In this document: positions 1 through 64,000 of the stretch, piece after piece
Layout: the number at the start of each line of letters is the position of its first letter
How positions within the stretch are numbered: the first letter of the stretch is position 1
NCBI RefSeq assembly: GCF_009931615.1
Contig: NZ_CP046620.1
Span: 1,441,501-1,505,500, forward strand
Reading direction: 5' to 3'
DNA from: Algicella marina
GTDB taxonomy: Bacteria > Pseudomonadota > Alphaproteobacteria > Rhodobacterales > Rhodobacteraceae
Length of the DNA stretch: 64,000 nt
Notes under the pieces: model-generated
The model's input: the letters and a program-made list of their open reading frames with translations, nothing else
What the model was told of the DNA's origin: nothing
The model's database searches: none
Made by a program: the position numbers and the translations under genes

Positions 1-2
1 TC

Positions 3-419
3 TTTGCCGGATTGATTGCGATGGCAAGCGTCATCGCCGCGGGCCCGGCCATGGCAACCGACTCCCAAGACGGGCTCGTGGACATACCGCCCGAAGAATG
101 GTTCGACATGGTGCGCGGAAGAACGGTCGTGTATCGCATTGGCTTGTCCGTCTGGGCTTTCGAGACTTACCCCAACACCGGCAATTACGTCACCATCCGG
201 CTAGCGGACGGCGAGTGCATGGAGGGTCGTTGGGAGCATATCAACGATACATTCTGCTTCGCTTGGGAGAACCGGGAATATTCCTGTTTTCGCCACGCTC
301 GCAACGGCGACAAAATCCTTATTATTCCCACGGTCGATGGTGAACCATCCGGAACCGTACAAACCGTGAGCGCCATTACCGATGCTCCTGTGCCCTGCGG
401 ACCAGAGTTGACGAGCTGA
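3..419 (+). CDS. Small secreted protein, paralog A (5' end cut by window)
   Basis: The reading frame is open to the left edge, so the N-terminus is missing. The visible part begins with a hydrophobic stretch ending in AMATD, which looks like the end of a Sec signal peptide, so the mature protein is probably periplasmic. The mature part has the pattern DGECMEGRW, then DTFCFAWEN, with four cysteines. The same pattern ([18 protein letters not shown]) occurs in the protein encoded at 2584-2988, so the two are paralogs on either side of the YyaL-like gene. The stop codon lies two bases before the next ATG, which suggests one transcript. Function unknown; no enzyme motif is visible. Confidence 0.75.
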
Positions 420-421
420 GG

Positions 422-2587
422 ATGAACCAGCCGCCAGGGATGGAGCGTTCGTCTGCCGAACAGGGTGCGCTGGAAGCTGCTTTCGATGCGATGCCTGATG
501 GCTATCAACCTCGCACCCACCTGTGGATGAACGACCGACCAGCCTACATCAACCGGCTGATCCACGAGGGTTCGCCCTACTTGCTGCAGCACGCACACAA
601 CCCTGTTGACTGGTGGCCGTGGGGAGAAGCGGCCATGCAGGAGGCCCAGGCAAAGGACAAGCCGATCTTCTTGTCTGCCGGTTATGCGACTTGCCACTGG
701 TGTCACGTCATGGAGGAAGAAAGCTTCGACAATCCGCAGGTGGCCGCGGCGTTGAACCGCGACTTCATCCCTGTGAAACTGGACAGGGAGCAACGACCAG
801 ACATTGATCAGGTCTATATTCTCGCGACGACTCTACAACATCGGCATGCCGGTTGGCCGAACTCGGTCTGGCTCTTTCCCGACGGTCGCCCCTTTCATAC
901 GGGTACCTACTTTCAGCGCCCCCGTTTTCTCCAGCTTCTTGAGGCCATTTCTCAGGCTTGGCAGGGTGACGGTAGAGCAGAACTCGACAAGTTCGCAACT
1001 AATCTGGCTGATGGAATTCAACGGCTCAGTGCCAGAGCTGAACCACCCAAGGAACTGAGTTTGGCACCGGAAGCCGCCAATCTGCACCTGTCAGACATGT
1101 TCAATGAACAGAACGGCGGCTTTGGCAATGCAACTCAGTTCCCGCACGAAGGGTACCTCCTTTTCCTGATGGATCACTGGCGGCGAAGCGGCGATGACCA
1201 TGCACTGGATATGGCGCTTAAATCGCTCGACGAGATGCAGGCCGGCGGGTTGCATGATCAAGTCGGCGGCGGATTTCACCGTTACACGGTGGACGTAAAC
1301 TGGCGTACACCTCATTTCGAAAAGATGCTCTACAATCAGGCGCTGATGTTGCAGTGTCTGACCGAAGCTTGGCACATCACCGGGGAAAAGACCTACGCCC
1401 GCAGTGCCGAACGCCTGGTTGCCTACCTGCTGAGAGACATGGTGGACACTGACGGTGCCTTCTTCACCGCAGAGGATGCCGACAGCCTGGACGAGGCAGG
1501 TAAACTCGAGGAAGGCGCATTCTATTGTTGGACACCCGAAGGTGTCAGATCCGTTCTAGGTAACGAAGCCGATTTCGCCATATCTACTCTAGGCATTGAT
1601 GCGCCGCCAACACTCGAGGCTGGAGCCGTTCCGCACCTGCAGCCCGGCATGCCCACAGATTTCGACCGGCTGGACCCATTGCTGGAGCGCCTGCGTGCTG
1701 CCCGGGAAACACGACCGCGACCGTTAAGGGATGACAAGATCATCGCCGGATGGAACGGCCTGATGATCCGCGCTCTTGCCGATGCCGCGAATGTCTTTGG
1801 CCGCGACGATTGGCTCGACACTGCTGGCAGAGCTATGGAAGCGGTTTTGCATCGCCTCTTCGATGGACGGACACTGGCACGTCTTCATGCACGAGGGCTT
1901 GCGCGTGAAGATGGGAACCTTTCCGACTACGCATGGCTGACGCAAGGTGCGCTAGCTTTGGTACTGGCGGGGCGTGACAGTTTTCTCTCCACTGCGCAAC
2001 AACTGGCCGAGATTGCAACCGAAAGGTTTTCAGTCGGAGGCGGCCGCCTTGCGCTGACCGCCAGTGGGCCTCTGGGCCCGGTTTTCGAGAGCGAGGATGG
2101 AGCGACACCGTCTGCAGAGAGTTCCATGCTGGATGCATTGGCAATGCTCGATACAATTGTGCCCTCACCGGAACGCCGCGCACGGGGGCAAGCTCTGCGA
2201 AGCAGTCTTTCCGGTAGTATCGCAGCAATGCCCATCGTGCGTTTGGCGGGCTTGCAGGCGTCTCGCAACCTTGATGACGGCTACACCTCTCCAGTCCGGC
2301 ACGTGGCTGACGGAAAGGCACGTGTCGCCCTGGTTCGGCAGGAAGCTTGTCTGAGATTCAGGATCGAATGCCAGCCCGGCTGGCATCTGGGCGGCCCACA
2401 TCTTGCCGGCGATCCTCCGATCGTCATAACGGGTTCAACCAGCGACATCCCCGAGCTGTCCGAACCGGTACAGGCGTTGACAGTGCCGCTCCCCGCTCCG
2501 CAACAACAAATCAGCCTGTCTCTGCGGATCTGTTCTGACAGCGTCTGTACTGCTCCGGAGATCATTCACTTTCGGATCGAGACATGA
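422..2587 (+). CDS. YyaL/DUF255-type thioredoxin-fold protein with six-hairpin glycosidase-like domain
   Basis: 721 residues. After about 40 variable residues comes the DUF255 signature: [40 protein letters not shown] and [11 protein letters not shown]. The CHWCH motif is at residues 91-95 and replaces the CxxC of thioredoxins. The remaining 500 residues resemble the (alpha/alpha)6 barrel of the family ([34 protein letters not shown]). Length is near normal for the family. The biochemical role is not settled; a thiol-redox or sugar-linked role is inferred from folds only. No signal peptide is visible, yet both neighbours are secreted. Its TGA overlaps the next ATG (ATGA), so translation is probably coupled. 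Confidence 0.9.
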
Positions 2588-2988
2588 AGCGCCGCTATCT
2601 TACAATGATCCTCGTTCTTCCCGGCCACGCCCTGGCAGAAAAACAGCTGTCGCCGGGCGAGTTTGAAGAGCTTGTCAGCGGCAAGACCCTCTACTTCGAA
2701 CAGAATGGCAGCCCTTACGGCGCGGAGAGATATCGCTACGGCAGACAGAGCACGTGGCAATACACCGATGGCTCATGCGTCGAGGGTCAGTGGTATGCGA
2801 TCGAGGATACCATCTGCTTCATTTACGAAAACTCGCCATTCTCGCCACAGTGCTGGATTTTCACCAATCGTGATGGTGACTATTTCGCCCGTACGGTGGG
2901 GACGCAGGAAGGCGCCGCCAGCGAACTCATCGTATCGCGCGAAGACAATGAACCTCTTGATTGCCCCGGGCCCGACCTCGGAGTCTGA
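2584..2988 (+). CDS. Small secreted protein, paralog B
   Basis: 134 residues with a short signal peptide ([20 protein letters not shown]), so probably periplasmic. The mature protein begins [20 protein letters not shown] and contains DGSCVEGQW and DTICFIYEN, matching the protein at the left edge of the window along most of its length. Cysteines are conserved between the two copies, which would allow disulfides. It starts inside the stop codon of the YyaL-like gene (ATGA overlap). Similar short secreted proteins with a KTLYFE-type motif occur widely in Rhodobacterales as far as I recall, but I know no function. It ends three bases before the convergent xseA stop. Confidence 0.8.
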
Positions 2989-2991
2989 CTC

Positions 2992-4548
2992 TCAGAAAAG
3001 ACTTCCCTGCCCGACCGGACCCGAGGCCGATTTTGACGACTTTTTTACAGGCGCGTCCGCTTGCACCGCCGGAACCCGCCCGTCGGCAAACTCTATCTCC
3101 AGACGCGCAACCGACCTCGCCTGTTCGGCCAGGGACAGCGCCCGGCCCTCCGCATCCCGAACTACGGCGAAGCCACGCTTCAACGTCTCCTTGTAGCCAA
3201 CTGTCGTCCTGACACGGTCAAGTGCTGCCAACCTTTGCCGCAAATTTCTGAACTCGCTCGCACTGGCACGCTGCATTCTCGCCCTGATGCGCTCAAGCCC
3301 TTCAACTTGCGTGCTTACGGCAGTCTTCAGACCCCGTGGATTCAACTGTATACGCCCTAGCCTATCCGAGGCCCTCTCCACACGGCGAACGAGAGAAGAG
3401 GAAAGTGCGGCGTCCCTTTGGCGTAGTCCGTCACGCTGCCTAGAAAGTGTTCCCGAAAGGAGTGACGGGGCGAAACGGCCACCGGGGCCAGAGACGAGGG
3501 CAATTCGCTTTTGCTGGGCATAGGATCTGAGAGCGAGATCCAATCGCGGTGCCACTCCATCATAGCGCTGATTGCGTTCCCCGATTATTGCATCCGGACG
3601 GGGCAATGCTCGTGACAGATCACGCAACCGTTGCCTCCGATCGTCGAGCAACCGGGAGAAAGCCTTCCGCCGCCGTGCCTCCAGTGTAGCGACATGGGCG
3701 ATCAGGTCCGCCCGCACAGGCACCGCCATTTCCGCCGCGGCGGTCGGTGTCGGCGCCCGCCTGTCGGAGGCAAAGTCGATCAACGTGGTGTCTGTCTCGT
3801 GCCCAACAGCGGAAATCAACGGTATCTCGCTGTCCGCGGCCGCTCGCACCACGATCTCCTCGTTGAAGCTCCAGAGATCCTCGACAGAGCCCCCGCCTCG
3901 CGCGACAATCAGCACGTCCGGACGGGGAACCGCGCCTCCAGATGTCAGGCTGTTGAAGCCCTCTATCGCGGCAGCAATTTCCTCAGCCGATCCCTGCCCT
4001 TGTACTCGCACGCCCCACACAAGCACCTTGCGAGGAAACCTGTCACGCAAGCGATGCAGAATGTCGCGTATCACGGCACCCGACGGTGATGTAACCACGC
4101 CGACAACCTCGGGCAGGTAGGGAATCGGCTGCTTGCGCTCCGCCGCGAACAAGCCCTGTGCTTCCAGTTCAGCCTTCCGCTTCTCCAGCATCGCCATCAG
4201 CGCACCGGCTCCGGCGGGGGCAATGTTCTCGATGATCATCTGATAGCGACTTTGACCGGGGAAGGTCGTCAACCTACCGGTCGCGATCACCTCCATACCC
4301 TCCTCCGGTCGCGTCGCCAGACGTTGTGCCGTACCCTTCCAGATCACCCCCGAAAGTACCGCCCTGTCATCCTTCAGATCAAGGTACAGGTGCCCCGACG
4401 CGGGCCGGGAGACACGCCCCAGTTCACCGCGCACGCGAACGCGCTGAAACGCTCCTTCTACGGTACGTTTTATTGCGCCAGAAATTTCCGCGACCGTGAA
4501 TTCCGGTGCATTCTCACCACTTTCCGGCTCTTCGAACAGATCGGACAT
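2992..4548 (-). CDS. xseA: Exodeoxyribonuclease VII large subunit
   Basis: 518 residues. XseA is the catalytic subunit of the nuclease that, with XseB, degrades single-stranded DNA in repair. An N-terminal OB-fold (about residues 15-110; LGRVSRPASGHLYLDLKDD) is followed by the exonuclease domain with GVVTSPSGAVIRDI, VLVWGVRVQGQGS, RGGGSVEDLWSFNEE and SAVGHETDTTLIDFASD. A long, arginine-rich, probably coiled region follows, and the family C-terminal motif TLKRGFAVVRD is present. The C-terminus is basic. It is convergent with the upstream secreted-protein gene and divergent from purD; xseB is not in this window. Confidence 0.95.
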   Translation of the reverse strand: MSDLFEEPESGENAPEFTVAEISGAIKRTVEGAFQRVRVRGELGRVSRPASGHLYLDLKDDRAVLSGVIWKGTAQRLATRPEEGMEVIATGRLTTFPGQSRYQMIIENIAPAGAGALMAMLEKRKAELEAQGLFAAERKQPIPYLPEVVGVVTSPSGAVIRDILHRLRDRFPRKVLVWGVRVQGQGSAEEIAAAIEGFNSLTSGGAVPRPDVLIVARGGGSVEDLWSFNEEIVVRAAADSEIPLISAVGHETDTTLIDFASDRRAPTPTAAAEMAVPVRADLIAHVATLEARRRKAFSRLLDDRRQRLRDLSRALPRPDAIIGERNQRYDGVAPRLDLALRSYAQQKRIALVSGPGGRFAPSLLSGTLSRQRDGLRQRDAALSSSLVRRVERASDRLGRIQLNPRGLKTAVSTQVEGLERIRARMQRASASEFRNLRQRLAALDRVRTTVGYKETLKRGFAVVRDAEGRALSLAEQARSVARLEIEFADGRVPAVQADAPVKKSSKSASGPVGQGSLF

Positions 4549-4638
4549 GATGCTCTTTCTCTGTCAGTAGGCCGCCGAGCTTGCTCTCGGCTTCGCATGC
4601 CTCTAATTGACGGCACGGTAACAAAGCGGAGGCGGAGT

Positions 4639-5910
4639 GTGAACATCCTCATTCTTGGTAGCGGCGGCCGTGAACACAGCCTCGCATGGGCAATCGCGCA
4701 GAACCCGAAATGCGATCGCCTGTTCGTTGCTCCGGGCAATGCCGGAATTGCCGAAATGGCGAGCTGCCTACCGTGTGACATAGAGGACGGCGCCGCTGTG
4801 GTCGCTCTCGCGGCGGAACACAACATCGACTTCGTCGTAATCGGGCCGGAAGCGCCCTTGGCAGCCGGCGTGGCCGATGATCTGAGAGAGGCGGGCTATC
4901 TGACGTTCGGCCCGGGGAGAGCGGCGGCGCAGCTGGAGGCATCGAAATCCTTCACAAAGGAAATCTGCACGGCGTGCAATGCCCCGACCGCAGCTTATCG
5001 ACGTTTTGACGACCACAACTCTGCAGTCGAATACATGCGCCAACAGGACTTGCCGATCGTCATCAAGGCAGACGGGCTTGCCGCAGGTAAAGGTGTCACC
5101 GTTGTCGAGACGATGGCGGCCGCTGAAACCGCACTCGCGGAAATCTTCGGGGGCGCATTCGGCGCAGCGGGCGCCGAGGTAGTGATTGAGGCTTTCCTTA
5201 CCGGCGAAGAAGCCTCGTTCTTTGTCCTTTCCGACGGTGAAACTGCTGTTCCGATCGGAACCGCCCAGGATCACAAGCGTGCACTTGAGGGCGACAAGGG
5301 ACCCAACACTGGCGGAATGGGTGCTTATTCACCTGCGCCGATAATGACGGATGTTGTCATCGACCGGACGATGGAGAAGATCATCCGTCCAACTCTGACA
5401 GAAATGGCCAGACGCGGAACGCCCTTCAGTGGCGTGCTGTTCGCAGGTCTGATGATCGACGACGGCAATCCAAGCCTTGTTGAATATAACACCCGATTTG
5501 GCGACCCGGAGTGTCAGACGCTGATGTTGCGTTTAGGGGCGCAGGTTCTGGACCTTCTGCTTGCCACAGCCGAAGGTCGTCTCGCAGAAGCCCGGCCACA
5601 GTGGGCAGACGACCATGCGTTGACGGTCGTCCTTGCTACCAACGGCTATCCGGGCAGTTATTCCAAGGGCTCGCTCATTAGCGGCTTGTCAGACATCATC
5701 GAGACACCAAATACGCAGGTTTTTCACGCCGGGACCTCGCGGGATGAGAATGGCCAACTTATAGCCTCCGGAGGGCGGGTGCTGGCGATAACCGCGCGGG
5801 CAGAAACTTTGAGCGATGCTCAAGACCGAGCGTACGAGGCGGTCGCCAAGGTTGATTGGCCTGAAGGTTTCTTCCGGCGTGATATCGGATGGAGGGCTTT
5901 GAGCAAGTGA
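4639..5910 (+). CDS. purD: Phosphoribosylamine--glycine ligase
   Basis: 423 residues; ATP-dependent joining of glycine to phosphoribosylamine, the second step of purine synthesis. The N-domain begins NILILGSGGREHSLAWA, the ATP-grasp part has KADGLAAGKGVTV and DHKRALEGDKGPNTGGMGAY, and the C-terminal part has EYNTRFGDPECQ. The frame is open 129 codons further upstream, but that stretch overlaps xseA antisense. I take the GTG at 4639 because it sits five bases after GGAGGCGG and gives the normal family N-terminus. Ends five bases from the convergent gene's stop. Confidence 0.95.
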   Translation: MNILILGSGGREHSLAWAIAQNPKCDRLFVAPGNAGIAEMASCLPCDIEDGAAVVALAAEHNIDFVVIGPEAPLAAGVADDLREAGYLTFGPGRAAAQLEASKSFTKEICTACNAPTAAYRRFDDHNSAVEYMRQQDLPIVIKADGLAAGKGVTVVETMAAAETALAEIFGGAFGAAGAEVVIEAFLTGEEASFFVLSDGETAVPIGTAQDHKRALEGDKGPNTGGMGAYSPAPIMTDVVIDRTMEKIIRPTLTEMARRGTPFSGVLFAGLMIDDGNPSLVEYNTRFGDPECQTLMLRLGAQVLDLLLATAEGRLAEARPQWADDHALTVVLATNGYPGSYSKGSLISGLSDIIETPNTQVFHAGTSRDENGQLIASGGRVLAITARAETLSDAQDRAYEAVAKVDWPEGFFRRDIGWRALSK

Positions 5911-5914
5911 TCGG

Positions 5915-6741
5915 TCAGCAACCGAGGTGACGTGCCAAGTCATCCGGAGCAGTTATTGCTCCCAGATTTTCCTGCACAGCACCGCGTTCGAGCAGGGTTA
6001 CCTTAATAGCTTGCTGCCAATTACCGCTCGCCAATATTAGTCCCACCTGTCCGCCACAATCATACAGGCCACCGTGGATCATCCTGTCACCAATACGGTG
6101 GTTCGAGACACCCCGAAGATTGGCGATCTCCACCAATTCTTTTCCATCGAGGGTAACGATGCGCAGGATCTTCGCCAGGTGGGGCCTGTCGACGTAGGCA
6201 ATATCCGGCATACCGTCGTTATTGAAGTCAGCAATCCCGGCGGGGGCGAGCCAGCGATATCGGCGACCAATGGGTCGGGTCGCTGCGACGAGTGCGCCTC
6301 GACGATCATAGATGGAGAGACGAGCGCCTGTATCCTCGCTCGATTCGACCACTACAATTTCCGGCATTCCGTCGCCTGTGAGATCGGAGAGCCGTGGCGT
6401 GACATCTTCGAAATAGGTGCCTTTGGGCAAAATCACTTCGGCCGGACAGGTAATCCGGTCATCGCCGGGCTGCCGCAAATGGATCGTCAGTTGCCGTGCT
6501 TCTTTGATACCGCCGAGGACGTCGTGGCCATAGTCGGACGTAAGATCCCGAAAGCCGGCATGCATGATCAGCCGGGTTGCCGCGGACGCCCAGCCCTCAT
6601 GTTGCGTACCGTCAGGCTTTGCATTGCTGATCTCAATTTCCGCCGAACGTCCCTCAAGGCCCCATCCGTTCGTCATCGCCTCACAAGCCATTGCCGCGGG
6701 CGCAAAGGCAACGAGCAAGAGGCCCGCGAGGCGACGAAACA

Positions 6742-6742
<1 letters not shown>
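5915..6742 (-). CDS. Secreted FG-GAP/VCBS-repeat protein
   Basis: 275 residues with a clear signal peptide (MFRRLAGLLLVAFAPAAMAC). Two calcium-loop-like FG-GAP repeats are visible: DLTGDGMPEIVVVES at about residue 137 and DFNNDGMPDIAYVD at about residue 192. Such repeats form beta-propeller blades. The C-terminal half (GVSNHRIGDRM, LASGNWQQAIKVTLLERG) looks like further blades without the calcium motif. The protein is probably periplasmic or outer-surface bound. No catalytic residues are visible. Its start codon overlaps the ferredoxin stop codon by one base, so the two genes are probably co-transcribed. Ligand unknown. Confidence 0.8.
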
Positions 6743-7203
<461 letters not shown>

Positions 7204-7216
7204 TTATTTTGTTCTC

Positions 7217-7639
7217 ATGCCTGCTTGCCAATTGCCAAGTCCACCAGCAGCCCTGCCCGCCGGGATGCTGCATCGCCCCGCCACCGGTGCAATCGTGACA
7301 GTAGCGGGGCTGGTATTAGTGCGCCAAAGACCGGGCACCGCAAAGGGAGTAATATTCATAACGTTGGAGGATGAGACAGGCGTCGCCAACGTCGTCGTCT
7401 GGGCGAAAGTTTACGAAGCTTTTCGCAGGGCTGTCGTCGGTGCACGACTGTTGCGCATCACAGGACCGGTTCAGCGTGATGGACAAGTTGTCCATGTCAT
7501 CGCAAAGCAGATAGAGGATCTTTCACCGATGCTGGACCGTTTGGCCGATGGACGTATTGCGGCTACGGAAACCGGAATCGGCCTGCCGGTGAATACCTAT
7601 GATGCGGGCGGGCGCAGTTTTCCTCGCAAGCGCCGCTAA
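7217..7639 (+). pseudogene. dnaE2: Remnant of error-prone DNA polymerase DnaE2 (C-terminal OB domain only)
   Basis: An open frame of about 140 codons whose residues 30-110 match the extreme C-terminus of DnaE2/ImuC, the SOS mutagenesis polymerase of more than 1,000 residues. Matching blocks are VAGLVLVRQRPGTAKGVIF, TLEDETGVANVVVWAKVYE, RLLRITGPVQRDGQVVHVIA and QIEDLSP. No polymerase core (PHP, palm, fingers) exists in any frame upstream, where the ferredoxin gene lies on the other strand. imuA and imuB, the usual neighbours, are absent. I read it as the 3' end left after deletion of dnaE2. The frame itself is intact, so a stand-alone OB-fold protein cannot be excluded. Confidence 0.75.
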
Positions 7640-7772
7640 TGTGCTGTGACTGTATTAACCCATTGATAAATTAACCAAACATTACCAGATGCTTTGAATT
7701 TTAGACAAAGCTGTGAGATCTCCTTTTGCGCGGGCACGACAATGCTCCGGTTAAAATAAAGAGGGCTCGCAC

Positions 7773-8864
7773 ATGCCGACACTCACAGCCACATCCGCCG
7801 GATTCCACATCTTCTCGGGAATAGGTGCTGCCTTGTCACCATATGCGTTCCTGCGCAGCGCCACCAATCATGACGGAGCAGTCGTCCACCTCGCCGGCAC
7901 TGGCGAATGGCTGACAGTGGAGAGTCTGCGCTATCCGAGCCTTGCCATCAATGTTCAGGCGGAGTTCACAGGAACTGGGCCGACAGAGCGAGACTTTCGA
8001 GCTGATGTAATGGTGACTGCCATCACCTTCAGCCGAATTGACGGAAACGGACAAATCTCCATAGGAATACTTGATCTTGGGACAGGTGTCTCTGTGACTG
8101 CGGAAAATCAGCAGATGCAATCTTCCATTGATTGGCACTTCGATCTCGCCGACAGCCTCGCCTCGATGATCCGTGAGGAAGGTTTCACTTTCGAGGGCGG
8201 ACGTAGAGACGACCATCTGACGATGGACAGTAGCATCGTTCCTATCCGCGGCCCCGTTGAACTCAATGGCCATGGTGGCGATGACACGCTGGTCGGGAGC
8301 CTTGCCGATGACACTATACGCGGCGGATCAGGCGACGACAGCCTCAGCGACAGCAGTGGGATGAACAGGCTGTTCGGCGGTGCCGGCCATGACGAGATCG
8401 AACTCGGCGCCTCGTCTCGGGACAGTCTGGCTTGGGGTGGCAGCGGCCACGACAGTCTGATCTCGTCAAATGGCAGCGACAGTATGTTCGGAGGCCGCGG
8501 ACAGGATCGCCTTTCGGGTGGACGCGGCAATGACCGATTGTTCGGGAACCAGAGCAACGACGTGATCTACGGCGGCGAGGGCAATGACGTTATTACCGGC
8601 GGCCACGGCAGCGACGTCCTCTCCGGCGGTTGGGGCGCCGACACATTTGTCTTCTCAACCAGAACTCGCGGATGGGACAGGATCGAAGACTTCAATCCTT
8701 CGGAGGACCACCTGCGCATCAACGGATTGACGAATGCCACCGACAACATCGTCATGCGCCAATCCGGCAGGGATGTCAGCATTCAATGGGACGTTCCCGG
8801 ATCAGGCCTGATCATCGAGAACACAACCCTCGCGAACCTGACAGAAGACATATTCCTGTTCTGA
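7773..8864 (+). CDS. RTX-type calcium-binding protein
   Basis: 363 residues. The first 150 residues are unrecognised (TLTATSAGFHIFSGIGAAL). From about residue 165 there are roughly ten glycine/aspartate nonapeptides of the RTX type, for example GGSGDDSL, GGAGHDEI, GGRGNDRLFG, GGEGNDVITG and GGWGADTFVF. The tail (DRIEDFNPSEDHLRI to LTEDIFLF) looks like the uncleaved C-terminal signal for type I secretion. Extracellular function is likely; no protease or lipase motif is visible. No ABC exporter genes are adjacent. An AT-rich leader of about 130 bases precedes it. Confidence 0.85.
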   Translation: MPTLTATSAGFHIFSGIGAALSPYAFLRSATNHDGAVVHLAGTGEWLTVESLRYPSLAINVQAEFTGTGPTERDFRADVMVTAITFSRIDGNGQISIGILDLGTGVSVTAENQQMQSSIDWHFDLADSLASMIREEGFTFEGGRRDDHLTMDSSIVPIRGPVELNGHGGDDTLVGSLADDTIRGGSGDDSLSDSSGMNRLFGGAGHDEIELGASSRDSLAWGGSGHDSLISSNGSDSMFGGRGQDRLSGGRGNDRLFGNQSNDVIYGGEGNDVITGGHGSDVLSGGWGADTFVFSTRTRGWDRIEDFNPSEDHLRINGLTNATDNIVMRQSGRDVSIQWDVPGSGLIIENTTLANLTEDIFLF

Positions 8865-8914
8865 ATGAGAAAGGGCGAGCTCGCGCCCGCCCCTGCAATC
8901 ACAAACGCATCGAT

Positions 8915-10429
8915 TTACTGCGGCGACAGCGCCACGAAACGGGGCCTGCCGTCCTTGCGGACCAACAAGAGAACAGACTTTCGGCCACCATCCGCCGCTG
9001 CCTTGAAGCCCTTCTCCACATCCTGAGGCGTAGAGACCGAACTCTGACCGATTTCCGTGATCAAATCGCCGGGACGGACTCCCTTCTCGAAAGCCTCGCT
9101 GGTTTCGTCTACGGCGATGACAACGACGCCACTTTCGGAGCCATCGATTCCGAACTCTGTCCGGGCTTCATCATTGAGCGTTGCAAGGGTCATTCCCAAC
9201 ACCTCGACTTCCGGCGGGATATCGGACTCGACGTCTCCGCTTTCCAAAGTGCCCTCAGCGCTTTCCCTGCGTCCCAGCGTAACTCGCAGCGTCTGCGTAC
9301 CGCCCTCGCGAAATACCAGCACGCGAACGGTCTTGCCGACTTCGGTTTCACCTACCATCCGCACCAACTCGCGCGTATCCTTCACGTCCTGTCCGTCGAA
9401 GCTGAGAATGACATCGCCGGACAGCACACCTCCTTCCTTGGCAGGACCTTCAGGCACATCCGTGACCAATGCGCCCTCCTCGTCTTCGAGGCCGAGCGCT
9501 TCAGAGACGTCCGGTGTCAGGTTCTGGATACTCACGCCCAGCCAGCCGCGCCGCGTCTCACCGAATTCCCGCAATTGATCAACGACCCGAGTCACGACTG
9601 CGGAAGACATCGAAAAACCAATACCGATGGAACCACCGTTGGGGCTCAGGATGGCGGTATTCACGCCGATGACTTTGCCGTCCATGTTGAACAATGGACC
9701 GCCAGAATTACCACGATTGATAGCCGCATCAGTCTGTATGAAATCGTCGTATGCGCCCTGAAGCGAACGGTTTCGCGCCGATATAATTCCGGCACTGACA
9801 GAAAAACCCTGCCCCAGCGGATTGCCAATGGCCAGAACCCAGTCCCCGACCCGCGCGACGTCACTGTCTCCAAATGACACAAACGGAAGCGGGTTCTCCG
9901 GCTCCACCTTCAGCAATGCGATGTCGGTACGGGGATCAGTGCCGATAACTTCGGCAGGTAGTTCACCTGCGCCATTAAAGAATTCGATAGTGATTTCGTC
10001 GGCACGTTCGATCACATGATTGTTGGTTACGATGTAGCCGTCCGCGGAAATGACGAAGCCTGACCCCAGAGCGGATCCACGGCGTTCCCGCTCCTGTGGA
10101 CCATTTCTGTCCATGAAGTCGTTGAAAAAATCCTCGAGCGGTGAGCCTTCCGGGATCATCGGACGGGGCCCTGCAGAAGCCGTTACACTCGTTGTCGTCG
10201 TAATATTGACGACGGATGGAGAAAGTTCTTCGGCGAGATCCGCAAAACTTTCTGGCGCTGCCTTCGACATAATTGGAATAGCGAAAGCAAGAGCAATTGC
10301 CAGTATCAGAACTTGAAAGGCTGCCACGGCGTGCTCTGGAGACGGCAAGCTTCGTGCGGTTGCTGATGGTCTGGTCAAAGTTGGTCCTCCTGCATCGCCG
10401 GTTGTGGTTGCCGGCTCGTTTTCCATCAT
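8915..10429 (-). CDS. degP: Periplasmic serine protease/chaperone, DegP/HtrA family
   Basis: 504 residues from the first ATG at 10429; a GTG nine codons upstream is possible. A hydrophobic anchor (VLILAIALAFAIPIM) precedes the protease domain. The catalytic triad is visible as His in VTNNHVIERA, Asp in GTDPRTDIALLKV and Ser in INRGNSGGPLFN. Two PDZ domains follow (GWLGVSIQNLTP onward, and VEVLGMTLATL onward). The enzyme degrades or refolds misfolded envelope proteins. It lies downstream of hflK, hflC and the DUF2065 gene on the same strand, a common alphaproteobacterial arrangement for envelope and membrane quality control. Confidence 0.93.
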   Translation of the reverse strand: MMENEPATTTGDAGGPTLTRPSATARSLPSPEHAVAAFQVLILAIALAFAIPIMSKAAPESFADLAEELSPSVVNITTTTSVTASAGPRPMIPEGSPLEDFFNDFMDRNGPQERERRGSALGSGFVISADGYIVTNNHVIERADEITIEFFNGAGELPAEVIGTDPRTDIALLKVEPENPLPFVSFGDSDVARVGDWVLAIGNPLGQGFSVSAGIISARNRSLQGAYDDFIQTDAAINRGNSGGPLFNMDGKVIGVNTAILSPNGGSIGIGFSMSSAVVTRVVDQLREFGETRRGWLGVSIQNLTPDVSEALGLEDEEGALVTDVPEGPAKEGGVLSGDVILSFDGQDVKDTRELVRMVGETEVGKTVRVLVFREGGTQTLRVTLGRRESAEGTLESGDVESDIPPEVEVLGMTLATLNDEARTEFGIDGSESGVVVIAVDETSEAFEKGVRPGDLITEIGQSSVSTPQDVEKGFKAAADGGRKSVLLLVRKDGRPRFVALSPQ

Positions 10430-10519
10430 GGCCCAAAATACGCTCAAGGCAAGCACCGCAGCCTTGGTCTGCCGTTCACCATACCGTCACACGAAGGCTG
10501 ATGTTGTCAGCTCCGCAAG

Positions 10520-10729
10520 TCAGCCGCGCAGGAACCAGACGATCGACACGCCGACGGCGGCTACCCCGAGTCCTATCAACCTCCGCGTATCAAGCGGAAT
10601 TTCGTCAAGCTTTCGCAAAATGTCACCAATTCGGAAAGGGGCCAGTGCAAGCACCAGCCCCTCCACGATCGCCACGAAGGCGACTCCGAAAATTACATCC
10701 TCAATTGTCACGCGATGAGGGCTGAGCAC
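10520..10729 (-). CDS. DUF2065 small membrane protein
   Basis: 69 residues with two predicted membrane helices (VIFGVAFVAIVEGLVLALAPF and LIGLGVAAVGVSIVWFL, each shortened here by eye). It matches the DUF2065 family, regularly found between hflC and degP. The start is uncertain: the ATG at 10729 overlaps the end of hflC by 29 bases, and a GTG at 10711 would give VTIEDVIFG. Function unknown; its constant place beside the HflKC complex suggests a role in membrane protein quality control, which is inference. Confidence 0.75.
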   Translation of the reverse strand: MLSPHRVTIEDVIFGVAFVAIVEGLVLALAPFRIGDILRKLDEIPLDTRRLIGLGVAAVGVSIVWFLRG

Positions 10730-11588
10730 GGTCGGACTTCAGATAATCAAAGAATTCGCTGTTCGGCGAAATGACCATCGTGGAATTCTGTCCTTTGAGA
10801 GACCGTTCGTAAGCTGTCAATGAACGATAGAAAGCAAAGAATTCCGGATCCCGCCCAAACGCTTCCGCGAAGATCGCGTTACGCTGAGCGTCCGCTTCAC
10901 CGCGAATAACCTCGCTGTCCCGCTGCGCTTCGGAAACGAGTTCAACCGCTGTCCTGTTCGCCTGCGCCTCGACGCGTTGCGCCGCTTCGCGACCGCGTGC
11001 TCTCTCGTCGGCTGCTTCACGCGCACGTTCAGCGGTCATCCTCTGGAAAGTCGCCTCAAGGTTCTGTTCAGGCAACTCTGTCCGCTTGATACGAACGTCG
11101 ATCACCTCGACCCCAAGAGAGCGCGCACGGACGATGGCGGCATCTCGGATCCGATTCATCAAGGCAACACGGTCGGCCGACAGGATGGTGTTAGAACTCA
11201 CCGACCCCAGTACCTCACGTATCTGCGACGTGAGAATTGTGGATAGGCGGCTCTCGGCAATACCCATGTCGCCACCACCGACCGCCTGACGAAACTGGAC
11301 GACGTCCGCAATACGCCACCGGGCAAAAGCATCAACCTTCAGACGTCGGTCATCCAGTGGCGTGACCTCCTGCTCAGGCGTGTCGAGCGACTGTATCCTA
11401 TCATCATAGCGGACGACCGACTGAATGAACGGAACTTTGAAAGCCAAACCCGGGTCCTGTTTCACGTCTCGGATCTGACCGAACTGCAGCACCAATACCT
11501 TTTCCCGTTCGTCGACGATGAAGACGGAAGAAAGTACCGTAACCAGCGCTGCGAAGACAACGATGATCAAAATCGTTACACGGCTCAT
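10701..11588 (-). CDS. hflC: Protease modulator HflC
   Basis: 295 residues. An N-terminal membrane anchor (VTILIIVVFAALVTVLSSVF) is followed by the SPFH/band-7 domain (VLVLQFGQIRDV, GLAFKVPFIQSV, SLDTPEQEVTPLDDRRL) and a long alanine/arginine-rich helix (RAREAADERARGREAAQR) typical of HflC. With HflK it forms a large periplasmic cage around FtsH and controls its proteolysis. Its ATG overlaps the hflK stop codon (ATGA), so the two subunits are probably made in a coupled way. Confidence 0.95.
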   Translation of the reverse strand: MSRVTILIIVVFAALVTVLSSVFIVDEREKVLVLQFGQIRDVKQDPGLAFKVPFIQSVVRYDDRIQSLDTPEQEVTPLDDRRLKVDAFARWRIADVVQFRQAVGGGDMGIAESRLSTILTSQIREVLGSVSSNTILSADRVALMNRIRDAAIVRARSLGVEVIDVRIKRTELPEQNLEATFQRMTAERAREAADERARGREAAQRVEAQANRTAVELVSEAQRDSEVIRGEADAQRNAIFAEAFGRDPEFFAFYRSLTAYERSLKGQNSTMVISPNSEFFDYLKSDRAQPSSRDN

Positions 11589-12772
11589 TGGTCATTTCCT
11601 CCGCTGGCGGGCGCCGGTCTGCGCAGTTCGTTGAGTGGGAGATAAGGCACTACCCCCTGCCCTGCACCGGTCGCACCCTCATCAATGATAATTTTGTCGA
11701 CGCTGCCGAGAACCCGTTCCATCGTTTCCAGGTAAAGTCGTTTGCGAGTTACATCCTCGGCCTTCGAATATTCGTTGAAAACAGCGATGAATCTGCTCGC
11801 CTCACCCTGAGCTTCATTGATGACTTGCGCACGGTAAGCCTCTGCTTCCTGCAGAAGTTGCGCCGACTCGCCGCGTGCTTCAGCAAGCGCACGGTTGGCG
11901 TTCGCGTCGGCTTCGTTCTTCAGCCGGTCCCGTTCCTGCTCTGCCGCCTGAACATCTCGGAAAGCATCAATCACTTCGCGCGGTGGATCGGCCCCATCGA
12001 AGTTTAGGCGGATGACCTGCACACCGGAGTCGTAGCTGTCGAGAGTCGACTGAACGAGGGTCTGCACCTCTTCGGCGATAATGCCTCGGTCTCGGTTTAG
12101 CACCGGAGCGAGTTCGGAGCGCGAGATCACCTCCCGCATCGCGGCTTCGGCCACAGCGTCAATCGTCTCTTGTGGCTCTGCAAGGTTGAAAAGATACCCG
12201 GACGGATCGCTGATGTTCCACACAACCTCGAAGTCGATATCGACAATGTTTTCGTCGCCAGTCAGCATCAAACCGTCGCCGTTATTTCCCCCCGAACCGA
12301 TCTGAACAGACCGTTCGCGGGTCACCTCGAGAATTTCCTTGGTCACCAACGGCCACGGCGCGAAATTCAAACCGGGATCACCGATGGCGCTGAATTCTCC
12401 GAGAAACAGTTCCACCGAGCGTTGCTCCGGTCGCACCGTGTAGAAACTTAGAAAGGCCCAGGCCCCCAGAAGCGCGAGAATGATAAGGAAAACGGCGCCG
12501 CGTCCCATTCCGTCAAAACCGCCACCGCCTGCGCCACCTGAACCGCCGCGCCCGCCCATCAGTACACGAAGCTGTTCCTGGCCACGACGCATGATCTCGT
12601 CGATGTCCGGCCCCTGCCCTCCACCTCCGGGTCCTTTCCCGCCGCCACCACCGCGGCCACGGTCATCTCCGCCGCCCCAAGGGCCACGGCCGCCGTCGTC
12701 ACCGCCGTTGTTGCCGCCGCCCTTCTTGCCGCCGCCGCCCCATGGGCCGCCCGAATTGTTCGAGTATGGCAT
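11585..12772 (-). CDS. hflK: FtsH modulator HflK
   Basis: 395 residues. The first 65 residues are almost entirely glycine-rich with scattered Lys, Arg and Asp (GGKGPGGGGQGPDIDE), a low-complexity cytoplasmic tail common in HflK. One membrane helix follows (AVFLIILALLGAWAFLSFY), then the band-7 domain (FYTVRPEQRSVELFLGEF, GLNFAPWPLVTKE) and a coiled helix rich in Ala, Glu and Arg. Partner of HflC and FtsH in the inner membrane. First gene of hflK-hflC-DUF2065-degP; a gap of about 100 bases to gor may hold its promoter, but I saw no certain one. Confidence 0.95.
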   Translation of the reverse strand: MPYSNNSGGPWGGGGKKGGGNNGGDDGGRGPWGGGDDRGRGGGGGKGPGGGGQGPDIDEIMRRGQEQLRVLMGGRGGSGGAGGGGFDGMGRGAVFLIILALLGAWAFLSFYTVRPEQRSVELFLGEFSAIGDPGLNFAPWPLVTKEILEVTRERSVQIGSGGNNGDGLMLTGDENIVDIDFEVVWNISDPSGYLFNLAEPQETIDAVAEAAMREVISRSELAPVLNRDRGIIAEEVQTLVQSTLDSYDSGVQVIRLNFDGADPPREVIDAFRDVQAAEQERDRLKNEADANANRALAEARGESAQLLQEAEAYRAQVINEAQGEASRFIAVFNEYSKAEDVTRKRLYLETMERVLGSVDKIIIDEGATGAGQGVVPYLPLNELRRPAPASGGNDQ

Positions 12773-12873
12773 CCGCCTATCGCTTCCTCTTTGTTGTAAT
12801 GCTTTTCAACCGATCCTGTGTCCCGCTCCATTACCTGTTGATCCGGAGCAATATTTCAAGATGCGGCGGTGTG

Positions 12874-14226
12874 TTAGCCTGGAACCGGTTCCCGCATAGT
12901 TACCAATTCTTCCGCTGCCGTAGGATGAACCGCCATTGTATTGTCAAAGTCCTGTTTCGTGGCCCCCATTTTCACAGCAATACCAACCATCTGAATCATT
13001 TCGCCCGCTGCTGGCCCAACGATGTGCGCACCAAGAATCTTCTGCGTCGGTTTGTCCACGATCAACTTCATCAACATCCGCTGATCACGATCAGCGAATG
13101 CATGAAACATCGGTCGAAACGTAGAGCGGTAAATCTCGATGTCGTGGCTCTCCCGGGCTTCCTCCTGCGTCAGCCCAATGGTTCCTATCTCCGGCTGGGT
13201 GAAAACAGCGGTTGGGATGAGTTCGTGATCGGCGGGTGTCGGATTGTCCCTGAAGACCGTTTCGGCGAAAGCCATACCTTCCCTGATAGCGACGGGTGTC
13301 AGATTAACACGATCCGTCACATCACCGACAGCATATATCGAAGGTACCGCCGTCTGGCTGAACTTGTCGACCTCAACGGCTCCGTTCCGATCGAGCTTCA
13401 CGCCAACGTCTTCCAAGCCAAGACCCGAGGTATTGGGCTTTCGTCCCGTCGCATAGAGAATTTGGTCGTATTCGGAAAAAGTTCCGTCCGTGCATTTGAC
13501 AACCAGACCGGCTTCCTTCTTTTCGATACTTACGACATCACGTCCGACGTGCAGATTGATGCCCTTCTTGCGCATTTCCTCAGCTATGTGCCCTCGCACC
13601 TCATCGTCGAAACCGCGCAGTATCTGAGCGCCCCGATAAAACTGTGTCACCTCGGTCCCAAGGCCGTTCATAATTCCGGCGAACTCGCAGGCGATATACC
13701 CGCCACCAACAATCAGCATCCGCTTCGGCTGTTCGTCGAGATGGAATATCTCATTGGACGTGATGACATGCTCAATGCCAGGAACGTCCGGAGCGAAGGC
13801 ATATCCGCCCGTAGCAATAAGAATGTGGCCCGCCGATACTGTTTCGCCGCTTGCCAGTTCGACGCTGTTAGGCCCTTTCACCACGCCGCGTTCCCTGAAT
13901 ATCGAGACGCCGGATGACTCCAGATTGCGGGAATAGACTGCTTCCAGGCGATCAATCTCCCTGTCTTTCTTGTCGATGAAAGCTTTCCAGTCAAAGTTGC
14001 GCGCACTCATCGTCCAGCCGAAGCCCTCTGCGTCTTCCGCCGCTTCGGAGAATGAAGACGCAAAGACCATCAATTTTTTCGGCACGCACCCCCGAATGAC
14101 GCAGGTTCCACCATAGCGAAATTCCTCACAAAGTCCGACCTTGGCGCCTGCCATCGCGGCCCAACGCGCAGCGCGAACGCCACCGGAACCACCGCCGATT
14201 ACGAAAAGGTCATAGTCGAAGCTCAC
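12874..14226 (-). CDS. gor: Glutathione-disulfide reductase
   Basis: 450 residues; reduces GSSG with NADPH in the cytoplasm. FAD-binding GGGSGGVRAARWAA lies at the N-terminus. The redox disulfide is C42/C47 in GGTCVIRGCVPKKL, and the CVIRGC variant is usual for alphaproteobacterial glutathione reductases. GGGYIACEFAGIM marks the NADPH domain, and the C-terminus has the active-site histidine motif AVHPTAAEE. The start is GTG and overlaps the rpiA stop (GTGA), so gor follows rpiA in one transcript. Pairing with rpiA fits NADPH supply from the pentose phosphate pathway. Confidence 0.93.
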   Translation of the reverse strand: MSFDYDLFVIGGGSGGVRAARWAAMAGAKVGLCEEFRYGGTCVIRGCVPKKLMVFASSFSEAAEDAEGFGWTMSARNFDWKAFIDKKDREIDRLEAVYSRNLESSGVSIFRERGVVKGPNSVELASGETVSAGHILIATGGYAFAPDVPGIEHVITSNEIFHLDEQPKRMLIVGGGYIACEFAGIMNGLGTEVTQFYRGAQILRGFDDEVRGHIAEEMRKKGINLHVGRDVVSIEKKEAGLVVKCTDGTFSEYDQILYATGRKPNTSGLGLEDVGVKLDRNGAVEVDKFSQTAVPSIYAVGDVTDRVNLTPVAIREGMAFAETVFRDNPTPADHELIPTAVFTQPEIGTIGLTQEEARESHDIEIYRSTFRPMFHAFADRDQRMLMKLIVDKPTQKILGAHIVGPAAGEMIQMVGIAVKMGATKQDFDNTMAVHPTAAEELVTMREPVPG

Positions 14227-15026
14227 TGCAATTCTCCCGTCTCGGCCAAGTGTGCCATCAGGGCGTCGAAATGATCAGTGTCGGAAATGTCGACAAGCAT
14301 TTCCGGATCGTCGGAAAAGATCAGCCTTGCCTCGCCGGAGGCGACACCCATCACGACCGTATCCGCGATGTCGAGGAACAAACCTGTTTCGACAACGCCG
14401 GGAATTTCCAGCAAGCCGCTTGCTATCGTATCGACATCTCTGATTTCACCGAGATTGAGATCAAGGATGTAGTGCCCCTCGTCTGTAATCAGACGTTTAC
14501 CGGCCTTTTCTCGCCAATGGGTACGACGGGTTGCGACATCAAAGCCGGCCAACTTGTCCTCAATCAGCCCTTTCGTGACTTCTGATCCGAAGCGCACGAT
14601 TTCGACAGGCAAAGGGAATGCTCCCAACCTGTCAACTTCCTTGCTTGGATCCGCGATAACCACCATCCTGTCCGACGCGGTTGCGACAATCTTTTCCTGC
14701 AAAAGCGCCCCACCGCCTCCCTTGATCAGCGAAAGCAGCGGATCAAACTCGTCGGTACCGTCGATTACAAGATCGAGCCACCCGGCCTGATCAAGGGAAA
14801 TCATCCGCAAGCCCACCCTCTCGGCGAGTTCCTGCGTCTGGGTGGATGTCGCGACGCACTGGATTTCCAGCCCGAACACATGCTTCTCGGCTCCCAGCAA
14901 CTTAACCAGCCAAGCTGCCGTCGATCCGGTGCCGAGTCCCAATCGCATTTCATCCTCGACGAACTGCATCGCATGGTAGGCTGACATCAGCTTGGCGCGA
15001 TCCGGTGGTGAAAGGCGATCAATCAT
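14223..15026 (-). CDS. rpiA: Ribose-5-phosphate isomerase A
   Basis: 267 residues; interconverts ribose-5-phosphate and ribulose-5-phosphate. Family motifs are GLGTGSTAAWLVKLL, VIDGTDEFDPLLSLIKGGG and GALLQEKIVA, holding the catalytic Asp, Glu and Lys. I chose the ATG at 15026 (MIDRLSPPDRAK) because GGAG lies six bases upstream; an ATG six codons earlier (15044) is also open. Upstream gene of the rpiA-gor pair, divergent from sdaA. Confidence 0.93.
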   Translation of the reverse strand: MIDRLSPPDRAKLMSAYHAMQFVEDEMRLGLGTGSTAAWLVKLLGAEKHVFGLEIQCVATSTQTQELAERVGLRMISLDQAGWLDLVIDGTDEFDPLLSLIKGGGGALLQEKIVATASDRMVVIADPSKEVDRLGAFPLPVEIVRFGSEVTKGLIEDKLAGFDVATRRTHWREKAGKRLITDEGHYILDLNLGEIRDVDTIASGLLEIPGVVETGLFLDIADTVVMGVASGEARLIFSDDPEMLVDISDTDHFDALMAHLAETGELQ

Positions 15027-15211
15027 GAAGGTCTCCGAAGGCATAGTCTCGAGCCTCTATATGCGGAATCGAGCCGGACGGTAAGGGGAAGTTTGCCAGT
15101 TACAGCCTACCGAAAATGACCGTTTAGTCATCTCGCCTGCCGTTTTCGATCATCAGTTCTGCAGACTACATGCTGTATATCGTTCAGAGGCAGCAGCAGG
15201 CGATACCAACT

Positions 15212-16603
15212 ATGTTTCTCAGCGTTTTTGACATCTTCAAGATCGGCATCGGCCCGTCTTCCAGTCACACCATGGGCCCCATGATTGCGGCGGCACGGTT
15301 TCTGGACCTTCTGCGATCCGGCGCAGCCCTTGTTCCGGGTGCTGGCACGGCGAGCCAAATCACCTGCACGCTCCACGGTTCACTCGCGTTCACCGGCAAG
15401 GGGCACGCTACCGACAAAGCCGTTTTTTACGGTCTGCTCGGATTTGTCCCGGAAACCTTCGATCTCGATTTGGCGACGAGAGCGGAGTCAGCCGCTGCAC
15501 AAAGAAAACAGTTGGAGGTCGAGGGTATTGGAACACTAGATTTCGATCCCGATGTCAGCATCACTTTCGACTACGGTCCGTCACTGCCACAGCACACAAA
15601 TGGTCTCGTTTTCAGGGCGTTCGATGATGGCGGTAACCTGCACGCGGAGGAAACCTACTTTTCAATTGGAGGCGGCTTCGTCGTCACCGCAAAGGAACTT
15701 GAAAACCCGCCACCGCAAACCACTGCGGCCGATGTTCCTTATCCTTTCCATTCCGCCGAAGAAATGCTCGCCATGGCAAAAGGTTCGGGCCTGACCATCG
15801 CCGGAATGAAACGCTCCAATGAGATTGCGCAGGGTCATGGCCAGAAGCTGGACAAGGGCGTTCTGCAGATCTGGAAAGTCATGGCCGGTTCGATTGACGC
15901 CGGCTTGCAAGCCGACGGTGTCCTGCCAGGCGGGCTCCAACTGCGTCGACGTGCAAAAGCTCTGCAGGAAAGCTTGCGGATCGACCATGGAATGAACCTT
16001 GCGGCACCGCATACCATCAACGACTGGATTGCATCATATGCCATTGCAGTAAACGAGGTAAACGCAGCCGGCGGTCAGATTGTAACGGCGCCGACCAACG
16101 GAGCATCCGGCGTTGTTCCGGCAACGCTGCGCTACTACCTCGACCATGTGCCGAATGCTTCGCAGGACCGGATTGTCGATTTTCTGCTCACTGCCGCGGC
16201 CATAGGTGGGCTTCTGAAAGCCAACGCCTCGATCTCGGGTGCGGAAGTTGGTTGCCAAGGCGAAGTCGGCTCTGCCGCTGCCATGGCCGCGGCCGGTCTT
16301 TGCGCGGTACTCGGCGGATCACCGGAGCAAGTCGAGAATGCCGCGGAAATCGCCCTTGAGCATCACCTCGGAATGACTTGCGACCCGATAAAGGGGTTGG
16401 TTCAGGCGCCCTGCATCGAGCGGAACGGCCTCGGCGCTATCAAGGCCGTCTCGGCCGCATCGCTGGCGCTCCGCGGCGATGGCACCCACCTCGTTAGTCT
16501 CGACGCCTGCATCGAAACGATGCGGCAGACCGGCCGCGATATGAACGAAAAGTACAAGGAAACCTCGCTGGGCGGCCTCGCGGTCAACGTTCCGAATTGT
16601 TGA
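15212..16603 (+). CDS. sdaA: L-serine ammonia-lyase (Fe-S type)
   Basis: 463 residues; deaminates L-serine to pyruvate with a 4Fe-4S cluster. The beta domain begins MFLSVFDIFKIGIGPSSSHT. The alpha domain has TAPTNGASGVVPA, SGAEVGCQGEVGSA and LGMTCDPIKGLVQ, which include candidate cluster cysteines. Both domains are in one chain, as in single-chain bacterial enzymes. I start at the ATG at 15212 because it gives the normal N-terminus; the frame is open 14 codons upstream. Its last 20 bases overlap the end of the convergent thiN gene. Serine synthesis genes lie 7 kb away, so both directions of serine metabolism are encoded here. Confidence 0.95.
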   Translation: MFLSVFDIFKIGIGPSSSHTMGPMIAAARFLDLLRSGAALVPGAGTASQITCTLHGSLAFTGKGHATDKAVFYGLLGFVPETFDLDLATRAESAAAQRKQLEVEGIGTLDFDPDVSITFDYGPSLPQHTNGLVFRAFDDGGNLHAEETYFSIGGGFVVTAKELENPPPQTTAADVPYPFHSAEEMLAMAKGSGLTIAGMKRSNEIAQGHGQKLDKGVLQIWKVMAGSIDAGLQADGVLPGGLQLRRRAKALQESLRIDHGMNLAAPHTINDWIASYAIAVNEVNAAGGQIVTAPTNGASGVVPATLRYYLDHVPNASQDRIVDFLLTAAAIGGLLKANASISGAEVGCQGEVGSAAAMAAAGLCAVLGGSPEQVENAAEIALEHHLGMTCDPIKGLVQAPCIERNGLGAIKAVSAASLALRGDGTHLVSLDACIETMRQTGRDMNEKYKETSLGGLAVNVPNC

Positions 16604-17264
16604 AACCGAGCGCCTTTATCGCCTGATCTAGGCAGGATACTGGTAGGATCACCAGCATACCCGGACGGTCGAAACTGGCACGGACCCTTGCGGAAACGGC
16701 TTCATTGGAAGTGCCTATCTGGGCACCCGGCTCCAACGTCAGCCCATCCGTCGGCCATCGTAAACCCGCACTCATCAGTCCCCGAATTTTCACGAGCGGA
16801 AAGAACGAAATTCGTGTACCGACCTCAAGTTCGAGAGACAGAACATCCGGGCACATGAAGATCACATCTTCCCTGCCCAGCACCAAGATGCGTTGCGACC
16901 GATGGGAAAAAAGAACGCTCATCACAGCGAGAGCATGGTCGAAGCGGCCTTCGAGAAACCCGACTGCGACTATAAGCGGCGCATCAATACAAGAGATGCA
17001 CTTCTCAAAATCTGTGCTCGACTGTTCCTCAAATTTGTAAATTGCAATGCCTGATTTCCGCCACCATTTATGATTAATTAGCGAGTCAAGATCACCAATT
17101 ATGGTGGACGGAAGGCTGCCTAGCGCCTTTGCATGCTCCGCGCCGCCATCGGCAGCAACCAGCAGCGGTGCACGCTCTAGCGCCAGCGACAGGCTTTCAG
17201 GTGCAACAGGACCACCTCCGATGAGGGTAACGGCGTGTTCGGAGTGGACAACTGGCGGGGGCAT
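16584..17264 (-). CDS. thiN: Thiamine pyrophosphokinase
   Basis: 226 residues; transfers pyrophosphate from ATP to thiamine to make TPP. The N-terminal catalytic part has VAADGGAEHAKAL and STIIGDLDSL, the motifs that bind Mg-ATP. VAVGFLEGRFDHALAVMSVL fits the usual GGLGGRFDH region. The C-terminal part (LRWPTDGLTLEPG, GTSNEA) forms the thiamine-binding sandwich. It overlaps the sdaA 3' end by 20 bases on the opposite strand. It appears monocistronic, and I saw no TPP riboswitch upstream. Confidence 0.9.
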   Translation of the reverse strand: MPPPVVHSEHAVTLIGGGPVAPESLSLALERAPLLVAADGGAEHAKALGSLPSTIIGDLDSLINHKWWRKSGIAIYKFEEQSSTDFEKCISCIDAPLIVAVGFLEGRFDHALAVMSVLFSHRSQRILVLGREDVIFMCPDVLSLELEVGTRISFFPLVKIRGLMSAGLRWPTDGLTLEPGAQIGTSNEAVSARVRASFDRPGMLVILPVSCLDQAIKALGFNNSER

Positions 17265-17398
17265 CGGCTTTGGTGGACTCCGGTGAATCGTAGTGTATTC
17301 AGGAAGCTGTAGCAGTGTTCGCCCGGCGATCCCACGTTGAACTAGGACACCACATGCAGCTTCAGATACGAAACAGAGACGGCGAGAGCGAGACTAGA

Positions 17399-19312
17399 AT
17401 GGATGACGTCAAAACGCTGAAAATCTCTTACGGAGATTTCAATTGCCAACTTGAGGGCTTCGACAACCCGTTCCCGATCATGCGGAAGGTTGTGAATTTC
17501 TTCGAGGCCAGGAAAGGCGACCCTGATTTCGCGCAAGGTGATCTGTCCGATGCGGTCAACGAACTGGTCAACGTAATTGCCCGAGTTTCGGGCGCCAACG
17601 AAGTAGATGCCGCACGGATTACGACGGGCCTGGCTCTTCGTAATCTTGATGTGCTTCCTCCAATTGCTCCCGGTGAATTCGACATCGATAATGTCGAGGC
17701 CTCCTCCGCTGAAGTGACTGAAGAGACAGATCGTCATTCTCCGCCAGGGTTGGACTCCGGTGATGAAGAAGTCGAGCAACTCGCAGCCGATGATCAGGCG
17801 CTCCCACCCGCAGCCGACACTGACGAAGCACTGGCAGAGGCACTTGAAGAACCGGCATTCGATACGTCCTCCAGTGATGTCTTTGATAGCATCGAGGAAT
17901 CGGAATCTGTATCGGAAGAGTTGATCGATACCGTCGAAGACGAGGATCCAACTGCGTCCAGTTTCGCCAGCGCCGTGGCGGATGACGAAGACGAGGACGA
18001 CGACATTGATCTTTCCGGCTACGACTTTAGTGCCGACGACGACGAAGCTTCGGCAACCTCCATCGAGGCAGAGCTTGACGCCCAGGCGGAAGAAGTCACA
18101 GAAGAAGAAAAAGTCGCCGCTGTGCATGCCCATTCGGAAGACCAGGATGAGTCAATCGAGACTGAGCCGGCTCTCGACACATTCGATACCGACGAATTCA
18201 TCCTTTCTCGTTCGGATCAGGTCGAAGATCCGGAAGTAGAGAAAGAGGACGAAGAGCCTCTCGTACTCGGCAACGCCCTTGCAAATGAGGAAGCTGACTC
18301 GCCGCTGCTCCTTGACGGCGCCATGACTTCACGTTTGCCTCCCAATGCCGACCCGGACCTTCTGCCTGATCCGGAAGAAGCAGAGGCTGAGGCTTCTGAG
18401 GAAGAGGCTATGCCGCTCACGCTCTCAGCCGCCGAAAAGGTGCCGTCGGACGCGAGTCAAGCATCCGGAGATGGTAACTTCATGAACCGGACACTGGGCT
18501 CATTGAGGGGATCACGTGCAAAAGGTGAATCATCGCCTTCCGACGAACCCGCCGATGCACCCGAGAGTGCGAAGCCGAGATCCGGACTGGCGGGCCTCAA
18601 GATGCCGAAACTTGGTCGCAAGGCGGAAGAACCCAAAGGGGCACCGCAACCGCTCTCCGTCGTGTCGACGGACGAAGCTCCTAAAGAGCCGATCGAACAG
18701 TCCGTTGCTGCACGTCAGGAAGAGAACGCTCTGCGCCGGCTTCGGATCATTCGCAATCCGGAAGATGCCGCTGCAGATACACCGCCTCAGGAACAGGCAG
18801 ACGAGCCGGCAACCAAACCCGCGCCTGCCCAGTTGGAACCTGCACCCGAGCCAGCCGCCAAAAAACCAGCGGCAGCGAGAGCCGCAGCAGACAATGAAAT
18901 TGCCAACAAGTTGCACGCCAGCTTCACCGCAGCCGCATCCGGCAGCACCAAAGTCGCTATCGAGTTTGACGCGGATGAATTTGATGACGATGGAGAGGAC
19001 ATGTCACCGCGGCGCTATGCCCATTTGATGGGCGCATCGGCTCTGCCAGACCTGATGGAGACTGCGGCCGCCTACCTGATGCTGATCGAAGGAGAGTCCG
19101 CATTCTCCCGTAATCAAATCATGCAGATCGTGGACAAGATCGGCGATGACACAAAGTTCTCCGCCGAGGCAAAGATCAAATCTTTCGGCAAGCTTATGCG
19201 CGGCAGCCGCCTGACCAGAGCTGATGACGGTCGTTTCGTACTGTCAGCTCAGGCCATGCAAAGCTTTATTGAAAAGATGGATGCCTATGACGAAGCCGAG
19301 GAGAACGCCTGA
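17399..19312 (+). CDS. Large acidic low-complexity protein, unknown function
   Basis: 637 residues from the ATG at 17399 (MDDVKTLKISYGDFNCQLEG); ATGs at 17354 and 17315 are also in frame, but homologous Rhodobacterales proteins usually begin near the SYGxFxC motif as I recall. Three parts are visible: an N-terminal domain of about 90 residues (SYGDFNCQLEGFDNPFPIM), a long Asp/Glu/Ser/Ala-rich middle (DDEDEDDDIDLSGYDF) with a later Pro/Ala-rich stretch, and a C-terminal folded domain of about 110 residues (SPRRYAHLMGASALPDLME). No signal peptide or membrane helix. The layout suggests two globular ends joined by a disordered acidic linker; function unknown. Confidence 0.8.
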   Translation: MDDVKTLKISYGDFNCQLEGFDNPFPIMRKVVNFFEARKGDPDFAQGDLSDAVNELVNVIARVSGANEVDAARITTGLALRNLDVLPPIAPGEFDIDNVEASSAEVTEETDRHSPPGLDSGDEEVEQLAADDQALPPAADTDEALAEALEEPAFDTSSSDVFDSIEESESVSEELIDTVEDEDPTASSFASAVADDEDEDDDIDLSGYDFSADDDEASATSIEAELDAQAEEVTEEEKVAAVHAHSEDQDESIETEPALDTFDTDEFILSRSDQVEDPEVEKEDEEPLVLGNALANEEADSPLLLDGAMTSRLPPNADPDLLPDPEEAEAEASEEEAMPLTLSAAEKVPSDASQASGDGNFMNRTLGSLRGSRAKGESSPSDEPADAPESAKPRSGLAGLKMPKLGRKAEEPKGAPQPLSVVSTDEAPKEPIEQSVAARQEENALRRLRIIRNPEDAAADTPPQEQADEPATKPAPAQLEPAPEPAAKKPAAARAAADNEIANKLHASFTAAASGSTKVAIEFDADEFDDDGEDMSPRRYAHLMGASALPDLMETAAAYLMLIEGESAFSRNQIMQIVDKIGDDTKFSAEAKIKSFGKLMRGSRLTRADDGRFVLSAQAMQSFIEKMDAYDEAEENA

Positions 19313-19334
19313 TCAGGCGTCTCCCGTTGGCCGT

Positions 19335-19799
19335 CTACTGCTCCACCCAGGGCCTCACAACGACAGCGGACACTGAATTTTTTGGCGACCCGTCAATCAG
19401 TTTGTCGGAATAGCTCAGGTAAACGAGGGTGTTGCGGGTCTCATCAAAGAACCGCACAACCTGCAAACGTTTGAAGAGGATGGAACTTCGACGTCCAAAA
19501 ACCTCTTCGCCGTCCTCAACCTCATCCGGCAAGGTGATCGGTCCGGTTTGACGACATGCGATCGAGGCATCGGATGTGTTTTCCGCCAATCCCAAAGAAC
19601 CGGAAATTCCGCCAGTCTTGGCGCGAGACACGAAACAGCTAACTCCCGGAACCTCAGGATCGTCAAAGGCTTCGATGACGATCTTATGGTTGGCGCCCAG
19701 CAACTTGAAGGCTGTATCGACGCTTCCGACTTCCTCTGCCACCGTAGGAAGCGCCAGACCGGACACGGCAATCGCCATTAAGAGGTTTCGCATATTCAC
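19335..19799 (-). CDS. creA: CreA family periplasmic protein
   Basis: 154 residues with a signal peptide (LLMAIAVSGLALPTVAEE). The mature protein matches CreA: GSVDTAFKLLGANHKI, FDDPEVPGVSCFVSRAKTGG and LVYLSYSDKLIDGSPKNSVS. CreA proteins are secreted and widespread in Proteobacteria, and their role is unknown. Two cysteines (SCFVS and IACRQ) could pair. Its ATG overlaps the stop codon of the DUF2842 gene (ATGA). The two are downstream of purA on the same strand. Confidence 0.9.
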   Translation of the reverse strand: MNMRNLLMAIAVSGLALPTVAEEVGSVDTAFKLLGANHKIVIEAFDDPEVPGVSCFVSRAKTGGISGSLGLAENTSDASIACRQTGPITLPDEVEDGEEVFGRRSSILFKRLQVVRFFDETRNTLVYLSYSDKLIDGSPKNSVSAVVVRPWVEQ

Positions 19800-20065
19800 T
19801 TCTCCTGATTGTCAGGATGCATATGGTGCTCCGAATGGTCGTTGTCACCCTCATCCGGTGCCGCCCGGCCGACACCCAAAAAAATTTGCCGCAAAGGAAG
19901 CGCCCACAGAACACCAAGAACCACGTAGACCAATAGCTCCACCAGGATGTTCGGTCGGTCCAGCAACTCCACCAGATTTACAACTACAACAATGTAAAGC
20001 GGTAGCCAGACCAACAATGCGATGAGAGACCAGCGTCTTCGGGCCCTGTAGGAGAGTGCCATCAT
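19796..20065 (-). CDS. DUF2842 membrane protein
   Basis: 89 residues from the ATG at 20065 (MMALSYRARRRWSLIALL); the frame is open 23 codons further but that part lacks similarity. Two hydrophobic helices (LIALLVWLPLYIVVVVNLV and LVELLVYVVLGVLWALPL, each trimmed) follow a basic N-terminus, with LRQIFLGVGR after the second helix as in DUF2842. The tail is His/Asp-rich (DNDHSEHHMH) and may bind metal, which is inference. Known only from alphaproteobacteria as far as I recall; function unknown. Confidence 0.8.
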   Translation of the reverse strand: MMALSYRARRRWSLIALLVWLPLYIVVVVNLVELLDRPNILVELLVYVVLGVLWALPLRQIFLGVGRAAPDEGDNDHSEHHMHPDNQEK

Positions 20066-20108
20066 GTGACTCCAGAATTGCCGCGCATTGAGGTACCAGC
20101 ACGATCTC

Positions 20109-21401
20109 TCAATCGGAGAACGGGTCGCGCACAAGGATTGTGTCGTCTCGCTCCGGGGAGGTCGACAGCAATGCTACAGGACAGTCGATCAACTCTTCGA
20201 TTCTGCGAACGTACTTGATGGCTGCAGCAGGCAGATCGGCCCAGCTTCGGGCGCCCGCTGTCGTCTCAGTCCAACCTTCCATTGTCTCCCAAATGGGCTC
20301 CGCACGCGCCTGCTGGGCAGCGGCGATCGGCAGATGGTCAATTACCTTGCCGTCAAGATTGTATCCGACACAGATCTTCAATTCATCGAACCCATCGAGA
20401 ACATCGAGCTTCGTCAGGGCGATGCCGTTGACCCCAGATGTGGTGCAGGTTTGGCGCACGAGAACTGCGTCAAACCAGCCGCAACGACGCTTGCGCCCTG
20501 TGACCGTTCCAAATTCGTGGCCGCGCTCGCCAAGCCGCTGACCGTCGGCATCATTCAACTCCGCCGGAAAGGGACCCTCACCCACCCGAGTTGTGTATGC
20601 CTTAACAATACCCAAGGTGAAATCCACGGCCCCCGGTCCCATCCCGGTACCAGTGGAGGCCATACCCGCCATCGTGTTGGAAGACGTCACGAATGGATAG
20701 GTGCCGAAGTCAATGTCGAGTAGTGCGCCTTGTGCGCCCTCGAAAAGGATGCGCTGACCGGCTTTGCGTCGCTCCGCCAGAACTTTCCAGACCGGTGCGG
20801 CAAACTCCAGAACTTTTGGTGCCACTTCCATCAGTGCAGCCTTCAATCCGACGCGGTCCACTTCATCCAGGCCTAGCCCGCGGCGCAGAGCGTCGTGGTG
20901 TAGCAGCAACCGATCCAATCTTGTTTCGAGTGTTTGTTCGTCAGCCAAGTCGGCAACGCGGATCACCCGACGCCCAACCTTGTCTTCATATGCCGGGCCA
21001 ATTCCCCGTCCGGTCGTTCCGATCTTGGCCACAGAGTTTACACTCTCCCGAGCCCGATCGAGTTCTCCGTGTACCGGCAAGATCAAAGGTGTGTTCTCTG
21101 CCACCATCAAAGACTGCGGTGTAATTTCCACGCCCTGTGCGCGAAGTTTCTGCACTTCGTCAACAAAGGCCCATGGATCCAAAACGACGCCATTGCCAAT
21201 GACGGAGAGCTTGCCCGGACGCACTATACCGGATGGTAGCAACGAAAGTTTGAAGACCTCGCCGTCGATGACAAGGGTGTGACCCGCGTTGTGGCCACCC
21301 TGAAAGCGGGCAATTACGTCTGCCCGCTCGCTGAGCCAATCAACAATCTTGCCTTTGCCCTCATCGCCCCATTGAGCACCGATAACAACCACGTTGGCCA
21401 T
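20109..21401 (-). CDS. purA: Adenylosuccinate synthetase
   Basis: 430 residues; GTP-dependent ligation of aspartate to IMP, the first committed step to AMP. Motifs: [18 protein letters not shown] at the N-terminus with the catalytic Asp, [11 protein letters not shown] with the catalytic His, [17 protein letters not shown] and [20 protein letters not shown] (20 residues). The ATG at 21401 gives the standard N-terminus; the frame runs 20 codons further upstream. A strong GC-rich hairpin (21479-21503) separates it from serA. Confidence 0.97.
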
Positions 21402-21478
21402 AGAGATCTCCCGTTGAACCGTGCCCGGTCTACGCGATTGGCCGCGACCCTGAAAGCGCAAAAGTCAAATGGTCGTGC

Positions 21479-21503
21479 CGGGGGCGACACTTCACCGCCC
21501 CCG
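21479..21503 (-). terminator. GC-rich hairpin after serA
   Basis: A stem CGGGGGCG ... CGCCCCCG with a loop of about nine bases lies just past the serA stop codon. Read on the minus strand there is no clean U-tract directly after it, so it may be an imperfect or Rho-assisted terminator, or a stabilising 3' hairpin. Confidence 0.4.
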
Positions 21504-21517
21504 ACCGAAATGACGAG

Positions 21518-23110
21518 TCAGAAAGTAAGTTTCTTCGCCTGGCGAACCTGTGGAAGTGCAGAGATTTCTGCGAGCATCTCTTCCGTCACATCCTCATCGA
21601 TCCCTAGTAACGCAATCGCCTCCGCTCCCTTCGAGGAGCGTCCGAGTGCGAATGTCGCGATATTGATACCAAGACGCCCCATCACCATTCCGAGCTCGCC
21701 GATATAGCCCGGCTCATCGTTGTTGGTGGTATAAAGCATACGTTCAGTCGGTTCAGCCTCCAGATTGATACCCTTGATCTGGATGAAACGCGGTCGGCCA
21801 TCACTGTATAGTGTTCCGGCGACCGAACGGGTTTGGGTTTCGGTAGTCACGATCAGACGGACATAGGAGCCGAACGCCCCCTGCGCATCCTTTCGTGTTT
21901 CCGATATCTTCATTCCCCGCTCACGGGCGACGATCGGTGCGGAAACCATGTTGACGCCCCCCTCGCCCACGAGCGGCAGCAACAGTGCAGCTGTGAGAGC
22001 GGAAGTAAGCGGCTTCAGGTTCAATTCGCCAACCTTGCCAACGTACTCGATCTCTATTTCCTTGATCGGGTTTTCGGTCACCTGTCCGGCGAAGCTACCC
22101 AGTTTTTCGCACAGTCCTATCCACGGTTTCAGCACTGGCGCTTCCTCCGCAGTAACTGATGGGGCGTTGAGAGCATTTGAAATTGCTCCCTTCAGCAAGT
22201 ATTCAGACATCTGTTCGGCAACCTGCAGCGCCACATTCTCCTGTGCCTCACTGGTCGAAGCGCCAAGGTGCGGGGTGCAAACCACGTTCGGCAGTCCGAA
22301 CAGAGGGTTATCAATGGCAGGCTCAACATCGTAAACGTCAAAGGCGGCACCAGCCAGTTGCCCTGATTTGAGTGCCTCAGCTACGGCAGCCTCATCGACA
22401 AGTCCGCCGCGTGCACAATTGATAAGCCGCGCGCCTTTCTTAATCTTCGCGATACGATCAGCAGAAAGAATGTTGGCAGTCTTCTCGGTTTTCGGCAGGT
22501 GTAGAGTGATGAAATCCGCTCGGCCTAGAAGGTCGTCGACGTCCTCTACCTTCTCGATGCCCAGGCTTTGGGCCTTCTCCGTGCCAAGGAATGGATCGAA
22601 CGCGATGACTTTCATCTTCAGGCCGATGGCCCGCGAAGCAACGACGGAACCAATATTGCCGGCCCCGATAAGACCCAATGTCTTGCCCGTGATCTCCGAT
22701 CCCATGAACCGCGACTTTTCCCACTTGCCGGCCTGGGTCGAGGCATCGGCAGCCGGAATCTGACGAGCGACGGCGAACATCATCGCGATCGCGTGCTCCG
22801 CAGTTGTAATAGAGTTGCCGAAAGGTGTGTTCATCACCACGATACCCTTGGCGCTGGCAGCCGGAATATCCACATTGTCGACCCCAATACCTGCGCGACC
22901 GATGACCTTCAGTTTGTCAGCCCTGGCAATCAGGTCCGCCGTCGCCTTGGTGGCCGAGCGGATGGCAAGACCATCGTAGTCACCAATGATATCTGCCAGT
23001 TTGTCGGGGCTCTTTCCAAGGTCTGGCTGGAAATCGACCTCAACACCGGCGTCGCGAAATATCTGTACAGCGGCCTCCGAAAGCTTGTCGGAAATAAGAA
23101 CTTTGGGCAT
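21518..23110 (-). CDS. serA: D-3-phosphoglycerate dehydrogenase
   Basis: 530 residues, the long form with an intervening domain and a C-terminal ACT domain. It oxidises 3-phosphoglycerate, the first step of serine synthesis. NAD-binding motif GLIGAGNIGSVVASRA; active-site Arg in NCARGGLVDE and His in VCTPHLGAST. The ACT domain (MLYTTNNDEPGYIGELG to the end) is the usual site of serine feedback. It is last in the serC, GNAT, serA series, one base after the GNAT stop codon. Confidence 0.96.
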   Translation of the reverse strand: MPKVLISDKLSEAAVQIFRDAGVEVDFQPDLGKSPDKLADIIGDYDGLAIRSATKATADLIARADKLKVIGRAGIGVDNVDIPAASAKGIVVMNTPFGNSITTAEHAIAMMFAVARQIPAADASTQAGKWEKSRFMGSEITGKTLGLIGAGNIGSVVASRAIGLKMKVIAFDPFLGTEKAQSLGIEKVEDVDDLLGRADFITLHLPKTEKTANILSADRIAKIKKGARLINCARGGLVDEAAVAEALKSGQLAGAAFDVYDVEPAIDNPLFGLPNVVCTPHLGASTSEAQENVALQVAEQMSEYLLKGAISNALNAPSVTAEEAPVLKPWIGLCEKLGSFAGQVTENPIKEIEIEYVGKVGELNLKPLTSALTAALLLPLVGEGGVNMVSAPIVARERGMKISETRKDAQGAFGSYVRLIVTTETQTRSVAGTLYSDGRPRFIQIKGINLEAEPTERMLYTTNNDEPGYIGELGMVMGRLGINIATFALGRSSKGAEAIALLGIDEDVTEEMLAEISALPQVRQAKKLTF

Positions 23111-23111
23111 T

Positions 23112-23606
23112 TTAGTCTCCTTTGCACCATTCGGTGCGCGTCAGTTCAAATACGAAACAGTCGTCGTCACCAAACAGGCGCTGTTCGCGAAATTGGAAGC
23201 CCAGTCGGCGGTAGAAGCGATGGGCCGATGTGTTGGAAGCCAGCGGGTCGATGAGGACGGCGCTGACAGTTTTTTCTGAGAAGCATCGGGCAAGGGCCAG
23301 ACGCATCATATCTGTTCCGAAGCCTCGGCCGGTATCGCGGACATCGCCAATCCAGATGTCGATGGCCCGAAGGCCCGATCCGCAGTCGCCCCAATAATGA
23401 GCATCCTCCAACTCCGGATCGATGATCTGAATAAAGCCAATAGCCCTGCTCTCCGTTTCAGCAATGAGCAGTTCACGCCATGAAGGGCTGACTGACAGCA
23501 TCTCTTCCCATTCCCATGCTTCGACGCCGGCAGCGACCACATGAGGTTGGTCGTCCCAGTGTCTCAGCATCGGAATGTCAGCCGGAGTTGCCTGGCGTAG
23601 ACGCAT
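23112..23606 (-). CDS. GNAT family N-acetyltransferase, aminoglycoside 6'-acetyltransferase-like
   Basis: 164 residues from the ATG at 23606 (MRLRQATPADIPMLRHWD), which follows the serC stop by 10 bases with GAAGGCGA upstream; two upstream ATGs are in frame but overlap serC. The fold is GNAT: acetyl-CoA loop in GDVRDTGRGFGTDMM and NTSAHRFYRRLGF near the C-terminus. The DWIG-like ALRAIDIWIGD resembles AAC(6')-type enzymes. The substrate is unknown. Its place inside the serC-serA operon may only reflect co-transcription. Confidence 0.8.
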   Translation of the reverse strand: MRLRQATPADIPMLRHWDDQPHVVAAGVEAWEWEEMLSVSPSWRELLIAETESRAIGFIQIIDPELEDAHYWGDCGSGLRAIDIWIGDVRDTGRGFGTDMMRLALARCFSEKTVSAVLIDPLASNTSAHRFYRRLGFQFREQRLFGDDDCFVFELTRTEWCKGD

Positions 23607-23616
23607 GATGTCGCCT

Positions 23617-24792
23617 TCAGGTCGTCGCCAATTCATTCTTTGCAGCAGCAAAGGCCCAATCAAGCCAAGGTGTCAGCGCCTCTATGTCGGCGGTCTCCAC
23701 TGTCGCGCCGCACCAGATCCGCAGACCCGGAGGGGCGTCCCTATAACCGCCAATATCATAGGCCGCGGTTTCGGCGGCGAGCATTCCGACCATGCGTTTG
23801 CTGAAGGCTGCTTGTGCCTCATCGGTCATCGAGGCGATCGCTGGATCGACAATCTTGAGGCAGACTGAGGTGTTGGACCGTGCGTCATCATGCGCGACCA
23901 GATTTTCAACCCACGGCGTTGCATCCACCCAAGCCTGCAAGGCCCGGAAATTGGCATCGGCCCGTCGCATCGTCGCCGAAACACCGCCGATACGATCGAC
24001 CCAATCCAATGCATCCTCGCAATCGGCCACGGCCAGCATCGACGGTGTATTGATCGTCTCACCGCGGAAAATGCCCTCGATCAACTTTCCGCCTTTCGTT
24101 AGGCGGAAAATTTTGGGCAGAGGACGTGTCGGCGCAAAGGTTTCCAATCGTTCGACAGCCCGTGGGCTCAACACCAGGACGCCGTGCGCCCCCTCTCCTC
24201 CAAGAACCTTCTGCCAAGAAAAGGTCAGCACATCGACCTTCGACCAATCTACCGGTTGAGCAAAGACCGCAGAGGTCGCATCGACCAGCGTCAGCCCTTC
24301 ACGCTCATTGGCAATCCAGTCGAAGTTCGGAACCCGAGCACCGGAGGTGGTCCCGTTCTGCGTGAAGCAGATATCGGCGTCGATACGCACTTCGCACAAG
24401 TCCGGCAGCAAGCCGTAGTCCGCCTTCAGTACCCGACAATCCTGCAATTCGAGCTGCTTCGTCGCGTCTGTTGCCCAGCCGGCACCAAAACTCTCCCATA
24501 CCAGCATATCTACCGGGCGAGGACCGAGCAGAGACCACATCGCCATTTCAAACGCGCCCGTATCCGACGCGGGAACGATGCCAAGACGGTAGTCTTCCGG
24601 CACACCTAGAAGAGACTTGGTCCGGTCAATGACGCGCTTCAATTGCGCCTTCGGATCAGCTGCGCGATGCGAGCGGCCAAGGAATGCCTTGGACGCTACA
24701 ACTTCAGCGGACCATTCGGGATGTTTCGGGCAAGGCCCGGAAGAGAATTCGGCGCGCGCAGGTTTTACCTGCGGCCGTTCAGGGAAGCTCAT
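23617..24792 (-). CDS. serC: Phosphoserine aminotransferase
   Basis: 391 residues; PLP enzyme converting 3-phosphohydroxypyruvate and glutamate to phosphoserine. Motifs: RAEFSSGPCPKHPEW at the N-terminus, the lysine that binds PLP in TFSWQKVLGGEGAHG, and LRIWCGATVETADIEAL at the end. Two starts compete: the ATG at 24804, and the ATG at 24792, which has GGAG seven bases upstream; I prefer the second. A structured leader (24805-24905) precedes it. First gene of the serC-GNAT-serA group. Confidence 0.93.
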   Translation of the reverse strand: MSFPERPQVKPARAEFSSGPCPKHPEWSAEVVASKAFLGRSHRAADPKAQLKRVIDRTKSLLGVPEDYRLGIVPASDTGAFEMAMWSLLGPRPVDMLVWESFGAGWATDATKQLELQDCRVLKADYGLLPDLCEVRIDADICFTQNGTTSGARVPNFDWIANEREGLTLVDATSAVFAQPVDWSKVDVLTFSWQKVLGGEGAHGVLVLSPRAVERLETFAPTRPLPKIFRLTKGGKLIEGIFRGETINTPSMLAVADCEDALDWVDRIGGVSATMRRADANFRALQAWVDATPWVENLVAHDDARSNTSVCLKIVDPAIASMTDEAQAAFSKRMVGMLAAETAAYDIGGYRDAPPGLRIWCGATVETADIEALTPWLDWAFAAAKNELATT

Positions 24793-24804
24793 GGACGGCT
24801 CCAT

Positions 24805-24905
24805 CGTCAGGGCGAAATTCCTGAGCCTGCCACCGCTCGCCCATAACCCGGTGACCTGCCCACCCGCTTCCTACGCCGGTTCCCGGGTGCCGTTCAACTG
24901 AAAAC
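24805..24905 (-). ncRNA. Candidate serC leader RNA motif
   Basis: The gap before serC holds a GC-rich segment with self-complementarity: CACCCG at 24861-24866 pairs with CGGGTG at 24884-24889 around a purine-rich loop, and ACCCGG/CCGGTT segments nearby offer alternative pairings. A serC RNA motif upstream of serC is known in alphaproteobacteria (Rfam family serC). I infer identity from position and stems only; I could not align it to the covariance model. A terminator of the upstream aminotransferase gene is an alternative reading for part of it. Confidence 0.45.
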
Positions 24906-24945
24906 TGGTGGGGCGGCAAGAGGAGGCAAAAACGTGATTGGAATT

Positions 24946-26127
24946 TCAGGCGGAGTGTTCTCGAAGGAAGTCGCCAATCCTGCTGAGCGCGGTGACAATG
25001 TTCGCCTCCGAGTTGGCATAGCTCAGGCGGATGTATCCCTCGCCGAGAACACCAAAATCAGGTCCGCCGATTACGGCCACACCTGCGTCCTCCAACAGAG
25101 CCGATGCAAGCGCCTTGGCCTTGAAACCGGTCTCCTTGATATTGGGAAAGGCATAGAAGGCGCCCTGCGGCTCAATGCAGCTCACCCCCGGCAGATCATT
25201 CAGCCCGGCGACGACGACCTTGCGCCGCCGATCAAAGGCAGAGACCATCTCTGCCACACAGTCTTGCGGCCCGGTCAGCGCGGCCAGAGCCGCCCACTGA
25301 GCCGGGGCGTTTACACAGGACCACGAATTCACCGCCATTTTTCTTGCCTTGTCAAAAAGCAGCTCGGGCCAGACAGAGTAGCCCATCCGCCAGCCGGTCA
25401 TGGCGTAGGTCTTCGACCAACCATCGAGATAGATCAGTCGATCGGCAATTTCCGGGTAGCCGAGCAGTGAGACGTGCTCGGTCTCCCCGTAAGTCATTTG
25501 CCCATATATCTCATCCGACATCACTGCTAGGTCGGGCCATTCAGTCAAACCGGCAACCAAGCGGTCGATCTCTTTCCTCGGCGTCACGCCGCCACACGGG
25601 TTGGCCGGAGAATTGACAATGATCAGTCGGGTCCTGCCGTTGATAAGTGACAGGGTCTCCTCTGCTGAAAAGGCAAAATTGTTTTCTTCGCGAATGGGAA
25701 TGGGCACCGGTGTGGCGCCGGTGAACTCGATCATCGAACGGTAGATCGGAAAACCCGGATCAGGATAAAGAATTTCAGCACCCGGTTCGCCAAACATCAT
25801 AATTGCCAGGAACATCGTCACCTTCCCGCCAGGCACGATCAGCACCCGCTCCGGTGAAACATCCACAGAAAGCCGATGCTGAAGATCGGCGCAAACCGCC
25901 GCGCGCAACTGCGGTATTCCCGTGGCAGCGGTGTAGCCGTGCTGACCATCCCGCAACGCCTTCACAGCGGCTTCGACAATATGTTCCGGTGTTGGGAAAT
26001 CTGGCTGGCCAATTCCGAGGTTGATGATGTCCTTGCCTTCCGAAGCAAGGGCATTGGCCCGTGCGAGAACAGCAAAGGCGTTTTCTTCTCCAATGCGGTC
26101 GAAACCGGAAATCGTATGCAAAGCCAT
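24946..26127 (-). CDS. Class I/II pyridoxal-phosphate aminotransferase
   Basis: 393 residues from the ATG at 26127 (MALHTISGFDRIGEEN). The fold type I aminotransferase signature is clear: INLGIGQPDFPTPEHIVEA, GYTAATGIPQLRAAV, SPANPCGG and the PLP lysine in DGWSKTYAMTGWRMGY. The C-terminal IRLSYANS supplies the carboxylate-binding Arg. It is related to aspartate/aromatic-type enzymes, but specificity cannot be read from the sequence. It lies upstream of serC on the same strand with a gap of about 150 bases that contains the serC leader candidate. Confidence 0.88.
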   Translation of the reverse strand: MALHTISGFDRIGEENAFAVLARANALASEGKDIINLGIGQPDFPTPEHIVEAAVKALRDGQHGYTAATGIPQLRAAVCADLQHRLSVDVSPERVLIVPGGKVTMFLAIMMFGEPGAEILYPDPGFPIYRSMIEFTGATPVPIPIREENNFAFSAEETLSLINGRTRLIIVNSPANPCGGVTPRKEIDRLVAGLTEWPDLAVMSDEIYGQMTYGETEHVSLLGYPEIADRLIYLDGWSKTYAMTGWRMGYSVWPELLFDKARKMAVNSWSCVNAPAQWAALAALTGPQDCVAEMVSAFDRRRKVVVAGLNDLPGVSCIEPQGAFYAFPNIKETGFKAKALASALLEDAGVAVIGGPDFGVLGEGYIRLSYANSEANIVTALSRIGDFLREHSA

Positions 26128-26216
26128 TGAATTCACTCCTGTTTCCCGCATCACTGGCAAGTGTCAGCAATACCGCTCACAGGCAACCTGTCAATACAGC
26201 CCTTCCGGCCACCCTT

Positions 26217-26948
26217 TCAATCCGCGACGCCGCCCCTGAAACCAGTTGCCACGAGGAACTTTTCGGAACTGTCTGCGCGACTGGCCGGTGGTTTTACATG
26301 GATCGTCTTGTCGAAATGGCGTTTCAGGACCTGCATCACGTCACTCTCGGCGCCGCCGGCCAGAACCTTTGCAACAAATGTTCCACCGGGCTCCAGCACG
26401 TCGAAGGCAAAGTACGCTGCAGCCTCCACCAATGCCATGATCCGAAGGTGATCTGTCTGCTTGTGACCGGACGAGGCGGCGGCCATGTCAGACATCACCA
26501 CGTCCGCCCCACCACCAAGCCATGCCTTAACCTTGTCGTCGGCGCCATCCTCCAGGAAATCCAACACATGAAATTCAGCGCCGTCCATGGGATCAATTTC
26601 CTGAATATCGACGCCGATCAATCTGCCAACAGGTTTGCCCTTGCGCGCGTTGTTGGAATTGATTTTCGGAACCGCTACCTGCGCCCAGCCTCCAGGTGCC
26701 GCACCGAGGTCGACGACGCGAGCGCCGGGCACAAGAAAGCGAAACCTTTCATCCAGTTCCAAAATTTTGAAGGCTGCACGGCCGCGAAAGCCTTCTCGCC
26801 GCGCTTTTTGAACGTAGGGGTCGTTCAGTTGCCGTTCGAGCCACCGTGTGGAACTGATCTTGCGGCCCTTGGCTGTTTTCACACGCACCCGCAAATCACG
26901 TTGCCCTCTGCCGGACGTGTTGCGGGTGGGTTTGTTATCCTTGGTCAT
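26217..26948 (-). CDS. rlmE: 23S rRNA (uridine-2'-O)-methyltransferase
   Basis: 243 residues; SAM-dependent 2'-O-methylation of U2552 in the A-loop of 23S rRNA, also called FtsJ/RrmJ. SAM-binding [16 protein letters not shown]; the K-D-K-E catalytic tetrad is visible as Lys in [10 protein letters not shown], Asp in [12 protein letters not shown], Lys in [11 protein letters not shown] and Glu in [12 protein letters not shown] basic N-terminal extension ([18 protein letters not shown]) is normal in alphaproteobacteria. The ATG at 26948 overlaps the end of the ppx/gppA gene by 14 bases, so both are in one transcript. Confidence 0.95.
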
Positions 26949-28068
26949 TTTGGCCTTTCGTCGGAAACGCACCATTCGCTTCCATCATCGAGTATAGCAT
27001 GCCCTCGCGCAGCCCCCTGTCAGCCACGCCAAGCCGATCTGTGGGCCAGATGCGTAAGAGGGTCTGTAGAATCGACGCGCCAGACATGATCAACTCGGCT
27101 CGATCCCGACCGATGGAGGGATCGTTTCGGCGCCCCTCCCTGCCCTGAGCCATCATGCGGGCGATCACCGTGTCGATCTGCGCTTCGGTCAATGTAATGC
27201 CATCCACCTTGCGTCGGTCATAGCGTTTCAGGCCAAGATGGGAAGCGGCAACCGTTGTGACGGTTCCCGACGTGCCTATCATCTGGAAGCCTTGTACGCC
27301 CTCCAGCATGTCCAGATCTTCATAAGGTCGGAACTTCGCAAGCTGCTCCTCGAAATACCATGACATCAGTGCGAAACGCGCGCTTTCGTCCTCTACGTCG
27401 TTGAAACGTTCGTGCAGCGTGGCAACACCAAGCGGCACCGAAATGAAGTCGACCAGTTTCGCACCATTGACCTCAGCGATATCACGATCCATCTGCAGCC
27501 GCATGACGGCGGCAGAGCGTTCTTCCGGTGGAACGTTGGTGATGTCGATCCAAACGAGTTCGGTGGAGCCGCCTCCGATATCGAAGACCATGACATGATC
27601 GGCGGTCTGGGTAACGAGGGGAGCGCAGGAAATGACTGCCAGCCGCGCCTCTTCCTCCGGCGGAATAAGCTCAAGCGCGAGGCCCGTTCGTTTCTGGACC
27701 TGGTCCAGAAAATTGCCGCCATTGCTTGCCCGTCTGCACGCTTCCGTGGCCACCAGCCGCATGTGTCGCACATCAAGCTTGCGCAGCTTTGTGGCACAAA
27801 CCTGCAAGGCTCTTATCGTTCGCTCTACCGAAGGCCTTGACAACGCGCCCGTTCGCTCCAGATCAGCGCCGAGGCGAACGGACTTGGCAAAAGCGTCCAC
27901 GATGCGGAACCGCCCGTCTTCAGGGCGCGCAATCAGCATGCGGCACGAATTCGTGCCCAGGTCCAGCGCCGCATAGAGCGCGCCAGGAGCCTGCGCAGGG
28001 TTCCGACCCCCGCGCTTACGGGGGCGAATAATACTGTCCTGCGCAGAAAAAGACGAATCCTGCGCCAT
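26935..28068 (-). CDS. Exopolyphosphatase / (p)ppGpp phosphohydrolase family (Ppx/GppA)
   Basis: 377 residues from the ATG at 28068; another ATG lies four codons upstream. ASKHA-fold motifs are [16 protein letters not shown] near residue 35 and [16 protein letters not shown] near residue 165. The protein lacks the C-terminal HD extension of long Ppx proteins, so it is the short type. It hydrolyses polyphosphate or pppGpp; the two activities cannot be told apart from sequence. Operon with rlmE. Confidence 0.9.
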
Positions 28069-28219
28069 TTGGGTAACCAATCTTATGCCATTCCCCGACG
28101 GAACGGCCTTTGCCCAAGGCTACATCACGCCAGTATCCGAGCGCAAGCGAAGCCGCATCTGACATACGGCATGGACTGACAAATATCTGATTTTGTGCGA
28201 AACGTGCTCAAGCGACCTG

Positions 28220-29119
28220 TCAGGCGGCACCCTGCCCGCTAGCCATCATCAAGTCCGCGGTCGCGAAACCGAGGGCGCGGCATATATCGTAGGTCAGATC
28301 GGGTTTGTTGAGCGTGTAGAAATGCAGATGGTCACAGCCTTCGCGCATCAGGATATCGCAATGATCAGTGGCGATGGCCGTTGCAAGTAGCGTTGCGGAT
28401 GCCTCGTTTTCTGCACGACCAAACGCATCGTCCATCCATGTCGGAACGCTCGTACCACATGCGCCGGCAAAGCGTTTCATGCGAGTGAAGTCCTCGACAG
28501 GCAGGATGCCAGGATGGATCGGCACATCAATTCCCGCCGCGACGCACCGATCGCGGAAACGCAGGAAAAGCTCCGTGTCGAAAAAGAACTGGGTGATCGC
28601 CGACGTCGCACCGGCATCCACTTTTGCTTTCAGTTGGTTGATATCGTCATCCGCTGTCCGGGCTTCGGGGTGTGGCTCTGGATATGCTCCGACGGCGACG
28701 TCGTAACCGCGTTCAACCAAGGCACCGACCAGTTCCACTGAACCGGAAAAGCCATCCGGATGCGGTGTGAAGTTGTCGACGCCCTTGGGAGGATCGCCGC
28801 GCAGAGCAACAATTCGGTTCACGCCGATGGCGGAGTATTCGGAAGCCACTTCCAGCGTTTCCTCGCGTGTCGCACCAACGCAGGTGAGATGGCCGGCCAC
28901 ATTCAGATGCGCACGGTCCCTAATGGTCCGGATCGCGGCTTTCGTCCGATCCCGTGTGGTGCCGCCCGCGCCGTATGTCACGGATACGAACTGTGGCTGC
29001 AACGGTGCCAGGCGCTCGACGGACCGCCAGAGGCGCAGCGTTGCCTCCGTCGTTTGCGGCGGAAAGAACTCGAAAGAAAGAGACCGACGCGACGTGTCCG
29101 GCTGTTCAAAAGTAGTCAT
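28220..29119 (-). CDS. metF: 5,10-methylenetetrahydrofolate reductase
   Basis: 299 residues; FAD-dependent reduction of methylene-THF to methyl-THF, giving the methyl group of methionine. TIM-barrel motifs: LSFEFFPPQTTEA, FVSVTYGAGGTTRDRT, GHLTCVGATREE and RIVALRGDPPKG. The later part has QFFFDTELFLRF and GILPVEDFTRMKRF. I use the ATG at 29119 (MTTFEQPDTSR); the ATG six codons upstream is also open. It is divergent from a gene set that includes a second MetF-like protein. Confidence 0.95.
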   Translation of the reverse strand: MTTFEQPDTSRRSLSFEFFPPQTTEATLRLWRSVERLAPLQPQFVSVTYGAGGTTRDRTKAAIRTIRDRAHLNVAGHLTCVGATREETLEVASEYSAIGVNRIVALRGDPPKGVDNFTPHPDGFSGSVELVGALVERGYDVAVGAYPEPHPEARTADDDINQLKAKVDAGATSAITQFFFDTELFLRFRDRCVAAGIDVPIHPGILPVEDFTRMKRFAGACGTSVPTWMDDAFGRAENEASATLLATAIATDHCDILMREGCDHLHFYTLNKPDLTYDICRALGFATADLMMASGQGAA

Positions 29120-29295
29120 TTGGTTCAGTCCTGCCATCTGTGGATCTGGTCGGTGTGTTATACGCTCATTTTCCGACCGTTCAACGGCGTATTGCGACCT
29201 ATTTCCTGTTGACTTGCATGTTTTTCAGCGAGAGGTCTTGCACCAAAGTAGACCGTTGCGAAAGTTCGGCATCCAACGGCGGAGGCGGGAAAGAC

Positions 29296-29604
29296 ATGGC
29301 AGATGTTACCATAGTTTACTGGCGGGATATCCCTGCGCAGGTAATAGTCGGCAAGGGGCGGCGTGGCTCCAAAGTGCAATTGTCGGAGAGGTTCGAGCAG
29401 GCCATAGACAGGTGTGCGATGAAGATTGGTGCATCGGATACGGACGCATATCTGGCTGAGTGGCGCCGTGCGAAGCCCTATGAAGTCGAAGGTGAAGCGC
29501 CAGATGTCGCAAAGGCCGAAGCGGAGCGTCTGGAAGCGACATATGACACGGAAATGATCAAGGCGTTGATCGGTAACGACGGTTGGGCCAAGGGCCCTGA
29601 ATGA
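29296..29604 (+). CDS. PF13769 (virulence factor-named) small protein of the C1 module
   Basis: 102 residues from the ATG at 29296, with GGAGGCGGG upstream. It begins MADVTIVYWRDIPAQVIVGKG and resembles the small family PF13769, carried under the name virulence factor. In alphaproteobacteria this family travels with MetF-like and corrinoid methyltransferase genes, as here, so a role in one-carbon metabolism is more likely than virulence; that is inference from neighbourhood. No signal peptide, membrane helix or known catalytic motif. Its TGA overlaps the next ATG (ATGA). Confidence 0.8.
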   Translation: MADVTIVYWRDIPAQVIVGKGRRGSKVQLSERFEQAIDRCAMKIGASDTDAYLAEWRRAKPYEVEGEAPDVAKAEAERLEATYDTEMIKALIGNDGWAKGPE

Positions 29605-30542
29605 CGTGGAGTGAGCGCATGGCTTCCATTCTGAGTTTCGGCCGCAAGGCCACTGCTGCCCCCCGCCCCCAGTCGGGCGAACTCAGTGCATTCCTGGATG
29701 GGTATTCCATCGAGGTCATGCCGCGTACCGCAGAAAAGATTGACGATTTTCGCGCGATTCTTCCCGCGGGTACACGGGTTTACATTGCCCATATCGACGG
29801 CACCCCAATCGACGAGATGGTGGCGACCGCTGCGCGCCTGACAGAAGAGGGTTTCATCGTAATGCCGCATTTCCCGGCGCGGATTATCGCGGGCAAGGAC
29901 GTGCTGGAGCATTGGATCAAAGCATACAAGGATGTCGGTGTGGAGCAGGCGCTCTTGCTCGCCGGCGGCGTTAACCAGCCTGTGGGCGACTTTTCCGACA
30001 GCATGCAGATGCTGGAAACCGGGCTGTTCGACAAGCACGGCTTCAAGCGGTTGCACGTAGCCGGCCATCCGGAAGGAAACCGGGATATCGACCCGGATGG
30101 AGGTATCGCGCGGGTGTCCGAAGCGCTGCGCTGGAAGAACGACTTCCAGAGCCGGACGGATGCCGAAATGGCTATCGCGACCCAGTTCTGCTTCGAGGCT
30201 GCGCCTGTCATTGAATGGGCAAACCTGTTGAAAGAAGAAGGAATTACACTACCGATCCACATCGGTGTCGCGGGCCCCGCGAAGCTTCAGACGCTGATCA
30301 AGTTCGCTATGGTCTGCGGGGTCGGGCCATCGCTGCGGGTGTTGCAGCGTCGGGCGGCAGATCTTTCGAAACTGATGCTGCCTTTTACGCCAGAGGCGTT
30401 TCTGCGCGAATTGGCAGAGCACAAGGCGCGGACGCCGGATTTCAATATTGAATCCGTGCATGTCTTTCCGCTGGGCGGTATCACCAAGGCGGCGGAATTC
30501 ATGGATGAATACGGCCTATCCGCTGGCCGTGTAGCCGTATAG
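29601..30542 (+). CDS. Second MetF-like methylenetetrahydrofolate reductase family protein
   Basis: 313 residues. A TIM-barrel protein distantly related to MetF: VEQALLLAGGVNQPVGDF, KRLHVAGHPEGNRDID, ATQFCFEAAPVIEWA and PIHIGVAGPAKLQTLIKF correspond to MetF strands. The canonical N-terminal FEFFPP is replaced by YSIEVMPRTAEKIDDF, where the Glu may keep its role. It lies between the PF13769 gene and a corrinoid methyltransferase, so it probably oxidises methyl-THF or methylene-THF in a demethylation route. Direction is inference. Confidence 0.8.
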   Translation: MTWSERMASILSFGRKATAAPRPQSGELSAFLDGYSIEVMPRTAEKIDDFRAILPAGTRVYIAHIDGTPIDEMVATAARLTEEGFIVMPHFPARIIAGKDVLEHWIKAYKDVGVEQALLLAGGVNQPVGDFSDSMQMLETGLFDKHGFKRLHVAGHPEGNRDIDPDGGIARVSEALRWKNDFQSRTDAEMAIATQFCFEAAPVIEWANLLKEEGITLPIHIGVAGPAKLQTLIKFAMVCGVGPSLRVLQRRAADLSKLMLPFTPEAFLRELAEHKARTPDFNIESVHVFPLGGITKAAEFMDEYGLSAGRVAV

Positions 30543-30562
30543 GGCTGAACAGAAAGAGAAAA

Positions 30563-31495
30563 ATGACACGAACGATTGTCGAATCCAAATCGAAGACCGC
30601 TATCATCGGCTTCGATCAGCCCTTCTGCGTGATCGGTGAGCGGATCAACCCGACAGGGCGGAAGAAACTGGCGGCGGAACTGGAGGCCGGGGACTTCTCG
30701 ACTGTTGAGAAGGATGCGCTGGAGCAGGTGGCCTGCGGGGCGACAATGCTGGATGTGAATGCCGGAGTCGTCTACAACTCGAACCCCAATCCGAACGAGA
30801 CAGAGCCGCCGCTGATGCGGAAGGTTATTGAGCTTGTCCAAGGGCTTGTGGATGTTCCGCTGTGCATCGACAGCTCGGTTCCCGGAGCGCTGGAAGCGGG
30901 ACTGGAAGTGGCGCAGGGTCGGCCGTTGCTGAACTCCGTTACCGGTGAGGAGGAACGGCTGGAGGCGATTCTGCCGCTGGTGAAGAAATACAACGTGCCA
31001 GTGGTGGCGATTTCCAACGATGATACCGGGATCTCCGAAGACCCGGAGGTGCGGTTTGCCGTGGCCAAGAAGATCGTCGAACGTGCGGCGGATTTCGGAA
31101 TTCCGGCGCATGATATTGTGGTCGATCCGCTGGTGATGCCGGTCGGCGCGATGGCGACGGCGGGGCTACAAGTGTTTGAACTGGTTCGAAAATTGCGCAT
31201 GGAACTGGGTGTGAATACGACCTGTGGCGCATCCAACATCTCGTTCGGGCTGCCGAACCGGCACGGGATCAACGCATCGTTCCTGCCGATGGCGATTGCC
31301 TCGGGGATGACTTCGGCGATCATGAACCCGGTGCGGCCGCAGGAGATGGAGGCGATCCGTGCCGCCAACTTCCTGATGAACAATGACCCGCACGGAGCGC
31401 AATGGATTCGCTCCAACAAGGCGCCTGTTGCCGAAGGCGAGGTCGAGCCGGGCGCGCGGGGGACGCGTGAGGGACGCAGGCGGCGCCGGGGGTAA
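30563..31495 (+). CDS. Methyltetrahydrofolate:corrinoid methyltransferase
   Basis: 310 residues of the pterin-binding (DHPS-like, MeTr/MtgA) family. Motifs: VIGERINPTGRKKLAAELE at the N-terminus, CGATMLDVNAG, LCIDSSVPGALEAGL, RPLLNSVTGEEERL and CGASNISFGLPNRHGINASF (20 residues). These match enzymes that pass a methyl group between a corrinoid protein and THF. The last residues are REGRRRRRG, an arginine tail also seen on the activator at 34042. No corrinoid-binding protein gene is adjacent. A strong terminator follows 90 bases downstream. Confidence 0.9.
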   Translation: MTRTIVESKSKTAIIGFDQPFCVIGERINPTGRKKLAAELEAGDFSTVEKDALEQVACGATMLDVNAGVVYNSNPNPNETEPPLMRKVIELVQGLVDVPLCIDSSVPGALEAGLEVAQGRPLLNSVTGEEERLEAILPLVKKYNVPVVAISNDDTGISEDPEVRFAVAKKIVERAADFGIPAHDIVVDPLVMPVGAMATAGLQVFELVRKLRMELGVNTTCGASNISFGLPNRHGINASFLPMAIASGMTSAIMNPVRPQEMEAIRAANFLMNNDPHGAQWIRSNKAPVAEGEVEPGARGTREGRRRRRG

Positions 31496-31580
31496 GTTCA
31501 GTTCAGGTTTCCTTGTCTGAGGACCTGTAGCTGAAATGTCGAAGCCCTTTATCGCACAACAGGGTTAAGTCGGATTGAAT

Positions 31581-31608
31581 ACGGGGGCCGTTCGGCCCCC
31601 GTTTTCGT
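31581..31608 (+). terminator. Rho-independent terminator of the C1 operon
   Basis: ACGGGGGCC, loop GTTC, GGCCCCCGT: a nine-base-pair perfect stem followed by TTTTCGTTT on the plus strand. It ends the PF13769-metF2-methyltransferase transcript and abuts the convergent rhodanese stop codon. Confidence 0.85.
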
Positions 31609-31609
31609 T

Positions 31610-32488
31610 TCAGCCGCCGTTGGTGACGGCCTTGTCGAGCAGGGTCCAGCCAACCATGCTTTCGGGATAGAGCTTGACGTTGTCGATGCCGGCAAGTTCA
31701 GACGCCACGAACCAGTTGGTGGCCGCCCAGTGCCCGGTGTTGCAGAAACTGACGAGGGGCTTGTCGCCTTCGGCAGCGGCGATATCCCTGATCTCCGTGA
31801 GCTTCGTCTCGGACGGTTCGATGACTGGTGAATCGCCGGGGAACCACGCCGAATGAACAAAGTTGAGAGCACCGGACAGCGTGCCAGCCTTCTCGGCGGC
31901 GTCGTGCTTCTGCCGGCCCTCGAAGAAATCGAGCGGACGGGCATCGAGGAGTACCGCCTCGGACGTGCCAGCGACGACGTCCTCGACGCCCTGTGTCGTC
32001 ATCATCCAGTCGTCGGAGAAGGTGAGATCAATGTCGGACACCTCGGGTGTGACGGCGCCGGTCTCAGGCGCGGCTCCGGTTTCGGCCCAGGCGGTGTAGC
32101 CGCCATTGAGCACCGAGAGATCAGAGAAGCCCACGGACTTCAGCGTCCAGTACACGCGGGCGGCGGCGCCGAAATCGGTGGCATTCTTGCCTTCGTGGAC
32201 AACAATGACCGATTTATCCGTTTCCGCGCCGATGCTTTCAAGCGTTTCTTCAAGTGAGGCGGCATCTGGCACGCGGCCAGGATTCTCGGCCGGGCCACGG
32301 AACTTGCCGTAAGGGGCGTTGACCGCGCCGGGGATGTGGCCGGCAGCAAAATCTTCCGGCGCGCGGATGTCGATGATCAACGCGTCCTGCGGCAGCGCCT
32401 CGTTGGCAGAGGTAAGGGGCGACAGAGCGAAGGCACCGGTCGGCAGGGCCAACAATCCGGCGATGACGGTGGTGAACAGGCGAGGCAT
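31610..32488 (-). CDS. Secreted double-rhodanese sulfurtransferase
   Basis: 292 residues with a signal peptide (LFTTVIAGLLALPTGAFA). The first rhodanese domain (IIDIRAPEDFAAGHIPGAVN) has no catalytic Cys at its active loop (VIVVHEGKN). The second (VLLDARPLDFFEGRQKHD) carries the candidate Cys in LVSFCNTGHWAATNW. This layout is that of thiosulfate/mercaptopyruvate sulfurtransferases, here exported to the periplasm. I take the ATG at 32488, not the longer frame of 118 extra codons that would cover the neighbour. Downstream of the small membrane protein gene on the same strand. Confidence 0.9.
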   Translation of the reverse strand: MPRLFTTVIAGLLALPTGAFALSPLTSANEALPQDALIIDIRAPEDFAAGHIPGAVNAPYGKFRGPAENPGRVPDAASLEETLESIGAETDKSVIVVHEGKNATDFGAAARVYWTLKSVGFSDLSVLNGGYTAWAETGAAPETGAVTPEVSDIDLTFSDDWMMTTQGVEDVVAGTSEAVLLDARPLDFFEGRQKHDAAEKAGTLSGALNFVHSAWFPGDSPVIEPSETKLTEIRDIAAAEGDKPLVSFCNTGHWAATNWFVASELAGIDNVKLYPESMVGWTLLDKAVTNGG

Positions 32489-32547
32489 GGCTTTCTCCCA
32501 TTGTTTGATTGCCCTTGGATATAGGCCCCGCCCCGCCGGTTGCCAAA

Positions 32548-33009
32548 TCAATTGTCGGCACCCTGCCCTGCTGCCAACCACCGGGCTGGCACGGCGAAGG
32601 CGGCCAGAAAGACCAGGTTGGCGGCGACATTGAGGGGTGCGCCGGCGGCGAGGGAGGCAAGGCTGTCGAGCGCGAACCACGGCAGAATGCCGGTGAGGAT
32701 CAGCCGGGCCGTCAGGCGGGGACGGGTATCGGCGAGGTGGCGCACGAGGGCGAGGATCATCAACCCCCAACCGAACATGACACCGCCGGCGATGGCGGCG
32801 AACAAGCGGGTTTCGCGGCCTGCAAGCTCCGGCTCGGCCCACAGGATAAGGCCCACCAGCGGCTGCATCAGAGAACTGGTGGCCGGGTGGGCAGCAAGAG
32901 CGATCAGCAGGCCGAACGCGGTTGTGACCAAGGCGGCGACAGACAAGTAAAACTTAACTGAAGCCAAATATGGGTTTGGTATGGTTTCGGTATGGGTTTG
33001 GTATGGCAT
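32548..33009 (-). CDS. Small membrane protein divergent from XRE regulator
   Basis: 153 residues with four likely membrane helices (KFYLSVAALVTTAFGLLIAL and similar, LFAAIAGGVMFGWGLMILAL, LILTGILPWFALDSLASLA, VAANLVFLAAFAVPARWL). No family recognised with certainty. The first 15 codons (MPYQTHTETIPNPYL) fall in a 22-bp-period direct repeat, so the true start could be later, for example a TTG at codon 15. Upstream of the rhodanese gene and divergent from the XRE gene across the operator array, so it is the best target of that regulator. Confidence 0.7.
   Translation of the reverse strand: MPYQTHTETIPNPYLASVKFYLSVAALVTTAFGLLIALAAHPATSSLMQPLVGLILWAEPELAGRETRLFAAIAGGVMFGWGLMILALVRHLADTRPRLTARLILTGILPWFALDSLASLAAGAPLNVAANLVFLAAFAVPARWLAAGQGADN
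32969..33006. repeat. Two 16-bp direct repeats, period 22
   Basis: TATGGGTTTGGTATGG occurs at 32969-32984 and exactly again at 32991-33006. The period of 22 is not a multiple of three, so the two copies encode different residues of the small membrane protein. This argues that the repeat is a DNA-level element, not a protein repeat. Confidence 0.8.
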
Positions 33010-33051
33010 GACATCTTCCTTTCAGTGCCTGAGCTACAACGAGGAAGAGAT

Positions 33052-33188
33052 CGCGCGAAAAAGGTAATCGAAACAATTACCTGTCAGGTAATGACAACTG
33101 CTACCCGCGACAGAAGCAAAACCATTACCTGCGAGGTAATTGAAAATCTGACGTGCAAGGTAGTGGTACTGATTACCTGAGGCGAAAC
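33052..33188. promoter_or_regulatory. Operator array with 24-bp phasing between membrane-protein and XRE genes
   Basis: Two perfect palindromes, ATTACCTGTCAGGTAAT at 33076-33092 and ATTACCTGCGAGGTAAT at 33124-33140, have centres 48 bp apart. Further arms fall on the same lattice: AGGTAAT at 33062-33068 (centre 33060), AGGTAGT at 33158-33164 (centre 33156) and ATTACCT at 33172-33178 (centre 33180). The missing lattice point at 33108 has only a weak match. The array fills most of the divergent gap and is the likely binding region of the XRE-family protein. Confidence 0.75.
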
Positions 33189-33206
33189 AAGTTTACGGAG
33201 GGCCAC

Positions 33207-33962
33207 ATGGAGGCATTCGGAGACGTGCTGCGGCAGGGCCGCAAGGCCCAGCGGATGAGCCAGATGGCATTGGCGCTGGAGGTCGGTGTTTCGGCGCGGC
33301 ACCTGTCGTTCATAGAGAGCGGCCGGTCGCGGCCGAGCCGGGGGCTGGTATTGCGGCTGGCGGATGTGTTGCGACTGGCGCCGGCGGCGCGCAACCGGGC
33401 ACTGGAGGCGGTGGGGTTCGCGCCGGTGCATCGCGCCCGCAGCCTGACGGAGCCGGAGCTTGCGCCGGTGCTGACGGCGATGCAGCGGATGCTGCGCCGG
33501 CATGACCCTTACCCCGGCGTGGCGCTGGACGCCGAGTGGCGGCTGCTGGCGATGAACGGCGCGGCGCGGCGCGTGTTCGCCGGGCTGGAGGTGGGTGCAT
33601 CGGTGCTGGATGTGCTGGTGACGCAGGGAGCCGGGGCGGCGTTGTTCGAGAACTGGGAGGAGATGGCGGGACATCTGGCGGCGCGGCTGCGGACGGAAAG
33701 CGCGGCCGCAGGCGGGCTGGAGACGCTGGAGGTGGCGGCGCGGCTACTCGATACACAGGCAGCGCCGCGACGTGGCCCCCTGCCCCCGTTCCTGCATTCG
33801 GTGATGCAACTGGGCGACGCGCGGCTGACGCTGCTGTCGACCATCGCGCAGTTTGGCGGCGCCGAGGACCTGACTGTGGCGGATCTGCGGATCGAGCTTT
33901 TCCACCCGGCGGACGAGGCCAGCGCGGTGGTTCTGGAGTGGATGGCGGCCAATCCGGCGTAA
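33207..33962 (+). CDS. XRE-family transcriptional regulator with MmyB-like C-terminal domain
   Basis: 251 residues. The N-terminal helix-turn-helix is clear (LRQGRKAQRMSQMALALEVG then VSARHLSFIESGRSRPSRG). The C-terminal part matches the MmyB-like ligand-binding domain (PYPGVALDAEWRLLAMNGAA and HSVMQLGDARLTLLST), a PAS-like fold. The start is the ATG at 33207 after GGAGG; the frame is open upstream into the operator array. It is divergent from the small membrane protein and probably regulates both itself and that gene. The gene is very GC-rich. Confidence 0.9.
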   Translation: MEAFGDVLRQGRKAQRMSQMALALEVGVSARHLSFIESGRSRPSRGLVLRLADVLRLAPAARNRALEAVGFAPVHRARSLTEPELAPVLTAMQRMLRRHDPYPGVALDAEWRLLAMNGAARRVFAGLEVGASVLDVLVTQGAGAALFENWEEMAGHLAARLRTESAAAGGLETLEVAARLLDTQAAPRRGPLPPFLHSVMQLGDARLTLLSTIAQFGGAEDLTVADLRIELFHPADEASAVVLEWMAANPA

Positions 33963-34041
33963 ACGGGCGGCGGAGAGGCGGATCAGCGCTTTTCAATCCG
34001 GTGGCGGCCTATATGTTCGCTGCAAAGCAAAGGCGACAGGC

Positions 34042-36072
34042 ATGAAAGATCCACTGGTCATCTTCACCCCATCCGGCAAGCGCGGCAATTTCCCCGTGGG
34101 CACGCCGATATTGACGGCAGCACGGCAACTGGGTGTCGACCTCGACAGCGTGTGCGGCGGGCGGGGCATCTGCTCGAAATGCCAGATCACGCCCGCTTAT
34201 GGCGAGTTCTCCAAGCATGGGGTGACGGTGCGTGACGGCGCGTTGTCGGAGTGGAATTCCGTCGAGGAGCGCTACAAGTCTAAACGCGGGCTGACCGAAG
34301 GGCGCAGGCTGGGCTGTCAGGCGACGGTGCAGGGTGACGTGGTGATCGACGTGCCGCCGGAAAGCCAGGTGCACAAGCAGGTGGTGAGAAAGCGCGCGGA
34401 GGCGCGGGAGATCGTCATGGATCCGGCGACGCGACTTTATTACGTCGAGGTCGAGGAACCGGACATGCACGCGCCATCGGGCGACCTGGAGCGGCTGGTG
34501 AAGGCGCTGTCCGAACAGTGGGGGCTGGTGCATGTGGAGGGCGACCTGCGCACCCTGCAGATGCTGCAACCGGCTTTGCGCAAGGGCGCGTGGAAGGTGA
34601 CCTGCGCTGTCTATCACGGCGACGGGCTGGGGCCTGCACGGATCGTGCAGGTTTGGCCGGGGTATTACGAGGGGACGATCTACGGACTGGCGGTCGACCT
34701 TGGCTCGACCACCATTGCCGGCCATCTGTGCGACCTGCAGACGGGGGCGGTGCTGGCGTCCTCCGGTCTGATGAACCCGCAGATCCGGTTCGGCGAGGAC
34801 CTGATGAGCCGGGTGAGCTATTCGATGATGAACCCCGGCGGCCACAAGGAGATGACGCGGGTGGTGCGGGATGCGCTGAACGCGTTGGTGAGCCAGATCG
34901 CAGCGGAGGCGCGGATCGAACCCGCGCTGATTCTGGAGGCGGTGTTCGTGGCCAACCCGGTGATGCATCATCTGCTGCTGGGGATCGATGCCGTGGAGCT
35001 TGGACAGGCGCCGTTCGCGCTGGCTACATCCGGGGCGCTGACGTTGTGGGCACGGGAGCTGGACCTGGACATGCACCCGGACGCACGGATCTACATTCTC
35101 CCCTGCATTGCCGGCCATGTGGGGGCGGATGCGGCGGCGGTGGCGCTGTCGGAGGCGCCGAACCTGTCGGACGACCTGGTGCTGATCGTCGACGTGGGAA
35201 CGAATGCGGAGATTCTGCTGGGCAACCGCGACAAGGTGTTGGCCTGTTCCTCGCCCACCGGGCCGGCGTTCGAGGGGGCGCAGATCTCCTCCGGCCAGCG
35301 GGCGGCGCCGGGGGCAATCGAGCGCGTCGAGATCGACCCGGAGAGCAAGGAGCCGCGGTTCCGGGTGATCGGCTGCGAAATCTGGTCCGACGAACCGGGC
35401 TTCACCGAGGCGATCGGGGCGCAGGGGATTACCGGCATCTGCGGGTCCGGCATCATCGAGGCAATCGCCGAGATGCGGATGGCGGGACTGGTTGATGGTG
35501 GCGGGCTGATCGGCTCCGCCGCACAGACGGGCACGACGCGGATGGTGGAGGATGGACGCACGCATTCCTACCTGCTGCATGACGGTAGCGCGAAGGGCGG
35601 GCCGCGTATCCTGGTGACACAGGGCGACGTGCGGGCAATCCAGTTGGCGAAATCGGCGCTCTATGCGGGGGCGCGACTGCTGATGGACCAGCTGGGCGTC
35701 GACGCCGTTGACCGGGTGGTGCTGGCGGGTGCCTTCGGGGCGCATATCAGCCCCAAGCACGCGATGGTGCTGGGGATGATTCCGGACTGTCCCGTCGAGA
35801 AGGTGACGAGTGCCGGCAATGCGGCAGGGACGGGTGCGCGGATCGCGCTGCTGAACTCGGCGGCGCGGCGGGAGATCGAGGGCACGGTCGGGCGGATCCA
35901 GAAGGTGGAGACGGCGGTCGAGCCGCGGTTCCAGGAGCATTTCGTAGCCGCCAACCACATTCCCCACAAGACGGCGCCGTTCGACCTGCTGCGGGCGGCG
36001 GTGCCGCTTCCGGAGCCGAGCTTCAACACCGGCGGCGAGGATGGCGGGCGGCGGCGACGGCGGCGGGGCTGA
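34042..36072 (+). CDS. RACo-like corrinoid activation protein (2Fe-2S ferredoxin + ASKHA ATPase, DUF4445)
   Basis: 676 residues. The N-terminal ferredoxin domain has VGTPILTAARQLGVDLDSV and CGGRGICSKCQITPAYG with a later Cys in RLGCQATV. The main domain has the ASKHA phosphate loops: AVDLGSTTIAGHLCDLQTG, LIVDVGTNAEILLGN, and CGSGIIEAIAEM near the C-terminus. Proteins of this type use ATP to drive reduction of inactive Co(II) corrinoid proteins to Co(I). The tail is GGRRRRRRG, like the methyltransferase at 30563. Its place in the C1 region fits re-activation of a corrinoid protein encoded elsewhere. Confidence 0.9.
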   Translation: MKDPLVIFTPSGKRGNFPVGTPILTAARQLGVDLDSVCGGRGICSKCQITPAYGEFSKHGVTVRDGALSEWNSVEERYKSKRGLTEGRRLGCQATVQGDVVIDVPPESQVHKQVVRKRAEAREIVMDPATRLYYVEVEEPDMHAPSGDLERLVKALSEQWGLVHVEGDLRTLQMLQPALRKGAWKVTCAVYHGDGLGPARIVQVWPGYYEGTIYGLAVDLGSTTIAGHLCDLQTGAVLASSGLMNPQIRFGEDLMSRVSYSMMNPGGHKEMTRVVRDALNALVSQIAAEARIEPALILEAVFVANPVMHHLLLGIDAVELGQAPFALATSGALTLWARELDLDMHPDARIYILPCIAGHVGADAAAVALSEAPNLSDDLVLIVDVGTNAEILLGNRDKVLACSSPTGPAFEGAQISSGQRAAPGAIERVEIDPESKEPRFRVIGCEIWSDEPGFTEAIGAQGITGICGSGIIEAIAEMRMAGLVDGGGLIGSAAQTGTTRMVEDGRTHSYLLHDGSAKGGPRILVTQGDVRAIQLAKSALYAGARLLMDQLGVDAVDRVVLAGAFGAHISPKHAMVLGMIPDCPVEKVTSAGNAAGTGARIALLNSAARREIEGTVGRIQKVETAVEPRFQEHFVAANHIPHKTAPFDLLRAAVPLPEPSFNTGGEDGGRRRRRRG

Positions 36073-36075
36073 CCC

Positions 36076-37128
36076 GTGCGCTGGGTTTTGGGCATTCTGG
36101 TGACACTCGGGGCACTGATGCTGGCGCTGGTGATTGCCGTGGCGCTGTTCCTGTTCAGCCTCGACCGGGAGAAGACGGCGCGCAGCCAGCCGGACGGCGT
36201 GCCGGTGCCGGTGCATTGGGTGGATGCGCAGACGGTGCTGACCGTCTCTGCCACCGGGCTGTCACTGCGGGACACAGGTGGCGGCGAGCGGGAAATCTAT
36301 CAGATGGCGGAGGGCTGGGTCTTCGATCCGGGCGGCGGTTGCTACAACGGAGACACCTGGATTTTCAGTGTCGCGCGGCGGAGCGGCACGACGACGCAAT
36401 GGAGCGGCGAGGAACTGTCGGGACGCTGGCAGGCGGACCGGTTTGTGGCCGATGGCGAACCACAGACCGGACCACGCCGCAACCCGGTCGATTGCCGCGC
36501 TCTGGGAGACCGGCCGGAGCTGACGCCCGGCAGCCCGGCGCGGCCGGATGATGCGCTGCTGGCGGGCAGCGATGCCGAAGACGTGGCTTATGAGGAACGC
36601 GACGGAGCCCTGCACCTGCTGCTGGGAACGGGTTCGGAAGCGCGGGAGGTGGTGCTGGAACCGGTGGCCGCCACAGCGGAATGGCAGGACGGCTACGGGC
36701 CGGACGCGCGGCGGAACCCGGCGGATGGGAGTTACCTGCTCTGGCAGCGCGGTCTGCGGGCGCATTGGGACGACACGTGGCCACGCAGCTTCTGGGTGCT
36801 GCAACCCGGAGCCGAAACGGCGGAAGCCCTGGCCGTGCCGGGCGGGCCGTTCATTGGCAATCATGGCGAGAGCCTGATCTGTTTTTCCTGCGGTTGCGGC
36901 TGCTACCAGTATATCGACGTTCAACCGGCGGGTGCCGGCATTCTGGCCCATTCCTACGGTTACGGCTTTCCGGTGGCGGCGCAGGGGCTGCATCTTTTCA
37001 CACCTGAGGCGGGGTGGCGCACGGTCCGTCACGGGGTCGTCACGCCACCCGTAGTGGCGCCGGACGGATGCCGGGTGGCGTTTCACGGTGACGGGTTCGA
37101 GACGCTGAACCTGTGCGAGGCCGGTTGA
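36076..37128 (+). CDS. Membrane-anchored protein of unknown function with Cys cluster
   Basis: 350 residues from a GTG at 36076, three bases after the RACo stop. One N-terminal membrane helix (VLGILVTLGALMLALVIAVA) then a large, probably periplasmic domain with repeated short strands (VLTVSATGLSLRDTGG, LHLLLGTGSEAREVV), as in a beta-propeller. Near residue 280 there is CFSCGCGCYQY, five cysteines in ten residues, and a further Cys in DGCRVAF. The cluster could bind metal or form disulfides. No homologue recognised. Tight spacing suggests co-transcription with the RACo gene. Confidence 0.65.
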   Translation: MRWVLGILVTLGALMLALVIAVALFLFSLDREKTARSQPDGVPVPVHWVDAQTVLTVSATGLSLRDTGGGEREIYQMAEGWVFDPGGGCYNGDTWIFSVARRSGTTTQWSGEELSGRWQADRFVADGEPQTGPRRNPVDCRALGDRPELTPGSPARPDDALLAGSDAEDVAYEERDGALHLLLGTGSEAREVVLEPVAATAEWQDGYGPDARRNPADGSYLLWQRGLRAHWDDTWPRSFWVLQPGAETAEALAVPGGPFIGNHGESLICFSCGCGCYQYIDVQPAGAGILAHSYGYGFPVAAQGLHLFTPEAGWRTVRHGVVTPPVVAPDGCRVAFHGDGFETLNLCEAG

Positions 37129-37169
37129 CGACAGGTCCGCCCGGCTTGGCATGGACTTTCGGCGTGATG

Positions 37170-37385
37170 TCAGGCCTTCGGATCTTTGCCGGGTCTTCTG
37201 GTCGCATACGGTCCGGAGATGAAGAATACCCAGGCGCAATAAATACCGGTGACGAGGAAGACGAAGCCCCAGAAGGAACTGGCCGCCGCCAGTTCGAGCA
37301 CGCCCCAGCCGATACAGACGGCAACAATGACGACCCGCCGCCAGAGCGGTGCAAAGAACGGTTCGGACAGGTCGAAGATGCGCAT
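37170..37385 (-). CDS. DUF3329-like small membrane protein
   Basis: 71 residues from the ATG at 37385 (MRIFDLSEPFFAPLWRRV). Two membrane helices (VVIVAVCIGWGVLELAAA and FWGFVFLVTGIYCAWVFF) follow a short N-terminal segment of the DxxxPFFxPLWRR type. The pattern recalls DUF3329 proteins of Rhodobacterales. The tail is basic (GPYATRRPGKD). Function unknown. Convergent with the gene on its left. Confidence 0.6.
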   Translation of the reverse strand: MRIFDLSEPFFAPLWRRVVIVAVCIGWGVLELAAASSFWGFVFLVTGIYCAWVFFISGPYATRRPGKDPKA

Positions 37386-37524
37386 GAGTCCCCCAACTCG
37401 GAATTTGCGCAACAATGCCCGCGGGATGGGCAGCGCGCAAGTCCCGGGCCGGAATGACCGGATTGGACTTTACCTGCGGGCCCCCTGCCCCCAGACTCGG
37501 CGCGAGGATCTATGGAGTATGTGC

Positions 37525-37839
37525 ATGAGTAACTGGATCGAGGCGGGCAAGCTGGAGGAATTCTACCTCGGGACCGTCAGACGGCTAGACCATGACGGCA
37601 AGACCTATGCCGTCTATTGTGATGACGAGGCCCGTTTCTACTGCACCGACGGGTTGTGCAGCCATGAGTACGTGCATCTGGCTGACGGGGTGATGACCGA
37701 GAATTTCATTCAATGCCCGATGCACAGTGGCCGGTTCGATTACCGGACAGGCGAGGCCAAGCGGATGCCGGCCTGCGATGCGCTGGCGACCTATGAAACC
37801 AAGGTCGAGGGCGATGCGGTGTTCGTGGCCGTTGGCTGA
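37525..37839 (+). CDS. Rieske 2Fe-2S ferredoxin
   Basis: 104 residues from the ATG at 37525. Rieske ligands are Cys-His in DGLCSHEYVHLADG and Cys-His in IQCPMHSGRFDYRTG. This is the small soluble form that feeds electrons to ring-hydroxylating or related oxygenases. No oxygenase gene is close by, so the partner is unknown. The longer open frame upstream overlaps the DUF3329-like gene antisense and is not used. Stop codon three bases from the convergent mscS stop. Confidence 0.9.
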   Translation: MSNWIEAGKLEEFYLGTVRRLDHDGKTYAVYCDDEARFYCTDGLCSHEYVHLADGVMTENFIQCPMHSGRFDYRTGEAKRMPACDALATYETKVEGDAVFVAVG

Positions 37840-37842
37840 CGC

Positions 37843-39174
37843 CTATTCCAGACGCGGCTGTTTCGAGAGGAGATCATCCTCTGTCGTCTCGCGTTCCTCC
37901 TCCACCAGTTTTTCGATGGTATCGTCCTTTTCCGTCTGCACCGCTGCGGCAGGCGCAGGTGCCGGCCGGGGCTGCGGCGCCGGCGTGGATTGCCTGTCGG
38001 TCTCGGTGGCGGTGAGCAACGCGCGGGCATCATCGAAACGCAGGCGGTAGATCGGTTCCGGCAGGCCGAAGCCCGCGGTTTCCAGTGCGGATTTGGCGGT
38101 GCGGATCGCCTCTCCCCTCGCGCGGGCGAAATCCGTTTCGCGCTGGTCGATCCAGCCGGCGAGGAACAGCAGGACATTGGAATCGCCGACATCCTGCACC
38201 CATGTGGCCGGAGCGGGGGCGGAAAGGACGAACGGCAGGCTCTCCAGTGCCGCCTGCGCGGTATCGCGCGCGGCGGCGATGTCGGCGTCGGCGTCGATGC
38301 CGAGGGTGAAGTCGAAGCGGCGTTCGGCGTTGCGGGTGTAGTTGACGATCCGGCTCTTGAACACCAGCGAATTGGGAATGCGGATGTGATTGCCATCGGG
38401 CGATAGCAGTACGGTTGCGCGAGAGGTGAGGCGGATGACGTTGCCGATGTCGCCCTCGATCTCGACGACATCATTGGGTTCGAACGGCTGCCGGATGGAC
38501 AGCATGATCGAGGCGATAAAGTTCTCCACCGTGTCCTTGACGGCGAAGCCGATGGCGAGGCCGATGATCCCGGCGGCGCCGAGGATGGTGCCGAGGAGCG
38601 CGGTTGCATCGAGAATGTCGAGTGCGATCACCAGCCCGGCGATGGCGAAGGCGATCCGCAGGATCTGGCGATAGATGTCGGCGATGAAGGCGTTCGGAGC
38701 GATGCGGTTGAATGGAAAGCTGCGGGCCGCCAGGAAGAAGCCGAGGATGGTAATGGCGAGAAAGGCGAGGAAGGCAACGGCCAGCAGCGGCAGGAAGGCA
38801 ATGGTGGTGTCGACCCGGTTCTGGAACCGATCAACCACCGGTGTCAGCCGTTCCGACAGGTCGGTGGTTTCGGCCACCTGATTGCGAATGGCGGCCACGC
38901 CCTCGACGCGGGTGACGAGCGCCTCCAATTCCTCCAGTTCGGCGCTGGAGCGAACGTTGCCGGAGAGGGTGACGACGCCGGAGGAGACGGAGACGCGCAC
39001 CTGCCCGAAGCCGTCGATCTGGGTGAGGATGCCGCGGATCTTGGTGGCGATGGCGCTGTCAGTGCCGGCGTCGGCCTCTACCGCAATGGGGCCGGAGGGG
39101 GCCGTTTCCTCGCCGGTCTGGGCCGCGAGCGGCGTGGCGGAGAGCAGGAGCAGGATGGCAAACAGGCGGAACAT
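37843..39174 (-). CDS. Mechanosensitive channel of the MscS family with BON domain
   Basis: 443 residues. A signal peptide (LFAILLLLSATPLAAQ) is followed by a BON domain (IRGILTQIDGFGQVRVSVSS; VVTLSGNVRSS), then membrane helices and the MscS pore and beta domain (GAAGIIGLAIGFAVKDTVEN and QPFEPNDVVEIEG; RIPNSLVFKSRIVNY). The C-terminus is a Pro/Ala/Glu-rich tail. It would release solutes under membrane tension, and the BON domain may contact the envelope. Last gene of the FNT-DUF2254-MscS operon, which has a perfect EcfG promoter. Confidence 0.9.
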   Translation of the reverse strand: MFRLFAILLLLSATPLAAQTGEETAPSGPIAVEADAGTDSAIATKIRGILTQIDGFGQVRVSVSSGVVTLSGNVRSSAELEELEALVTRVEGVAAIRNQVAETTDLSERLTPVVDRFQNRVDTTIAFLPLLAVAFLAFLAITILGFFLAARSFPFNRIAPNAFIADIYRQILRIAFAIAGLVIALDILDATALLGTILGAAGIIGLAIGFAVKDTVENFIASIMLSIRQPFEPNDVVEIEGDIGNVIRLTSRATVLLSPDGNHIRIPNSLVFKSRIVNYTRNAERRFDFTLGIDADADIAAARDTAQAALESLPFVLSAPAPATWVQDVGDSNVLLFLAGWIDQRETDFARARGEAIRTAKSALETAGFGLPEPIYRLRFDDARALLTATETDRQSTPAPQPRPAPAPAAAVQTEKDDTIEKLVEEERETTEDDLLSKQPRLE

Positions 39175-39185
39175 CGGAACTCCCT

Positions 39186-40496
39186 TCAGCCGCGGGCCGG
39201 GGTTTCGGGGTTGCGGGCGCGGGCGGCACGGATCGCCTCCGCCAGCGTGCTGCGGTCGTGCCGGCCGGTGACGTGGCGCTTGCCGTCCTCGGTGATGTGG
39301 CGGAGGTGGGCGGTGAGCACGGCGTCGTGGCGGTCGTGGGCGATGCGGCGGAGCTTGCCGATGACATGGACGAGGCGGAGCGTCACCAGCATGTTGCCCT
39401 GCGAGGCGCGGCGGAGCGGGTGGAGGGCGGTGCCGACGATGTCGGCGATTTCCATGATCGGCATCCAGACGCGGGGGGTATCGTCCTTGTCGCGGTGCAG
39501 CGGCGAGGGGATGCCGCGCTGGAGCAGCATGGCGAGGGAGCCGGACATCTGATCGAGTGCGCTGATGGCGGTGTAGCTGTCGTTGATGCCCGGCGAGAGG
39601 GCTCGGATGGCGATCTCGACGGCGAGGTGGATGTTGAACTTGATGTCGCCGTCGGGGGCGCGGGCGTCGGCAAGCAGGATGGCGCGGCACGCGTCCTCCT
39701 CCGTGCAATCCTCGCCGCAATCGACGAGTTCGCCCATCGTCTCGTCCTTGACGACATAGTCGCCGAGTTGCGCAGTCATGGTGATGAAGCCGTCGCCGAG
39801 ACGGGCGAGGCGGCAGAGTTCCTCGGTGTCGACGGCGGTGATGTAGCCGGGCCTCGGCGCGCGGATGGGGCGGCCGTGGCCATCGGGGATGTGGCGGGCG
39901 TCGTCCTCGTCCTCGGCCGGTTCCTTTGTCAGCAGGCGGTTGATCTCCCGGCGGAGGACCTTCTGGGTGCGGGCGATCTCGCTGTCGACCTTCACGGAGC
40001 GGGCGGCGTCATGAACGAAGTAGATCAAGGTGAAGAGCGAGATGGTAACGAGCACGATGGCGGCGGCGACGGAGAGTTTCGGCACCTCCTCCTCACCGAC
40101 GATGTAGAGGACGATTAGTGCATAGAGGAAGGTGGCGGACAACAGGCCGATGGTGACCTGGTTGACGCGGTTGTTGGTGAAGTTCTCCAGCAGGCGGGGG
40201 CCGATGTTGGCGGCTGCGAGGGTGAAGACGACGAGCGTGAGGGAGTAGACCAGGGAGATGACAGTCATCGTCGCGCCGGCGATGGTGTCGAGCACGGTGC
40301 GGGCGCCGGTGGCGTTGATGTTGAGAAAGCCGAGCCAGTCCGGGAAGGAGCCGGGGAAGAAGCGGCGGTCCACCCAGACGATGAGAAAGGCCATCAGCAC
40401 GCCGGACAGGGCGATCAGCGACGGCAGGAAGAGGAAGCCGGAAATCATCCGTTGCAGGCCCACGAACAGCGGGCCGGGTATGATCTTGCGCAGCAT
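39186..40496 (-). CDS. DUF2254 membrane protein
   Basis: 436 residues. Four hydrophobic helices lie in the first 140 residues (LPSLIALSGVLMAFLIVWV, GATMTVISLVYSLTLVVFTL, VTIGLLSATFLYALIVLYI and a fourth). The soluble C-terminal region has SPGINDSYTAISALDQM and LAVEIAIRALSPG, the core of DUF2254. The middle is Glu/Asp-rich and has two cysteines (DCGEDCTEEDAC). Function unknown. It lies between the FNT gene (10 bases upstream) and mscS (11 bases downstream). Confidence 0.88.
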   Translation of the reverse strand: MLRKIIPGPLFVGLQRMISGFLFLPSLIALSGVLMAFLIVWVDRRFFPGSFPDWLGFLNINATGARTVLDTIAGATMTVISLVYSLTLVVFTLAAANIGPRLLENFTNNRVNQVTIGLLSATFLYALIVLYIVGEEEVPKLSVAAAIVLVTISLFTLIYFVHDAARSVKVDSEIARTQKVLRREINRLLTKEPAEDEDDARHIPDGHGRPIRAPRPGYITAVDTEELCRLARLGDGFITMTAQLGDYVVKDETMGELVDCGEDCTEEDACRAILLADARAPDGDIKFNIHLAVEIAIRALSPGINDSYTAISALDQMSGSLAMLLQRGIPSPLHRDKDDTPRVWMPIMEIADIVGTALHPLRRASQGNMLVTLRLVHVIGKLRRIAHDRHDAVLTAHLRHITEDGKRHVTGRHDRSTLAEAIRAARARNPETPARG

Positions 40497-40505
40497 GTCC
40501 CTACC

Positions 40506-41333
40506 CTATTCGGATTCGACCTCGGCTTGCACCTGCCCCCAGGCCATCATTGTGAAGATTGCGGTGCCTCCGATCACATTGCCCGCGAGAACCGGCAGGA
40601 AGAAACCGAAAACTGCCGCGACGATGCCGATTTCGCCGAGAAGCAGCAGATAGGCCATCTCCACGGAGCCGGCGATGATATGCGTGAGATCGGCGGCGGC
40701 GATGATCCAGGTGAAAGTGAGGATGACAAAGAAACTGGCCTCGCGGGCCTGCGGCAGCATCCAGACGATGGATGCAACGAGCACACCGGCGGGAATGGCG
40801 CGGAAGAAGGCCTGCCAGAACGGCATGTCGAGGGCGTGATGTGACAATTCCAGAATGGCCGCCTGAACCTCCGGCGTCACTGCGGTGGTGCAGGCGTAGA
40901 GAGCCGCCGCGAAAAAGGCGCCGATGACATTTGCCAAGAGGACAATGCCCCAGAGCCGCAGCACGCTGAAACCGACGGAGAAGCGCGGCTTGGACACAAA
41001 CGGCAGGACCGTGGTGATCGTGTTCTCGGTAAATAGCTGCATCCGCCCAAGGATGACGACGAGAAAGCCGAAACTGTAGCCGATGTTCTCAATTAGGTGT
41101 CGCCACGGCGCGTCGGGCAAATTGGCGCGGAAGATGGCTTCGCCGAGGACCGAGAGGCTGATCATGACACCGGCGGCGACGCCGGACCACATGAGCGAGG
41201 ATGTTGGGCGCGTCAGTTCCTCGTCCCCGTCGCGGCGGATGACCTCGTAGATCAGCTTCGAGGGCAAATTGGAGGCCCGTTCAACGTGTTCGGCTTCTTC
41301 CTCGTTGGACACTGCCTGTTTGTCGTTCGCCAT
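40506..41333 (-). CDS. Formate/nitrite transporter (FNT) family channel
   Basis: 275 residues from the ATG at 41333; the frame runs 83 codons further but without similarity. A charged N-terminal part (about 45 residues) precedes six membrane helices. FNT-like motifs: LFTENTITTVLPF, LRLWGIVLLANVIGAFFAAA (20 residues), PAGVLVASIVWML and PVLAGNVIGGTAIFT. The long N-terminus is typical of the YfdC-like subgroup, whose substrate is unknown. First gene of the operon with DUF2254 and mscS. A GGAAC-N17-CGTT promoter lies 36 bases upstream. Confidence 0.9.
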   Translation of the reverse strand: MANDKQAVSNEEEAEHVERASNLPSKLIYEVIRRDGDEELTRPTSSLMWSGVAAGVMISLSVLGEAIFRANLPDAPWRHLIENIGYSFGFLVVILGRMQLFTENTITTVLPFVSKPRFSVGFSVLRLWGIVLLANVIGAFFAAALYACTTAVTPEVQAAILELSHHALDMPFWQAFFRAIPAGVLVASIVWMLPQAREASFFVILTFTWIIAAADLTHIIAGSVEMAYLLLLGEIGIVAAVFGFFLPVLAGNVIGGTAIFTMMAWGQVQAEVESE

Positions 41334-41368
41334 CTCGATCACGTCTCCGGATATGTCATCCGACAATG

Positions 41369-41394
41369 AACGCGCCGGGACGCCTAAGGGTTCC
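41369..41394 (-). promoter_or_regulatory. EcfG promoter for the FNT-DUF2254-mscS operon
   Basis: On the minus strand GGAAC (41394-41390), spacer of 17, CGTT (41372-41369). Exact match to the general stress sigma factor consensus. Confidence 0.85.
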
Positions 41395-41417
41395 CGCCGC
41401 CGGTGCAAGAGCATTGG

Positions 41418-41442
41418 GGAACCATCCCGGCCCGCAGCAGTT
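41418..41442 (+). promoter_or_regulatory. Near-consensus EcfG promoter for the DUF7218 gene
   Basis: GGAAC at 41418-41422, spacer of 16, AGTT at 41439-41442 (consensus CGTT, one mismatch). It lies 24 bases from the FNT promoter, pointing the other way. Confidence 0.55.
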
Positions 41443-41477
41443 TCCCGGTAAAGAAAACGAAAACAGGAGGAAGCGAC

Positions 41478-41741
41478 ATGGCCGACAAACATGGCCCTAC
41501 GATCAAGGACGACGACACATATGAAGCCCTGCTGGAGCAGGGTGCGAGCAAGGGCAAGGCGGCGCGGATCGCCAATGCACAAGCGAACGACGGCATGAAG
41601 CCGTCGAAGAAGGGCGGGAAAGCCCCGCCGTATGAAGAGTGGACCGTGGGTGACTTATACGGTCGGGCCAAGGAATTGGACATCGAGGGACGCTCCGGCA
41701 TGAACAAGGACGAACTGATCGAGGCGCTGCGGAGCAGTTGA
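41478..41741 (+). CDS. DUF7218 / Rho-termination-factor N-domain-like small stress protein
   Basis: 87 residues after AGGAGG. The first half is Lys/Ala-rich (ASKGKAARIANAQANDG) and the second has a SAP/Rho-N-like helix pair (DLYGRAKELDIEGRSGMNKD; ELIEALRSS), which may bind nucleic acid. Small proteins of this type are found in stress islands of many bacteria. No membrane segment. The gap to the PRC-barrel gene contains a perfect EcfG promoter, so the pair can be read separately. Confidence 0.8.
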   Translation: MADKHGPTIKDDDTYEALLEQGASKGKAARIANAQANDGMKPSKKGGKAPPYEEWTVGDLYGRAKELDIEGRSGMNKDELIEALRSS

Positions 41742-41744
41742 TGA

Positions 41745-41770
41745 GGAACAGAAAAGGGTGTTCGCGCGTT
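41745..41770 (+). promoter_or_regulatory. EcfG promoter for the PRC-barrel gene
   Basis: GGAAC at 41745-41749, spacer of 17, CGTT at 41767-41770; the ATG follows 20 bases later with AGGAGG. Exact consensus match. Confidence 0.85.
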
Positions 41771-41790
41771 GTTCCGTCAGGAGGTACACA

Positions 41791-42522
41791 ATGCTTGTTT
41801 CACTGATGGACCTGACGAAATTCAAGGCGAAGGCGGATGACATTTCGCCTTCGATTTCGGAAATCTTTGTAGACCGCAAGACATGGCGGGTGCAGTTTCT
41901 GGCGCTGGACATCGGCGGCTGGTTCTCGCGCCGGTCGGCAGTGGTTTCCGCTGATCGCATTACCGAGATGTCCGCGAGTGATCGAAGTTTAAAGATCGAC
42001 CTCACGAAACAGATGGCAGAGGACGCGCCCGACCTGCATGAGTTTGCTGGCAGTAGCGGCAATTCCTGGGATGAAAGCTATGTGTTCCCGAGCCTGTTCA
42101 CGGCCTCGGCAGCCGGAGCCATCTCTCCGATGCTGCTGGATATGTCGGTGCGGCCTGGCGATGTGACGGATGACCCTGATCCGGCGCAGGCCGAGCGGCT
42201 GGAGCGGATGTTCCCACTGACGGAAGCCACGCGTTCGGAAGCGTTCAACAGCGAAGGGCCAGTGGGCCGGGTAATCGACTTCCTTGCCAATCCGGAGACA
42301 CTGACGGTGACGCATGTTGTGGTCGATACCGGCGAGTCCATCGCCGAAAGCCAACGGGTAATCCCGGTATCCGCCGTGTCACGAGTGGCCAAGGGCGAAA
42401 ATCACACCGTTCTGGATATCAGCAAGGACAAGATCGAACACGGCCCGCGACTGGAGCATTTCGACCGGGTAGACCGTAACTGGCTGGACACGACAGCAGC
42501 ATATTACGGCGTTTCGGCGTAG
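41791..42522 (+). CDS. PRC-barrel domain protein
   Basis: 243 residues with two PRC-barrel-like units: residues 1-75 (ISEIFVDRKTWRVQFLALDI, WFSRRSAVVSADRITEM) and about 145-225 (GPVGRVIDFLANPETLTVTH (20 residues), QRVIPVSAVSRV). Such domains occur in RimM, photosynthetic reaction centre H and many small stress proteins. No signal peptide. Directly behind a perfect EcfG promoter, so probably stress-induced. Exact role unknown. Confidence 0.85.
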   Translation: MLVSLMDLTKFKAKADDISPSISEIFVDRKTWRVQFLALDIGGWFSRRSAVVSADRITEMSASDRSLKIDLTKQMAEDAPDLHEFAGSSGNSWDESYVFPSLFTASAAGAISPMLLDMSVRPGDVTDDPDPAQAERLERMFPLTEATRSEAFNSEGPVGRVIDFLANPETLTVTHVVVDTGESIAESQRVIPVSAVSRVAKGENHTVLDISKDKIEHGPRLEHFDRVDRNWLDTTAAYYGVSA

Positions 42523-42538
42523 AGGGGAGTTTGGGGGC

Positions 42539-42670
42539 GTGACGGTATTTTTGGTTCTGATCGGGTCGTGTGCGCTGTTGGCAGCGCTTATCGCGTTGTC
42601 GACATATCACCAGCGACGGATCGAGCGCTGGCTGGCCAAGGAAGGTAATCTTGTGCTGGCAGCGGAATAG
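42539..42670 (+). CDS. Very small single-helix membrane protein
   Basis: 43 residues from a GTG at 42539: VTVFLVLIGSCALLAALIAL forms one membrane helix, followed by a basic amphipathic tail (TYHQRRIERWLAKEGN). Purine-rich GAGGGGAG lies upstream. It starts 16 bases after the PRC-barrel stop and is followed by a strong terminator, so it probably ends that transcript. Not recognised; small membrane proteins are common in stress regulons. Confidence 0.55.
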   Translation: MTVFLVLIGSCALLAALIALSTYHQRRIERWLAKEGNLVLAAE

Positions 42671-42691
42671 GCAGGATCGTTGACACAGAGA

Positions 42692-42719
42692 ACCGGCCCC
42701 GGATGGGCAGGTTTTTTTT
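42692..42719 (+). terminator. Rho-independent terminator of PRC-barrel transcript
   Basis: ACCGGCCC, loop CGGAT, GGGCAGGT (one G.A mismatch), then eight Ts. Ends the stress transcript on the plus strand, facing the convergent glutaminase gene. Confidence 0.8.
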
Positions 42720-42731
42720 GCCTTTCAGGCG

Positions 42732-43445
42732 TCAGGCGAGAACGGCGTCCACCGCTTCCACCTGGCGGCGCCGGTCCCTTCGGGCGGCGGCGGCGGTGAC
42801 GAGGGCGTGGAAGAGGCGTCGCTGACGGTGCGCATAGAACAGGTGTTCAGGGTGCCACTGAACGCCGATGGCGAAAGGATCGCGTGTGCGCTCGATCGCC
42901 TGGATCATGCTGCCGGTGTCATGGGCGACGGCACGGAAATTGCGGCCCAGATCCTGCACCGCCTGGCTGTGGAGGGCGTTGACGCGCATTTCCCGCGGAC
43001 CGGCAATGGCGGCGAGGCGGCTGTCGGGATCGAGTCGCACGGTCTTTTTCGGCAGGATCGTCCAGACCTTGCGGCTCTGGGTGAACTGGCCATAGGCGTC
43101 CTGCCAGAGAGTACCACCAGCAGCGATATTGAGCATCTGGGAGCCGCGACAGATGCCGAGAACCGGTTTGTCCTGCTCGAACGCTTCGGAAACGAGGCGG
43201 TGTTCGAGGGCGTCACGCTCCGGATCGACGCGGGACTTGGCGACGAGTTCCCCGCCGTAAAGATCGGCGGAGATATCGTCGCCACCGCCGACGATGAGAC
43301 CATCGACGGAGGAGATGTCGGCCTCGCGCCGGGAGGTCCATTTGACGGCGCGCCCGCCACCCAGCCAGACGTTGAAGGCGACGAGGGGGAAGATGCGCCA
43401 GCCGGAGCGGGTGGAGACGGTGACGCCGATTGTCGGGCGGCTCAT
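42732..43445 (-). CDS. Class I glutamine amidotransferase / gamma-glutamyl hydrolase (PuuD-like)
   Basis: 237 residues from the ATG at 43445 (MSRPTIGVTVSTRSGWRIF). Motifs: GLIVGGGDDISADLYGGE, nucleophile Cys in PVLGICRGSQMLNIAAGGTL (20 residues) and the His-Glu pair in GVQWHPEHLFYA. PuuD relatives cut gamma-glutamyl bonds. The C-terminus is Arg/Ala-rich. Its start overlaps the stop of the amidoligase gene by four bases (ATGA), so the two products are made together. Likely role: hydrolysing or editing the amide product of the amidoligase, or supplying ammonia; inference. Confidence 0.88.
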   Translation of the reverse strand: MSRPTIGVTVSTRSGWRIFPLVAFNVWLGGGRAVKWTSRREADISSVDGLIVGGGDDISADLYGGELVAKSRVDPERDALEHRLVSEAFEQDKPVLGICRGSQMLNIAAGGTLWQDAYGQFTQSRKVWTILPKKTVRLDPDSRLAAIAGPREMRVNALHSQAVQDLGRNFRAVAHDTGSMIQAIERTRDPFAIGVQWHPEHLFYAHRQRRLFHALVTAAAARRDRRRQVEAVDAVLA

Positions 43446-44467
43446 CCCCTGCCCTCCCAATGCCAGAATTCGCGGGTGCGCAGATAGTCGTTCGTCCAGG
43501 CGCGCCAATCGCCGCGCATCGTCGTCCAGCGATCATGGTAGCGTTGCCAACCGGCGGCGAGATCGGCGAGGACCTCCGGCTCCGCCGCCACGGCTTCGAT
43601 CACACCCCAGCGGTTGAAATCGTAGGCGATGGACCATTGCGGCTGATCCAGCCGGCAATCCGGCAGGCGGTAGTGGAAGGCAGGACGCGGGCCGATTTTC
43701 TCGTCACCCATGATTTCGCGCACGCGGGGCTCGTCAATCTCGGCGAGGATCGGCAAGAGATCGAGGCCGCGATTACGGGTGCGATTGTGCTGCAGGTAGA
43801 GGCTTGCGAGCGCATCGAAATCCATCACCTCGGTCTCGGCGACTGCGCCGAGGAAGCTGCGGGGATAGGGATCGACGAATGGCAGGATGCGACGGCTGAG
43901 GTCGATAGGGTCGGAACCGCGCAGCCAGTCTTCCAGCAGCGCGTAGGCGCGGATGGTCGGGTAGATGTCATCCATGTCGGTCGAGCGGGTGGCGATGTTG
44001 AGATGCATCCCGAAACCCAGAAGAAGGCCGCCATCGGTGCCGGTGACACCGGCGTGGCGCAAATCTACGGCCACCTGCTGCAGCTTCGGCAGATCGGCTG
44101 TGGCGAGCGGCGGAGCGACGAGTTCCAGCGGGACAATGGCGCGACCAAGCTCCCTGCCGCGGGCGGTGAGGCTGCCATCGGGCGCATCCTTGCCGATGGC
44201 GCTATCCAGATAGATTTCGAAGGTGCCGCAGTCGGCCTCCACGAAATGTGTCCGGGCGTCGCGGCTGGCGGTGCCACCGAAATGCGATTGGACGATCTCA
44301 ACGACAGTGGATTCGGCGAGGCCGCCGAATTCAAGCTCCACCCCGGTCCTGCGCGGCTGACCGCTGCGGGTTTCCGGATGCGGAAGCGGTACGAAACGCG
44401 TGTCGGCGGCGGAGCGTGGGCTCCGCCGCCGTGTGGGCAGGGTGACATTGGTGGTGTTCGCGCCCAC
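43442..44467 (-). CDS. Amidoligase family protein (Amidoligase_2, glutamine synthetase/GCS fold)
   Basis: 341 residues from a GTG at 44467. After about 40 basic residues comes RTGVELEFGGLAE, the Glu-x-Glu of the glutamine synthetase-like fold. Next are HFVEADCGTFEIYLDS and GFGMHLNIATRS with further metal/ATP-site residues, and RILPFVDPYPRSF. This fits the Amidoligase_2 family (PF12224), predicted ATP-dependent amide-bond formers whose substrates are mostly unknown. It sits between a PNPOx-like gene (11 bases) and a glutaminase (4-base overlap) in an operon headed by an EcfG promoter. No carrier or substrate peptide gene was recognised. Confidence 0.85.
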   Translation of the reverse strand: MGANTTNVTLPTRRRSPRSAADTRFVPLPHPETRSGQPRRTGVELEFGGLAESTVVEIVQSHFGGTASRDARTHFVEADCGTFEIYLDSAIGKDAPDGSLTARGRELGRAIVPLELVAPPLATADLPKLQQVAVDLRHAGVTGTDGGLLLGFGMHLNIATRSTDMDDIYPTIRAYALLEDWLRGSDPIDLSRRILPFVDPYPRSFLGAVAETEVMDFDALASLYLQHNRTRNRGLDLLPILAEIDEPRVREIMGDEKIGPRPAFHYRLPDCRLDQPQWSIAYDFNRWGVIEAVAAEPEVLADLAAGWQRYHDRWTTMRGDWRAWTNDYLRTREFWHWEGRG

Positions 44468-44478
44468 GGAGGGAAACC

Positions 44479-44985
44479 TCAGGCTGCCGTCGAGAATTCG
44501 AGATGCGCGCGGGTGCCGACGTCGGGCGTGCCGCCCATGATGTTGGCGCGTGCGATCTGGATCGCGAATTCGAGACCGCTTTCATCCGATGCCCAGACGA
44601 GTGCGTCCGACAGCGGCATTTCCAATAGAACGATATTGGGGTCGTCACGGCCGCCTTCGAACCAGGATGCGGCGACCATGCTCCAGATCTCGTCCAGTTT
44701 CTTGCTGTCAGAGGACTGGACGATCGGACCGCGCATGCAGGCGTAAAATCCCTTGTCGTCATCGGTGACGGTAAAGTGCGCTGTGGCGCCGACACCGATG
44801 GCCGAAACGAGATCCGTGTCACGGGAGGTGATGAACCACAGGGTCTTCAGCTCCTCGTCCACATAGGGGTGCATCGGCTGCATGTGCATGTCGCGATCAT
44901 GCAGACCGAGCATACCGGCGGCGTGGTCGGAAAGGCGCTTCCAGAGGCGCCTTTCCAGTTCCTGTTTGTCGTGGTGGTCACTCAT
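44479..44985 (-). CDS. Pyridoxamine-5'-phosphate oxidase-like stress protein (general stress protein 26 type)
   Basis: 168 residues from the ATG at 44985 (MSDHHDKQELERRLWKRL). The split-barrel pattern is ELKTLWFITSRDTDLVSAI, ATAHFTVTDDDKGFYACMRG (20 residues) and IWSMVAASWFEGGRDDPNIV (20 residues), as in FMN-binding general stress proteins of the PNPOx superfamily. The flavin ligands cannot be fixed by eye. Third gene of the PLDc_N-CsbD-PNPOx-amidoligase-glutaminase operon. Confidence 0.88.
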   Translation of the reverse strand: MSDHHDKQELERRLWKRLSDHAAGMLGLHDRDMHMQPMHPYVDEELKTLWFITSRDTDLVSAIGVGATAHFTVTDDDKGFYACMRGPIVQSSDSKKLDEIWSMVAASWFEGGRDDPNIVLLEMPLSDALVWASDESGLEFAIQIARANIMGGTPDVGTRAHLEFSTAA

Positions 44986-44995
44986 GGTGTCCTCC

Positions 44996-45193
44996 TCACA
45001 TGCGGGCGAGCCATTCGTCGACTTCGCGCTCCGCATCTTCCTTGGCTTTGCCGTATTTCTCCTGCACGAGCCCGGCGAGCTTTTCACGTTCGCCAGCGGC
45101 TTCCTGCAGTTCGTCGTCAGTGAGTTTGCCCCACTGTTCCTGAGCCGAGCCCTTGAGCTGGCTCCATTTACCTTCGATCTGATCCCAGTTCAT
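44996..45193 (-). CDS. CsbD family stress protein
   Basis: 65 residues, MNWDQIEGKWSQLKGSAQEQ onward, with WGKLTDDELQEAAGEREKL and EKYGKAKEDAEREVDEWLAR (20 residues). Matches CsbD/YjbJ, small hydrophilic proteins made in large amounts under stress in many bacteria; function unknown. Highly charged, no Cys. A GC-rich hairpin (near 45220-45240) lies between it and the PLDc_N gene and could damp or stabilise the transcript. Confidence 0.93.
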   Translation of the reverse strand: MNWDQIEGKWSQLKGSAQEQWGKLTDDELQEAAGEREKLAGLVQEKYGKAKEDAEREVDEWLARM

Positions 45194-45251
45194 TTGTGCT
45201 TCCTTTCAAGGAATGGATGGTTGAGGGAGTGGCGGCCCTAGCGGGCCGTCC

Positions 45252-45443
45252 TCAGGTCAGAGCGCGGCCCGAACGGGGACCGGCGACGAGCCAGGCGATG
45301 AAGCCAAGGATCGGCAGGATGAGAACAACAAGAACCCAGAGAACCTTGCTGCCCGTACTGGCGCCGGAGCCGATGATCGAGATGATCGCCCAGACGTCGA
45401 GGATGAGGATGATGAGGCCACCGAGGCCGCTGAAAAGTTCCAT
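45252..45443 (-). CDS. PLDc_N domain small membrane protein
   Basis: 63 residues from the ATG at 45443. Two membrane helices (LGGLIILILDVWAIISII and VLWVLVVLILPILGFIAWLV (20 residues)) with the short GSGASTGSK turn between them: the PLDc_N domain (phospholipase D nuclease N-terminal) without any nuclease part. The frame is open 13 codons further, but that part overlaps the -10 region of the EcfG promoter. First gene of the five-gene stress operon. Confidence 0.85.
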   Translation of the reverse strand: MELFSGLGGLIILILDVWAIISIIGSGASTGSKVLWVLVVLILPILGFIAWLVAGPRSGRALT

Positions 45444-45470
45444 GACAATCTCCGTTGTTGATGCAGTAAC

Positions 45471-45496
45471 AACGCGAAACATTTGGAGAATGTTCC
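45471..45496 (-). promoter_or_regulatory. EcfG promoter for the PLDc_N-CsbD-PNPOx-amidoligase-glutaminase operon
   Basis: On the minus strand GGAAC (45496-45492), spacer of 17, CGTT (45474-45471), 27 bases before the PLDc_N start codon. Exact consensus match. Confidence 0.85.
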
Positions 45497-45519
45497 CGGT
45501 AATATTTTCGCCAGTGGCG

Positions 45520-45544
45520 GGAACCTTTGGCCGTGCGGCTGGTT
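45520..45544 (+). promoter_or_regulatory. Near-consensus EcfG promoter for the AI-2E-type permease gene
   Basis: GGAAC at 45520-45524, spacer of 16, GGTT at 45541-45544 (one mismatch to CGTT), 19 bases before the ATG. Confidence 0.6.
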
Positions 45545-45563
45545 ACGAACGGGGGAGAACATT

Positions 45564-46664
45564 ATGAAAATTACAGACGACGTCTACCGGTACTCGATGG
45601 CGATCCTTGCTACCTTCGCCATTTTCGCCGGTCTCAGCCTTGCGCAGAACGTGTTCGCGCCCACCCTTCTTGCCATCGTAATCGGCGTCGTCTTCAGCCC
45701 GCTTGCCAACCTGGCGGAGCGGATGAAGCTGCCGCGCGTTGCGGTGGCGATCTTCATTCTGGTGGTCGGCGCGAGTTTCCTGGCATTTACCGTCCTGCTG
45801 CTGGAACCGCCGGTTTCACGCCTGATTGACCGTGGCCCGATCATCTGGGCGCAGATCCAGCGCGAGATCACGGAATTCCGAGCGGTGCTGACCGGATTGC
45901 AGGAGATGACCGAGGAAATTTCCGACGCCGTCAGCGGCGATGAAGGCGGCGCAGTGGTCGATGCCGAGCAGAAGACAAGCATGATGTCGGCCCTGTCCTT
46001 CGCGCCGACGCTGATGGCGCAGATCGTCATCTTTATCGGGGCGCTGTTCTTCTTCGTTCTGACGCGCCGGGAAATCTATGATGCACTGACGCGACTGGGC
46101 AGCACGCCGGAGATGCGGCAGAGTATCGCCCATCGGTTGGTGGCGGCGGAACACTATGTCTCGCGCTATTTTGCGGCCATTACCCTGATCAACGCCATTC
46201 TCGGGCTGGCAACCTATTTGGTGATGAAGGCTACCGGTATGCCCTCGCCCATCCTCTGGGCGGTGCTGGCGGCGTTGCTGAACTTCATGCCGTACCTCGG
46301 CCCCTCGCTGGTTATTGCCGCATTGGGGGTGACGGGCGTGGTGGTGTTCGACGGATTCTACTCCTTCGTCCCTGCCCTTTGCTTCTTTGCTCTCAATATC
46401 CTCGAAGGCCAGTTCGTGACCCCGAGTTTCGTCGGCCAGCAACTGAAGGTGAATGCGCTGCTTGTCTTCGTCTCTCTGGTGTTCTGGCTGTGGCTCTGGG
46501 GGCCGGTGGGCGGTTTCGTCGCCATTCCCGTCCTGTTGGCGCTGATCGCGATTTTCCAGAAGAAGGAACCCGACGACGTGCCCATGGATACGCCGGTACA
46601 GGAAGCGCTGGAAGAAATGGAAGAGGATATGTCTGCGGAGGAAACCCAGCAGGCCGTTGGCTGA
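45564..46664 (+). CDS. AI-2E family permease
   Basis: 366 residues from the ATG at 45564 after GGGGGAG. Six to eight membrane helices (YSMAILATFAIFAGLSLAQN (20 residues), LLAIVIGVVFSPLANLAERM (20 residues), VAIFILVVGASFLAFTVLLL (20 residues)) and a cytosolic part between helices 3 and 4. Family motifs are ALLNFMPYLGPSLVIAALG and GPVGGFVAIPVLLALIAIF. Described members are AI-2 exporters or Na+/H+ antiporters; specificity unknown here. The acidic tail is EEMEEDMSAEETQ. Convergent with the phospholipase D gene with one base between stops. Confidence 0.88.
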   Translation: MKITDDVYRYSMAILATFAIFAGLSLAQNVFAPTLLAIVIGVVFSPLANLAERMKLPRVAVAIFILVVGASFLAFTVLLLEPPVSRLIDRGPIIWAQIQREITEFRAVLTGLQEMTEEISDAVSGDEGGAVVDAEQKTSMMSALSFAPTLMAQIVIFIGALFFFVLTRREIYDALTRLGSTPEMRQSIAHRLVAAEHYVSRYFAAITLINAILGLATYLVMKATGMPSPILWAVLAALLNFMPYLGPSLVIAALGVTGVVVFDGFYSFVPALCFFALNILEGQFVTPSFVGQQLKVNALLVFVSLVFWLWLWGPVGGFVAIPVLLALIAIFQKKEPDDVPMDTPVQEALEEMEEDMSAEETQQAVG

Positions 46665-46665
46665 T

Positions 46666-48198
46666 TCAGAGCGAGTCTTCGGGAATGCCGGGCGCCGGGC
46701 TGCCGAATTCTTCGGCGGCGCGGACCGAATAGGGCGCGAGAAAACCCTGCCGATCCTCCGGCGCCTTGGCGATGTTGGCGGTGGCAAGGCTGCGCCAGTT
46801 GGTGACTGCGGACCGCAGGCCGAAGTATTCCGGGGCGGGATTTTCCGGCAGCCAATGGGCGAAGGCGCGGCTGCGCAACTCGCGCACATGGGCGGGATCT
46901 TCGAGACGCAGGCCCGCCTCCGTATCCCAGCGCATGCTTCTGCCGTTGAGATTGGCCGAACTGAGTATCGCACCCGTCTCATCGGCGATGGTCAGCTTGC
47001 TGTGGATATAAATGATCGGGCTGCCGTGGGCGGCATCGCGACCGTCAGAGGTGCTGCGCACCGGTTGCAGCGGCATGCCGATGAAGGCGCGGTTGCCGAA
47101 GGCGCGACGGACACGGCGCACGGCGCGGGCCTGTAGGTATTCGCCATAGCGGGCATCGAGACCGGTCTTGCCCTCGAAAGCCACATCCTCTGGCGCGGCC
47201 GGGATTATGAGGATCAGCCCCAGTTCCGGATTGGCGTGGGCCGCATCGGCGAGGACGCGGGAAATCACGCGCGAGCGAAAGAACTGCGTTTCAAGGTAGA
47301 TCAGCTGCCGGGCGGAGGCGATCAGCTCGCAGGTCGCCTCTTCCATCTGGTTGCACACCATCTGTGGCGCCAACCCGAGCAGGCGCTTGCGGTGCGGTTC
47401 CGACTGCGTCTTGAGAAAGGCCGAGCCGGGCGGCGGCGGATGGGCGGCGTCCACAAAGGTGGCGAGGTGATCGGCGGCATCGGCAGCAACCGGGCCGGTG
47501 ACGAGCGCGCTGATGTCCTGCCAGGTTTCTTCGGCCGGGCGCTCATGCTCCGGCGTGTCGTAGCGGCGTTCATCGACGTCGATGCCGCCGATGATCAGCT
47601 TCTCACCGTCGGCGACGGCAAGTTTCTGGTGGTGGGTCGCGGGGGAGACCGTGGGGAAGAACGGGCGCCGGCGCTGGCGTAGTGTGCCATCCTCGTCCTC
47701 GTGAACGAGGCGATTCAATCCCGGACGGACGGCCAGTTCGCCCTTGCGTTCCTCCGCCGGCATGGCGTTCAGCTCGGCAATCTGGCGGGCGAGGCGGCGA
47801 CGGACAAGGGGGCTGAAGGCGATGCGGGGGAGGATGCCGCTCTTGGCCGGATGCAGGGCGGTGTTGAAGTACAGCGTACCGTTGAAGTCACGCGTTTCCT
47901 CGGCGAGAGAGTAGAATTGTGCCGCTGATGTCCAGGTGCCACGGTGTAGATCCGGGCCGGCGATGGCATCGAAATCCGAGAGGGTGAAATGGATGTCGAC
48001 GCCGCGTTCCAGCGTATTGAACATCAGATCGTACCATGTGCGCCCTATGGCGCGGGCCCGCTCGGAGCGCAGGCGGGTGTCGAGGTCGAAGATGCGGAAA
48101 CCCGCCCGGATTTCCGAGCGGGCTTCGAGAAAGAGCCCCTCCAGCGCGGGAAAGGCTTCCGCAGCCGTGAACAGCGTCTTGAAAGTTTCAACCGACAC
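46666..48198 (-). CDS. Phospholipase D family protein
   Basis: 510 residues from a GTG at 48198 (VSVETFKTLFTAAEAFP), with AGGGG upstream; the open frame continues 43 codons further but lacks similarity. Two HKD motifs are present: THHQKLAVADGEKLIIGG (His-Lys-Asp) near residue 205 and YIHSKLTIADETGAILSSAN (20 residues) near residue 420, so the enzyme should be active on phosphodiesters. Phosphatidyltransferase or PLD activity is likely. No signal peptide from this start, so a cytoplasmic or non-classically exported enzyme. Confidence 0.87.
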   Translation of the reverse strand: MSVETFKTLFTAAEAFPALEGLFLEARSEIRAGFRIFDLDTRLRSERARAIGRTWYDLMFNTLERGVDIHFTLSDFDAIAGPDLHRGTWTSAAQFYSLAEETRDFNGTLYFNTALHPAKSGILPRIAFSPLVRRRLARQIAELNAMPAEERKGELAVRPGLNRLVHEDEDGTLRQRRRPFFPTVSPATHHQKLAVADGEKLIIGGIDVDERRYDTPEHERPAEETWQDISALVTGPVAADAADHLATFVDAAHPPPPGSAFLKTQSEPHRKRLLGLAPQMVCNQMEEATCELIASARQLIYLETQFFRSRVISRVLADAAHANPELGLILIIPAAPEDVAFEGKTGLDARYGEYLQARAVRRVRRAFGNRAFIGMPLQPVRSTSDGRDAAHGSPIIYIHSKLTIADETGAILSSANLNGRSMRWDTEAGLRLEDPAHVRELRSRAFAHWLPENPAPEYFGLRSAVTNWRSLATANIAKAPEDRQGFLAPYSVRAAEEFGSPAPGIPEDSL

Positions 48199-48253
48199 GG
48201 TGATAGGCCCCTGAATAGATGCCCTCCGAACAGGGGCGCAGCGATTGACGGTT

Positions 48254-48388
48254 TTACAGATCTTCCTGAACGTCGGTTGCGGCACCGGAGAGAGCGTCGC
48301 CACCGGCGGAGATGTCCTGGCCGGCACCGTCTACGGTATTGCAGGCAGCGAGGGATGCAAGCAGAAGAAAAGCGGCGATGGTTTTCAT
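48254..48388 (-). CDS. Entericidin-like small lipoprotein
   Basis: 44 residues: MKTIAAFLLLASLAACNTVD, with lipobox LAAC (Cys16), then DGAGQDISAGGDALSGAA, the EcnA/EcnB pattern. The mature lipopeptide has 29 residues. Entericidins are stress-induced bacteriolytic or envelope lipoproteins, widespread in alphaproteobacterial stress regulons. A perfect EcfG promoter lies 30 bases upstream inside the 3' end of the histidine kinase gene. Confidence 0.88.
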   Translation of the reverse strand: MKTIAAFLLLASLAACNTVDGAGQDISAGGDALSGAATDVQEDL

Positions 48389-48417
48389 GAGAGTATCCTT
48401 TTGTTTCGTACCGATGA

Positions 48418-48442
48418 AACGCGAGGTTCAGAAATTGGTTCC
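48418..48442 (-). promoter_or_regulatory. EcfG promoter for the entericidin gene, inside the kinase gene
   Basis: On the minus strand GGAAC (48442-48438), spacer of 16, CGTT (48421-48418). The -35 lies within the last codons of the kinase gene. Confidence 0.8.
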
Positions 48443-50173
48443 ATTGCCATTTTCAGGCGGTCCTTCGAGCCGGAAACGGACGCGGAGGGTGTAGATGCCA
48501 TTCTCCTCGCCGCGTTCGAGTTCGCCGTCCAACTGGCGGGCGAAAGCTTCGATGAGGCGCGTGCCAAGGCCGCCGCTGCCCTGTGCTTCCGGGGTATCGT
48601 CGGTGCGGGTGTTGCGGACGGTGATGACGACCATGTTGTCATCCTCGCGCTTCAGCGAGAAGGAAACCTCAGTGCGGGCGTCCTGCTCCCCCGAATGCTT
48701 GAGCGCATTGGTGCCAGCCTCGGTGATGAGGAGCGCCACGGGTACGGCCTGATCGGGGTAGAGGGTGACCTGGTCGAAATCCATCGTCATCTTCAGGCCC
48801 TGGGGCCGCTGGGCACCGGCATCGACAAGCTGGCGGACGACTTCCGTCAGCAGATTGTCGGCGCGGACGGAGGCGAGCGAGGTGGCCTGATAGAGGTTCT
48901 TGTGGACGATTGAGAGGCCCATCACCCGTTCCTGAAGCTGTTGGAGCAGGCGCTTCTCCCTTGGGGTGGCGGCGTTGCGGATCTGCATGTTCATGATCGA
49001 CACGATCAGTTGCAGGTTGTTCTTCACGCGGTGATAGACTTCGCGCAGGAGCACGTTCTTGTCGCGCAGCGCCTGCTCGCGTTCCTCCTCGTCCTCGGCG
49101 ACGGTTTCGGCAAGCGACAGGAAGCCCTTGGCAAGCTCCTGCATCTCACCCGGTGCGTTGGCGCGGAGTTTCGGGCTGAACCGGCGGCGGCCGAGTTCGA
49201 ACTCCGCCATGGCGGTTCGCATGGCAGAGATCGGGCGGATGATCATGCGATCAACAGAGATGTAGGCGACGATCAGGCAGACGATGCACATCAGCATCGG
49301 GAAGATCAGCGGCACGAGAATCCCGCGCTGCCCATCATAGGGGACCATGTTCGGATCCCAGCTGGAAATGGCGAAAATGTCCTCGGCCAGAAGGGGCACG
49401 ACGGCATAGTGGCGCAAACGCCCGGCAGAGGAACGGGCGGGAAAGGTGAAGGAGCGAGAGGCGGTGAGGGAGGCCAGTTGCATGTCGGCGGGGAGCAGGT
49501 TCTCCGGTTTCTCGTCGCCGGTTTCGGTGGCGATGATCATGCCGCGACGGTCGAACAGGACCAGGGAGAAGCCTTCCTGCAGGGCCTCGTCTTCTTCGGG
49601 TGTGTCGGACAGGATGCCGCGAGGGACGGAGATGTACATGTAGCCCATCAGTTTGCCTTCGCGATAGATGGGCGAGGTGGCGACGATCACCGGGCGCTGG
49701 CTGATCGCCCCGGCTTCGCGGATGGTGATGATCTGGCGCGGCTCCTCCGAAAGGCGCAGGAAGATCGAATTGTCGGACAGGTCGAGCCCCAGCCCCTGCG
49801 AGGCGCAAATCATCCGACCCGTGGTGGACTGGAAGGTTGCGAGCACCTTGTCGGGCGAGCGGCGCACGTAATTGGCCAGCATCCGCGAGCAGGCATCAGG
49901 ATCGTCGAGAAGATCGAGAACTATAAGACCGAGCGATTGCGAGGCTTCCAGGGCCTCGAGCATCTGCGAACGCTCCTGCGAGGCGGCGCGTTCGGTCGCG
50001 GCCAGGAGTGCGGTGCGGGACAATTCCCGCGCACCCATGCCGAAATTATACGTCTGGACAACCGAAATAACGCCAAGAGGCAGCAGTGCCACGCCGAGCA
50101 CAGCTGCCATCTTGAGGCGGAGAGAAGGGTTGCGCAATGAGCGGAATGGATTGCGCCACATGGCACGCCTCAT
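48428..50173 (-). CDS. GSR sensor histidine kinase (HisKA_2/HWE type, PhyK-like)
   Basis: 581 residues. Helix 1 (KMAAVLGVALLPLGVISVVQ (20 residues)) and helix 2 (residues 285-308) enclose a periplasmic sensor region of about 245 residues with a PDC/dCache-like pattern (ATSPIYREGKLMGYMYISVP (20 residues)). A HAMP-like segment (IIRPISAMRTAMAEF) follows. The phospho-site is His381 in LREVYHRVKNNLQLIVSIMN (20 residues), which is the HisKA_2 signature, and the ATPase domain has LITEAGTNALKHSG and GSGGLGTRLIEA. It probably phosphorylates PhyR. Its ATG overlaps the ecfG stop codon. Confidence 0.93.
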   Translation of the reverse strand: MRRAMWRNPFRSLRNPSLRLKMAAVLGVALLPLGVISVVQTYNFGMGARELSRTALLAATERAASQERSQMLEALEASQSLGLIVLDLLDDPDACSRMLANYVRRSPDKVLATFQSTTGRMICASQGLGLDLSDNSIFLRLSEEPRQIITIREAGAISQRPVIVATSPIYREGKLMGYMYISVPRGILSDTPEEDEALQEGFSLVLFDRRGMIIATETGDEKPENLLPADMQLASLTASRSFTFPARSSAGRLRHYAVVPLLAEDIFAISSWDPNMVPYDGQRGILVPLIFPMLMCIVCLIVAYISVDRMIIRPISAMRTAMAEFELGRRRFSPKLRANAPGEMQELAKGFLSLAETVAEDEEEREQALRDKNVLLREVYHRVKNNLQLIVSIMNMQIRNAATPREKRLLQQLQERVMGLSIVHKNLYQATSLASVRADNLLTEVVRQLVDAGAQRPQGLKMTMDFDQVTLYPDQAVPVALLITEAGTNALKHSGEQDARTEVSFSLKREDDNMVVITVRNTRTDDTPEAQGSGGLGTRLIEAFARQLDGELERGEENGIYTLRVRFRLEGPPENGNGTNF

Positions 50174-50718
50174 ATGGAAGGTTCGGTGAGCGCTGCGAGC
50201 GTTCCCTTGTCGGTCAGGCTGAGGTCTTCGTCATCGTCGAGTCCCAGAAGTTCCGTAAGACGTTTGCGGCCACGGTTCACCCTGCTCTTGATCGTGCCGA
50301 TGGCGCAGTCGCACATCAGCGCAGCCTCTTCGTAGGAGAAGCCGGAGGCACCAACGAGGATGAGGGCTTCACGCTGATCGTCGGGCAGGCGGACGAATGC
50401 GTGCTTGAACTCCTCCATGGCGAGGCGGCCGTCGTGTTCGGGTTTGACGGACATCTGGCCTGCCATCTCGTCGTCCACGTCCTCGACTTCCCACTTTTTC
50501 TTGCGGATATTGGAGTAGAAGGTGTTGCGGAGAATGGTGAACAGCCAAGCCTTTAGGTTGGTGCCGGGCTTGAACTTGTCGAGATTGGACCACGCCTTGA
50601 CGATGGTATCCTGCACGAGATCGTCGGCGGCGGAGGCATCGCGCGCCAGACTTCGGGCAAAGGCCCTCATTGCCGGCAGATGCTCCACCAGCTCGCTCTT
50701 CACATCAGGAACGCTCAT
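50170..50718 (-). CDS. ecfG: General stress ECF sigma factor EcfG
   Basis: 182 residues. Region 2 has SAADDLVQDTIVKAWSNLDK (20 residues) and LKAWLFTILRNTFYSNIRKK (20 residues); region 4 has DQREALILVGASGFSYEEAA (20 residues) and IGTIKSRVNRGRKRL. This is the EcfG/sigma-T family that reads GGAAC-N16/17-CGTT promoters. Held inactive by NepR until phosphorylated PhyR takes NepR away. Its start overlaps the nepR stop and its stop overlaps the kinase start, so nepR-ecfG-kinase form a tightly coupled operon. Confidence 0.96.
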   Translation of the reverse strand: MSVPDVKSELVEHLPAMRAFARSLARDASAADDLVQDTIVKAWSNLDKFKPGTNLKAWLFTILRNTFYSNIRKKKWEVEDVDDEMAGQMSVKPEHDGRLAMEEFKHAFVRLPDDQREALILVGASGFSYEEAALMCDCAIGTIKSRVNRGRKRLTELLGLDDDEDLSLTDKGTLAALTEPSI

Positions 50719-50876
50719 TTGCAGCGATCCTCCTGTTCCAGCTTGGCCAGAAGTTGAAGGAACTGAGGCGGGAGATCCTCGTTTAGAGTTTCGTCATAGA
50801 GTTTGCGGAGGTTTTCCTGGATCTGATCCTGAACCTTTTCCCGCCCTCTTTCATCGTCACGCTTGTTATTGGTCAT
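50715..50876 (-). CDS. nepR: Anti-sigma factor NepR
   Basis: 53 residues from the ATG at 50876. The core is VQDQIQENLRKLYDETLNED (20 residues) then LPPQFLQLLAKLE, the two helices of NepR that bind EcfG or PhyR. A charged N-terminus (MTNNKRDDERGREK) precedes it. First gene of nepR-ecfG-kinase; its EcfG promoter (50913-50937) makes a positive loop on its own operon. Confidence 0.95.
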   Translation of the reverse strand: MTNNKRDDERGREKVQDQIQENLRKLYDETLNEDLPPQFLQLLAKLEQEDRCK

Positions 50877-50905
50877 CACATCTATCAAAAAGTTGCCTGC
50901 ACTGC

Positions 50906-50930
50906 GGAACATAACGCACCTTGCTGCGTT
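50906..50930 (+). promoter_or_regulatory. EcfG promoter for phyR
   Basis: GGAAC at 50906-50910, spacer of 16, CGTT at 50927-50930, 31 bases before the phyR TTG. Its spacer contains the -10 element of the nepR promoter on the other strand. Confidence 0.9.
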
Positions 50931-50937
50931 TTGTTCC
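50913..50937 (-). promoter_or_regulatory. EcfG promoter for nepR-ecfG-kinase, interlocked with the phyR promoter
   Basis: On the minus strand GGAAC (50937-50933), spacer of 16, CGTT (50916-50913). Both promoters share 32 bp (50906-50937), so two RNA polymerases can hardly bind at once. Confidence 0.9.
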
Positions 50938-50961
50938 CAGAATTTTGGCAGGAGGTACAAA

Positions 50962-51780
50962 TTGAGTGAAAAAAGTGAAGGGGTGAACGTCAGTGCGCTG
51001 ATCGCAGGGGAACTTCCCTACCTTCGGCGATACGCACGGGCGCTTACCGGAGACCAGACCCGCGGAGATACTTACGCGGCGACGACTCTCGAAGCCATCC
51101 TGGCCGATCCTTCGGCTTTCGACACCGATCTGCGCCCGAAAGTGGCGCTTTTTCGCGTTTTCCACAGCATCTGGGCAAGTTCCGGCCGGTCGATCGCACC
51201 TGCGGGCGACCTCAGCGAAGGCATGGAAGCGCAGGCGCAGCGCCGGTTGCAGGCGCTGACGCCCAACACGCGCGAAGCCGTGCTGCTGAGCACCATGGAA
51301 GGGCTGGTGCCGGAGGAGATTGCAGAGGTGATGAACGTGGATACGGACGAGGCTACCAAATTCCTTGATGTGGGCCTTTCCGAAATGGCCACGGAACTCA
51401 AGGGCCGGGTAATGATCATTGAGGATGAGCCGATCATTGCCATGGATATTCAGGCGATCGTGTCGGACGGCGACCACAGTGTCGTCGGTATAGCACGGAC
51501 ACGGACGGAAGCGGTGGCGATGGCGGACGAGCATAGGCCGGACCTGTTGCTGTGCGATGTCCAGCTTGCCGACGGTTCTTCCGGCATCGATGCAGCGAAT
51601 GACATCCTGAAGATGATGCCCAACATTCCGATCGTCTTCATTACCGCCTATCCGGAGCGGTTGCTGACTGGTGAGCGGCCGGAACCGGCGTTCCTGATCA
51701 CCAAGCCGTTCACGGAGGAACAGGTGCGCCTGGCGGTCAGCCAATCGCTGTTCTTCGCATCCTCGGAAGTGTTGGCCTAA
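50962..51780 (+). CDS. phyR: General stress response regulator PhyR
   Basis: 272 residues from a TTG at 50962 that follows AGGAGG by seven bases; the next in-frame candidate is a GTG at 50983. Residues 1-145 are a sigma-like domain without DNA-binding function (LIAGELPYLRRYARALTGDQ (20 residues); LTPNTREAVLLSTMEGLVPE (20 residues)). Residues 150-270 are a receiver domain (VMIIEDEPIIAMDIQAI) with phospho-acceptor Asp199 in LLLCDVQLADGSSG and Lys in LITKPFTEEQVR. When phosphorylated it binds NepR and frees EcfG. Divergent from nepR. Confidence 0.96.
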   Translation: MSEKSEGVNVSALIAGELPYLRRYARALTGDQTRGDTYAATTLEAILADPSAFDTDLRPKVALFRVFHSIWASSGRSIAPAGDLSEGMEAQAQRRLQALTPNTREAVLLSTMEGLVPEEIAEVMNVDTDEATKFLDVGLSEMATELKGRVMIIEDEPIIAMDIQAIVSDGDHSVVGIARTRTEAVAMADEHRPDLLLCDVQLADGSSGIDAANDILKMMPNIPIVFITAYPERLLTGERPEPAFLITKPFTEEQVRLAVSQSLFFASSEVLA

Positions 51781-51806
51781 GCCGGCATCGCAACAGAGAA
51801 ACAAGA

Positions 51807-51834
51807 AAAGCCCCGCCGGTCGGCGGGGCTTTTT
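51807..51834. terminator. Bidirectional Rho-independent terminator after phyR
   Basis: AAAAGCCCCGCC, loop GGTC, GGCGGGGCTTTT: near-perfect stem with A-tract before and T-tract after, so it can stop transcription of phyR (plus) and of dps (minus). Confidence 0.9.
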
Positions 51835-51863
51835 GCTATCTGCGACTATGCGCACCCTGCCCT

Positions 51864-52361
51864 TCACTCGGCAACGAGGGCGCGCAGCATCCAAGCGGCC
51901 TTTTCGTGGAAGGCTGAACGCTGGGTGGCGAGGTCGGCTGTCACCTCGTCCTTGCGGGCGGCGGCGAGTTCGATCAGCGCATGCAGGCGATGGGCGATAC
52001 GCTCATGGTCGGCCGCAAGATCGGACACCATTTCGCCGGCGCTGGGCGTTTCGGCCGGATCCTTGACGAAGGACTTCTGGTCAAGGTCGAGGAATTTCAT
52101 CGGGGCGAGGTGACCGAGGGCGCGAATGCGCTCTGCCAGTTCATCGGAGGCCGCGAAGAGATTCTCGTATTGCTCCTCCGTCAGGTTGTGGACGGAATAG
52201 AACAGCGGGCCGGACACGTTCCAGTGGTAGGCATGGGTCTTGAACGTCAGGCGGTAGGTATCCGCCAGGACGTCGGCAAGGCCTTCGGCGATACCCTTGC
52301 GGTTCTGAACTCCGGTTTCGACTTCTTCCACCGATGGGACGACATTCAATGCTTCGGACAT
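51864..52361 (-). CDS. dps: DNA-binding ferritin-like protein Dps
   Basis: 165 residues from the ATG at 52361 (MSEALNVVPSVEEVETG); the open frame beyond it has no similarity. Ferroxidase ligands are visible in TYRLTFKTHAYHWNVSG (His, Asp region) and HNLTEEQYENLFAASDELAE (20 residues). Dps forms 12-mer shells that oxidise iron with peroxide and protect DNA under stress. A perfect EcfG promoter lies 33 bases upstream. The C-terminus is a normal short one, without the lysine tail of E. coli Dps. Confidence 0.93.
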   Translation of the reverse strand: MSEALNVVPSVEEVETGVQNRKGIAEGLADVLADTYRLTFKTHAYHWNVSGPLFYSVHNLTEEQYENLFAASDELAERIRALGHLAPMKFLDLDQKSFVKDPAETPSAGEMVSDLAADHERIAHRLHALIELAAARKDEVTADLATQRSAFHEKAAWMLRALVAE

Positions 52362-52393
52362 GATTTTCTCCTCTTTTCGAGTTGCAAGACGGG

Positions 52394-52418
52394 AACGCCT
52401 GCTCGCCTTGATTGTTCC
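52394..52418 (-). promoter_or_regulatory. EcfG promoter for dps
   Basis: On the minus strand GGAAC (52418-52414), spacer of 16, CGTT (52397-52394). Exact consensus match. Confidence 0.88.
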
Positions 52419-52443
52419 GCCGCGGAACGGCTTCCGTGACAAG

Positions 52444-52473
52444 AAAAAGGGTGACCCGAGGGCCACCCTTTTT
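52444..52473. terminator. Bidirectional terminator between DUF1328 and dps
   Basis: AAAAAGGGTG ... CACCCTTTTT with a short loop (ACCCGAGGGC) that can extend the stem. It lies after the DUF1328 stop and before the dps promoter, so dps is not read from the DUF1328 promoter. Confidence 0.85.
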
Positions 52474-52495
52474 GGTTTTTCACTGTCGCTGCGCG

Positions 52496-52666
52496 TCAGG
52501 GAGCGCGGCCACGGACGGCCCGAGCTATGAGTGCCACGACGAACAGAACGATGAAGATGAAGAACAGGATCTGCGCGATACCTGCGGAAGCTGAAGCTAT
52601 ACCGCCAAAGCCAAATACGCCAGCGACGAGTGCAACAATCAGAAAGATGAGTGCCCAATACAACAT
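52496..52666 (-). CDS. DUF1328 (YtjA-type) small membrane protein
   Basis: 56 residues: [20 protein letters not shown] (20 residues) then [20 protein letters not shown] (20 residues), two helices, and a short basic tail (ARAVRGRAP). Matches the DUF1328 family, small membrane proteins of GSR regulons with unknown role. Too short to appear in many gene finders. Perfect EcfG promoter upstream, terminator downstream, so a single-gene transcript. Confidence 0.9.
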
Positions 52667-52702
52667 TTAATTTCTCCTTTAGCGTGGTGCTGATATCGGA
52701 TA

Positions 52703-52728
52703 AACGCAGCGAATTTTGAATGGGTTCC
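52703..52728 (-). promoter_or_regulatory. EcfG promoter for the DUF1328 gene
   Basis: On the minus strand GGAAC (52728-52724), spacer of 17, CGTT (52706-52703), 37 bases before the start codon. Exact consensus match. Confidence 0.85.
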
Positions 52729-52757
52729 AAATATTTTTTCTTTCGCACCACTTTCCT

Positions 52758-53333
52758 TCAGAGCAGGACGCTGACGGTGCCCGCGAGGATCACCAGTGCC
52801 GCGATCTGGGTGACGAGGAGGATCAGGCCATCGCGCGTGGTCATGCCGAGACCGATGAAGGCCAGCGCGACCGAGGCCGGCAAGACGCCGCCGGGTATAA
52901 GGATGACCGGCAGCATGGAGAGCGCCAGCAGAATGGCGACCAGAGCGGCGACGCGCGGCATAGGCGGATCGAGCATCCACGAAAGCCGTTCACTGGTGAG
53001 GACCGAAATCCAGTTGAAGAAGGTCTGTATATAGTCAGCGGTTTTCGACAGCTTGTCGGAAGACATCTCTTGCCGGCACAGCCTGTCTGGCACCCAGATG
53101 TGCGAACAGCCAACGAGGATCTGCCCCGCGACAATCAGGGTGAGGGCGACGATGATCGGCGTGGCGAGGGGAATTGCGCCGATCGGGGACGCCGAGGCGA
53201 GGCCCAAGGCCATGAGCAGCGGCCCGAAGGAGCGCGAGCCGATGGCGTCGAGGATTTCGCCGATGCTGGTCTTCTCCCCATCGGCGGCGGAATTCAGATC
53301 ATTGATGAAAGTATCCAGGCTGGAGTTGCCCAT
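52758..53333 (-). CDS. exoD: ExoD family membrane protein
   Basis: 191 residues from the ATG at 53333 (MGNSSLDTFINDLNSAADGE (20 residues)). The ExoD pattern is TSIGEILDAIGSRSFGPLLM (20 residues), PLATPIIVALTLIVAGQILV (20 residues) and SWMLDPPMPRVAALVAILLA (20 residues), with four or five membrane helices. ExoD was first linked to exopolysaccharide and alkali tolerance in rhizobia. Only an imperfect EcfG-like site (GGAAAC-N17-CGTT) lies upstream at about 53368-53394. Confidence 0.88.
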   Translation of the reverse strand: MGNSSLDTFINDLNSAADGEKTSIGEILDAIGSRSFGPLLMALGLASASPIGAIPLATPIIVALTLIVAGQILVGCSHIWVPDRLCRQEMSSDKLSKTADYIQTFFNWISVLTSERLSWMLDPPMPRVAALVAILLALSMLPVILIPGGVLPASVALAFIGLGMTTRDGLILLVTQIAALVILAGTVSVLL

Positions 53334-53401
53334 GGTTGCTGCCGCCTTTCTGCATACCTGCCCGCTCAACGCCGCGCTGGAGGGAATTGTTTCCCTAAGC
53401 C

Positions 53402-53426
53402 GGAACTTTCTCGCCGCTCGTCCGTT
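53402..53426 (+). promoter_or_regulatory. EcfG promoter for the DUF883 gene
   Basis: GGAAC at 53402-53406, spacer of 16, CGTT at 53423-53426, 32 bases before the ATG. Exact consensus match. Confidence 0.88.
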
Positions 53427-53458
53427 GAGCGGATATCTGGAATGAAAGGAATATGATC

Positions 53459-53791
53459 ATGGCTACGCAAGCCGCCAAGAATAGTGCCGGGCAGACAGTG
53501 ACGCTCGATGAGCTCGCAGCCCAGTTGTCCACCCTGAAGGAAGAGATCGGCACCCTGACCCGGAACGCCGGTGCGTATTCTCGCCAGCAGAGCCAACGGG
53601 CCGTTGACGAGGCACGGAGCAATGCACGTGACGCCGTCGCCAAGGGTGAGGAACATCTTCACGCAGCCCAGAACGCCGTTGCCAAGCTGCCCGATGATGC
53701 GGCCCTGATGGTGCGGGAACGCCCGCTGGCCGCACTGGGCGTCGCCGCTGGCGTGGGCCTGCTGGTCGGTCTTCTGTCGGGCCGTAAATGA
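53459..53791 (+). CDS. DUF883 (YqjD/ElaB-like) membrane-tethered protein
   Basis: 110 residues from the ATG at 53459, eight bases after AGGA (an ATG two codons earlier is too close to it). A hydrophilic helix (LDELAAQLSTLKEEIGTLTR (20 residues)), a helix rich in Ala, Gln and Arg, and a C-terminal membrane anchor RERPLAALGVAAGVGLLVGL (20 residues) with LSGRK, the DUF883 layout. E. coli YqjD binds ribosomes in stationary phase; a similar role here is inference. Two bases before the next gene, so one transcript. Confidence 0.9.
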   Translation: MATQAAKNSAGQTVTLDELAAQLSTLKEEIGTLTRNAGAYSRQQSQRAVDEARSNARDAVAKGEEHLHAAQNAVAKLPDDAALMVRERPLAALGVAAGVGLLVGLLSGRK

Positions 53792-53792
53792 T

Positions 53793-54161
53793 ATGTTGCG
53801 CCTGATACTCTGCGCCCTGTCAGAGCCAAAGGCAGCCGAAACCGCCGGAACCGTGGTCTTCACGGTTCTGGCGGCGGTCTTTGGTGTGATCGGCCTGTAT
53901 TTCGTGACCGATGCCGCATGGCTGTACCTTGCAGGTGCCTATAACCCGGTGGTCGCGTCCGCTGTCGTGGCCGGTGCATTCTTGCTGCTGGCGCTGACGC
54001 TTGTCGTGCTTTCCAAGGCCAAGAGCCGGGCGCGCCGGCAGGCGCAGGCCGCACGGGCCAAGGCGCAGGCAGATCGGGTAGATCCGTTCGTTGCCGTGGC
54101 GCAGGCCTTTGCTATGGGTCAGGCCGCCGGTCAGGCGTTCCGAAAGTCGCCCCCGCGTTGA
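53793..54161 (+). CDS. Small membrane protein, holin-superfamily-like
   Basis: 122 residues with two long helices (VVFTVLAAVFGVIGLYFVTD (20 residues) and VVASAVVAGAFLLLALTLVV (20 residues)), then a basic cytoplasmic tail (SKAKSRARRQAQAARAKAQA (20 residues)). The YqjE/DUF1469-like position behind a DUF883 gene is typical of the YqjD-YqjE pair. Its last 50 bases overlap the end of the convergent receiver-like gene. Probably under the same EcfG promoter as the DUF883 gene. Confidence 0.7.
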   Translation: MLRLILCALSEPKAAETAGTVVFTVLAAVFGVIGLYFVTDAAWLYLAGAYNPVVASAVVAGAFLLLALTLVVLSKAKSRARRQAQAARAKAQADRVDPFVAVAQAFAMGQAAGQAFRKSPPR

Positions 54162-54498
54162 CAAGCATCTGGAACAGCCTCGCGATACTGCCATCGGTAA
54201 ACGGCTTCGACAGGCTGAACCAGTGATCGGGCAACCCGCGTTCTCCGACGGCTAGTGCGCCATCGACGAGAACAACAGGGAAATCCATTGCCTCCAATTC
54301 TTCGAGCGAACGCGTCATGTGCGGCGCTTCGGCCCGATAGCAGACGAACACGAGACACGGCGGTCTGGGCGCGTCCTTGATCGCCACAACCATTTCACCA
54401 ATATCATCAAATAAAACGGCATCTGTCTGCGAATAGCCGGCAACCATTTCCAGCAGATCCTCTCCGACGAGAGAATCATCTTCATAAATCATTATCAC
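54112..54498 (-). CDS. Receiver-like protein without phospho-acceptor aspartate
   Basis: 128 residues from a GTG at 54498; an ATG two codons later is possible. The start IYEDDSLVGEDLLEMVAGYS (20 residues) and the end SLSKPFTDGSIARLFQML match the first acidic pair and the Lys-Pro of a receiver domain. Where the phospho-acceptor Asp should stand, the sequence is CLVFVCYRAEAPHM, with no Asp. It may act as a pseudo-receiver that binds a partner without phosphorylation. Divergent from a Crp/Fnr gene; 50-base 3' overlap with the neighbour. Partner unknown. Confidence 0.75.
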   Translation of the reverse strand: MIMIYEDDSLVGEDLLEMVAGYSQTDAVLFDDIGEMVVAIKDAPRPPCLVFVCYRAEAPHMTRSLEELEAMDFPVVLVDGALAVGERGLPDHWFSLSKPFTDGSIARLFQMLVNAGATFGTPDRRPDP

Positions 54499-54669
54499 GG
54501 GCTAACCCCTTCCCCGGCGCACCGCCACGCCCCCAAAACAAATTCAGAATTGCCCGCCCGCAGGCCGAGGCCGCGGGATCGAGAGATACAGGCATCCTTG
54601 ATTATGCCGATCATGGAACGATTCTCGTCTTGATGCATTAAACCAAGACATAGTCGGCGGGAGAATTCG

Positions 54670-55398
54670 ATGTCCATAAATTGCAGGAATTGTCCTTTAC
54701 GTACACTGCAAGTCTTCCGATCCATGTCCGCCGACGAAGTAAAATTCATGCAGGAATTCAAACGTGGGGAGTTGTCGGTTGACGCAGGGTCAACGATCCT
54801 CATGGAGGGCTCGAACTCTCCGCAATTATTCACGGCTCTGAAGGGCGTTGGTCTGCGCTACAAGAACATGCCTGACGGACAACGACAGGTCGTGAACTTC
54901 GTGCTGCCGGGCGATTTTGTTGGCTTGCAAGCCGGATTGATGGGCGAGATGCAGCACTCCGTCGAGGCGACGACACAGATGACGCTCTGCGTCTTTTCCC
55001 GAAACGAATTGTGGGACATTTTCCGGCACCAGCCCGAGCGGGCCTTCGATCTGACCTGGCTGGCGGCGCTGGAGGAACACTTCCTTGGCGAAACGCTGGC
55101 TGTTGTTGGCCGCAAGAACGGTGAGCAGCGTATAGCCTGGGGGCTTCTGAAATACTATTGCCGCATGGATGCGCTGGGGCTGGCCAACAATGGTCAGGTC
55201 CAGTTTCCCTATCGCCAGCAGGATTTGGCGGACGCGTTGGGGCTTTCGCTGGTGCATACCAACAAGACGCTGAAACGGTTGCGGGAACGGCAAGTGGTGC
55301 GCTGGGACAGCGGCATATTGCGCGTGTCGAATCTGAGGCTATTGGCGGAGTGCGCCGATGTTGATGATTACTCCGTAATGGAGAGGCCGTTGATCTGA
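54670..55398 (+). CDS. Crp/Fnr family transcription regulator
   Basis: 242 residues. The N-terminus is MSINCRNCPLRTLQVFRSMS (20 residues) with a CxxC pair of the type seen in FnrL/FixK-like proteins; the cNMP-fold follows (LPGDFVGLQAGLMGEMQHSV (20 residues)). The C-terminal helix-turn-helix is FPYRQQDLADALGLSLVHTN (20 residues) and KTLKRLRERQVV. Only two Cys are near the N-terminus, so oxygen sensing by a 4Fe-4S cluster is uncertain. A GGAAC-N16-CATT site at 54616-54640 is a weak EcfG candidate. Confidence 0.85.
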   Translation: MSINCRNCPLRTLQVFRSMSADEVKFMQEFKRGELSVDAGSTILMEGSNSPQLFTALKGVGLRYKNMPDGQRQVVNFVLPGDFVGLQAGLMGEMQHSVEATTQMTLCVFSRNELWDIFRHQPERAFDLTWLAALEEHFLGETLAVVGRKNGEQRIAWGLLKYYCRMDALGLANNGQVQFPYRQQDLADALGLSLVHTNKTLKRLRERQVVRWDSGILRVSNLRLLAECADVDDYSVMERPLI

Positions 55399-55420
55399 CG
55401 GCGGAAAGGCCTTTGAGCTT

Positions 55421-56301
55421 ATGGAAGACGAGATTATCCCCACCCTGACCGAGCAGATGCAAAGCTACTGGGAAGCGCTGATCCGCGCCCTGCCCTCGAT
55501 CGGCGCCGCGCTGCTGGTGCTTTTGCTGACCTGGGGCGCTGTGGCCCTTGGGCGGATGATCATCTATCGCGCAGGCAAACGCGCACGGGTGCGCCGAAGT
55601 CTGCTGGACGTTCTGACGATGTTGTTCTCGGTGGCCATTTGGCTGGCCGGGGTGCTGGTGGCACTGACGGTGGTGTTTCCGACGATCACGCCGGCAAAGG
55701 CACTGACGACGCTGGGGCTTGGCTCCATCGCCATCGGCTTCGCGTTCAAGGATACGTTCGAGAATTTCCTTGCTGGCATCCTGATCCTGCTGCGGGAGCC
55801 GTTCACGCTGGGTGACCACATCGCCTGTGAGGCATCGAGGGACAGATCGAGGATATTACCATCCGCGACACGCGGGTGCGGCAGACCAATGGACAATTGA
55901 TCGTCGTGCCGAATTCCAAGTTGTTTCATGAACCGGTCGTCGTGCGGACGGACAAGGAATTCCGCCGTGCCGGGATTATCTGCGGTGTTGCGTATGACGA
56001 GGATGTGGACGAGGCCCGCGAGGTGATCCGCAAAGCGGTGGTGGCAGTGGACAGCGTGCGCGACGACGTGCGCGATGTGCAGGTGTTCGCCAAGGAATTT
56101 GGTGCGTCGTCGATCGACTTCGAGATCACGTGGTGGACGGGGTCGCGCCCCGTGGATATCCGCGCTTCCCGCGATCAGGTGGTGGCGGCGGTGAAACGGG
56201 CGCTGGACGATGCGGACATCGAGATCCCCTTCCCGTACCGGACCCTGACTTTCAAGGGCGCGGGGCCGGAGATGCCTGATCTGGCCGCCGCGAAGGGATG
56301 A
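55421..56301 (+). pseudogene. MscS family mechanosensitive channel, broken by a one-base frameshift
   Basis: Frame 1 (from 55421) encodes three membrane helices and the pore region (LGLGSIAIGFAFKDTFENFL (20 residues), REPFTLGDHIACE) and then turns to nonsense. Frame 2 resumes from about 55834 with IEGQIEDITIRDTRVRQTNG (20 residues), then QLIVVPNSKLFHEPVVVR. Joining them needs one extra base around 55832-55834 inside a motif that is normally continuous (GDxIxxxxIEGxIEDI). Cause: a real mutation, or a sequencing or assembly error. The rest reads like a complete channel of about 290 residues. Confidence 0.85.
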
Positions 56302-56354
56302 GATAGTTGTGCGTTGCGCGGGGCATCGTGGATGGCCCGCGCCTGCCGGTTGGC

Positions 56355-56876
56355 TCAGCCGACGATAAGCTGTTTGATCTGCAAAGCCTCTAGCTCTAGC
56401 TGGTTCAGGCGGAAATGAACCACATCGCCGATGGTGATGATGCCGGTCAGCGCATCGCCATCCACCACGGGCATGTGGCGGAACCGGCCATCCGTCATCC
56501 GCCTGAGCACGGTGACGAGCGGCTCGTCGACTGTCGTCGTCTCGACATTGCGGGTCATCACCTCCTCGACCTTGTGGGGCAGCGTGTGGCCGGGCGTGTC
56601 CGCCAGTTTGCGAACGATATCCCGCTCCGACAGGATTCCCAGCAGGGCACCGGTTGCATCAGCCACCGGCAGCGCGCCGATGCGATTGTCGCGCAGGATC
56701 TCCACCGCCTCGTGCAGGGTCTGCTGCGGACGGATGGTGACGACCTGCCCCTTCTTCTGATCCAGTATGTCCTGGACCTTTGCGTGGCCGACAGAGGTAT
56801 TGGTGGTGACCGACTGGCTCGCGGTGCGGTCCTTGTCGTCGTCCTTGCGCAGGTGCGGTCTGTAGGATTCTGGCAT
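56355..56876 (-). CDS. CBS domain protein
   Basis: 173 residues from the ATG at 56876 with AAGGAG seven bases before it. Two CBS domains: residues about 48-110 (VVTIRPQQTLHEAVEILRDN (20 residues); IGALPVADATGALLGILSER (20 residues)) and about 118-165 (VMTRNVETTTVDEPLVTVLR (20 residues); FRHMPVVDGDALTGIITIGD (20 residues)). Such pairs bind adenosyl ligands and act as energy sensors. The basic N-terminus (RPHLRKDDDKD) has no known domain. No EcfG site seen upstream. Confidence 0.9.
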   Translation of the reverse strand: MPESYRPHLRKDDDKDRTASQSVTTNTSVGHAKVQDILDQKKGQVVTIRPQQTLHEAVEILRDNRIGALPVADATGALLGILSERDIVRKLADTPGHTLPHKVEEVMTRNVETTTVDEPLVTVLRRMTDGRFRHMPVVDGDALTGIITIGDVVHFRLNQLELEALQIKQLIVG

Positions 56877-56957
56877 GCCGGTGTCTCCTTGCTTGTATTG
56901 CCAGCGCCGGTCGTGTGACACGGGTGCTGTTCACAACCTTAACGCCGACGGAACGAT

Positions 56958-57158
56958 ATGGGACCAGATTTTTTTTCAGGAAGTTTTCTGACACCGCCGG
57001 TGGCGACGGCGATCTTCGTTCTGGCGTGCCTTGCGGGCTATCGCTACCGGCACGTCTGGAAGGCGGAGGGACCGCGCTGGCAACTGTGGCTGTTCGGGGC
57101 GGCGGCGGCGGTGGCGCTGCTGGTGCTGGCCTTCGTGCCGTTGCAGACCGGCGGCTGA
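56958..57158 (+). CDS. Small two-helix membrane protein next to nqrM
   Basis: 66 residues: ATAIFVLACLAGYRYRHVWK (20 residues), then WLFGAAAAVALLVLAFVPLQ (20 residues). It starts at ATG 56958, ten bases after GGAAC-like purines, and is followed 16 bases later by the convergent nqrM stop. No family recognised. Its place beside the Na+-NQR locus could be chance. Confidence 0.55.
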   Translation: MGPDFFSGSFLTPPVATAIFVLACLAGYRYRHVWKAEGPRWQLWLFGAAAAVALLVLAFVPLQTGG

Positions 57159-57174
57159 CGCGGAAGTCGCAGAC

Positions 57175-57411
57175 TCAGCTGCGGGCCTCCGCCGCCTCCA
57201 GCATGCGGCGGGCCCGAGGGCAGGCCAGCCGTTCGCGCAGGGGGCTGTCGGGGTCGATTTCCTTGTTGCAGACAAGGCACTGGTCGGCATCGCCGATGGC
57301 GTTCAACCCGCCGCAACTGCCCTTGATACGGCGGCCCGTGAAGATCACGCCGACGGCCATGCCGAGCATGATGAGGGTGAGGATGCCGAAGGTCAGCAAG
57401 AGGGTTTCCAT
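57175..57411 (-). CDS. nqrM: Na+-NQR maturation factor NqrM
   Basis: 78 residues. One N-terminal membrane helix (LLLTFGILTLIMLGMAVGVI (20 residues)), then the cysteine pattern RRIKGSCGGLNAIGDADQCL (20 residues) and VCNKEIDPDSP: four Cys, matching the NqrM (DUF539) family, which delivers iron for the membrane-bound iron site of NqrD/NqrE. Located 18 bases downstream of apbE on the same strand; both are divergent from nqrA. Confidence 0.93.
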   Translation of the reverse strand: METLLLTFGILTLIMLGMAVGVIFTGRRIKGSCGGLNAIGDADQCLVCNKEIDPDSPLRERLACPRARRMLEAAEARS

Positions 57412-57429
57412 GGCGTGCCTTTCGGTGCG

Positions 57430-58449
57430 TCAGGCCTGCAGGGCGGCGAAGCGGCTGCTCTCCGTCGTGGTGAAGGTATCTCCCGTGCGGTCGATGAAGG
57501 CGACGGCGAGGCCTTCCGTCTCGGCGATTTCCAGCCCGCGGGCGCGGCCGAGCACCAGCATTGCCGTGGCCCAGGCATCGGCGAGCATGGCGCTGTCTGT
57601 CAGGACGGTTGCCGAAACGGTGTCATGCAGGATTGGCCGGCCGGTGGCCGGGTCAATGATGTGGGAATAGCGCGTCCCATCCGATTCGAAATAATTGCGG
57701 TAGTCACCGGAGGTGGCCATGCCGAGATCGGAGACTTCGGCCACGCGGTAGACGGAACGGTTGCCGGCGACGGGGTTCTCGATGCCGATCTGCCATGCCG
57801 TGCCGTCTGCATTACGGCCGGAGGTATAGAGATCGCCACCAATCTCGACCATGAAATCGGTGATACCGAACCCGCGAACCGCCTCGGCGACGCGATCGAC
57901 GCCGTGGCCCTTGCCGATGGCGGAGAGATAGATGCCGGCCTCGGGACCGGATTTGCGCAGGGTGGCACCTTGTATGTCGAGGACGCGGGACTGGCCGGTG
58001 CGTGCCATCGCTGCCGTGATCTCCGCATCTGCGGGAACATGCGGCTGCGTGGTGCCGGCGCCGAATCCCCACAGGTCGATCAGCGGGCCGACGGTGACGT
58101 CGAACCGGCCATCGCTGGCGCGGTGGACAGAATCGGCACCTTCGAGGACATGGGCGAGCGCGGGCGAAAGCTGGATGGTTTCGCTGCCGGCGGCATTGAT
58201 TCGCGAAATTTCCGACGCCGGATCCCAGTTGGACATCTGGGCGTTGACCTCGGCCAGCGCGGTCTCGATCGCGGCGACGACGGCCGGTTTCTGCACCTGA
58301 CGGTTCGGCGCGATGGCGATGACATTGTACTGCGTGCCCATCGTCATCCCGGTGATTTTCAGCACCTCGTCCTTCTCCCGGCAGGCAGCAAGGGCCGCCG
58401 CGGACATGATGAGGAACGATCGCCGGGAAATTGTCGTGATACCTGCCAC
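57430..58449 (-). CDS. apbE: FAD:protein FMN transferase ApbE
   Basis: 339 residues from a GTG at 58449; an ATG 16 codons upstream is possible. The N-terminus has a twin-arginine signal with lipobox (ISRRSFLIMSAAALAAC), so it is a periplasmic lipoprotein. ApbE motifs: MTMGTQYNVIA, DGRFDVTVGPLIDLWGFG, SAIGKGHGVDRVAEAV, VEIGGDLYTSG and SHIIDPATGRPI. It attaches FMN to the SGAT threonines of NqrB and NqrC. Divergent from nqrA. Confidence 0.94.
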   Translation of the reverse strand: MAGITTISRRSFLIMSAAALAACREKDEVLKITGMTMGTQYNVIAIAPNRQVQKPAVVAAIETALAEVNAQMSNWDPASEISRINAAGSETIQLSPALAHVLEGADSVHRASDGRFDVTVGPLIDLWGFGAGTTQPHVPADAEITAAMARTGQSRVLDIQGATLRKSGPEAGIYLSAIGKGHGVDRVAEAVRGFGITDFMVEIGGDLYTSGRNADGTAWQIGIENPVAGNRSVYRVAEVSDLGMATSGDYRNYFESDGTRYSHIIDPATGRPILHDTVSATVLTDSAMLADAWATAMLVLGRARGLEIAETEGLAVAFIDRTGDTFTTTESSRFAALQA

Positions 58450-58623
58450 TGCGCATAACTCCGTAGGTTGGCCGCGCCACAGGCGCACTCCGTGCATATA
58501 ATCTTGTCAGGATGGCCGCAACCGCGGGCCGCCTACAAAATAACTCCTAAATCCGTGATTGAAACGGTTTTATTCGCCGGCGCGGCGTTGCATAAGGGGA
58601 AAAACTATCTGTTGGCGACCCAA

Positions 58624-59967
58624 GTGCAAAACTTCAATTTTCGAAAAGGCCTCGATCTCCCCATCGCGGGTGCCGCGTCGGGAGAACCGGTGGAAGATAC
58701 AACCGTTCGCACGGTTGCGCTGCTGGGAGGTGACTACATCGGCCTGAAACCGCGGCTGTCCGTCGAGGAAGGCGATGTCGTCGGCGCAGGCGCGCCGATC
58801 TTTGCCCACAAGGATACGCCGGAGGCGGTGATCACCGCGCCGGTTTCCGGACGGATCAAGGCAATCAACCGTGGTGCGCGTCGCAAGTTGATCAGCGTCG
58901 AGATCGAGATCGACGCCGATGCCGCTCCGGCGGTGGATTTCTCTGAGGTCGGCGACGTGAGCACGCCGGAGGGCCTGGCCGAGCGGCTGGGTGCTGCCGG
59001 GCTGTGGACGTCGTTCCGCACCCGTCCCTATTCCAAGGTTCCGGCAACGACGGATCGCCCCGCGGCGATCTTCGTCACGGCAATGGATACCGAGCCGCTG
59101 GCCGCCGACCCGGCGCCGATCATCGCCGAGGCGGCGGAGGCGTTCGTGCGCGGTCTGGAAGCGGTGGCGATGCTGACGGATGGCGATACCTGGCTGTGCC
59201 ATGCGGCGGGCGCCGACGTGCCCGTCGGCGATGTGGCTGGCGTGCAGGTGGCGACCTTTGCGGGGCCGCATCCGGCCGGACTGGCCGGAACGCACATGCA
59301 TTTCCTGAAACCGCCAACGACCGGGCAGTTTGTCTGGACCATCGGCTATCAGGACGTGATCGCCATCGGACGGCTGCTGCTGACAGGCACGCTGGACAGC
59401 CGCCGGGTGATCGCAATTACCGGGCCGCTGGCCGACAAGCCGCGACTGGTGCGGACGGTGGCCGGCGCTTCGATGAGGGAGCTGTGCGCCGGTGACAACC
59501 CCGACAATCTGCCGGCGCGCATGATTTCCGGCTCCGTGCTTTCCGGCCGCGCCGGGGTGGGCGCGGATGCATATCTTGGCCGCTATGCCCGCCAGATCAC
59601 GCTGATTGAAGAGGACGACAAGCAGATCCCGATGGGCTGGATTCGGCCGATGCCGTCGAAATATGCCTATCAGCCGGTGCTGGGCTCTGCCTTTGCCAGC
59701 AAGATCTACAACCTGACGACCAACCTCAACGGTGGCCGCCGGGCGATGGTGCCGATCGGGACGTTCGAGGAACTGATGCCGCAGGATTTCCTGCCGACAC
59801 AGTTGTTGCGGTCGTTGCTGGTGATGGACACCGATCAGGCGCAGGCGCTGGGTGCGCTGGAACTGGACGAGGAAGACCTCGGCCTCGTCGGGTTCGCCTG
59901 CCCGGCCAAGTATGAATACGGGCTCGCCCTGCGCGACTGCCTTGCCAAGATCGAAAGGGAGGGCTGA
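58624..59967 (+). CDS. nqrA: Na+-translocating NADH:quinone reductase subunit A
   Basis: 447 residues from a GTG at 58624 (VQNFNFRKGLDLPIAG), which gives the normal NqrA N-terminus; a TTG four codons upstream has AGGGGA 11 bases before it and is an alternative. Motifs: KGLDLPIAGAASGEPVEDT, VRTVALLGGDYIGLKP, NRGARRKLISVEIEID and HPAGLAGTHMHFLKPP. Subunit A is a peripheral cytoplasmic part of the complex. First gene of nqrABCDEF, three bases before nqrB. Confidence 0.93.
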   Translation: MQNFNFRKGLDLPIAGAASGEPVEDTTVRTVALLGGDYIGLKPRLSVEEGDVVGAGAPIFAHKDTPEAVITAPVSGRIKAINRGARRKLISVEIEIDADAAPAVDFSEVGDVSTPEGLAERLGAAGLWTSFRTRPYSKVPATTDRPAAIFVTAMDTEPLAADPAPIIAEAAEAFVRGLEAVAMLTDGDTWLCHAAGADVPVGDVAGVQVATFAGPHPAGLAGTHMHFLKPPTTGQFVWTIGYQDVIAIGRLLLTGTLDSRRVIAITGPLADKPRLVRTVAGASMRELCAGDNPDNLPARMISGSVLSGRAGVGADAYLGRYARQITLIEEDDKQIPMGWIRPMPSKYAYQPVLGSAFASKIYNLTTNLNGGRRAMVPIGTFEELMPQDFLPTQLLRSLLVMDTDQAQALGALELDEEDLGLVGFACPAKYEYGLALRDCLAKIEREG

Positions 59968-59970
59968 GCC

Positions 59971-61170
59971 ATGGGGCTGCGCAGCTTCTTCGACAGGATC
60001 GAGCCGAACTTCGTCAGGGGCGGCAAGTACGAGAAGTACTTCCCCATGTACGAAATGGTCGAAAGTTTCCTGTTCACACCCAAGACGGTAACGACGGCCG
60101 CGCCGCACGCACGGTCCTACATCGACATGAAGCGGATCATGACCTACGTCGTGATCGCGACGATCCCCTGCATCCTGTTCGGACTCTACAACACCGGATT
60201 GCAGACGAATATGGCGATCCAGGAGTTCGGGCCGTCCGGCTGGCGGGCGGCGATCATCGACGCGGTGGGTATCGGCTTCAACCCCGGCAACCCGCTTGCG
60301 AACATGGCGCACGGGCTGCTGTATTTCCTGCCCATCTACATCGTCACCCTTGCGGCGGGTGGCGCCTGGGAAGTGTTGTTCGCCACGGTGCGCAGGCACG
60401 AGGTGAACGAAGGTTTCCTCGTTACCTCAATGCTTTACACGCTGATCCTGCCAGCATCGACGCCACTGTGGCAGGTGGCGCTGGGCATTTCCTTTGGCGT
60501 CGTCATTGGCAAGGAAGTGTTCGGGGGCACCGGCAAGAACTTCCTCAACCCCGCACTGGTCGGCCGTGCGTTTCTTTATTTCGCGTATCCGGCCTACATG
60601 TCGGGCGATACGATCTGGACACCGGTGGACGGGTTTTCCGGCGCGACGGCACTGGCCGTGACCGCAGCCGAGGGACCGGCCGCCCTGCCCTCCTACGGCA
60701 TTACGTGGTGGGATGCGTTCTTCGGGACGATACAGGGCTGCATCGGCGAAACCTCGACGCTGGCCTGTCTGATCGGCCTGGCTTTCCTGCTGGCGACGCG
60801 GATCGCCAACTACCGGATGGTCGTCGGCTGTCTTGGCGGGATGATCGGTTTCTCTGTGCTGCTGAACCTCATCGGCTCCGACACCAACCCGGCCTTCGCG
60901 ACGCCGTGGTACTGGCATCTGGTGATCGGCGGCTATGCCTTCGGACTGGTGTTCATGGTCACCGAACCGGTTTCAGGTTCGCATACCAACCTCGGCCGTT
61001 ACATCTACGGCGCGTTGATCGGTTTCATGGTGGTGATGATCCGGGTGGTCAATCCGGCCTTTCCGGAGGGCATGATGCTGGCCATCCTGTTCGGCAACGT
61101 CTTCGCCCCATTGATCGACTATTTCGTCGTGCAGGCCAATATCCGCAGGAGGGCCCGCCGCAATGCCTGA
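59971..61170 (+). CDS. nqrB: Na+-NQR subunit B
   Basis: 399 residues. Membrane protein with about ten helices that carries a covalent FMN on Thr in DGFSGATALAVTAAEG (the SGAT motif) and binds riboflavin. Other motifs: HARSYIDMKRIMTYVVIATI (20 residues), TGKNFLNPALVGRAFLYFAY (20 residues) and EPVSGSHTNLGRYIYGALIG (20 residues). It forms part of the Na+ path and quinone site. Overlaps nqrC by eight bases. Confidence 0.96.
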   Translation: MGLRSFFDRIEPNFVRGGKYEKYFPMYEMVESFLFTPKTVTTAAPHARSYIDMKRIMTYVVIATIPCILFGLYNTGLQTNMAIQEFGPSGWRAAIIDAVGIGFNPGNPLANMAHGLLYFLPIYIVTLAAGGAWEVLFATVRRHEVNEGFLVTSMLYTLILPASTPLWQVALGISFGVVIGKEVFGGTGKNFLNPALVGRAFLYFAYPAYMSGDTIWTPVDGFSGATALAVTAAEGPAALPSYGITWWDAFFGTIQGCIGETSTLACLIGLAFLLATRIANYRMVVGCLGGMIGFSVLLNLIGSDTNPAFATPWYWHLVIGGYAFGLVFMVTEPVSGSHTNLGRYIYGALIGFMVVMIRVVNPAFPEGMMLAILFGNVFAPLIDYFVVQANIRRRARRNA

Positions 61171-62071
61171 CAAGGATACCGACAACACCGTGAACGACAA
61201 GGACACGCAGGATTTCACGCCGGAGATGAACCCGCCAGACCGGGACCTGCCGGCACCGGAGGGAGAGCTTGTAGGCTCAACAGGTTTCCTGCGCCGGTTC
61301 CTCGACACACCGGCGGACAACACCGCCAAGACCGTGATCGTGGCGCTGGGGCTTTGTCTCGTTGCCTCCATGGTCGTCTCCGCCGCCGCCGTATCGTTGC
61401 GGCCGTTGCAGGAGCGGAACGCGGCGCTGGACAAGCAGGTGAACATCGTGGAGGTCGCCGGGCTGTATGAGGACGGTGTCGATGTGGCCGAGGCCTTCGA
61501 GGCGTTCGAGCCGCATGTACTGGAACTGGCCTCGGGCGAGTTTACCGACGAGTTCGACCCATACGAGTTCGATGACCGGGCGGCCGCGGCGGACCTGACC
61601 CTCTCTGCCCCGCTGGAGGACGACCCGGCAAGTATCCGGCGGCAGGCCAACTACGTGACAATCTACCTGCTGCGCAACGAGGACGGTTCGCTCGACAAGG
61701 TGATTCTCCCGGTCTACGGCTACGGTCTTTGGTCGACGCTATATGGTTTCATAGCTGTCGAGGAGGACGGCAATACCATCTACGGATTGCAGTTCTACGA
61801 GCACGCGGAGACCCCCGGCCTCGGCGCCGAGGTGGACAACCCGCGCTGGAAGTCGTTGTGGCGGGACAAGCTGCTGCGCACCGAGGATGGCGAGGGCGAA
61901 CTGGCGATCACCGTTGCCAAGACGCCGCCGCCCGAGGGGCGGGAGTATCATGTTGATGCCCTTTCCGGCGCGACGCTGACCTCTCGCGGGGTCGACAACC
62001 TCGTCCGGTTCTGGATGAGCGAGCGGGGCTTCGAGCCTTTCCTTGAACGAGTAAGAGCGGGAGAGATCTGA
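61163..62071 (+). CDS. nqrC: Na+-NQR subunit C
   Basis: 302 residues. An acidic N-terminal tail ([20 protein letters not shown] (20 residues)) precedes one membrane helix ([20 protein letters not shown] (20 residues)) and a periplasmic domain with the FMN threonine in [16 protein letters not shown]. Also [16 protein letters not shown], normal for NqrC. The N-terminal tail of about 45 residues is longer than in Vibrio. Overlaps nqrD by one base (TGATG). Confidence 0.96.
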
Positions 62072-62724
62072 TGGCACAGACCTACCGGACCATGCTTGTC
62101 GACCCGATGGTCGACAACAACCCGATCACGCTGCAGGTGCTGGGCATCTGTTCCGCGCTGGCTGTCACCTCGTCATTGCAGGTGGCGACGGTCATGGCCA
62201 TTGCGGTGACGCTGGTGACGGGCTTCTCGTCGATGTTCATTTCCGTCCTGCGCAGCCAGATCCCGAGTTCGATCCGAATTATCGTGCAGATGATCATCAT
62301 CGCCTCGCTGGTGATCGTGGTCGACCAGGTGCTGAAGGCCTATGCCTACGAGATTTCCAAGACACTGTCGGTGTTCGTGGGGCTGATCATCACCAACTGC
62401 ATCGTCATGGGCCGGGCCGAGGCCTTCGCCATGAAGAACCCGCCGGTCGCGAGTTTTGTCGACGGGGTCGGCAATGGCCTGGGCTACGGGCTGATTCTGA
62501 TGCTGGTTGGTTTCATCCGCGAACTCTTCGGTTCAGGCTCGCTGTTCGGGATCACCATTCTGGAGACCGTGAACAACGGTGGCTGGTACGTGCCCAACGG
62601 CCTGTTGCTGCTGCCGCCCTCTGCCTTCTTCGTCATCGGGCTGCTGATCTGGGCGTTCCGCTCCTGGAAGCCGGAACAGGTCGAAGAACGTGAATACCGC
62701 ATCCAGGTCGTGGAGGCACACTGA
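62071..62724 (+). CDS. nqrD: Na+-NQR subunit D
   Basis: 217 residues with six membrane helices: [20 protein letters not shown] (20 residues), [20 protein letters not shown] (20 residues) and [20 protein letters not shown] (20 residues), which holds the Cys that binds the membrane iron site with NqrE. The ATG overlaps the nqrC stop and its own stop overlaps the nqrE start. Confidence 0.96.
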
Positions 62725-63332
62725 TGGAAGCGCTTCTTTCCCTTGCCGTGAAGGCGATCTTCGTCGAGAACATGGCGCTGGCCTTCTTCCTCGGCATGTG
62801 CACGTTTCTCGCGGTGTCGAAGAAAATCGCCACGGCCATCGGCCTCGGCATTTCCGTGACGCTGGTGCAGACGATCACGGTGCCGGCCAACAACCTGATC
62901 CTGACTTACCTGCTGGCGCCCGGTGCGCTGGCCTGGGCCGGGTTCCCGGATGTCGATCTGACCTTCCTCGGCCTCATCTCCTATATCGGGGTCATCGCGG
63001 CGATGGTTCAGATCCTGGAAATGGTCCTCGATAAGTACTTTCCGCCGCTCTACAACGCGCTTGGCGTCTTCCTGCCGCTGATCACTGTGAACTGTGCCAT
63101 CCTCGGCGGGTCGCTTTTCATGGTGGAGCGGGACTACAACCTGGCGGAATCAACCGTTTATGGCATCTCCTCCGGTCTTGGCTGGGCGCTGGCGATCACG
63201 GCGATGGCGGGCGTGCGCGAGAAGCTGAAGTATTCCGACATTCCCGACGGGTTGCAGGGGCTCGGGATCACCTTCATCAGCGCCGGATTGATGGCCATGG
63301 CTTTCATGTCCTTCTCCGGCGTCAAACTCTGA
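62724..63332 (+). CDS. nqrE: Na+-NQR subunit E
   Basis: 202 residues with six membrane helices. Motifs: [20 protein letters not shown] (20 residues) with the iron-site Cys, [20 protein letters not shown] (20 residues) with the second Cys, and [20 protein letters not shown] (20 residues). Inverted-topology partner of NqrD. Ten bases before nqrF. Confidence 0.96.
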
Positions 63333-63342
63333 GGAGCGGCAG

Positions 63343-64000
63343 ATGCAGACTTTCTCTCTCGGCGTCCTGCTCTTCTCGCTGATCGTCATCGCGCTGGTGA
63401 CGATTATCCTCATGGCGCGTTCACGGCTGGTGTCCACCGGCAACGTCAACATCACGATCAATGGCGAGAAGACGATCTCCGTGCCGGCGGGCGGCAAGCT
63501 GTTGCAGACGCTGGCCGCTGAAAAGCTTTTTGTGCCCTCCGCCTGTGGCGGGGGCGGCACATGCGCCCAGTGCCGGGTTCGCATCCACGAGGGCGGCGGG
63601 TCCATCCTGCCGACGGAGGAGAGCCACATCACGAAGCGCGAGGCCGCCTGCGGCGACCGGCTTTCCTGCCAGGTGGCGGTGAAGCAGGACATGCAGGTTG
63701 AGGTGCCCGAAGAGGTGTTCGGCGTGAAGAAGTGGGAATGCACCGTGCGTTCCAACGAGAACGTCGCCACCTTCATCAAGGCGCTAGTGCTGGAATTGCC
63801 CGAGGGCGAGGACGTCAACTTCCGTGCCGGCGGCTATATCCAGATCGAGGCCCCTGCCCACCAGGTGAAATACTCCGACTTCGACGTGGAGGAGGAGTAT
63901 CGGGAGGATTGGGACAAGTTCAACTTCTGGCAGTATGAATCGAAGCTGGAAGAGCCGATCGAACGTGCCTATTCGATGGCGAACTACCCCGATGAAAAAG
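63343..64000 (+). CDS. nqrF: Na+-NQR subunit F, 3' end outside the window
   Basis: The first 219 residues are present. One membrane helix ([20 protein letters not shown] (20 residues)), then the 2Fe-2S domain with Cys in [20 protein letters not shown] (20 residues) and [17 protein letters not shown], then the start of the FAD/NADH reductase domain ([20 protein letters not shown] (20 residues)). It accepts electrons from NADH and passes them through FAD and 2Fe-2S. The frame is open at the right edge. Confidence 0.95.

Follow-up and report, generated by a model that had tools for sequence, protein, structure and literature searches.

Two proteins of the methyl-transfer machinery of Algicella marina, encoded in a 64,000-nucleotide stretch of contig NZ_CP046620.1 (positions 1,441,501 to 1,505,500; here, the window), end in nearly identical runs of arginine, and such tails are restricted to proteins of the system that must contact the corrinoid. 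Because the tails are common to four folds, the corrinoid hub MtgC is oppositely charged, and the tail is lost with the hub, we propose with moderate confidence that they act through charge as tags for docking to acidic MtgC, in place of the covalent linkers of the one-chain methionine synthase MetH. The enzyme system is already known; the addition made here is the set of charged ends common to its enzymes, together with the acidic start of MtgC.

The two proteins belong to the split methionine synthase/glycine betaine demethylase MtgBCDE, as its pterin module MtgD and its RamA/RACo-like B12 reactivase. In Phaeobacter inhibens, the homocysteine, pterin, and B12 parts of methionine synthase are separate proteins; a RamA-like DUF4445 protein reactivates the enzyme, which also requires a DUF1638 protein (Price et al. 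2018, PMC5764234). The names come from Ruegeria pomeroyi (MtgC, B12 hub; MtgD, pterin; MtgE, homocysteine; MtgB, glycine betaine), where glycine betaine demethylation also uses MtgC and MtgD (Mausz et al. 2025, PMC12478193). Methionine need or glycine betaine failure of mutants has been shown for the homologues of these two species (PMC5764234, PMC12478193), and MtgBCDE is reported to occur widely in the ocean, with strong expression (PMC12478193).

The A. marina genome holds the same protein set, including a RamA-like (DUF4445/RACo) reactivase and DUF1638. Its 310-amino-acid MtgD is by role the homologue of PGA1_c16040/MtgD and has PF00809 without other MetH domains (NF005719, 413.8 bits; cut-off, 259); the sequence-only reading had called it a corrinoid methyltransferase, but its identity is that of the pterin-binding module of split methionine synthase. 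The homocysteine module MtgE (PF02574; contig positions 1284329-1285333, minus strand) and the B12 protein MtgC (PF02607; 1283529-1284227, minus strand) are encoded side by side, with the DUF1638 gene nearby, about 0.19 Mb from mtgD and the RACo gene. There are two PF06253 matches (MttB-family methyltransferase, MtgB), and a domain search of the genome returned no PF02965, the MetH activation domain. Three other assignments were rejected, namely the acetogenic CFeSP reactivase AcsV for RACo (NF040756; 395 bits, under the curated cut-off of 800), the CODH/ACS methyltransferase AcsE for MtgD (NF040758; 137 bits, under the curated cut-off of 370), and full-length MetH (TIGR02082; 126.8 bits over the pterin domain only; curated cut-off, 1010.85). 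Features of the window are listed in Table 1.

Table 1. Features of the A. marina window (positions are those of the window)
Feature	Position	Strand	Evidence
mtgD, pterin-binding (methyl-H4F:corrinoid) methyltransferase module of split methionine synthase	30563..31495	+	PF00809 1e-27; NCBIfam NF005719
MtgD disordered linker and Arg tail, residues 287-310	31421..31492	+	AlphaFold2
MtgD C-terminal tail EGRRRRRG	31469..31492	+	Direct translation; kept in 86/86 Rhodobacteraceae matches
RACo/RamA-like corrinoid reductive activase (ferredoxin and ASKHA, DUF4445-type)	34042..36072	+	PF14574, PF17651, PF17650, Fer2
RACo linker and Arg tail, residues 644-676	35971..36069	+	Past match to solved RACo 3zyy
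RACo C-terminal tail GGRRRRRRG	36043..36069	+	Direct translation; homologue counts
MetF-like protein upstream of mtgD, without tail (ends GLSAGRVAV)	29601..30542	+	Weak TIGR00676 match, 2.5e-4
MetF (5,10-methylene-H4F reductase), pathway neighbour without tail	28220..29137	-	PF02219 2.3e-82; TIGR00676 314 bits
Small PF13769 "Virulence_fact" protein upstream of mtgD, without tail	29293..29604	+	Domain match; end read

Translation confirmed the two tails noticed earlier: MtgD closes with GTREGRRRRRG and RACo with GEDGGRRRRRRG, each followed by a stop codon. Both lie beyond the family domains, as had been stated (Pterin_bind, residues 25-254 of 310 in MtgD; RACo_C_ter, residues 379-647 of 676 in RACo), and the match of RACo to solved RACo 3zyy stops at query residue 643. 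Structures were predicted for MtgC and MtgD only, each as a single chain; in the MtgD model (AlphaFold2), residues 291-310 are coil with pLDDT of 45-48, against about 80-98 where the core ends. Genes for a rhodanese-like protein and an XRE-type regulator lie between mtgD and the RACo gene, which are therefore not one operon here. An operon-level explanation of the shared tail was rejected, given these intervening genes and the distance to mtgE/mtgC, as was recent copying of the tail at the DNA level, since the MtgD and RACo codon strings differ and many Arg codons are in use. A promoter and terminator scan gave a terminator-like site 3' of mtgD (31581-31602) and nothing else useful.

Within A. 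marina the ending is specific. The whole 3.99-Mb genome was searched for four Arg codons followed by Gly and a stop (73 matches; control pattern, 90), and long genuine open reading frames with this end were only those of MtgE, MtgD, and RACo; the remaining matches are frames of ≤132 amino acids, non-coding in appearance. MtgE, encoded away from the window, ends in PVPVRQRRRRRG, and together with the N-terminus of MtgB it bears out the suggestion of the sequence-only reading that other proteins of the pathway have Arg-rich ends. No Arg tail was present at the ends read for both MetF proteins and DUF1638 (pathway members not touching the corrinoid) or for MtgC and the MtgB C-termini; MetH has none either.

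The tails proved to be a common feature of this machinery, as had been supposed. They were tabulated in 91 Rhodobacteraceae genomes (51 genera), a tail being 4 or more Arg among the final 12 residues, and among the proteins read an Arg-rich end was found in 86/86 MtgD, 67/68 RACo, and 85/88 MtgE; the single RACo exception (G050) has its Arg run slightly inward of an extended end. In MtgD and RACo, Arg stands at 73-97% in the main positions of the tail, and the preceding Gly/Asp-rich linker is low in identity and variable in length. Beyond the family, tails are kept in other alphaproteobacteria and in beta- and gammaproteobacteria. Down to 50% identity, alphaproteobacteria of other families had 5 or more Arg among the final 20 residues in 35/36 MtgD and 36/40 RACo; the end is basic in 27/27 MtgE from families other than Rhodobacteraceae; and 80 further named proteobacterial loci, including Halomonas, SAR92-type HTCC2207, SUP05, Hydrogenophaga, and Comamonas, had the tail in 77/77 RACo and 65/67 MtgD. 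Extended or missing tails outside Rhodobacteraceae, which count against the docking proposal, were those of RACo in G105, G137, G163, and G173 and of MtgD in G253/L400 and L465.

Heavy use of CGN codons in the tails of GC-rich genomes, and the loss or overrunning of the tail in a few members, would suit a compositional artefact, in which slippage or biased mutation of GC-rich DNA produces Arg runs that disordered ends tolerate. Against this, the tails are near-universal in three unrelated folds, and the background rate is far lower: at least 5 Arg stood within the last 20 residues of 67/633 long open reading frames (10.6%, a rough figure and an overestimate because false frames of GC-rich DNA are counted in), compared with 70/71 MtgD and 91/95 RACo from the same loci. 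Nor is there a consistent correlation with GC content (Spearman, −0.38, −0.34, and +0.24 within the family; +0.10 and +0.37 in the class), and one genome of 33% GC retains both tails in mixed codons (AGA, AGG, CGT, and CGC). Thus, the tails are neither absent from close homologues nor governed by GC content, the two outcomes that the sequence-only reading had named as fatal to it. Tail sharing exceeds chance; a compositional artefact is refuted as the full explanation and has next to no probability.

The fourth fold carries its arginines at the other end. Rhodobacteraceae MttB-family proteins had the Arg-rich N-terminal segment RRxRGGGGAARRAER in 30/30 cases, and both A. marina MtgB copies, one of them divergent, have an Arg-rich N-terminal segment. 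The solved putative trimethylamine methyltransferase 4yyc aligns across this segment; for glycine betaine methyltransferase, the alignment with the solved 9yce does not start until query residue 41, so that 9yce seems to be without the Arg-rich extension.

Tail and corrinoid protein are lost together. MtgC, MtgD, and RACo were all missing from 6/91 Rhodobacteraceae genomes, all six of which have MetH with PF02965 and five of which also lack MttB proteins. The three tail-less MtgE (of 88) all come from this group of six. Two of its genomes (G022 and G054) keep an MtgE that is 55-57% identical and ends without a tail (DERLTIGRRN and GAFASARH, respectively); it adjoins a MetH frame of only 924-936 amino acids, which therefore cannot hold all modules. 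In the third, G024, the homologue is more distant (43% identical) and likewise tail-less. Within genomes having the system, the tail and the acidic MtgC segment are nearly constant.

That segment is the counterpart of the tails in charge. Residues 1 to about 25 of MtgC have a net charge of −8 to −13 and a mean of 0.1 Lys/Arg (81 distinct sequences), and the acidic start was seen in every MtgC whose N-terminus lay inside the retrieved DNA (alpha- and gammaproteobacteria). Most solved corrinoid proteins align with MtgC only from residue 16-26 onwards (MtaC from 12), so that most of the acidic stretch is outside the shared corrinoid fold. The sequence-only reading had raised a docking tag or an acidic binding partner; MtgC, strongly acidic and nearly without Lys/Arg at its start, fits the partner, and the binding would follow from complementary charge. 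In the MtgC model, residues 1-4 are disordered and the acidic helix starts at residue 14; as the prediction makes part of the acidic segment an ordered helix, its acidity may serve another role. The pI values of the client cores (4.8-5.7) and of MtgC (4.4) are acidic, making the tails the main basic element and any tail-less encounter one of acid on acid.

The tails might instead dock to another acidic partner, for example a DUF1638 scaffold, a ferredoxin that donates electrons, or the acidic surface at large of MtgC, which without its N-terminus still has a net charge of −11. Across alphaproteobacteria DUF1638 tracks the RamA-like protein (PMC5764234) and is acidic overall (pI 5.4), but no more so than the clients, and a ferredoxin would be needed by RACo only, whereas MtgE, MtgD, and MtgB are tailed too; we regard docking of this kind as quite improbable.

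The sequence of the tail varies (RRGRRR, GRRRRRR, and RRGGRRR), so that any code would resemble charge rather than a precise motif. Arg tails are known to bind RNA, DNA, polyphosphate, and membranes too, which counts against docking to MtgC, and Arg-rich ends flanked by Gly are generic binders of polyanions. A shared polyanion other than a protein (RNA, DNA, polyphosphate, or membrane) could thus bind the tails and gather the enzymes in one place or condensate, with no docking to MtgC. Gathering of this sort is opposed by the lack of a tail on pathway enzymes not touching the corrinoid (the two MetF proteins and DUF1638) and on MtgC itself, by the persistence of a tail-less MtgE where MtgC is absent and by the very existence of a strongly acidic MtgC N-terminus. 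We consider it unlikely.

Under the preferred reading, docking to MtgC, each of MtgD, MtgE, and RACo (at the C-terminus) and MtgB (at the N-terminus) presents a flexible linker and 4-7 arginines at one end, and these separate modules must each reach the cobalamin of one corrinoid protein, MtgC. The tails would bind the acidic N-terminal segment of MtgC weakly and exchangeably, as an electrostatic tether, which would raise the local concentration of each partner, let the partners alternate on the cobalamin, and stand in for the covalent linkers of one-chain MetH. We give about an even chance to the stronger claim of an interchangeable charge code, in which four unrelated folds evolved the same Arg tail (three C-terminal, one N-terminal) for one acidic MtgC handle; a multi-domain enzyme would thereby exist as freely exchanging parts, with one hub for methionine synthesis and osmolyte demethylation.

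MetH places the same four chemical modules (homocysteine, pterin, B12, and reactivation) around one cobalamin, but in MetH they are covalently linked in one chain whose C-terminus has no Arg tail. MtaB-MtaC and RACo-CoFeSP (PDB 2i2x and 4c1n) likewise have one corrinoid protein recognised by several partners, and the extra N-terminal domain of the corrinoid protein MtaC stabilises the MtaB-MtaC complex (PMC9842639), a precedent for the MtgC N-terminus. These complexes differ in that docking is by folded surfaces; matches of the A. marina proteins to solved RACo and MeTr chains end before the tails. In polyketide synthases, docking domains, which are short terminal segments, guide the encounters of separate modules through motifs that are usually specific, pairwise, and folded or coiled, whereas here one charge-based tail would be common to four clients of one hub.

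No physical basis of assembly was found in PMC5764234 and PMC12478193, and the words arginine and tail do not occur in the latter. A literature search, limited to open-licence papers, found no arginine tails described in corrinoid or methionine synthase proteins; an earlier mention is possible.

The tails offer a simple answer to how the separate MtgBCDE parts meet. If the docking proposal is true, they would serve as a sequence marker for further MtgC clients, MttB-family demethylases of unknown substrate among them, and would be an example of convergent terminal tags in place of covalent domain fusion.

The MetF-like protein encoded next to mtgD is a divergent MetF paralogue: at E 0.001 none of the Pfam families matched it, and its match to TIGR00676 was weak. 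Its gene is preceded by one for a PF13769 ('Virulence_fact') protein. The reactivase gene adjoins an XRE-type regulator that possibly controls it. The DUF1638 protein of Algicella marina (L049) has no Arg tail, in contrast to the four Arg-tailed proteins, which must contact corrinoid. One compared genome, G087, encodes MtgD twice; in the second copy the basic tail is a variant (ESRRRSRRARAGSAA), and a second corrinoid protein (42% identical) lies ~7 kb from this copy.

Location of features (G, genome; G000, Algicella marina; C, contig)
Feature	Location	Strand	Position
MetF-like protein, 313 aa	window 29601-30542	+	immediately upstream of mtgD
XRE-type regulator, MmyB-like ligand-binding domain	window 33153-33962	+	directly upstream of reactivase gene
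DUF1638 protein (L049)	G000:C1:1282111-1282584		
Second MtgD copy	G087:C5:235679-236452		
Second corrinoid protein	G087:C5:243283-243870		
Short MetH frames	G022:C55, G024:C57, G054:C1, G048:C21, G016:C4, G037:C1, G078:C25		

Among 91 Rhodobacteraceae genomes, several had MetH reading frames of just ~910-960 aa, from which the homocysteine module is apparently missing. In G022 and G054, the short MetH is accompanied by a separate, tail-less MtgE-like protein, and the pair is a two-piece synthase of a different kind. MetH with the activation domain was found in 16 of the 91 genomes, 10 of which retained the full split system; thus, MetH and the split system coexist.
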